Positions 1 through 64,000 of a stretch of 64,000 bases of DNA are shown here, piece by piece. This stretch comes from Apus apus (taxonomy: Eukaryota; Chordata; Aves; Apodiformes; Apodidae), in the NCBI RefSeq assembly GCF_020740795.1, contig NC_067285.1, positions 109,641,652 to 109,705,651 on the forward strand. Direction: 5' to 3'. The notes under the pieces were generated by a model. That model was not told where the DNA came from, ran no database searches, and worked only from the letters and a program-made list of their open reading frames with translations. The position numbers were made by a program, and so were the translations under genes. Position 1 is the stretch's first letter; each line of letters begins with the position of its first letter.

Positions 1-488
1 ATTTCTAGGATTTCGGGAAGGCGCAAGGCTGCTCCCAGCCTGAAGATGGCAATGGAGAACTGCTGATCCCAGACCTGGGAAGGGCTGATGTTCCCGGGCA
101 GCACCGCGCCCGTCGCAGGCTTTCTGCTGAGCCCTCTGACTTCACGGATCTGACTCTGGGTCTTCTGAGTCCATGCCAAAATTAACCTGGAGCAGGTGGT
201 GTAGAAAACTCTCTCCCTGGCACCCGAGAGGTGTTGCTTTTCATGAGATTATTATGAGATTATTGATGAGATTATCCCTGCGATATTCGGGGATAAGCAA
301 GAGATTAATGTACAACAAAATATAAAAAGATAACCATAATGACAACAAAAAACTGATTTTACATTAATATCAAGCATACCTAGGCTGAATGGTGACAAGG
401 ACTATGTAGACACAGCAGCACACTGGTCCCCACCCCAAGGAGTTTATCATCAAGGGGAATCATCTCTCTTGCTTTCTTAAACTCTGCA
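1..488. other. Intergenic, nothing recognised
   Basis: The sequence is unique-looking. The first 130 bp are somewhat GC-rich. No exon, RNA or repeat was identified. Confidence 0.6.
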
Positions 489-606
489 GATCATAGAATC
501 ATAGAATCACAGACTGGTTATGGTTGGAAGGGACATTCAAGATCATCTAGTTCTAACCCCCCCTGCCGTGGGCAGGGACAGCTTCTACTAAACCAGGTTG
601 CTCAAA
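489..606 (-). mobile_element. CR1 LINE 3' end fragment
   Basis: It starts with the reversed tail (ATCATAGAATCATAGAATC), then the conserved GGTTGGAAGGGACATTCAAG 3' UTR block, and stops soon after the CCAGGTTGCTC segment. Confidence 0.85.
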
Positions 607-670
607 TGTTTCAACCCATCACCACTTACCCATGGCAAATTTTACCAAGAACTTGCTGGAGGGATCTTAC

Positions 671-1545
671 AGAATCATAGAATCATTAAAGTTGGAAAGA
701 ATCTTAAAGATCATCAAGTTCCAGTCCCCTGCCATGAGCAGGGAACCCCACCACTAGACCAGGCTGCACAAAACCTCATCCAACCTGGCCTTAAAAACCT
801 CTAGGGATGGGACATCAACAACCTCCCTGGGCAACCCATTCCAGTTCCTCACCACGCTTATAGGGAAGAATTTCTTCCTAATATTCAACCTAAATCTTCC
901 CTTTCTCAGTCTAAAACCATCACCCCTTTTCCTATCACTGTCTTTTCTGATGAAAAGCCCCTCCCCAGCTTTCCTGTAGCCCCTTCAGGCACTGGAAGGT
1001 GCTCTAAGGTCTCCCCAGAGCCTTCTCTTCTCCAGGCTGAACAGCCCCAACTCTCTCAGCCTGCCTTCATAGCAGAGCTGCTCCAGGCCTTGGATCACCT
1101 TGGTGGCCCTTCTCTGGACCCTCTCCAACAGGTCTGTATCTTTCCTGTGCTGAGGGCACCAGAACTGTACACAGTATTCCAGGTGGGGTCTCACGGGAGC
1201 AGAGCAGAGGGGCAGAATCCCCTCCCTGGCCCTGCTGGCCACACTTCTCTTGATGCAGCCCAGGACACAACTGGCTCTCTGGGCTCCAGCACACACTGGT
1301 GGCTCATGTTGAGCTTCTCATCGACTACCACCCCCAAGTCCTTCTCCTCAGGACTGCTCTCCAGCCATTCTCCCCCAGCCTGTATTTGTGCCTGGGGTTG
1401 TGCTGACCCAGGTGCAGGACCCTGCACTTGGCCTTGTTGAACTTCATGAGATTGGCACTGGCCCACCTCTCCAGCCTGTCAAGGTCCCTCTGGATGGCCT
1501 CCCTTCCCTCTTGGGTGTCAACCACACCACACAGCTTGGTAAAAG
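671..1545 (-). mobile_element. CR1 LINE, 5'-truncated, end of ORF2 plus 3' UTR
   Basis: The reversed CR1 tail at 671 is followed by about 870 bp of antisense ORF2 end. Frame fragments match the reverse-transcriptase C-terminal region ([27 protein letters not shown]). Frames are broken by substitutions and indels. It lies directly inside of another CR1 tail (489-606). Confidence 0.9.
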
Positions 1546-3446
1546 CTGTGTGGACCTTAGGAAAGCCAAGTCCATGGCTGTGTTTCCCTGCAGGAGATGA
1601 AGCAAAATGACACCTGGTAAGGTCAAGTTCCAAGCAGATGAGATGGGGAGGTACAAGGGTCTGGTGCTTCTGCACAGCTGGCCCTCTCTCCACTCTGGCA
1701 CAGGACATTGTTGATCACAGCCCATGTGGTGCTTGGGTGGCATGGAGTACTTCCACTCTAGTTAAGCATAGAGGACTGGTGGCTGCAGAACTTGGAGGGC
1801 AGAAAATGCCTTTCACTAAAAATAAGGAAAAATAATACCCACTTACACCGGAGACTCCTGGAGACACAAAGAGTTCAACTCCTTTGGGGAATGAGACCAT
1901 GAGAATGGAGGTGTTCTTAATGGGGTTTGTACTTTTGCATCACTTAAAATCAATCCCATGATAGTTTTCTCTTATGAAAAAACATCCTTCTTCCCTTTGC
2001 TGGTGACAGGCTCCTCCAGCTGATTTGGACATTGCTCCTCTGCACCAGTTCATTACTCTGACAGGGGCTGTGTCTGGACGAATGCTTAGGGGACATGTAC
2101 AAGGTAATTTCCAGTCATCTCTTCACTAGGGAAGAGTATGTAGCTAAGTGCTAATCAAAATGGGCAGCCACGGTGGGAACTAATGGCTGAATCAGAATAT
2201 ATTGTGGTACACCCTGTCAGGTGCACTAAGGAAGATGTTCCACCAGGCAGATGGATGCTGGGTTTGCTAATGTGGTCCTCAACTGTGTGCCAGGGAGGGG
2301 GAAGGAAGATGCAGATGCTGAAGATAAGTGTCCTTCCTGGATATTCTGGTGTTAGGCTCATCTAAGGTGCTTTCCAGCTCTGGAGACCAGCCTTAAAGGA
2401 AGATTTCAGCCCTCCACACCCAGGATCCAGCCTGTTGCATCTCCATCTCCTGCAATTTCTCTTCCCAGGATTACACTTACTTTCTTCCATACCTTTGTTT
2501 TCCCAGCCCTCATTGTCCCTTCCCAATATTGGCCAGTCTGATGTTGGCAGTGACTTCTATTAAAGATTTTATTTCCTTCCAACTCCTGTGCTATGGAAGT
2601 GGAGATGGCCCCAAGCAAGTTCAAGCAGACAAAAGGGTGACAAAAGTCAGCATGGTGCAAAGTGCAGCTTCAGCAAGCTCTGACATGGCTCCAGGGAGTC
2701 ATGGCTGTGTTGTAACAGGAGACATTTGGGCTGCATGCAGATATATCCAGATGAGAAGGCAGCAGCCACAGAGACATCTTCCATGTCTTGCCAGTGCCCC
2801 CAGTGATGCTCCCATTATCCAGTGAATGGAGCCTCTCCAGGTGAGTGACACAGACTTAAAATCAAAGAGCACCAGGGTCAAAAAAGAGGTGAAAAGCTCT
2901 AGGTAATGCTGGTATTGTCTCAACACTGTCTGTTTTCAGTCCTTTTTCTGCAAAGCCCTGAATTACCTGCCTGGGCTCATGGCACCAGAGAGCAGCAGCT
3001 GTGGGCTCAACAGGAATCAAAAACGAATGGATGTTTGTGTGAAGAACATCAGGTTTTACAGTAGCAACAAAGTCCAAGGGGGAAAAACAATCCCAGAAAA
3101 ACAGTGCAGAGAAACAAGTCAGACATGAGTCACATTGTGGCTGGTGGAGATCAGGAGGTGTTGTCCAGGAGCGTGTTGCCCTGTTAATGCTGTGCTGGAC
3201 CCCGGGTATATTTCTCCAAAGTATTTGGTGCTGCCCTGTGTCTGAAGCAGGGGAACATCCCTGGCTGAAGACTGGTGTCATCCACCAGTTGTCTGGTGTG
3301 AAACACACTGGAGCAATGAGAAGGACAATCCAAGTCCCAGTGATGGCATCCACAGAGCAGCCAGAAACGTCCTCCTGCTCAGGACACTCACTTGGTCCCA
3401 TCACAAGGTGCACAACCCAGTGAATGCAAGTCTTGCAGGTTAATTA
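1546..3446. other. Intergenic between CR1 copies
   Basis: No supported gene. A 183-codon open frame on the - strand (2862-3413) has no motif I recognise and no splice partners. Confidence 0.6.
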
Positions 3447-4236
3447 AACTTAATGAAATTCAACAAGGGCAAGTGTAGAGTTTTGCATCTGGGGAAGAAC
3501 AACCCCATGCACCAGTACAGGTTGGGGGCTGACCTGCTGGAGAGCAGGGTAGGAGAGAGGGACCTGGGGGTCCTGGTGGACAGGAGGATGACCATGAGCC
3601 AGCAGTGTGCCCTTGTGGCCAAGAAGGCCAACGGCATCCTGGGGTGCATTAGAAAGGGTGTGGTTAGTAGGTCAAGAGAGGTTCTCCTCCCCCTCTATTC
3701 TGCCTTGATGAGGCCACATCTGGAGTATTGTGTCCAGTTCTGGGCCCCTCAGTTCAAGAAGGACAGGGAACTGCTTGAAAGAGTCCAGCGCAGAGCCACG
3801 AAGATGATTAAGGGAGTGGAACATCTCCCTTATGAGGAAAGGCTGAGGGAGCTGGGTCTCTTTAGTTTGGAGAAGAGAAGACTGAGGGGTGACCTCATCC
3901 ATGTTTACAAATATGTTAAGGGCAAGTGTCTGGAGGATGGAGCCAGGCTTTGGTCAGTGATGACCAGTGACAGGACAAGGGGCAATGGGTACAAACAGGA
4001 ACACAGGAGGTTCCACATAAACATCAGGAAGAACTTCTTTCCTGTGAGAGTGACAGAGCACTGGAACAGGCTGCCCAGAGAGGCTGTGGAGTCTCCTTCA
4101 CTGGAGACATTCCAAACCCACCTGGACACGTTCCTGTGTGATGTACTCTAGGTGACCCTGCTCTGGCAGGGGGGTTGGACTGGATGATCTTTCGAGGTCC
4201 CTTCCAACCCCTAAGATTCTATGATTCTATGATTCT
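3447..4236 (+). mobile_element. CR1 LINE with open ORF2 C-terminal frame
   Basis: Positions 3453-4151 form one uninterrupted 232-codon frame reading the C-terminal part of CR1 ORF2 ([59 protein letters not shown]), ending in a stop. A 3' UTR with GGTTGGACTGGATGATCTTT and a tail of ATTCTATG units follow. The copy lacks the endonuclease and the catalytic part of the reverse transcriptase, so it cannot move by itself. It is the best-preserved CR1 frame in the window. Confidence 0.93.
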
Positions 4237-7200
4237 CCCCAGCGCCCAACTTCAGGGAAAACAGGCAATCGGTAGGGCTGAAGTGGTGCTTTCTGTGAGT
4301 CCCTGAGTGCCATCTCCTGGGTGGAAGGGGAAATTCTCATTTTGGAGATGCAACCTGTGGTCCGAACACCCTTGGCTGTGCAGCTTCAGGCGTTTAACAC
4401 CCGGGGGGGTGTGTGTGGCATCAGGACACCCCACCCTGCCCCGTCCTGCTGGGTTGCTAAACAAGTGCCTTCCTCCGGATGCAGAATGGACGCCTCTGCT
4501 GAGGGAAAAGGACACTTTGGAATCATCCCTTGCCCTCACAATGAATTTTCAAGTGGCATTTTCCATCTTTAATTCTGTCTTTTATACTTCCCAGTGTGGA
4601 AGAACAGACTGAAGATTGAACTTACTTGGTGCACCCTTTATGGGAGAATTCGTTCAAAATGGTCAGAGGTTAATCCAACGGTGACTATTTCTCTCCTTTG
4701 TAGCTTTCCAGATCTTACTGCAAATGATCTCACATGGACATTAGAGGTGTAAAATCTCCTTGCTGTATCATCTAGTGAATTACACAGTGCTGAAGGACAG
4801 CCTAAAATATGTCTGTGGCCTTGCTGGACCCCCACACCCCCCCCCAGAGCATCTACTTTACCAATGAGTGAACACTCAAATGTGGTTGCTCCTGGTTGCA
4901 GCTTGCCTGGGACCAGGCAGAAATCCCTGCCATTATATCCATTATATCCATTATAAATGACTACCTGATGATGGCAAGTCCTCTACATGCAATACCTTGG
5001 CCTGTGCTTAGCTCAGTTGTCCCTCTTTTGGTGGAAACCAGACACACCTGCTGTTGGGCTTGGCACTGGCACCTCTGTGTGCTTCGTGGTCAGCTTGTAC
5101 TTTGCTTGCTGGATTTGCCTCCATCAGATATAAGCCACACTGGTAAAGCTCTTGGAATTTTTCAGTGTTTGGTTTGTTGTTTTGGTTTGGGGCGGGGGGG
5201 GTGTGTGTGTACTTCTATTATTATTATTTTTTTTTATTTTTATTTAATTGGAAACCTATTTTTTTGTAATATTAACATTTAGGTCTCCCCCTATTTTTCA
5301 GTTCTCCTTTGGTGAGATCAAACCAAAATGTTTCAGCCAAGGGCTGGGCTGACCCAAATGTTTTCCTTTCCTCTTCAGCTGCTCAGTCCACCACTGGACC
5401 TTGAGAAAATTGTTTTTTTGGGTGGCCTCAGCCTTTCCTTTACTTTGCAGCTCATGCCTGGTGCAGAGGGCACATTTCAGGTTTGCTGGGATCATATGGC
5501 TTTGTAAGACCTAAGCACTCCCAGCAAACAGTGATGCTACCCAGCCAGGCCTATCCTCCCCAGGAGGAACCAATTTTACATAGAACTAAGCCTATATAAA
5601 TTGTTTACCTTCTTTTTAACATTGTCAAATTGAAACTTGCTATAATATCTGCTAATTTAGTTCTCCTTCTTCCATGTCCAGCTGGAGCCATACAGCTGTG
5701 TTACTCAACAGTAAAATGAGAAAAATGGAAAAAGAAATAGATTTGATTTCTCTATAGGCTGCATATCTGGGGAAATTATTCCCACAGATGATACATAACT
5801 CCTGGCTGGGCTGCTGATAATGAGCCAGTTAATGAAATACATCAGCAGGGTAAACAGTCACATCAGAAAGTTCCTGCTCTAGTCAACACGTTAGAGTCTT
5901 CCAGTCTGGCTGTGCAACCTGCTCATGCTTTCAGTCTCAGTTCACAAGATGAGATTTCAGTGTATTTACCCAAGAATGTGCATATAAAAGACATAAATAA
6001 ATAAATACAAAAAGTGAAAACAAGGAAGACCATATGGAGTTCCTCTGTTGACCAAGGGAGGACTGGAGGGCTTAGGAGAAGAGGGCAGTGGTGTAGATCT
6101 GTGGGATGGAGAAAACTTGGAGAACTCTGGGCAACTGGGGGTGACTTCAAGGGGCAGGGGCCATCCTGACTTGCTTGGGATTTGGGTGTTGGGTGTCAGG
6201 TGAATGCAAGGAAATATTGTGGATTGGGGTGCAAATTGCTACAGGCTAAAAGAAGTTTGAGAGTGGTTGTTGAGCTGGAATCAGGCCTTCTCCTTTCACT
6301 GGTACATTTCTTGCTTTCAAAGAAGAGGGCAGGAGAGCAAAGGAACTTGAAAAAAGATGATACTTTGTCATTTAGAAAAAAATTATGGTCTTTTCCCATT
6401 CCAGTCTTTCTCCTTTTTCCTAATCTGATCACTCACCTTTCCCAGGGCAGAATCAGCTGCCCTACAGTCAGCATCATCTGACCCATGCCAGCACCTGGTG
6501 TTTGCTGAAACCCAACTGAATTTTTAATGGCTTTGTGACCAAAACAATTTTTCATTTTGAACAGATGCTGCATTGAAGGGGACCCTTCATTCCCCTAAAA
6601 TTTCACCCTAGGAAGGAGGGGAAAAGTGCCCAAGTGTGAGCTCCAGATTCCCAAGCCTGCAGCTGCTGTGGAATGAGGGTGTTCCTGGGGATGGGACTTA
6701 AACAACAGGACAGAAATCCCAGAGGCTGGAGATGAAAATCAGCCACTGAGTCACTTAGACTCTGCAGTGCAGGTGCCTCCCATCACAGTGTTCCAACTGT
6801 TTTGACCACTTTTCTGGGAATAACCAATATCTGAGTCATTCCCTGTAAAGCTGCTCCTGGAGTCACTTTTTTCACAGTTACTGCACATCCTGTAATAGAT
6901 GTTTTCCTATTAATGCACCAGGTTGTTTTCCCCCATGGAGGTGGCAGGAACCCACTCCTCTGTTCCTTGTTCACTCAAAAACTTGACCATATGAATAATG
7001 AATAGTCTTATCTGGGGGATGACACTGAAAACTAGGGTTGTTTTTTTTGTTGTTATTGTTGTTTCTACATTTAAACAAACCATAGAGAATGGGATTAAAA
7101 GGAAACCTGAAGACACACCTATGCTGCTAAACAAGATGGCCAGGAAGTCAGCTGAAGCACTGACCATGGTCCATATAACTGAATTGACAGCTTATTTCAT

Positions 7201-7356
7201 GGCTCTCCAGGACAAACTTGTTATAGAGGATTAGCCTTAATTGGTGTGGATGAAAACCAAAAGGCTGCTCAGCCCTGTGGCCAGGGTTTGGTCCTGACCA
7301 TTTTTTATTTAGCACCGTGTGTATATACATTTGTATGTCTATTTATTTGTGTCTCA
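4237..7356. other. Intergenic, nothing recognised
   Basis: Contains a short GGGG/GTGTG and TTATTATT simple stretch at about 5190-5250. Otherwise no gene or repeat seen. Confidence 0.6.
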
Positions 7357-7438
7357 ACCCAGCTCTGGCAGGGGGGTTGGACTAGATGATCTTTCGAGGT
7401 CCCTTCCACCCCCTAGGATTCTATTCTATGATTCTATA
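7357..7438 (+). mobile_element. CR1 3' tail fragment
   Basis: This is an 82 bp copy of the CR1 3' UTR: GCAGGGGGGTTGGACTAGAT through the ATTCTATG tail. Confidence 0.85.
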
Positions 7439-8043
7439 GGCACAATACTATATTTGCAGGAGTAGTAGTCCATGCTCCCCACACTCCAGATGTCCAGCAT
7501 CCAAAGTGTCCAAGTTACAGCTCCACTTCATCAGTCTCTTGTGCATCATACAGCACCTCCTGCATCCTGTTACCATCTGCCATTTATCTACCACCAGCTC
7601 TTAAGTAATACAAGTCTGTTATCTCCTTGCTAAGCACCCAGGCAAGCTCCAGGAAGTATCAGCTTTGGGTGTTCAATTTGAGCTTTTAAAGCCATACCTG
7701 GATATTTTCTGGCCACACACCTTCCTTCATACACCACTGCTTAGTGTGGGCCAGCCTTTGCTCATCTTCTGAGACTCTATAGACATTTATCAAGAGATAT
7801 GCAGCAATTATAAACATTCTTCTCTTCTGGCCTGTGTCAAATACCATCATAATTCAGTATTTCTGGCAGCAAAGATTACAGAGATTGCAGAGAAAATGGT
7901 TAGTTACAGATCTGGTGCAGTATGGGAAGAAGTGCATTAACTGGTGGATCACAAGTGGTAAGTGGTGATCCCCATTAATGCCAGAAGCATCGTGATGGTC
8001 CCTGCACGCCCTTCACCTCCAGGGTATCCCTAATTGCATTGTC

Positions 8044-8562
8044 ATGGAATCACAGAATCATGGAATTGTCAAGAGTTGGAAGGGACCTCTGGAGATCATC
8101 CAGTCCAACTCCCCTGCTAAAGCAGGATCCCTTAGAGCACATTACTCAGGGCTGCATCCAGGGGAGTCTTGAATATCTTCAGAGAAGGAGACTCCACACC
8201 CTCCCTGGGCAGCCTGGCCCAGGGCTCTGTCACCCTCACCCTAAAGAAGTTTTCCCTCATATTTCAATGGAACTTCCCATGTTCCTGTTTGTGCCCATTG
8301 CCCCTCGTCCTGTCACTGGGCACTGCTGAGCAGAGTCTGGCTCCATCCTCCCTGCACCCACCCTTTAGATACTTATAGGCATTGATAAGGTCTCCCCTCA
8401 GCCTTCTCTTCTCTAGCTAAAGAGTCCCAGCTCTCTCAGCCTTTCCTCATCAGGGAGATGCTCCAATCCCCCCATCATCTTTGTTGCCCTCCCCTGGACT
8501 CTCTCCAGTAGTTCCCTGTCTCTCTTGAACTGGGGAGTCCAGTCAGGCTTGGCCACTCAGTG
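8044..8562 (-). mobile_element. CR1 LINE, 5'-truncated
   Basis: The reversed tail is followed by the antisense 3' UTR and ORF2 end. Conserved blocks include CTTCTCTTCTCTAGCTAAAG and CCTCCCTGGGCAGCCTGGCC. Confidence 0.9.
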
Positions 8563-8812
8563 CTACATGCAGTGACAGCTGAAATCACTTGGCTTGTGAA
8601 GAAAGCTGAGAGATACTAACTAGCTGAGTCTCAGTCTCCACTGGAAGCTCCTGAAATCTGCCTGTTCCCTCCCATTCTGTGTCCCTAATCACAGCACCAT
8701 AAGCTGCTGAAGCCTATTACTGGTCAGTAGTCATTCTGCAATTTGCACAGTTTGAAAACCAGTATGGCCATAGATCTCACTGGGGCATTTGGTTGGGGCT
8801 TTGGGTAACCTG

Positions 8813-8907
8813 ATCCAGTGGGAAGTGTCCCTGCCCATGCAGGGGGGGTTGGAACTAGATGATCTTGAAGGTCCCTTCCAACCCAAACCATTCTGTGATT
8901 CTATTAT
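8813..8907 (+). mobile_element. CR1 3' tail fragment
   Basis: GTCCCTGCCCATGCAGGGGG, GATGATCTTGAAGGTCCCTT and the ATTCTGTGATTCTAT tail mark the last 95 bp of a CR1. Confidence 0.88.
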
Positions 8908-9093
8908 TCGGCTTATAGCAGGAATCTCAATTACATCTTCAGGACAAGCAAGAGGATTCTAAGTGGGTTTAAATCCTTCATGCATCCCTGTTCAGACTCA
9001 TGGCTTGTTTTCCTCCAGGTATTTCCAGGCTGCAAGGAGCACCTTGGCCATTGCTTGTAAGGCTGATGACAGGGCGTGTCCTGTATGGCAGTG

Positions 9094-9177
9094 TCATAGA
9101 ATGAGTCATAGAATGGTATGAGCTGGAAGACACCTTAAAGACCATCTAGTTCCACATCATGAATGCCATGGGCAGAC
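9094..9177 (-). mobile_element. CR1 3' tail fragment, decayed
   Basis: The reversed tail ATAGAATG occurs twice, followed by GAGCTGGAAGACACCTTAAA, a diverged CR1 3' UTR. Confidence 0.7.
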
Positions 9178-9542
9178 TGTACCTGCTATGAAGGGGTGGG
9201 TACTCCTCCTGAGGGGGGTGTCAGAAAACTGTAGGTCAGTCCTGCAGCGGAGATACGTGTTGTTTTTGTCAACAGATCTCTGACTGCCTACAGGAGCCCT
9301 GCAGACTCCAGCAGGTTCCTCCCACATATTTGTTCATCCACAGCTGACACCCCAGCTGACCACACTTGGCAGGCACTGCTTGATGCATTTGCTAAAAGAT
9401 TCCTAAAGGAAAATAGCAAAACAAAACCTTTTTAATTTTATTTTTTTTTCAATGTCGAAAGTGTGTTATCTAAGTGTGGGTTGATTCCCAAAGTGTCCAA
9501 GTGGCTGTGCCATAAAGGGGTTTAAGTACACAAGTCCAGATT

Positions 9543-9742
9543 AGAATCATAGAATCATTGAATCATTTAAGCTGGAAAGAATATTTAAGATCATTAAGTC
9601 CAACTGTAAACCTAACACTGCCAAGGCCACCACTAAACCGTGTCCCTCAGCACCACATCTACACAGCTTTTAAATCCCTCCAGGGTTGGTGACTCCACCA
9701 TTGCCTTGGGCAGCATATTCCAGGTTTCTCAGTTTAAAACTA
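9543..9742 (-). mobile_element. CR1 LINE 3' fragment, older subfamily
   Basis: The reversed tail and an antisense 3' UTR containing CCTAACACTGCCAAGGCCAC and CCTCCAGGGTTGGTGACTCC place it in the same subfamily as the copy at 12346-12621. Confidence 0.85.
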
Positions 9743-12345
9743 AAATTTTTTTGGCTTTCCCATTTTCCAGTGTTTTTAGCAACCTGAAAAAGGTACTGCA
9801 GGGTCCCATTCAAAGGGATTTAAAATGATCAATAACGGGAAATTAAATCTTAAAAAAATCAGGTTTTTTTTTTTGTTTCACCTTAAAAACTGAACTGGAA
9901 GGGTAAATTTAAAATCCAAGCACCAAGTCAAAACAGGCTACTTTTCATGTGTCAAAGTCTGAAATGAAAAAAATAGGCTGGCTAAAACTGCAGGGTTTTT
10001 ACACCACAGTTATCTTTGTTGGGCATGAGGATGAATCATGGGAGAAGGATCCCACTTTAGAAAGAGCAGTCGAGTGCAACATTGTCACCCATAACCTATA
10101 AATTATACAGGGAGAATTGCTGCTTGTTTAATCTTATACTCAAAGCCAATCAATCCATTTTCTGGTTTGCACTAATGGAAGCTCACAGGCTCTCCTAAAT
10201 ACCTTGGCAGCATTTTTTTGGGGTGACTGTTGCCTCTGCTGCTCAGTCCCCACCTCTGCTGTTCCACTTCTGCTTCTTTTATTGAATTTTCTCAGCACTG
10301 TAATAACATATTTTCATTATTTTATGTTACATTACAAGCCAGTAAAGAGAAGCTGCCAGGTGCCTCCACCTAAGGAGTTTAGAAAATCTTCAAAGATGGA
10401 TATTTGTCTTCTTTGAAAATATATGAGCACTGGATTTTCTTTTTATTGCTGTCATATAGATTTGTTCTTACAGAAAAGAAATTTCACCTGAGATCAAATT
10501 ATCCTTATAAAATAGTCCTGTCTTCATGGCAAAGCTGGTTGGGTTTCATTGTGCACGATTTATTTGCCAACCAAACTGAGAAGATTTTTACATTTGAGTG
10601 GGATTTTTCGTTTCCTAACTAAATGTATCAGCAGCCTTCAAGTTTATGACTTTTTCAGAAATGTTTCCCTTTCCCTGCTATGAAACACGAAAGACTGGGC
10701 TTCAGTCACATCCTGCTAACAGAAATGTTCTTTTGTAACCTGCTGTGCCATTAACGTGGGGTTTCATGTGGTTTGTGCAAGCATGAAACAATAAGTAGAC
10801 TTAAGTCTTCTATTATATTAGCCTCATCAGCCACGTCTTCTGGACACCAAATATCTAAATACACTCTCAAAATGTTGTCCAGAGGAGATTTTACACACTT
10901 TCTTTTATCATATCTTTCTCTTTTTGGATCTCTTCAGGCTTTTCTAAGTATTGGTTTTGCCAGACTCATTCTAGTTTTTAAGACCAATCCATTCAAAACC
11001 TGTATTACCATTCAAGTGGTGGAGGGTGCTGATGCAAATCAATTACTGAACACACCCCCACTTTACAGCCTGGCTGCAGAATTGCATATATTGGCTTTGC
11101 AATCCACACAAGCACAGTGCCCACAAATGAAACGCTGCTTATTTTTTATTCTTTTCTTTTTCTTTTTTTTTCTTTTTTTTTTTTAAATTACAGCCTTTCT
11201 ATCAAAAGAACCTGGGGAATATGACCAATACATAAATCAACACATGGGGAAAAAGAAATAGGGTTGTAGGGCTGTGCTCTGAGAGCTTCAATGTTGTGAG
11301 TCATGCAATTCATGAGGAAAAGTTTTAAGTGTTCTTGGGCTTTAACTAGTTGTCATGCAGGGGTTGCCAAATTTTACTGATTGCTCTGTCTCTTAAAAGC
11401 AAATATGGAGAAATTTCATATGCAAGAATCTCCTCCCACAGCATGTTTAATTAAAAACTGAATTGGCTTGAGCTAAGTATTTCTGAACTCTGATAAAGTA
11501 AATGAACATTTAAAGCTCCCTTGGGGCCATTATAACAAGCATTAGGCAGCAAAATAGGACTTTGTTTTGCCAAAAATAAAGGCTTTAAAATGACACAATA
11601 TAAACCCCAAGACCTGTCAAAAGGGCAGAGGGCAGGACAGCCAGGTCTGAACCAGGCAGTTGTGGGGACCCTGGACTATTTTGGGGCAGAAACTCTGTTT
11701 TGTTTTCTGTTCTCCAACAATCTAATATGTATTTATTTATTTGGGGTGTGCGTGTCTATATCCTTTTATTCTTTTATCTTTTATTCTTTCTAATGGAGAA
11801 GCATTTCCCACCTCACTGGAAAGCCCTTGAATTGCTCTAATTAGAGCAGCCTTTGAGCACATCTTGTGTTTTCATTAAAGAAGGAACAGCACATGATAGT
11901 CTCTTGTAATGCTCTGTACAACATGAACTAAAGAAAAAAAAAAAAAGGAAAAAAATAAATTAGAAAAACTCCACTATTATCAGAAAAGTAATCTTGATAT
12001 CCCTTTTAATATTCTACATTAACCTAGGAAAACATATCTGTCAGCCTCAGATCTGATGACCCATCAAAGGGACCCCAGGATGAAGCTTTGGGAATTGCAG
12101 CTTTCTGTATTCAGGGACTGGACTTGTAGCTCAGTCTCTGCTGGGTTTTCAGGACAAACCTCAGACATTTGGAGACAACCCAGCAGAGGCCAGATGACAG
12201 GGACAGCCACCCTTGAGAAGGTGCTGCAGAGAGAGGGGCAGAGTCCCTGCCCAATAGTCAGAGTCAAAAAGGCAGAGCTCTGCCTTGTGTAGGGCCTGGA
12301 ATGAGGTTGTAGTGAGGTGGGTGTTGTTCTCTTCTCCCAGCTAAC
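9743..12345. other. A/T-rich intergenic
   Basis: Several T-runs and A-runs (11142-11186, 11931-11946). No coding exon seen. Confidence 0.6.
11142..11186. repeat. T-rich / pyrimidine tract
   Basis: A run of mostly T with scattered C. On the - strand it would be a poly(A)-like tract, but I see no processed gene copy next to it. Confidence 0.85.
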
Positions 12346-12621
12346 AAGCAACAGGATGAGAGAAATGGCCTCAAGTTGCCTCAGGGGAGGTTTTGATTGG
12401 ATATTAGGAAAAAATTCTTCACTGAAAGGGTTGTCAATCACTGGAACTGGCTTGCCAGGGCAGTGGTGGAGTCACCAACCCTGGAGGGATTTAAAAGCTG
12501 TGTAGATGTGGTGCTGAGGGACATAGTTTAGTGGTGGCCTTGGCAGCGCTGGGTTAACAGTTAGACTTGATGATCTTAAATGTCCTTTCCAACCTCAATG
12601 ATTCTATGAGTCTACGATTCT
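12346..12621 (+). mobile_element. CR1 LINE 3' fragment
   Basis: Starts near the end of ORF2 (GAGAAATGGCCTCAAGTTGC, GGTTTTGATTGGATATTAGG), then the 3' UTR with GACTTGATGATCTTAAATGT and the ATTCTATGAGTCTACGATTC tail. Confidence 0.88.
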
Positions 12622-15112
12622 CATTTGGACACGTGTACTTGATTTTAGCAGGTCAGAAACCCAAGTCAGCTGTTACCTAGTCTTCCTCTGCACACCCATC
12701 CCCAAGCCTCATGGAGGAACTTATCACTCAGCATTAATGTAGCTGAGAATGTGAAATGCTTTACATTCAACCTCTCACATGGGTGGTGTTCAGCCCCTCC
12801 CTGTGACGTTTTGTGGACCTGTTGATCCCTCAGATCAGCTGGTAGCCTCCAACTGCTGGATATACAGCTGCAGAAGTCTTCACTGTCTACAGTGACGGCT
12901 TCACCTCAGGTTATTTTCCTCATTTTATTCCTGGTTTAATGTGTGATTCAGCCTTCAGAGTCAAAGGACTCTGGTTCAGCCATGGTTTTAACACCTGAGC
13001 ACTAATTATCAACCACAGGTGTCTGCAAAACTCAGCCGGTTCCAGCTCCTCCAGGTCAGATTGCCCAAAGGCTCCTGGAGATGCTCTGCCAGCCATGCTG
13101 GGTGAATGGATCTTCCACTGAGTGGTGGGATGGGGAAGTTTCATTAGCCCCTGCCCTGGATTGTCCTCCTGCACCTGGTCAGCCAACCAGCCCTTCTGGC
13201 TGAACAAATGGGTCAGGAAAGCTTCTTCTGCTCCTCAGACTTTTTGCCATGGAGTTTAGCTCCCAAGTTAGTTGCTGATCTCAAAAGATTATTTACCAGA
13301 ACATCTGGAAAAACCAGAAGAAATGAACTCCCACTCTGGGTGAACCCACATCCTACCAGTGACACAGATCTCTCATTTGAAACCATGTGTCTGTACTGCC
13401 ACATGTCCCTGCCGATGTACACATATGTCCCAGGTGAGTGGACCATGAGGAGAGCAAATCAGAGGACTACAAGCATTTTTGGTTTTGTCAAGCTTTAAGT
13501 CTCCACAAAGGGTTTATCTTTCCTTTGGTTCTGAGACAAGGCCAAGCCAGTTCCCCATTGTGACAGCTGGATACACATTCTCCAGAGCTTAAAATGGTCC
13601 TTGGTGTGAGGTGGTAATGAATGAAGAGTGCATCAAATCTGCAAGTTATTTAGACATGGAGAGAGAAGTCCTGCTCAACTCACTCTCAGATAGAAAGAGA
13701 GCTGAGAAAGTCTTCCTGGATTTGTACTGGGTTACATCCTGCTCCAGGGTTTGCAGCTGCAGCTGCCTGGTCCTCTGCAAGAGGATGCAGATGGACAATG
13801 CAAATTCACAAGAACAAAATCTACACTCCAGAGACTGAGCTGGGCAGCTCACAGCTTCAGAAGTACCAGGAACTCAGGCAGACATCAGCATGCAAATTGA
13901 TTTTTCAGCTAAGGAGACTTTTTAATGAGCTTGAGGAAGCTGAGATAAGGCAACCAGCCAGATTCTGTTCCAAATTAACCTCTGCTTATACTGGTCTTTC
14001 TGGGAAATGCCAGGCTTGTGGCTATGGGTGGTGCCACCTTAGACCTCAGGGATGAGTGATGGCTTCACCACCAGAATTAAAAAAGGTAGTTTTGCAAAGA
14101 AAAGGAAAAAAAAAAAGCTGTCAGAACATCTTATAACCTGTGTTCTTGTTAATATCCAGTTATTTTTCTATATTCAATTTTTACTTACCTAACTTCATTA
14201 AAACTGGTTCAGTAAAACTGCTAACACCAACATTCTGAATGCTAATTCTTTTAACCCAACCTATATTTATCTAGAACAAATCATATTTATCTTGCACAAG
14301 TCCATGTCAAATAAACAAACATAGCCTGGCTTGTATGAAGGAATATTGTCCCTGTCTTTTGCATTGTCCAGCTGGATGAGAAGTTATCACTGTAACCCCC
14401 TGTGGAGGCAGGAGAAGACTACCTCTCACCTGAGCACCCTGCATCTGCCAGAGCCTGCTCTTCCCTCCTCTCCATCTGAGCTCTTTGTGAGAGCTTTCCA
14501 GGCATTTCAGTCTAAATTACCCAGGTCACTTCAATGCAGCTGACAGGTCTGTGTCTACCAGCTGGTTTTCCCTACAACAGGCACTGGTGTGTGCACACAG
14601 ACAGTCCTCTGGCAAACCAGCCCTAGATGTGGGGACATCACTGCCTTGGTGCCTCTGCTGAGAATGCGGGCAAAGCCCTCAGGCAAATGAGCAATAAAAG
14701 AGGTTTTATTTAGAGCCTGATCTAGCAGCTTCACTGGACGTGGAGCAGATCCATTGGCAAAGAGCTGAAGTGCAGCTCTGGCAGAATTCAAGCCTTTAAG
14801 TACAATAGGCCAAGTATCAAAACAAGCAGGCAACGTGCAAAGAGGGCCAAGCAACTAAGACGTCACAGACACCTGTCCCAGGGAATTTCTACCAGGAAAA
14901 CTTGGTTAGGAACATAAAATCCCCCAGTGTGAGCCTAGAGGAGCCCACACTGTGGCTTTAGGTAAACACATAGCTACTTACCTCTAGACTGATGCTGCCT
15001 AGGAATTAATAAATAAGACAAGTCTGCATTCAAAATATTTTAAGACCCACACAACAGGGTGAGGATGCACAGAGAGGAGGGAACAGCTGACTTTGGGGAT
15101 AATAATAATAAC

Positions 15113-15292
15113 AATTTTGTTCAATAAGTAGAAGAGCAAAGTCCTCCATCTGGGGAGGAACAGTTCCATGCACCAATATATGTGGGTGGGCACCCAGCTG
15201 GAAAGCAGCTTGGCAGAAAAGGATCTGGAGGTCCTGGTGGACACCAAGTTGACCACGAGCAATGTACTCTTGCAGCCAAGAAGGTGGGAAGA
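15113..15292 (+). mobile_element. CR1 ORF2 internal fragment
   Basis: TCCATCTGGGGAGGAACAGT, CCTGGTGGACACCAAGTTGA and CTTGCAGCCAAGAAGG match the same CR1 region as 3480-3630. There is no 3' tail, so the copy is truncated at both ends. Confidence 0.8.
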
Positions 15293-15620
15293 TTTCTGAT
15301 GTGTGCAGACAACAAGTGGTGAGTATAGAGCAACCACAGAGACAACACAGATACTAAATCATACAGACTTTTACTCCAGCACCATGCTCTCCAAAAGCTG
15401 GGACTATAAATCATGGAAGGAAGCAGAAAAGGAGGAATGTTTATCCTTTAGTATTATTATCATTATAGGAATCGTTATCCTATTATTTCTATAAAAATAT
15501 AGACATCATAACTTTGGCTCTGTAGTGGTGAACCCTGAACTCCTCTGAAAAAAGAGTCCTTTGAGTGAAAAATAGAACACAGCCTCCTGATATAATTAAG
15601 TATAAACAGGATTTTCTTAG

Positions 15621-15686
15621 CACACACACATATATGTAAGTCTATGAGTGTGTGTGTATAGATATATATATAAATATATATATATC
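15621..15686. repeat. Compound CA/TG/TA simple repeat
   Basis: A (CA)n run, then TATATG, (TG)n and two (TA)n runs within 66 bp. Confidence 0.9.
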
Positions 15687-18600
15687 ACATCTTCACATAT
15701 TCTACCTTCCATACATCAGTAATAGCAGCTCAAACACCAGAAGTACCTAAAATGGAAATGGAAGAAATGTGGATGTTCTCTCATGGAGGCAACAAAGACA
15801 TTCAGAAGAATCAAGCGTTTCCAAACTCTATCAAGAACAGATTGCCAGAGCTGGAGCCAGCCATGAAAACCAGAATAACCAAAAAGCAGCTAAATCCATG
15901 TTTTAGTATTCCAGATCAGGCAGCAGAAAGCAGAAAGATTTTGAGTGTGAAAGGAGGTCTCTGGGAGTCGTTAGGACTCGGTTTGATACCGTGTCAACAG
16001 AAACACATTTTTGGACTTTGTTCATAAGTTATTGGATAGACAGAGTAATTCATGTTCTAGATCCACACAGAGCCAGCACCTGGGGCACTGCTTTATCCAA
16101 ACATCCAGGGGAGAACAGAGCTGGAAAATCAGGGGGAAGAAAAAGAAAGCAAATACAAGAAAGCAAGGAGCAGAAATAGAGGCCTGCGGGTCCCTTGGCA
16201 GGCCAATGTTCTACCACAATCTCTGTTGCCCCTGGCAATGATGTTATATGGTTTTCATTACTTTCCCCACTTTCTTTACATTTGTTTGTAGAAAGGATAA
16301 GGTTTGGCAAGATGGATTTTTGTCTTGTTCCTACTAGAACTGTTTCTAAAGTTCTTTTTAGCTCATAGTAATTTGTCTTCCTAGCAGACAAGATGTCCTA
16401 TCCTCTGTTCAGCCTTCCTTCCTTTCAAAGGAAGTTTCCCTCTTTCCTGCTCCTCCTCAGAACCAGCAGATGCCATTGCACAGTGGCAGAAGGCACAGCT
16501 GGGCATCCCCAGCAGAGGTGCCAGGAGCTGCTGGCACACTGCACATGTGCCCTTAACAACCCACCAACATGTGCAAGGATTCTTGCAGGCTCCCAGAGAG
16601 CTTCATTTTTCATCTTCCTTCACTGACCTTGCATTTGTATCCTCCTCTTGCCATCCAGACTTTATGACTAAATAAAAAAATCCCATCCTTGGAGTAAAAC
16701 ATCTAATTTCCAACACATGATCCTTTCATCTCCCAGGGGCTTACTCTGGAGCAAGATACCCCTGCCAGAGCTTGATTTCCTCCCACAGTGAAGCAACATG
16801 TTTCTCCTGCTGCTCATTGAAACACATCCTCATTTCTACAGACACCTCCACAGATGTTTGGATCAGGTGTGTGCTCCCAGCACAACCATGGGCCATTATC
16901 CCAGACTTCCCAATGGAACAACAAAGCCTTGACTGCTCTGCTCAGCTTTCCACCCGTGGAGCTGCAAGACATATTGCAGCTTTAGTTAAGCTTAAGAAGA
17001 CAAGTGATGGTATGTTTTTTTAGAGGTAAATGCTCTATGGATTTAGCATCACCAGGGTACTGAAGTTAGTAACATGTTTTTCTGCATTGGTAAAGGAATT
17101 AAGTTTTACAGCTCTAAAGTATTTTCCAACTGTAAATCTGATTTTATTGAGGGGGGGGGAGTGGGTGTTGGGAAAGCATGTTCTTAATTAAAAAAAAAAA
17201 ACCAAACATATATATATTTGCTACCAAAAAAATTAATGTGCATAGATCAGGCTTTAAGGTTTGTAAATAGTTTTACATCCTTGGGTGAAAATCCATATTA
17301 AAATGCAAGATATCAGTCTTTCCAGACAGCATTTTATTCTTCAACTGTGAATCACATCAGTAAACAAGTGTCTCCTGGATTTGAGATGAACTGCCTGGGA
17401 AAGAAGATTATTAATTTGCTGTTGCTGTGCCTAAGGTAATCTATATTATGGTTGTATTTATGTCCATTCCACTTGATCTGGGTGGGCTGTGATAATATTT
17501 GAAAGGAGATATTAAATTAAAACTAAAAATAAACCACAGTCATGTTTGCCAAATGACAAAAATGTGGTGCAGCTGTTTGGAGAGGAGAGCACAGCCTCTC
17601 ACTGCAGTGCAGGACAGTCTGAGATTTCAACAGTCTAGTGCCAAAAAAGCATCATGCCCAGTCCTTCTACTTTGCACAATTCCCCCTTCTACCTGAGTGT
17701 TTCTTCCTGATTTTTAATATTCTACTGTGAATCTTCTCTGAAGGTCAGACACTGCTGCCCTGGAGTCATCCAGGGAGGTGAGGTCTTTGCTCCAGACACC
17801 TCAGGAGGAGCTGGGGGGGTGGCAGCACACAGGTTTCATGGCTCAGCAGCCACTCCTGGCTCCAGCAGCCCTGGGCAATGCTCTGCATGGGAATGAGACC
17901 CAGCATTGCACTCCAGAGGTGGGAAATCAGACAGCAAGAGGTTGGGTTTTCAAATGGGATTGTAAAATCCAAATGAGAATGGCTCTTGTTGGGCCAGAAA
18001 GGTCCCGGCACCAGGATCTGTGCCAGCAAATCAGTGCCATGAAAGATGAGGAAGAGTATTTAAGAAACACTGTGTTTCAGAAATATAATGCTCACTTGGC
18101 TATAAAGGAAAGAGTTTCTTCAAAGTTCCCCAGGGCTTTCATAAGTAACTTCTGTTTAGATTTATTTATTTAGTTATTTATTTTTAAAGCTTGTCTATAG
18201 CAGATAAAAAACTCATTTAAAGCAGATTCATTGGGTCTGAGACTGACACTTTTTGACCCATCTTCTGCTCACTCCAAGGCACCTATCTTTGGCTCTGGGC
18301 TGCCCCAACACATGTAATCCCAGAGCAGAGGAGAAGCTGTGCTGCATTATCCAGCAGGATCCTGATCTTCCACTGAGGTCTGCAGGAAAGGGAAAATATT
18401 TTACTGTGTAGCACTGTCTGCAGCTATGTGAGAAGGAGCATCCTGGTGAGGATGTCCAGGGCCTCACCATGGTGTACTGGAAACCCTCCTCTCCACCACC
18501 AGGTCCAGAGAAGGGTTTCCAGCCATCAGCCTCACTCCTGCACATGAGATGGCCATGAAGACATAATCCAAAGAATGGTCCATTTTTTATTTCAAAACAG

Positions 18601-18789
18601 GAAGACCAAGTGATGGTTTCACAGCCCTTTGTTTTAGGTGCAAAGTTAAATTGGACATCCTGGGTTAGAAATGGACAGCCTGACCAAGGCAGGACAGCCA
18701 CAAAGAAGCACTCAGTTTTTGGTGGTGGTACAAGTGTAGCTTGTGATCCCATTGAGCACACTCCCAAGGTCTATCAGAGGCAAAAAGTT

Positions 18790-19232
18790 AGAATCCTAGA
18801 ACGGTTTGGGCTGGAAGGGACCTTACAGATCATCTAGTTCCAACCTCTCTGCATGGGCAGGGACACCTCCCACTAGACCAGGTTGCTCCAAGCACCATCC
18901 AACCTGCCCATGAATACTTCCAGGGAAGGGGCATCCACAGCTGCTCTGGGCAACCTGGTCCCATGTCTCACTACCCTCACAGTAAAGAGTTTCTTTTGAA
19001 TATCTAACCTAAATCTCCCCTTTGCCAGTTTGAAATAATTCCCCCCTTGTCCCATCACTCCCTGCCTTTGTAGAAGTCCCTCCCCAGCTTTCCTGTAGTC
19101 CCTTCAGGTATTGGAAAGCTTCTCTGAGGTTTCACCAGAGCCTTCCCTTCTCCAGGCTGAACAACTCCAACTCTCTCAGCCTATCTTCATAGGAGAGGTG
19201 CTCCACCTCCTTCCAACTCTGTGCTCTAATTC
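18790..19232 (-). mobile_element. CR1 LINE, 5'-truncated
   Basis: A reversed tail remnant, then GGGCTGGAAGGGACCTTACA and the antisense ORF2 end (LRELELFSLEKGRLW in one frame). Frames are broken. Confidence 0.88.
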
Positions 19233-19502
19233 TGCTATCAAGCAATGATAGCAGAGACTCAGTAGGATCGGGTCTGGGCTTTGGTTTCTGTGGCTGCTGT
19301 GGCAATAGGGTGCACGAGAAGAAAGCCATTCCCAGGGAATGGTTGTGTTCAAGATGTTGTTCTTAAGTGTTGCCAAATGTGGGTGTCTCCTCTTCCACTT
19401 GGGCACTACTCCGTGTCCTCATGGCTTCTGCGCTGTACAAACAATAACCCCTTGCTATGGGGGTTGCCTTTGAAGACCTTAAATGGTCTTGTAGTTGTTT
19501 AT

Positions 19503-19580
19503 CTTGGGGTTGGACTCGATGAACTTTGGAGGTCCCTTCCAACCCCCAATATTCTGTGATTGATTCTGTGACTCTGTGAT
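19503..19580 (+). mobile_element. CR1 3' tail fragment
   Basis: CTTGGGGTTGGACTCGATGA, GGTCCCTTCCAACCCCCAAT and tail units ATTCTGTGA. Confidence 0.82.
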
Positions 19581-20090
19581 CTTCTGCAGCTTTTCCAGCC
19601 ACCATAATCCCGGATGTCCAGTGAAATCTTCCTCCCATCTTCTCCCAATTACTCAGCCTGATCCTTGCCAGCCTGTAATCAAGCCAAGCAGCCTTGTGGG
19701 ACACGAATGTGTTTCGTGGTTGCAGTTTGCTTGCCAGCATTTATGACATTTGGAAAGACAGTGGTGAGTCATGCGAGACAAGCTGGTAGTGCCATCTATT
19801 TTTTTATGCATGTATGTAATTAGATTTTTGCAGCACAAGAGAAAGCAGCCCCTGTCCAACTTGTCAGGAAAACGATAAAAAGGGAAAAGAAAATTCTCTT
19901 TGGCAATTTTATTTTGTTGTTTTTTTTTTTTTTTCAGCCTGACAAGTGGTTTCAACGATAGGTTTCTTAGAAGGCTTTTTGTCCTCAGCGAGTTATAAAA
20001 GAATTTCTGAGCTGTTGGTAGAAATATGTAATAGAGCCATGAAAGAGAATTGCTGGAAAGAAGTGAAGGTACTGCAGCTATTCAAACAGA

Positions 20091-20499
20091 TCATAGATTC
20101 ATGGAATCCTAGAATGGTTTGGGTTGGAAGGGATCTTCAAGGTCATCTAGTTCTGACCCCCCTGCATGGGCAGGGACACTTCCCACCAGACCAGGTTGCT
20201 CAGAGCCCCATCCAACCTGACCTTGAACACTTCCAGGGATGGAGCCCCCACAACATCCCTGGGCAACCTGGGCCAGTGTCTCACCACCCTCACACTAAAG
20301 AATTTCTACCTAGTATCTAACCTAAATCTCCCCTCTTCCAGCTTAAAACCATTACTCCTCATCCTGTCACTACAAGCCTGTGTAACAGGTCCCTCCCCAG
20401 ATTCCCTGTAGCCCATCCAGGTACTGAAAAGCCTCTGAAAGTTCTCTCTGGAGACTTTTGTTCTCCAGGCTGAACAACCCCAGCTCTCTCAGCCTGTCA
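20091..20499 (-). mobile_element. CR1 LINE, 5'-truncated
   Basis: Reversed tail, GGGTTGGAAGGGATCTTCAA, GCATGGGCAGGGACACTTCC, then the antisense ORF2 end up to the CTCTCTCAGCCTGTC block. Confidence 0.9.
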
Positions 20500-21721
20500 A
20501 ATACTGAGTCAAATACTCGGATACTGAGTCCTGGAACATTTTGTACTGACTTTTTTCCTACAGCAGTTTTGTCCATGGGCCTTCTGTGCTCTCCTTCCCC
20601 TCCAGGCATTGGTTTGTGTCATGGTGCCCACTGGTGGTCTTCTCTTCCAAGGTCAGTGAAAGCCTTTGCAACTCTCCTTGGTGGTCTCTGAAACAGATCT
20701 CTAGTGTCTACTCAAGGGGGTTCTGACTAGATTTATAGTTTTTGTCCTCCCTCACATCAGACACAGTCTTACAGTTAACACACAGAGCTAAGGGTTTGTT
20801 TTTCAGGCCACGGTGCTGAGTCATTATGCAGTTTTTGGCAGGTGACAAATGTCCACACATTTCTGATGACTCAGTTTGAGCATTTTCATACCTCTTGGGC
20901 TTGAGTTTTCCGAAGGTCTTTGAGAACCCAAAGAACACACAGGACTGAGTTACACAACCCTGCTGCAAACCCAGACCAGATATCCCCAGTCTGGACGTTT
21001 AGGTACAGAGGTGCCCATAATTAGAGAGCACTTTGGGGAATGTCAGTCTTACTCACTGGGTTTGGGTTTATTCCTCATTAACATAGGGATAAAAATACCA
21101 CGGCTCCTTCTGGGCAATGGGCTTTTGTTTGCAAAACACAGGTGAAAGTGCAGCAGGTGTAAACAAGGGGAAGGAGTGTGCTCACACTGAAAACTTGACC
21201 ATCTGATAACCAGGACATGCCCTTCTACAGGCAAAACCATTTTGCTTAGAAGTACCATCAAATTTCTGGAGAAATCTCCCCCACAAATACGAAGCATCTG
21301 CCCAGCAGCCACAAAGAGATAAACAAGCCACTTCAGAGATGTGAGCAAGCAACTTCATTAGAATACCTAGCAGATGCATGTACACTTCAGTGCAAGCTAA
21401 CCAAAGCTCCCAGAAACTCTCCTGATATGTTACAGCTGATCCTGCTGTAAAACTCGTGATTGCTTTCATGGAAACAAAAGGATATTTCCTTGCCACCCTT
21501 TCATACCTCTGTTTGAACTATGGGGTATCTCAGGCATAACTAGGGCTGTTGGATTATCTGTCAGTGTGAAAGGACTTTGATTTGACAGCATCAGATCTTT
21601 CTCCATAGGATAAAAGGTCTCCTCAAGGTGTGATGAAGATTCAGCTGGAGCTGTTCCTTGCCCTGTGGAATAAAGTCTGTCCATGGCTGAGCTGAAATGA
21701 ATTATCTGAAAAACATAATGA

Positions 21722-22038
21722 TAAGACTAGAGGAAATGGCCTGAAGTTGTATCAGGGGAGGTTTAGTCTAGATATTAGGAAGAATTTCTGTACAAAAGAG
21801 TAGCCAAACACTGGAATGGGCTACCTAGGGAGGTGGTGGAGACACCATCCCTGGAGGTATTTAAAAACTGTGTGGATGAGGCACTTCAGTACATGCTCTA
21901 GTGGGGGATGGGTTGTGGATTTTTTGGTTTGTTGTTTTGTTATGGGATTTTTTTGGGGGAGAGGAGGGGGCATTGACATGGTGATCTTAGAGATCTTTTC
22001 TAACCATGACAATTCTGTGGTTCTGGGTTATTCTGTGA
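21722..22038 (+). mobile_element. CR1 LINE 3' fragment with T/G-rich interruption
   Basis: GGAAATGGCCTGAAGTTGTA through GGAGGTATTTAAAAACTGTG matches the CR1 3' region. About 60 bp of T/G-rich sequence follows (21903-21970), then the GTGATCTTAGAGATCTTTTC and ATTCTGTG tail. Confidence 0.82.
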
Positions 22039-24889
22039 AGCAGCAACAAACAATTCAAATGCTGAAGTAGAACATTCCGGAACTGTCACCACTGCAAGTC
22101 ATGGGCAGTGTTTTGCTGTTTCTGATTCTGAACATGCTTTTCAGCTTACACATCTCAGAGCTGAAGAGAGAATCCATACTAGAGCAGAACCTTGACACAT
22201 AACCCCATATATTAATTAACTTGGTTCAGTACCCACAACCCTGCAGCTGAGTAGTCGTGAGAAAACGTACAGGGAGAGTGACCACAGGTCCTCCTGGAAA
22301 CCACACTTTGTTTGTTTGTACCAACACAAAACCTGTGGAGAGTAACAGAATAGATTTGTAAACTCATTTTCATTAACAAGCAGCTACCAAGGATACACTG
22401 TCCTCTCAACATGAGTCACACAGACTATACCTCAGGAGTTCCCCCGCAAAACCTCCCCCTTCTCTGCCCTGATCTCTGCTGCAGCTGCTCAGTCATGCTT
22501 TGTCAGAGATGACATTTCCATTCTCAGTGCCAGGAAAGACTGGGGTGGATCAACACTTGGATGGGAGACTTCTCCTGCACTTTAGAATTTGGGTTGGGAA
22601 GTTTTGAAATTACAGTTGCCCTTCTTCCTCTCCAAGTGGGATTACCCAATGACCCAGAATTGCCCCATAAGGCAAAAACTTTGAGCACTTCCATAAAAGT
22701 CTCCTGGTAGTAACAAACATCTGCTGTTCTGAGCCAGGGCAAATGTGGAGAATTGTTTTTCTTTTATTCTTTCTCTAGTTCCATAACTGTATATCCACTT
22801 CCTGCCTTGAATTAATGGGTGCTGTGATAATAAATGTCTCATAAACTCTATCCCAGGCTCCAGTCATTCCTGTGGATTTCCCTAGGAATGCTTTTGGGAT
22901 TTCTAGTTTCCTTGAAAACAAGGAGGGTCCTGATTTTTCAACAGAATGACACAGACTGCAGTTCAGCTAGGGGATGCACAAGGACATGGAGGTATTTGCA
23001 GGGTTAGAAGTTCATAAATGGAAACACTATTGGAAGCCAAACGTGGAAGGCCAGTTGGAGTATCTGCACTATTTACTTTCAGAATATAAATTAGATGCAA
23101 TGGAGACAGGAAAAGTTAGGAGTGTATATGCCTTGCACAGGCATTGGAGAAGAATGAGACCAGTTTTGGGGTCAGAGGATCAAGTGGAAGCACTGTAGAA
23201 CAGCTGAGCTAAATGCCTGCACTGGGCAATGAGAGTAATTCCTCAGTGTTCATTTTAGGACTGAATAAATCAAGGTAGAAGAATTATAAATCCCACCTGA
23301 GAGAGAAAATATAAATAGGTGGCATGTGATGAGGGAAAATGGAAGGGGAAATAGTCAGATAGAATTCATCAAGTCCAAGAAATGTCTCAGACACAACAGC
23401 ACATAAGATACTGAAAAGGCACGATCAGGGAGCACAGCAGGCACTGCGTGTCAAGGGGACTTCATTGCCTGAGCTGGTGACTAACACCATTTACACAGAA
23501 ATCAGGCATAATGTGCCAGTGCAGCCTGACAAAGAGGCACCTCAGAGGCAGCTGCCTCTGATCTGTAGTGCTGCTAGATGAGCAGTAGTTAGCAAGCAGC
23601 TTTGGTGGCTTCTGTTCATAAGCCCTGTCAATAAGCAGAGTTATTAAAGAGTTATTAAACAGTAAAGAAGACTGCTTGTTCACACCTGGTTGAATCAAAA
23701 CAGACAAGAAAGCAAACACTCATCTCTTGCTTCTGTCTTTCATGCAGCTGCCCTGAGAATGGTGTTTAACAAGGAGCAGGACCATCAGGACAGGCTCTCC
23801 CTAAAGAGACAAAGGAAGGAAAAACACAAAAACAAACCTGCTGCTCCTACAGGTCTATTTACCCAATGACATGTGATTCCCAGGCCTTTTTCATTTGTTA
23901 TTCTCTCTGCCTTTTGCAGGCCTCCTTGTGGGATGGGTTCATCATACCCCACTGCTGAAACCTTGATGTCTAAAACCAACCAAGGAAAGGGTTTCCTTCC
24001 ATCCTTCCACTTGGCAACACCACATTTTTCTGAGATCCTTCCCAGGGGTATTATCAATGCTTTCTATGTGGATATCAAGAGTAAATGAAGCCTCAAAGAG
24101 TTTCTGGGTATTTCACACCCTGTATCCTCTTGTTTGTCATTTTAAGATTTATTGCTTTCTGCCTTTGGCTGTACCTCACTGTCTGCATGACCACAGCTCT
24201 ACTACTGTTCACATTTTCTGAGATCAAGCTGATTTTGATATGCATAAGACTCTGGAATGTACGTTTCCTATTTCTCTTCTCGTTGCCAAGATCAGAAAGT
24301 CAATTAAATCCTTTCTTTCCTCACTCCTCCCTTTCCACATAGCATGGCAACCCAGGCAACCTTCTCCTGTTTGACAGCATCCTAGAAATTCTGATTATTA
24401 TTAAATCATGCCACGTTTTTTGATGGCTTGTGACATACTGGCAGGTGATGTCCACCCCAGACAACATTAATGTGAGTGATTGACACAGCATTTGCAGCTC
24501 GTTGTCCAAACTACTTTCTTCTTTTTCTGCTGTTGTCTGTTTTCTTTGACAGCTTTTCGGGATGGGTGCTATTCTGCTTGAAGAACTGCAGGCCTTTTCT
24601 GCTCTTCTCCCCTCAGTAAAAACTCTGTTTTTGGAGTCTGACAGCCTTCCTGGATTACATGAAGGCTGAGGAAGCCACAGGCAGAGGAAAGCCACCATGC
24701 CCGAGAGAGGCAGGGTGAGCCCCCTGGCTCTGGGGGGGCCGAGGGTGGGGGAGAAGGGCCGGTACCATGGACAGCGGCAGCGCCCACCTGGGCATTTCCC
24801 GCCCTGATCAGGAGCAATTAGCGCTAATTAAGGGGAGGGATGAACTATTGTTGCACTATAAATTCCAGGGAAATAGAGGAGGAGGGAAG
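22039..24889. other. Intergenic, nothing recognised
   Basis: No repeat or exon I can support. A 74-codon frame at 22974-23198 (+) has no known motif. Confidence 0.55.
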
Positions 24890-25326
24890 GGGAGGTTCAA
24901 TACTGCTAAGTGTGAGGTTCTGCACCTGGAGCAGGGCAACCTCTGGTATCAGTACAGGTTGGAGGGCAGCCCTGAGGAGAAGGACTTGGGGGTGTTGGCT
25001 GGTGAGAAGCTCAACGAGCCAGCAATGTGTGCTTGCAGCCCAGAAGCCAATCATGTCCTGGGCTGCATGGAAAGCAGCATGGCCAGCAGGTCAAGGGAGG
25101 TGATTTTGCACCTCTGCTGTGCTCTCGTGAGACCCCCACTTGCAGTGCTGGGTCCAGTTGTGGAATCCCCTGACAGAAGAAGGATGTGGAGCCGTTGGAG
25201 AGGGTCCACAGGAGGCCATAAGGGTGATCAGAGGGATGGAGCAGCTCTCCTATGAAGACAGGTAGAAAGAGTTGGGGCTGTTCAGCCTGGAGAAGTGAGA
25301 GCTCTGGGGAGACCTTATTGTGACCA
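24890..25326 (+). mobile_element. CR1 ORF2 fragment, 3' truncated
   Basis: GTTCTGCACCTGGAGCAGGG, GAGGAGAAGGACTTGGGGGT, TCCTGGGCTGCATGGAAAGC and GGGGCTGTTCAGCCTGGAGA are CR1 ORF2 blocks. The frame is interrupted and the usual tail is missing. Confidence 0.86.
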
Positions 25327-26100
25327 GTCAATGCTTCAAGGGGGCATATGAGAAAGAAGGGGAAAGTTTGAAACCTGGGAGGCCAATGACCAGCCCAGAG
25401 CTGAGGTCTTCAAGGCAGAAGATAGTAAATCCACTTTTTTTTTCTTCTTCATTTTCCCCTGACCCTGCTCAAGAGGTTTCCTCACTAGACTAGCTGAGAA
25501 AATCCTCCAAGGACATTTTTTGGTGATGGATGAAGATACAGTCCAAAACCTTAACAACTGTCTTTGGAAAACAGGTGGGAAAGGTGAGGGACTTTTGGTG
25601 ACAGCTGTTACATATAAAGAGTTAATGCATTTGCATGTGATTTCGGGTTGGTTTAGGACAGAAGCTATAGACAGTGTTTATACACTCCCAGCTTTGTGTG
25701 TGACACTCACCCAAGCTCTCAAAGAACCAGATTTTTATACCTTTCCTTGCTGAGTTTATTTTCTGCCAGATCATTGAGCTGCATCCACTGCCAGTGCCAA
25801 TCACTGCTTCCAGCCCAGACCTGCAGCTGGGTGTGGGACCCCTCCAAGCAGCCAATTTAGCTGGATTTCTCCCAGGGATGGACCTAAAAAACCCAGTTCC
25901 AACCCGGCCAGCTCTGCTCCAAAGCCCAGCTGCCGCTACCCCCCTCCCCCGAGGCAAAGAGGGGCTGGGCAGGTAACATCCCACCAAACTCTGAAGGGTG
26001 CATCTCAAAAGCTGGAATTTTCCCAGCGTGTTCAGCTGATGAGGGAAGCATCCCTCTGCTGTCAGCAGAGCCCGTCCAAACGGAACGATTTTGGAAAAAT

Positions 26101-26540
26101 CTCTACCCAGCTGGGCGGTTCCCGTGCTCGTGCTGCGGGTTAGGAAGGACGGAGTTGGAGAGAGGGAAGAAAAGCACCATTTCCACGAGGAGCCCCGGAG
26201 GGATGAGAAGCCTCCCGAAGGGGGGTGAGGGGAGGGGGGGTGGAACAGGGCGGCCCCCCCGGCTGCGGGGGGCGGGCAGTGGCCCTGCCTCCCCATCCCC
26301 GGCCACAACTGCCTCTGCTCGCCGCTCCGGCTGGGACCTCCTCTTCAGCAGGCTGCCCCCAGGTAGGTTCTGTAGCCCCTGCCCGAAGGACATCCCCCCA
26401 GACAACACTGCCTCCCCCACCCTGCTCCTTCCTCCCCGCCGAGGCAGACCCCCTTCCCGGGGAGGACCTCCTGCTCGTCCGCGAGTCATTTCTGCCTGCT
26501 CCGGGGTGATGCCGGGAGGGATGTGCCTCCAGCATCATGG
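26101..26540. promoter_or_regulatory. CpG-richer GC segment, candidate promoter / first exon
   Basis: By eye this segment is about two-thirds G+C with roughly 25 CpGs in some 420 bp, well above its CpG-poor surroundings. On the + strand it contains a good splice donor (CCCCAG then GTAGGT, exon end at about 26362). Another donor (GAAG then GTAAGG) lies at about 27081. It sits 7 kb upstream of the receptor exon that must have a 5' partner. The assignment to the receptor is inference. Several overlapping ORFs here are typical of GC-rich DNA and are not called. Confidence 0.35.
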
Positions 26541-28849
26541 AAGCTTTGCCCTCCCCGGGGGGATTTGGAGCTTTATCCCCCAAGGATGGGGATTTTGCAC
26601 CCCAGGGGTTGGGCTTTGGGTTTTTTGCCCCCCCGGGGGTTGGGGTTTGGCACCCCAGCTCATTGCTCCCCTAAAAGACCAGCAGCCCCCCCCGCCCCGC
26701 ATTTGCAGCGTGGGTGTAACTTTGCCTCGAGTTCTCCTGCTGCCATCACGCTTCAGTCTGTCCTGGCTCCTCCGATAGGTGGTTATGATAGACTTGCTTT
26801 TGCCGTGGAAGAGTGTGCACCCTGCTGGGGGTGGGGGGGGGAGATCTCAAAGGACAAACGCTTTGCTGTCTCGTAGGTGTGGGTTCGGTGTCCTGCATGG
26901 GGCAGAAACCACCAGGCATGCACAGCCAGGCTGGGAGCAGCTCCGTGGGATGGAATCGGAGAGCCCTGCGAGCTGCCGTGAGTCCCTTGTACCCTGCTGC
27001 TGGGAAAAGCACCACGCACCCAGCTCCGTGGCACTGAGCTGCTTGGAGCCAGCTGGCTGCTTTCAGAGGGCAGCTTTGAAGGTAAGGAGCACACGTTTAC
27101 CTCTGCTGGGTTTCCAGACCCGGGGCTGATCTGTTGGAGGGGTTGTAGGAGTTGTTCTGTCCTGATATGGAAGCAGAAAGAAACCACCCGTGCTCTGAGA
27201 AGTGCTGCCCTTCAAATGAGAAGGTTGGGTGGAGGAGAAAGAGAGAGAGAGAGAGCAGGAAAGTCAGTGCCAGGACTTAGCTGCTGCATGGCCTCCTTGA
27301 ATGCATGTTTTCCAGGTGGAAGTATCTCCAGGGCTGATCCTTCTCCTTTATCTCCACACCCTTGCAGACCAATGCACTGTTCAATGAATTCCTGAGCTGC
27401 TACAGGCTCTATTTGCAGCAGAGGGGAGGAGGGAAATGTGTTTTGAGGTCCTGGGGCAGGTACAGTTGCCTGCTGCCATACACGGGCTCATACTTGGTCT
27501 AGTGGAGGAGCAGACTGGCAGCAAATACATTTCCAGTTTCCATAATTCCTCTAGGATTTTAAATTGCAGTCAGCCTAGATATTGCAGAGCTTTTTTTCTT
27601 CCTTCCCTGCCATCAAAGGATACCACTTAGTGAAGAAATGAACCTTTTGTTTGGGATTTGCCTGCTGAATAAATTAGGTCAAACTTTCTGTCCATTAAAG
27701 GAAAACTGCTGAAAAGATGGAGTTTCTTCCCTCAGGCAGACGGAGAGCAGGTTCTTGCCCATCAGCTTCTGAAAGGAAGCAAAACTGAATAAATAAGAAC
27801 AATGCAAAACCATGAGTGAGATCCCTGGGAAGCTTGGGATGATCCCACATCATGGTACAATTATCCCAGGCATTTATTCCACTGATTGAAGAAGGGTCCT
27901 TACAAGAAAGGCTGAAAGACAGATGTTAAAGACACTGTGCTGTACCAGCATCACCACATGAGCTGCTGTAGCTCATAGGATAACTTAAAAGCTCCAATAT
28001 TTAATATGTGGAATTACATCCCTGGGAAGGATGGCACATCTTGCTTTGTCCCAAAGATTTCCACAGAGATATTAAGGTTGTATCATCCTCCACTTTCATG
28101 TATTGACAGTTCTCCAGATGTTTTAGGAGTAGCATTTCTTAGCAAAAGATGAGTTGCTGGCTGCTCAGTCAGAGGCAAAAGGGATGAGGGACATCAAGCT
28201 TGGGTGCTTGGCTGTGACACTGATTTCCAAGTCCTGTCTGCCTGGGGATCCTTGAAAAGGAGCCTGGAGCAGCAGAACCCTGTTGTCTACACCCTGAGTT
28301 ACAGCTCAGGATTCAAACCTAGAGTTCTAAGTTTCATCCCTTCTTTTTGTTGTTGGAGAAATCATGGAGGTCAAATGTGAAAAGTCTTGTTTCCAGCCCC
28401 TCAGCCTGTCCTTGTGTTGACCAAAAATAGTATGACCAAGAGATTTTCTCCAATTTTTTGTGAGTGTGGGCACATTTGTCTCCTGTATTTGTCCATCGTT
28501 GTGTCGTGCTCCAAGTTGTACCCAGCATTAAGCAACCTCTGGTTAGTTTCTTGCTTGAGAAGACCTTTTAACTCAGGCTGGTGGCTAAGGTGTTACTCCA
28601 GTAGCATAGACATCTTGCAAAGACGAGCTCTGATAGCTGTGTCCTACTTTTGCTTAAAGTTTGAGTGCAGTGTGTCTTCACAGATGGGTACAGAGTGTAA
28701 CATTTATAAGTGATGATCTGCTTTAATTAGAATTGTACTGATGTTGATACACACTAAACAATTGTGAGCACAGTCATTGTTTGCAGGAGAAACTTCTTGT
28801 GTCAGTGTCACCTCTAAAAGCGCCAGGCAATTAATCCAGAACTCTCATC
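26541..28849. other. Intergenic after the CpG-rich segment
   Basis: Positions 26541-26700 hold imperfect repeats of CCCC/GGGG-TTGGG words. The (GA)n tract is at 27241. No exon confirmed, although a good donor lies at about 27081. Confidence 0.5.
27241..27255. repeat. (GA)n microsatellite
   Basis: Seven or more GA units inside a purine-rich stretch. Confidence 0.85.
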
Positions 28850-29651
28850 ATCCAGAGGGACCTTGACAGGCTGGAGAGGTGGGCCAAGGCCAACATCAAG
28901 GAGTTCAACAAGGCCAAGTGCAGGGTCCTGCACCTGGGTCAGCACAACCCCAGGCACAAATACAGGCTGGGGGAGAATGGCTGGAGAGCAGTGCTGAGGA
29001 GAAGGACTTGGGGGTGGTAGTTGATGAGAAGCTCAACATGAGCCACCAGTGTGTGCTGGAGCCCAGGGAGCCAGTTGTGTCCTGGGCTGCATCAAAAGAA
29101 GTGTGGCCAGCAGGGCCAGGGAGGGGATTCTGCCCCTCTGCTCTGCTCTGGTGAGACCCCACCTGGAATACTCTGTACAGCTCAGGGGCCCTCAGCACAA
29201 GAAAGGTACAGACCTGATGGAGAGGGTCCAGAGAAGGGCCACCAAGGTGATCCAAGGCCTGGAGCAGCTCTGCTATGAAGACAGGCTGAGAGAGTTGGGG
29301 CTGTTCAGCCCGGAGAAGAGAAGGCTCTGGGGAAACCTTAGAGCACCTTCCAGTGCCTGAAGGGGCTCCAGAAAAGCTGGGGAGGGGCTTTTCATCAGAG
29401 AAGATAATGATAGGACAAGGGGTAATGGTTTTAAACTGAAAGAGGGGAGACTGAGGTTAGACATAAGGACATGAGGGTAGGAAGGTGCTGGAACAGGTTG
29501 CCCAGGGAGGTTGTGGAAGCCCCATCCCTGGAGGTGTTCAAGGCCAGGTTGGATGAGGCCTGGTCTATTGTGAAGTGTCCCTGCTCATGGCAGGGGGGTT
29601 GGAATGTGATGGTCCCTTCCAACCTTAACCATTCTATGATCCTATGATCTC
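28850..29651 (+). mobile_element. CR1 LINE, 5'-truncated with complete 3' end
   Basis: Begins CCAGAGGGACCTTGACAGGC and ends with the ATTCTATGATCCTATGATC tail. It is about 800 bp of the ORF2 end and 3' UTR. Frame pieces include RPHLEYSVQL and [15 protein letters not shown]. It is closely related to the inverted copy at 671-1545. Confidence 0.92.
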
Positions 29652-30788
29652 TCATTATTCAAAGCCTTAGACCAAAAAATTAACTTTTTTTTTTAGAATC
29701 TGAAAACATATTTTTTTGAAACCTTTAAACCTTAAGATTTGACAATGATTTTTTAAGCCATTCATTTTTCCTTACAGCTGATTTTGATTATTCATATGTT
29801 GGAGTTTATCTAAATGCTGCACCCTCTTCTGGGAAAATGTAGGGTGGTCTGGGTGGTCTTCATGTGCTGAAACTGGTTAGGGGTCAACTCACGGTGGAAA
29901 TCAAAGGACTGTTTCTAGACCCACAGAGGCTTCAGAGTTGTGAGGACACAAGCCCCTCTCAGCAGGTATGGAAGATGGCAGAGGAGCAGATGAGCTGGAA
30001 GATGGAGGTAGACCATGTCATAGCCCTTGGCAGGTTCTGTAATTTGGCTGGCTGTGTCACCAGGTGGCTTGGCCAGCCAGCAGCTCCTGTGCCATCTGTG
30101 GAAACCATGTAGGGAGGAGAACAGGCTGAAAGATTTTTCTGCCAGAAATTCTGGTGGCATTGAAATCAAACTGTTCCCCAGGAGCTCCTCCAGTTTGATG
30201 ACATCCTTAGTGAACTTGTTAGAAAGAACAGTGCAGATTGTCCTTTTTCCTTTCAGCTGGAGACAGGAATTTTTAGGTTTTATTTTTCTGGGGTGTTATC
30301 AGGATGTGAAATATTGGCCAAGAAGTATTTTAATTAAGACTGATGTAATTAAGATACCCTGTAGACTTTTGGTAGCACCTGCTCAAGGACCTACCACAGA
30401 ACTTGATGTCCAACAAACCTGCTTGTTCTTGATGTGGCAGAAGCAGAACTTCAGGTCTCAGCAAGTCCCAGCTCTGGTGAGGAGGGGCAGAAGAGGAGCT
30501 TTTTTTTCATTATTTTCTAGACAGCTTTAGTTATTTCTTGATTTTTAAAGATATTTTTATTTTTTAACTTGAAGAAAGGAAACCACTAAATCCAGGAAGT
30601 AAATAAAAGTCAGGGGAGGAAGCTGAGAATTCAGAAGGGTGAGTGGGTGTAGGTGATACACCATTCTATCCAAGGAAAAAGCCAGTTATGCTTTTAAAAA
30701 GGCTGCCCAGCCCCCCAGTCATACTGGAGTGCTTGGAAGAAGACAGGATGTGGATGGGAAGAGCCTAGTTGGTGTAGTCTCCTTGGAT

Positions 30789-31120
30789 AGTGGCCTTCCA
30801 GTACCTGAAGGGCCTACAGGAAATCTGGGGAGGGGCTTTTTACAGGGGCTTGAAGTGAGAGGACAAGGGGTAATGGTTTTAAGCTGAAAGAAGAGAAATT
30901 TAGGTTAGAGATCAGGAGGAAATTCTTCAGTGTGAGGGTGGTGAGACACTGGAACAGGCTGCCCAGGGATGCTGTGGGGGCTCCATCCCTGGAGGTGTTC
31001 AAGGGCAGGTTGGATGGGGCTCTGAGCAGCCTGTTCTAGTGGGAGGTGTCCCTGCCCATGCAGGGGGATTGGAACTGGGTGATCTTTAAGGTCCCTTCTA
31101 ACTCAAAAAATTCTGTGATT
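30789..31120 (+). mobile_element. CR1 LINE 3' fragment
   Basis: TTCCAGTACCTGAAGGGCCT, GGTAATGGTTTTAAGCTGAA, GGTGTTCAAGGGCAGGTTGG and TTCTGTGATT at the end. Confidence 0.9.
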
Positions 31121-31930
31121 TTTGAAAGATTTTCTATTTGATCCCTCAGGGGGGGCTTTTACAAAAGCTTAACAGGCCTGAGTTAAGAAGGAAGTTCATT
31201 GCATGAATAAATAATTGTCTAAAAGGTGAAATGCAGGGGGAAAGAGGGTGGTGAGTTACCATGTGGAAAAGACATCAGCTTTGCTCTTGACAGGGATAGG
31301 GGCTGGGATCTATGGAGTTCCATGTATCCTTCATAAACTGGGAAGAGTGTGAATAGTCAAGTAGTGATATTTGCAGGTGACAAAAAGTTTGATCAAGTCA
31401 CGAAGGATAAGACCTGACTTCAAGAATTGCAGAAAAACTTCTATGAGTCTCAGTGAGCATTAATATGGCAGAAGTGACTGGGATGTGAAGTGATGGACTT
31501 TGGGGAGGATGGAGAGAACTTAATTTCCTCATTTTATCCTATTTTCCTGTCTAAAGCTGTGAGCTCTGAGCTCGGGAATGAGCTCTTCAGATGGTGATAG
31601 GTGGTTCTGTGGAAAGGTCAGCTTGGTGCTAAGTGCCAATCAAAAGCAGCAAACCATGTTAGGGGTTGTTATGAAAGGGAAGAAGGACAAAACACAGAGC
31701 ATCATTATGCCCTTCTATAAACCCACAGTGGACTTACCTCTTGAAATTGTCTGCAGTTTTGGTCCCTCTCAGAAAGGATCAGGAGGGATGACCAGGAGTC
31801 CTCAGTCAATTCCATACAAGGAAGGAGCAAATGGGTGAAGGCTCCTCAGCCTGACCATGAGGTGATGAGTGGGCTGGGGATGGGACTGAGATTAAAGAGC
31901 CCATCGATGGCACCTGAGAGAGTGGATGGG

Positions 31931-32605
31931 GATTGCTGTCACGAGACCCCACCTGCAGTGCTCTGTCCAGTTCTGAGGTCCCCACTACAAGAAGAAGGCC
32001 CAGGGAGGCGATGGAGTCACCATCCCTGGAAGTGGTTAAAAGAAATATAAATGTAGTGCTTAGGGACATCATTTAAACACTGAATGGGTAGATTAGGCTA
32101 TGGTAGGGGGATTTAAGTTATGATTGGACTTGATGATCTTTGAAGTCCTTTCCAGCTGGGATGATTCTGTGATTCCAAGAACATGGAGTTGTTGGACTTA
32201 ATCCAGACAAGGGCCATGAAGATGATCAGGGGGCTGGAGCACCTCTTCTACAAAGGCAGACTGTGAGAGTTGGGGCTCTTCAGCCTGAAGAAGAGAAGGC
32301 CCTGGGGATACCTTGGAGAATCTTCCAGTACCTGAAGGAGCTACAGGAAAGCTGGGGAAGGACTTTTTAAAGGGGCAGGAAGTGATAGTGCAAGGACTAA
32401 TGGATAAAACTGGAAGAGGAAAAAATTAGGTTAGACTTTAGGAGGAAATTCTGTACTGTGAGGGTGGTGAGATCCTGGCCCAGGCTGCCCAGGAAAGCTG
32501 TGGAAACCCCATTCCTGGAAGTGTTCAAGGCCAGGTTAGATGGGGCTTGGAGCAACCTGGTCTGGTGGGAGGTGTCCCTGCTCACAGCAGGGAGGTTGGA
32601 GCTAT
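31931..32605 (+). mobile_element. Older CR1 LINE interrupted by a second CR1
   Basis: The left part (about 31931-31989) reads ACGAGACCCCACCTGCAGTG up to CCCACTACAAG. The matching continuation resumes at about 32177 with AACATGGAGTTGTTGGACTT and runs to about 32605. The interruption is a separate CR1 3' end. Confidence 0.8.
31990..32176 (+). mobile_element. CR1 3' end inserted inside another CR1
   Basis: This is a 187 bp CR1 3' end of a different subfamily, from GGCCCAGGGAGGCGATGGAG to TGATTCTGTGATTCC. AAGAA occurs on both sides (about 31988-31994 and 32177-32181) and is a possible target-site duplication. Confidence 0.75.
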
Positions 32606-32815
32606 TAATTGTGTGGTTGCTGGCAGCTCTGCATGGCCATCCAGGCTGTGTGATGGAGTTGCCCACCATAATAGTAAAAACCTCTTAACTTCAGTGCCTA
32701 GGAAGTACCAGGACAACCCAGGGCAGAGCATGTCCTGAGCAGTGAGGTCACGAAAGCAGCCAGCCTGGGCAAGGAGTCACACCTGGTCTGTGGCTGGCAA
32801 AGGTGATAATGAGAA

Positions 32816-32880
32816 TATAGAATGATAACATGGGTTGGAAGGGACCTTAAAGTTCATCTAGTTCCAACCCCTAAGCCTTG
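32816..32880 (-). mobile_element. CR1 3' tail fragment
   Basis: ATAGAATGATAACATGGGTT then GGAAGGGACCTTAAAGTTCA, the reversed CR1 3' UTR. It is about 380 bp before the first receptor exon seen. Confidence 0.78.
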
Positions 32881-33252
32881 TGGACATGAAGTGCTGTTCA
32901 GTGGGATTTAGCAGAGCTGCTTTGATTTTTGGATTTCAGTTGCTTGCTTGTGCTCTCTCTGCTCTCAGGGCTTTTCTTTGTATCACACTTCACCTGATGA
33001 TGCTTTTTTGTTGACAGGAGGGTTTTTAATTGCCATGAAGGACTTCAGCCAATGCTGCACATTTATCCTCACCCTCAGGATTTCAGACCCTTCTAATAGA
33101 CTGATAAGCCTGGGACAGTGGTGTTACAGGCACAGCAGGGTGTGTGGATTCTTGAAGCAAATAAAGCACGACCATCATTTCTGTTCTACCTTTCACAGAA
33201 GGCATGTGCATTGAAGTCCTTATTTAATTTCCCCCCCTTTCCTCTCTTTCAG

Positions 33253-33541
33253 GTTTCAACCGTGTGAAGATGCTGATGGACAAAAATGAATCCTGGTTCT
33301 CCAATTTCTCCTCTGCTGCCTCCTCCTTTGTGAAAGGAGGTGGCAGCTGGGCAGGTGTTGGCCTGCAGGAGGTAGTCATTGGGCTGATCCTTACCCTCAT
33401 TGACCTGATCACACTCCTGGGAAATACAGTTGTCTTCATCTGCCCGGTGGTGGAGAAGAGGCTGCGCACGGTCACCTATATGTTTATCATGTCCTTGGCC
33501 ATGGCAGATTTCCTTGTGGCTTGTCTGGTCATGCCCTTCAG
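33253..33541 (+). CDS. Receptor exon with start codon: N-terminus, TM1, TM2
   Basis: A pyrimidine-rich tract ending in CAG precedes 33253, and GTAAG follows 33541. The proposed start is ATG at 33270. A second in-frame ATG lies at 33276. The frame stays open back to the acceptor, so an upstream exon could add residues. The 33270 start gives a normal short extracellular N-terminus with two NxS sequons before TM1. The exon encodes residues 1-90 and two bases of codon 91. The 17 bases before the ATG are 5' UTR unless the frame starts further upstream, so at least one more 5' exon must exist. Confidence 0.85.
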
Positions 33542-36500
33542 GTAAGAAGTGCTGTGAGGTGAGATCAGACAGTGGTGTGTGTGTCCAAGGTCACCCCTCC
33601 GAGCTCAGTGGCCACAGAGTGAGCAGGGCTGGCTGGAGGTTCTCCTGCTGTGATTAGGTCTGGGCTCTCCAGAGAGCTTAACTCTGGGTCAGTGATTGTG
33701 CTTCCTTGCCTCAGTTTCCCTACCCTTTATCCCCTTGTAGTGGAGGGAGGAGACTTCCCAAGGGTGTTCTTGCTGTTGGCTACAGAGAGAGTCTGGCTGG
33801 TGGTCTGAACTAGAAAGCCAGCTCTTCAGGTGGTGCCAATGCAGTGAGTCCCCTCTTCCAGGACTAGCTGTGCTTTGCCCACGGGCCCAACATGGTCACT
33901 AGATGATTTTCCATCCTCTGAGGAATGTGAGCTGGGGGCTGTCACTGGTGTGTCAGCATTCAGTGCAACGACTGTGTTGATCCTGCTTGCATTTCAAAGG
34001 TAGTTCTAGCAAGATTCTATCTAGATTTGCTCAAGATCTTGACAAGAACAAATCTTGATAGAACAAGAAGGGAGGGCTTCAAGCTGCAACAGGGCAGGTT
34101 TAGACTGGACATTAGGAAACATTTTTTCACAGGAAGAGTGGTTAGACACTGGAACAGGCTGCCCAGGGAGCTGGTTGAGTCACCATCCCTGGATGTGTTG
34201 AAGGGTCATTTGGATGTGGTGTTGGTGGATATGGTTTAGGGGGGAACTTTGTAGAGTAGGGATGATGGTTGGACTCAGAAATGCTGAGGGTCTTGTCCAA
34301 CCTGAATAGTTCTGTGATTCTATGAAATCATGGAGTGTATTTTCCCCTTGATCTTCTTAGCCAGGAATGACTATTGAAATCAACAGAGCTGAATTCTGTG
34401 AGTTTGATTTTGCACTTCCTTAACCTTTTATTTTCTGGTAGTGGGAGAGAGAAGTAAGAAAGATCCTTACTAGCCTGAGGCAACAGATGGTTTCCTGTTT
34501 CTGAACCTGAAAGGCTATTATGGAGATGTTATTCTTCACTTTTTTTGGTGCAACACAGAATTTTGATTGGTCCTTCTGATTTGGGCAGTGTCCTGGTGGG
34601 GTTCATGGGGAAGGCAGGTGACCTTGCAAAATAACACTTTTGTCTGGATAAGTAGACTGGAAGAGTTGCAGTCTGCAGTGGGACAACCAATGGGACTGGC
34701 TGCACCTGGGGGAAATCTTGTGCCCCTGTTATCTGGCCACATTGCATGTGGGTGGCTGGCAGTGTTGACATGGGGACAAAGGCCACCCCCCCTCTGTCTG
34801 TGTAAATGCAAGGACTTGATTTTAGTATAAGTAGGGTCATTTAGGCTCCCTCTGTATTTAATGGAGGAAGAGGCACTTCAAAGGGCAGCTGTCCCTGCAT
34901 GATGTTGATATTTACAGGAGCTCCACTACCTGGCTAAACCACAGTAAAATAAATCCAGAAACCAGTTAACTCGTAGGCTCTGGCTGTCTTGGGCTGCAGA
35001 GTGGCTGCAGGTTGGTGTAAATTGGGGGGCTGCACCCTGTTTGGTGTCCTTGGAGCAGTATGAAGAGGCTGAACTCCTTTCCCAATTTGTGCTTTAGTTC
35101 TCAAGGGGCTGCCTACACTGTTGCATTTGGCACCAGGAAGCATTTTCCCAACAAGCAATTCCCAACTGAGTTATAAGTTGAGAGCATTGGGTGAAAAGAA
35201 TATAAATAGCTACAAATATCTGCTCGAGGGGCCTGAATTGCAGCTTAGTTATGCCATGATCTAACCTCTGTTGAAGTCAGGGGGAATGAGGGTTGTGCCA
35301 TCTCCACCAGACATTGTTTGGCCCTGCTGGTGGAGTAGCTCTTGGTCCACACCTTTCCCACTGTCTCAACTTTGTGTCTGTGTTACTGTCTTCAGTTGCA
35401 GTTTGCTCCTCAGTGGGCAGGTTAGCACGTGCCAGAGAGGAGGAAAAGAAATGACCTTGGGAGCCAGTTTGGCTCAGGACTAAGAGGTTTTTTGATAGGA
35501 AGGAAAACCATAGTTGTCATCTGGTGCCTTAATTTGCCAAGAGCAAGACTTTTATTTTGTTCCTGGCTTGGCTTGTTTGCAGGAGCAGGTCAGCTGTGCT
35601 TGGCCTGTCATCTGGGTGCTCCAGCCATTTCCAGGCTGAATATGTCCAGCTACTCTTTTCTTTTGCAAACATGAGTGAAACATGGAGGTGACTTCTGCTC
35701 GTACTGTGCATCTCTTTGGGCTTTTGTTATTCCTTTTGAGCCAGTGTCATTTCCAGGCTGCAGAGACTTTATGTACCAGAGAAGAGGGAACAGGCATCCA
35801 CTACCCTGTGCTGGGAGAACGTTGCTAGGGCAAGAATATCCCACCAGATGCTGAGGGGAACTAGGTACCTGGGATCTGTGTGCAGGGAAGTTCATGACAG
35901 CAGCATGGTCTGCTTCTGGAAGGTCATGGTGCTCACACCACGGGCTTTGCAGCATCTCTGGAGATAAGGAGGACTTCTCAGGAATAGCACCAAGACACCC
36001 AAGTCCATGATTAGACCCATGGTTCAACTTCTGTATGTCTTAATTTTCCATCTAGAAAAGGCTCACAAAACTTTTCCCTGTGTGTGCACTGGGATCTTCC
36101 ATGCTTCCCCTGGGGAGGCCACCAGGGTGTGGGGACAGGTTCTGCTGTAGATTAATGTTTGCTTGAATCTTTGCCTTGCATCCTGCATAACAAAATGCTT
36201 CTGAGGGCTGGGGCCCTTCAGCAGAACTGTGCCCACCTCCAGCAGTTGTGCTCAAAAATAACCTTCACAAGTAATTGTAATGATTTCTTGCTAATTAGAT
36301 GCAGGGCAGGGGTTGGTTTCTAACTCCTCTGACATCAGGTTGACTATTTTTGCCCTTGGGGACAGCAGAGCCCACTGAGCACAGAGCCCCACTTTCACTG
36401 TATTTGACCAGCAAGCTGTGAAGTTACAGGATAATTAAAGCTTTGCAGGACTAGGTGGTTACTCAGCCTTTCACATCAAATTCACACACAATGGTTATTT

Positions 36501-39131
36501 CAGCAGCACCCCAGGAGCTCCAGAAAGCTGGTGAAAGAAAGGGGAAGCAAATGGCATCTAATTGAATGCTACAGGAACATGCATCAGCCTTCCTACAGCT
36601 GCTGTGTGTTCCTTCTTTCCCTGCCCACTTCTTACAGGTCCCTCTGGACTCTGTTAGGAATAATTTTGGCATATTATCTTCTTTTTGCTGGTGTGTTTAC
36701 CCACTGGGGCGTTTGTAGCTACATAAAGGACAAGCTGCATAGGCTTCATCCTAGGCTTTTTAATTTTTTTAAAAAGCCAAGAGTCAAAATCCTTTTGTTT
36801 TGGAGCCTGAGACCAGATGAAATGTGAGTTTCTTGGAAGAGGGAGCACCTTCCATGCCCCAGGAATTGTGGATAATTTAAAAATCCCATGCTTCATAGGG
36901 CACTGGAAAAGCTGTGCTAAGCAAAGCTGGGCAGATCTAAATTTGGGGAGCTTTGGAGGTGCAAAGAACCTTTCTCAAGGTGCCCAATTAGAGTACAGGC
37001 AGGAAGCACAGGCTTGGTCTTCCTCAGCCATGCCCCACCTGTGGGTTATTGCCTTGGGGTGCACTTTGAGGATGAATCCTTGACTGAGCCTCCCTACACT
37101 GCATGCTCATCCCTCGTACCTGCACAGTAAAACATGATGTTACCTCCATGGAGTCTTGAAGACGTGCAGGAAATCACTCCTTCTAGCTTTGGTTTCTACC
37201 TCTTTTCTCTCGCAGCATCATTTACGAGGTGACGGGGATGTGGTTGTTTGGGAAGCTCTTCTGCAAAGTCTGGATCTCCTTTGATGTCATGTTCTGCACT
37301 GCATCCATCGTTACCTTGTGCTTCATTAGCCTGGACAGATACTGCTCTGTGGTGACTCCATATCACTATTCAAGAAGGATGTCCCGTGGCAGGTGAGTGG
37401 AGTTGCTCCTCACTTTGGGTCCCCCTAAATTTTCACTTGGCTGTGGCCTATATTGATGAGGGACCAAATGAGCTCTGGAGAGTTGCTGCCCAAAAGCAGA
37501 GCAATGTGTCAGAAGAATCTTTGTGTCATATAAATCTTCCCAGAAATCTTTTAATGTGGTGCAGGAGAAAAGGAGAATCCAGCTGAGCTGGTTTGATGGT
37601 GCTCCTAGGGAAGCCCTGTTTTAAGGACGGGTTGTGAAGTGGGGTAGAAACCAGTGGTGTGGGCTGACTTGTGCCTACAACTTCTGCCTGTTGCAGGAAT
37701 TCCACAGGAATTTCCCCAAAGACTAGAGGAAATGACACCCAGAAGAATGTATGTAGCAGTAGTCTCACCCCTTGTAAAACTCATATTTGTGGGGGAAAAG
37801 AGAGAAAGCAGGAGGAGTTTCTAAGCTTTTATCAAGGTTTCATGTGAAACATGGAGAAGAGGACTGCAGGGTGGGGGAGCAGGTCTGAGCACAGAGGATG
37901 CTGCAGCTGTGAGGTGCTCTGCAAGGGGCGTTCAGGCTCTTTCGGGGATGCTTTTCCCTCTGCAGGTCTGGCTGTGTATGATTTGTGGAGCGTGGGCAGT
38001 GACCAAAGAGAGGAGCAGAGTGGCAGAGCAAGGGCTGCAGCAGTGCTGAGGACCTGGTGTCCATCAGCTCCACCTCTGCTGCTGCTCAAAGGATAAGGTC
38101 ACAGCCAGATATTGAAGCTGAGACCAAACAGAAGAATCTACATGCTGTTGTTTTTAAATATTAACACAAATCCTCCATTAAACCTTTCCTCCTCCTCTTT
38201 TTTTTTTCCTTTCCAGCCAGCTCTGAGCATCCCCCACAGTGATCACAGTTCTGTAAACCACAGACCCAATGACCCAGTTGTTAGAGACAACTGCCTGTGG
38301 ACTTGTTGTACTCCAGCTTTTCTCCTGCTTGGCCACTTCTCCAAGCCCTGTGGGACTGCTGAGCAGTGATATCCCACATGGGTTACCATGGGGATTGGAT
38401 GGTACTTCTTGTTCTCTACTCAAAATAACAGGCCTTCTCTTCCCTCTCACAGATGCATCCTGATGACCTGCACAGTCTGGGTATACTCCTCCCTCATTTC
38501 CTTCCTGCCCGTCATGCAAGGCTGGAATGAGATCCCTGGGGTGGACTTCGATGCAGGCAGAGAATGCATCTTTGTCACCAACTGGATTTTTGCCATCGTG
38601 GCTTCTGCTCTGGCATTTTTTGTCCCCTTCATGGTCATGTGCAGTATGTATTTCTTCATCTACCGAGCTTCACGGCTCAAGGCCACTCGTATCATGTCTC
38701 AGACCCTGGACATCCACTATCACCCCAACAGCAAGAGGCAGAACCATCTGCAGCTGGAGAACAAGGCCACACGGACCATCAGCATTATCATCTCAGTCTT
38801 CGTGCTGTGCTGGCTGCCATACTTCGTGCTGAACGTTTGGCTCGCTGCCAGAGGCACCGACTCCACCAGCACAGTCTTGGTTGACACCTTCAAGATCATC
38901 ACTTGGTTAGGGTATTGCAACTCCACCATCAACCCAATGCTCTACGCTTTCCTGAACCGGGACTTCCAACGGGCCCTGAAGAAGCTGCTGGTTTGCAGGC
39001 ACAGGTCTCAGGTGGACATTGGAGAAGACATGGTTTCCATAGCCACATTCTCCAAGACTGCCCCAGAGCTAGAATATAGCATTATGGTGCCAGTGCCCAA
39101 CGGTGCCCTGAAGGGCAAACCCAAGCAGTAG
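33270..39131 (+). CDS. Aminergic class A GPCR, histamine H2 / 5-HT4-like (three coding exons, 375 aa)
   Basis: The coding exons are 33270-33541, 37216-37392 and 38453-39131. They total 1128 bp, both junctions are phase 2, and all splice sites are GT-AG. The product is a predicted plasma-membrane G-protein-coupled receptor for a biogenic amine. Landmarks seen: N-glycosylation sequons at N6 and N12; TM1 with N52 (1.50); LAMAD with D80 (2.50); C107 and C188 as the disulfide pair; D114 (3.32), the amine-binding aspartate; DRY at 131-133; W159 (4.50); P208 (5.50); CWLP at 269-272; W301 and Y304 (7.40 and 7.43); NPMLY at 310-314; C331 as a possible palmitoylation site. The third intracellular loop is short (about 34 residues) and the tail is 44 residues. 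The TM2-TM3 stretch resembles H2, and the ECL2 stretch [10 protein letters not shown] resembles 5-HT4. It is a convincing receptor gene, but the ligand and the orthology are not settled. Confidence 0.9.
33542..37215 (+). other. Receptor intron 1
   Basis: This intron is 3.67 kb long and bounded by GT-AG. It contains one CR1 fragment (34050-34325). I see no further exon or RNA gene in the rest. Confidence 0.8.
34050..34325 (+). mobile_element. CR1 LINE 3' fragment in receptor intron 1
   Basis: GGGCTTCAAGCTGCAACAGG, GGACATTAGGAAACATTTTT, GGCTGCCCAGGGAGCTGGTT and the GTTCTGTGATTCTATG tail. It is in the same direction as the receptor gene. Confidence 0.9.
37216..37392 (+). CDS. Receptor exon: end of TM2, TM3 and DRY motif
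   Basis: This 177 bp exon is flanked by CGCAG and GTGAGT. It encodes residues 91-150: extracellular loop 1, C107, the amine-binding D114 in TM3, the DRY motif and most of intracellular loop 2. It is too short to stand out as an ORF, but the frame joins exactly with both neighbouring exons. Confidence 0.88.
37393..38452 (+). other. Receptor intron 2
   Basis: This intron is 1.06 kb long and bounded by GTGAGT and CAG. A T-run at about 38200-38208 lies well upstream of the acceptor. I see no recognisable repeat. Confidence 0.8.
38453..39131 (+). CDS. Receptor last coding exon: TM4 to C-terminus
   Basis: The acceptor is CTCACAG before 38453 and the stop is TAG at 39129-39131. The exon encodes TM4, ECL2 with C188, TM5 with P208, a short basic ICL3, TM6 with CWLPYF, TM7 with NPMLY, helix 8 and the tail. 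The open frame extends upstream of the acceptor to 38388, but that part is intron. No AATAAA is obvious in the first 300 bases after the stop, so the 3' UTR end is not placed. Confidence 0.9.
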
Positions 39132-39591
39132 GGATGCAGAGTCAGCTGCTGAAGGTGGTGGTGCAGGAAGTGCCAGAACATGTCCTAATGGAAAAATGAT
39201 GGGTAGGAAAACTGGGGAAGGAGAAACTGGAAAACTACAGCTGGGGGCATGTGACAAAGATGCTTTTCTTCATCTTCCACAGTTTTACAAATGAGGAACT
39301 TTGATATTTTAGGGGCAGTTTGTTATAGCTAATGGAGCTAATTCCTTCCTGGGTGATTATTTTTTAATGAGCATTTCCTAAGATGAATTCAGTCTTTATG
39401 CTGGGGGAAAACCAAAACAACACAATGATAACTTGAATATGTCTTTGGGTACATCCCGGTGATCCACAACACAAGGTGGGACAGTGTTTGTTTCTCCTCA
39501 AGGCACTGCAGCTCTCCTCTTGCAGTTTACATGATAAATTTGTCCAGTTTTAATGACTCCATGTGTGTCAATTTGCATATGGAATCGCCAA

Positions 39592-40443
39592 TAGCATGGA
39601 GTTTAACAAGGAGAAATGCTGGGTTTTGCACCTGGGACATGGTAACCCTGGGTATACAGACAGTCTGGGGAGGGAGAGGCTGGAGAGCAGCCCTTTGGAG
39701 AGGGATCTGGGGGTTCTGGTTGATGGCAAGTTGAACATGAGCCAACAGTTGTGCCCTGGCAGCCAGGAGGGCCAACCGAGTCCTGGGGTGAATCAAGCAT
39801 GGCATGGCCAGCCAGCTGAGGGAGGTGATTGTCCCACTTCACTGTGTGCAATTTGGGAAGCCACAATACAAAAAGGATATAAAGCTACTGGAGAGTGTCC
39901 AGAGGAGGGCCAGGAGGTTGGTGAGGGGTTTAGAGGGGAAGCTGTATGAGCAGTGGCTGAAGACACTTGGTCTGCTCAGCCTGGAGAAGAGGAGACTGAG
40001 GGGGAGACCTCATGGCAGCTGCTGCTTCCTCATTAGGGAAGGAGGAGAAGTGGGCACTGACCTCTTCTCTCTGGTGACCAATGATAGGACCCAAGGGAAT
40101 GGTAGGAAGATGTGCAGGGGAGGGTTTAGGTTGGATATTAGGAAGTGATTCTTCACCCAGAGGGTGGTGGAGCACTGGAATAGGCTCCCCAGGGAAGCAG
40201 GAATGGCACCGAGCCTGACGATATTCAAGAAACATTTGAACAATGCCCTCAGGGACATGGTGTGAACTTCGGGGTTGTCCTGTTCTGGGGTGGGAGCTGG
40301 ACTTGGTGATCCAGGCTGTCCAAGGAGGTGGTAGAGCCACCATTCCCAGAGACATACAAGAAGACAGATGTGATGCCATGGGACAGGGTAGCAGTGGGAC
40401 TTGATGATCTTGAAGGTCTTTTCCAACCAGAATGATACTGTGA
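39592..40443 (+). mobile_element. CR1 LINE, composite with two 3' segments
   Basis: The ORF2 part starts with ATGGAGTTTAACAAGGAGAA, and frame pieces resemble those at 3453-4151. A first 3' end runs to about 40311 (GCTGGACTTGGTGATCC). It then jumps back to the GGCTGTCCAAGGAGGTGGTA block and repeats the 3' end to 40443. Frames are broken. Confidence 0.85.
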
Positions 40444-43239
40444 TGGAAGCTGGCAAGAGGGATGTGACCCCAGAAGAGAGGTCACTTCTTCACAAAGGCA
40501 GGACATGGTCCAGCAGCTTGTGCTCTTTGCTCAGGGTTCAACTCACTTGCTTCTGAAATAGCAAGAGGTTCAGAGCTTTCCAGTCCCAGACTTGGTGTTT
40601 AACACCAGAGCAAGCTCAGCAGCAGCCAGGAATGGGTAGGAGAAATATTCCATGTGCATGGACGCTGTGGCTACTGCTGGTAAAATCTTGTTTCAGTGGC
40701 TTTTTCTGAATTACCCGTGAGTTTCCTTATTAATTCTGGCAGGGAATATCCTATGTGGCAGACCCCAGGAAACAAGTGAGACAAGTGCTGGAACACTTCT
40801 CTGTAACTCTGAGGGACACCAAGTGCCCAGGGAGTTCAAAGGGGGGTACAGGTGACCAAGGCCAGCCAAAGAGGGGATGTGAAAAGGAATTACTACTTGT
40901 TTTGCACTGTGATGTCTATGCCCTGATACAACAGAGTACTGCTGGACCACAGAGCCATAAAAAAATACTGATGATAAATGGGAATTATTATTTTTGCCCC
41001 TCCCACGTGCTTGTCTGGACTTCAAACAGCATAAAACAGCACCAGCTCCCTGCAGGAGGGCTGTGGATTACCCCACTGAAGGATGACCCTGGAAAGGCAG
41101 GACTACTCCTGAACATCTCTGCAGCATCCAACAGTGAGTAAAAGCAGGAGCTGAGCCCCCAGGACCACACGAGGACTGGTGACTGCTCAGACACCAGCTA
41201 TTGCTTCCCTGGGAATGGTTCTGGTGGGATCTCACGCTTGTTTACATGGGAGAGTCACCACACTCAGAGTCTGCTCTTAGACTGATCTTCTATGGCTGTG
41301 AAACACTTCAAAGATGGTTTCTGAAGCAGCTATTTCTGAGTGCTCCATCACCCACCTGGGACAGGCAAAGCTCCTGCAGCTGGGGAAGCAGCAGAATGAC
41401 AGCCAGGGTAACATTTAGTGCTAAAACTACTGGACTGAGGCACTTGGAGGGGTGAAGAATGTTAATTGTTAATAATAAATTTAAAAAATGGGAGCAGTTT
41501 AGTACAACTCTAGTCTTCCTGATCATCCAGCTCAAAGGCAGCACAGGACTGTCCTGAGAGATGTAGGTAGTAGCTACTGCCTGGAGCAGCTCAGCTGCTG
41601 AAGACACAGGTACAAGAGTCAGAAGTTCTCTCTCAAAAGCCTGGTAGAAGAAACAGCCCTGAACTGGGGTTGCAACACTAGTTCTAGTCAAATGACTCTT
41701 CATGGAAGTGGTAAGGACAATAACTACATAATCCTGCCCTTATCTGGGGGAAGCATCTAGGTCTAAGAGGGCACAAAGGTGGACATGGCAGGATTCTTGA
41801 TCCTGACATCCAATTCTTGTTTAATAAATGGGATAAGGAAATGCCACCCTTCATTGCTTTCCCTTCCAGGATATGAGCACAGAGCAAATGTGCATTAGAC
41901 AAAAGGCCTTTGGTGTTTCAGTCATGGTTGACCATTTGGTCAGAGTTGACTGAAGAACATCATCCAGCAGGACGTCTAGTGTAATTAAAACCTGACTTAA
42001 ATGAGGAAGTCAACATGAGAGGTGCATCCATCTGGGTAGCCTGGTTCTGAAGAGCTGGAAAAACACTCCTGGAGCTGGTGGGGGTGTTGAAGCCCAGGTG
42101 GATGTTTCACAGCACAGACAAGCATCCTTTACCCCCATTGGTGGGCCAAGTGGAGCTGTCAGAGGCAGGGAAATGAGACAAGCAACTGCAGGCAGGACCT
42201 GAGGTCACAGAAAACCTCTCTACTTAGGGAAGCAGGGACTCACTGGCAGAGGCAGTTGAGAGTTGAGTGTGGTCACAGGCTTTTGTGGCTGGGCATTCAC
42301 CAACACAGGGCAGGGTGTGTGTGTGCCTTTGAGGACAAGTGTAGCATCCCAGAATATACAAACACACCCAGAATGAACACACACACCATTTTTGATACTT
42401 CAAATCTGCAGCACTCTTGAAATAAGCAGCTACTGAGCTATATTTTTATATGCATGCATCTCACACTATAGAGCAAGTTAAAAACACCTTATTGTTCATT
42501 TCCTGTGCTTGATCTGTAATCACTGACCCAGCAGGGAAGCTGGAGAGGCTTCAAATGTGACCATTTAACTGTGCATTCATAGCTGCTTCTACCAGGGAGA
42601 TCCAAAGGAAGTGAAAACAATTAAGTATCTTCTGTTTTAACCCACCTAAACTCAATTAAGTTCTGGTCTTGACCAATGTTCACTGTAGCATTACTGGACA
42701 AGCCAGTATCTAGTGGAGTCATCCAAGAGCAGAAGGAAGACAATCTTTGTAGTATCCACTTTTGCCTTATCATAAGGCTGCAGAGTGGCAGCTGGTTTAA
42801 TCACTAGCTGTAGAGTCACACCACAGTGATTCCCAGGATTCGAATCCAGCATCTTTTTAAGAAACTGATTTCAGAGACTACAACTTCAAAAATTTAAGCC
42901 TGTAAACCAAGAAAATGTATTTATGCAAAACCAGCTCTAACAGTGTAAGAATTATTCCTCCTCCTTCCCTCTCTGTTAACAGTTGAGAGATTGCCTCCAT
43001 AATCCCTTCAGTTTAGAAGAGCTTGGTTCCTTCTTTCTTCAAATAATATCTCACTTCCAAGCAGCACCTTCATCATCTTTGCACCAGCACATGCATTAAA
43101 GGAAGTATGAGACAGGAGAGCAAAGGAAGCTCCAGAAATGAAGCGCCCATCTCCCTGCTCTAGCTGCCCACGGCTGCCCCCTGCAGCACACGCTGATGCA
43201 GGTTGCAAACAGCAACAACCACTACTTGATTGTTCTTTT
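40444..43239. other. Intergenic between convergent genes
   Basis: Contains the tRNA-like relic at 42777-42860 and short CA/TG runs near 42315 and 42360. An AATAAA at about 41474-41479 on the + strand is a possible but distant receptor poly(A) signal. Confidence 0.5.
42777..42860 (+). repeat. tRNA-like SINE relic (MIR / AmnSINE-like head)
   Basis: An A-box-like TGGCAGCTGGT is followed about 50 bp later by a B-box-like GGATTCGAATCC, the polymerase III internal promoter layout of tRNA-derived SINEs. The stems of a cloverleaf do not pair well, so a working tRNA is unlikely. The family is not determined. Confidence 0.4.
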
Positions 43240-44278
43240 TTTTTATAAATAAAAAAAAGTTTATTAAATCGTTTAGACTTGAAAGAAGTCACAATATAAT
43301 TCATGTACCCGACAATGACAGCGAGTGCATTCTGTACACCACCAACCCAAATGGATTGATTCTGTATTTTATAAATAAAAATTAACATATTTACAGAGAG
43401 AAATAAAAGCATGGCATTAGGCAGTTAAATTAGCAGATTACACAAATGCCTACCAGTTGATCTTCTTTTTTAAAAGTACAAATCTACAGGATTACATACG
43501 ACACGTATGACTTCATTAGATTTACATTTTCAGAATCACAACATGTTCATACATAATTTTTACTATGGCTCTTCCAACCACCACCTATAAAACCCCCCTT
43601 TTTTAATGGCAAAAAAAGCTCCTTTTCCTTCTCTACAGGTTGATCTGTATAAAATGCATTCCCTAAGATCTACTATAGTGCAGAAGTATGAAAAGATTTC
43701 CTCTAATGACTGCCTATGGACAGTGACAGTATGTACAACTGTGGTCCTTTTTTTTGCTTTAAAAATAGTGCATATTCCCAGTTTACCCAACCAGGGACAA
43801 AAATGGAGTCATAGTTCATTTCAAAATCATCTTCATTTCACCAAAGAGCAAGTGATCTGGATAGACACTCACTAGGCTTAGAGACTGTAATTTGCTCTAT
43901 AAAAATACAGTATTTTAATTCTATTTACATCTTACAGATCTCTCTATTACCCAGGGAGCTGACATTTACAAGCTTCAAAGAAACCCAACAACCCCCCAAA
44001 AAAAAAGGATAACTGAGCACACCACTGGTAAGCACAGTAGCTGTACCCATCCACATAGGAGAGTTGAAGGTAAGGAAAATGGAATATGACACGTGTGGTT
44101 ACTGGCTTTCCTTGGCTGCCAAGTCAAACCAAAATCTGTCCAACACGTCTTACACATTAAACATGGCAAAAAAAGCTGAAGTAAACCATTTCCAAGATAA
44201 ACATTCTGCATCATAGGATCCTTCTGCTGAACAATCCCTGTAAAACCTGCCGTGTGGAAGAAGTGATCCTGAGGATAA
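43240..44278 (-). other. EIF2AK3: EIF2AK3 3' UTR
   Basis: This is the sequence between the stop codon and the proposed poly(A) site. It is A/T-rich with several T-runs and has no conserved frame. The short ORFs here are not genes. The end is inferred from the AATAAA at 43260-43265. Confidence 0.65.
43260..43265 (-). terminator. EIF2AK3: Poly(A) signal AATAAA of EIF2AK3
   Basis: On the - strand AATAAA is followed within about 30 nt by a T-rich run and then a GT-rich stretch (GTAGTGGTTGTTGCTG). This is the usual upstream-hexamer plus downstream-element layout for cleavage near 43240. Other sites further on cannot be excluded. Confidence 0.6.
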
Positions 44279-63892
<19,614 letters not shown>

Positions 63893-64000
63893 CTAAGGGA
63901 CAAGGGCAAGGGACTCACACCTGCTTCCCGGTTCTGAAGAACTTCCAAGACAAACCAATGTAATCGACAGCAATATTCAAAGCTAACAAACCTTACAAGA

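Follow-up and report, generated by a model that had tools for sequence, protein, structure and literature searches.

An intact gene for an orphan aminergic receptor, most likely avian GPR187, beside EIF2AK3 in Apus apus

The window analysed here, a 64,000-nucleotide stretch of the Apus apus genome (contig NC_067285.1), carries a gene for a class A GPCR on the forward strand and EIF2AK3 (PERK) on the reverse strand (Table 1). The two genes lie tail to tail, with their matched coding ends about 5 kb apart. A preliminary description, made from the sequence alone, had already named EIF2AK3 as the neighbour of the receptor, and tblastn pieces that follow one another in order along the reverse strand confirm this; the kinase part was matched in a separate search as well, and residues before 118 of the human PERK query had no match in the window. 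Further GPCR copies were not found in the window, in which the receptor protein matches its own three exons only (E values of up to 1). A FOXI3-type forkhead domain likewise gave no match in the window (E threshold of 0.01). Of the 23 ORFs in positions 1–33000 that reach 130 amino acids, 10 were compared with Pfam (E up to 0.1), without a match, and Rfam at gathering scores gave none over the whole window.

Table 1 Coordinates of the receptor gene and its neighbour in the window
Feature	Position	Strand	Description
Receptor gene	33270..39131	+	375 codons across three coding exons
Coding exon 1	33270..33541	+	272 nt; N-terminus, TM1 and TM2 up to codon 91; donor GT, phase 2
Intron 1	33542..37215	+	3674 bases; phase 2, GT-AG; interrupts codon 91 (2.61, TM2 end)
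Coding exon 2	37216..37392	+	177 nt; TM2 end, ECL1, TM3 with D3.32 (residue 114) and DRY, ICL2
Intron 2	37393..38452	+	1060 bases; phase 2, GT-AG; interrupts codon 150 (position 4.41)
Coding exon 3	38453..39131	+	679 nt; TM4, ECL2, TM5-TM7 (CWLPYF, NPMLY), helix 8, C-tail; stop TAG
EIF2AK3 (PERK)	44291..63892	-	14 tblastn pieces, ordered from 63892 down to 44291; human PERK query; E 2.4e-6 to 9.1e-95

The receptor gene is intact. Its frame had been described as complete, which holds for the 375 residues and for the exact limits of the gene, but only once the three exons are spliced. The second intron falls at the start of TM4, 9 residues ahead of W4.50. The GC3 of the coding frame is 0.71, compared with a GC content of 0.48 in the introns, and an open frame of 226 codons arose in none of 2,000 mononucleotide-shuffled intron stretches. 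We found no sign of a pseudogene in the gene, be it a stop, a frameshift or a missing landmark residue. The N-terminus carries two N-glycosylation sequons (N6 and N12).

Upstream, a good splice acceptor (tttcctctctttcag) lies within positions 33238–33269, ends 17 bases 5′ of the start codon and suggests that a 5′ non-coding exon precedes the coding ones. Some 6–7 kb 5′ of exon 1, positions 26001–27000 are GC-rich (0.61–0.65), with a CpG observed/expected ratio of 0.39–0.51 that is the maximum among the 500-base steps of 20001–34000. This interval could be the site of a promoter or a 5′ exon; the four long ORFs that overlap it had no Pfam match. Downstream, the forward strand contains no AATAAA from the receptor stop codon (39131) to 41474.

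The encoded protein matches Pfam 7tm_1 (PF00001) over residues 51–314 with 212.9 bits (E = 7.1e-63), and the earlier statement that every class A landmark is present was borne out at all 19 class A and aminergic positions that were checked. From TM1 to TM4 these are N1.50, D2.50, C3.25, D3.32 (D114), I3.40, D3.49-R3.50-Y3.51 (residues 131–133) and W4.50; from ECL2 to TM7 they are C45.50, P5.50, Y5.58, F6.44, C6.47, W6.48, P6.50, N7.49, P7.50 and Y7.53. The domain match together with the signature residues places the protein among class A GPCRs, and D3.32 with the cage W6.48/F6.52/Y7.43 places it among the aminergic receptors.

We compared the protein with nine reference receptors, the letters of which came from PDB chains or were checked against them, with some exceptions. 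Across a core of 273 columns, identity is 41.4% to 5-HT7, 41.0% to 5-HT4, 39.6% to H2, 39.2% to D1, 37.0% to octopamine-beta (PDB 9m55), 35.2% to 5-HT6, 34.8% to 5-HT1A, 34.4% to beta-2 and 33.0% to TAAR1, the lowest of the nine. Pairwise identities within the references span 30.8–45.4%, so the receptor is about as distant from these families as they are from one another. A phmmer search of the PDB returned an HRH2 chain first (215 bits), followed by beta-1 (207.6) and 5-HT4 (199.9).

Four trees were built, one of 16 receptors, two of 10 PDB-based rows (the receptor and the nine references) under two models and one of 8 rows, and none joins the receptor to a named family with strong support. 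In the 16-receptor tree, in which six rows are provisional sequences, HRH2 is represented by one human sequence only and 5-HT2A is the outgroup, HRH2 is the sister of the receptor with a support of 83/80, which is not strong. The same tree places the receptor in a group (88/95) with H2, 5-HT4, TAAR1, 5-HT6, D1/D5, beta and octopamine-beta, outside which lie 5-HT7, 5-HT1, alpha-2A, D2 and 5-HT2A. Both 10-row trees and the 8-row tree lack the HRH2 pairing and leave the place of the receptor unfixed. AU tests on the 16-receptor tree did not reject a grouping with 5-HT4 (p = 0.181), 5-HT6 (0.16), 5-HT7 (0.163), D1/D5 (0.233) or beta (0.334); grouping with TAAR1 was borderline (10.1 log units worse, p-AU = 0.057).

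The receptor could be a fast-evolving duplicate of HRH2 that still senses histamine. Besides the first PDB match and the sister position, the two proteins have in common the TM3 core DVMxCTASI, DRYC, and the residues Y2.64, C3.36, T3.37 and Y6.51, and H2 is the nearest reference over residues 90–144. However, core identity to HRH2 is not above that to HTR4 or HTR7, the branches of the receptor/HRH2 pair are each about 1.0 compared with 0.16 for D1/D5, the pairing is missing from the smaller trees, and D5.42, T5.46 and F6.55 of H2 are A, A and N here. The 7TM exon of human HRH2 is unbroken, whereas two introns lie inside the 7TM region of this receptor; among the matches listed in our literature search, nothing usable was found on intron positions of aminergic receptors. 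On balance we regard the duplicate as unlikely.

HTR4 was the other family from which the preliminary description had set the receptor apart. The two share SFLPxMQGWN, S5.43, A5.46 and N6.55, but core identity is no higher than 41.0% and 5-HT4 itself pairs with TAAR1 (94/92) in the 16-receptor tree. No fork of at least 80 pairs the receptor with HTR4 in any of the four trees, and forcing them together costs 6.4–7.0 log units (p-AU = 0.13–0.18). The claim that the receptor fits neither H2 nor 5-HT4 thus agrees with the identities to both, but the AU tests give no firm rejection of HTR4 and several other families. Judged from these comparisons, orthology of the receptor to HRH2 or HTR4 is unlikely; as far as the trees resolve, it looks like a lineage of its own that leans towards H2 without a firmly placed sister group.

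The separateness of the receptor had originally been argued from a patchwork of likenesses, an H2-like block from TM2 to TM3 and a 5-HT4-like ECL2. Both likenesses can be seen, that to H2 with a small shift. Over residues 90–144 (TM2 end, ECL1, TM3 and ICL2), H2 is the nearest of the nine references (14/27 and 16/27), with a lead over 5-HT7 of one residue in each of the two blocks; TM2 proper (residues 63–89) is nearest to 5-HT4 (16/27). The 5-HT4-like stretch stands: residues 166–175, which run from the last part of TM4 into ECL2, are one letter away from SFLPIMQGWN of human 5-HT4, and residues 145–172 are again nearest to 5-HT4 (12 versus 8 of 27). For a wider test, the core was cut into 11 blocks, the last of only 3 columns, with ties given to the first name and the receptor itself eligible as a best partner for each reference. 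The receptor has 5 distinct best partners over these blocks and the nine references have 5–8 each. We therefore rejected a mosaic or gene-conversion origin from an H2 block and a 5-HT4 block, as the same patchwork is seen in all nine references. Equally distant paralogues yield such patchwork, so the block likenesses carry no weight for lineage.

A lineage of matching description has been published. In 2019, Rinne et al. (PMC6504862) gave the name GPR187 to an orphan clade close to HRH2; it is the sole new GPR number in the amine section of their paper, which announces 'one new orphan receptor'. The passages on this clade report it in lamprey (including ENSPMAP00000006842), gar, coelacanth, an amphibian and seven sauropsids, which are all of the sauropsid genomes in the paper (five bird and two reptile); mammals are not listed, and neither a function nor a genomic neighbour is stated in those passages. 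The earlier suggestion that the lineage may be missing from mammals agrees with this published distribution. Like GPR187, the receptor described here is an orphan near HRH2 in a sauropsid, a comparison made by description and not by sequence. From the nearest family and the published distribution, the receptor is probably GPR187. The reading that we favour, and hold to be rather probable, is that the locus carries an intact three-exon gene for an avian class A receptor of the aminergic type, an orphan that is most likely orthologous to GPR187, belongs to a lineage nearest to HRH2, and would bind an amine at D3.32 and signal through Gs and cAMP.

The lineage thus seems to have been on record since 2019 and, in the literature searched, to be still an orphan. 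The expectation that it is unstudied therefore needs qualifying: no functional study of the receptor was found among the matches listed in the open-licence literature, but the clade had been named (PMC6504862, in the passages cited above). The string 'GPR187' also occurs in two other papers, on T cells in diabetes and on cannabinoids in salivation, and is absent from a review of the avian serotonin system (PMC10394247).

Rinne et al. also report a clade HTR7C (5-HT7C), again from seven sauropsids (PMC6504862), and the receptor could belong to it instead of to GPR187. HTR7 has the highest core identity of the nine, and a forced grouping with it was not rejected in the smaller set either (p = 0.182, compared with 0.163 with 16 receptors). 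Against this, the 88/95 group around the receptor does not include HTR7, and 41% identity is low for a subtype. Residues 166–169 are SFLP as in 5-HT4, 5-HT6 and beta-2 (SFIP in D1 and octopamine-beta, SFLS in H2), and HTR7 and HTR1A are one residue shorter at this point. We consider membership of HTR7C very unlikely and retain GPR187 as the probable identity.

The predicted binding pocket leads away from an H2-style fit of histamine. HRH2 holds the imidazole with D5.42 and T5.46, a pair that is absent from the receptor, in which both positions are alanine. At 5.42/5.43/5.46 the receptor has A/S/A, compared with D/G/T in human H2, S/S/S in D1 and beta-2, C/S/A in 5-HT4 and A/S/T in 5-HT6. N6.55 is common to the receptor, 5-HT4, 5-HT6, D1 and beta-2, and T7.39 recurs in only one of the nine references, 5-HT6. 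At 14 selected pocket positions, identity is 11 for 5-HT6, 10 for 5-HT4, 9 each for H2, 5-HT7, 5-HT1A and beta-2, 8 for octopamine-beta, 7 for D1 and 5 for TAAR1, margins that are small at the top (11 versus 9–10 of 14). In a second, wider set of 32 positions, the counts are 21 for 5-HT6, 20 each for 5-HT4 and 5-HT1A, 19 for D1, 18 each for octopamine-beta, beta-2 and 5-HT7, 17 for H2 and 11 for TAAR1.

This ranking raises the question of whether the receptor is a remnant of the 5-HT6 line, or arose separately and converged on the 5-HT6 pocket. In addition to the closest pocket, both proteins carry TWLGYCNST(I/M)NP in TM7, and forcing the receptor together with HTR6 costs only 0.7–2.0 log units (p = 0.16–0.31) and is not rejected. 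However, overall identity to 5-HT6 is just 35.2%, the margin in the pocket is small, 5-HT6 is a long branch of odd composition, and it differs from the receptor within the pocket itself (T5.46, S3.37 and F6.51). Either form of a 5-HT6-like origin seems distinctly unlikely to us. A broader proposal, that the receptor represents an extra vertebrate family of serotonin or indoleamine receptors, with its own line predating the jawed vertebrates, a loss in mammals, a pocket like that of 5-HT6 and 5-HT4 and a backbone nearest to H2, may be entertained but is doubtful.

For the favoured identity as GPR187, the TM5 residues and the pocket identities are the basis of our guesses about the ligand. It is unlikely to be held as histamine is in H2, or as catecholamines are in D1 and the beta receptors. 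A serotonin-like indoleamine would be the best single guess, with about one chance in three of being right, and a trace amine the next. We propose that the amine would bind D3.32, while Y7.43 and W7.40 would close off the pocket. H2, 5-HT4, 5-HT6, D1/D5 and the beta-adrenergic receptors are mostly Gs-coupled, and the amine-bound receptor would be expected to activate Gs and raise cAMP as most of its nearest relatives do; going by kinship only, it is likely to be a Gs-coupled amine receptor. Because the gene is intact and small, standard assays should be able to identify its ligand; ordinary in build, the receptor is well suited to a ligand screen. Should birds, reptiles, amphibians and some fish rely on an additional amine receptor that mammals have lost, then mammalian receptor sets are no guide to amine signalling in birds and reptiles, and drugs or diets that act on amines may hit targets there that have no human counterpart.

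The receptor is also a candidate for a chicken locus close to a marker for vaccine antibodies. In the available portion of a study of Newcastle-disease antibody titre (PMC11066160), an 'HRH2-like' gene is listed for the marker at chromosome 4:86,115,915 with a figure of 4,290, which we read as a distance in bases, and the text describes the marker as 'contained' by that gene. The annotation is H2-like, as our receptor is, and the gene (near 86.116 Mb) is known from that source only as one listed for the marker. By annotation name, it may be the orthologue of the receptor; among the matches listed, nothing usable gave coordinates of chicken EIF2AK3 that would link it to this locus.

The surroundings of the gene are rich in repeats. 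A family of many fragments extends over 20204–58197 (direct repeats only, searched in 20000–64000), with examples at 29472–29563, 30933–31024, 34133–34224, 31032–31120 and 51172–51260, and intron 1 carries a fragment of CR1-like type near 34056–34258. The repeats, within intron 1 as well as in the flanking DNA, resemble avian CR1 elements. Across the whole window, AATAAA occurs 84 times compared with 43 expected, a count reached by none of 100 shuffles, and the excess possibly derives from repeats or poly-A tails.
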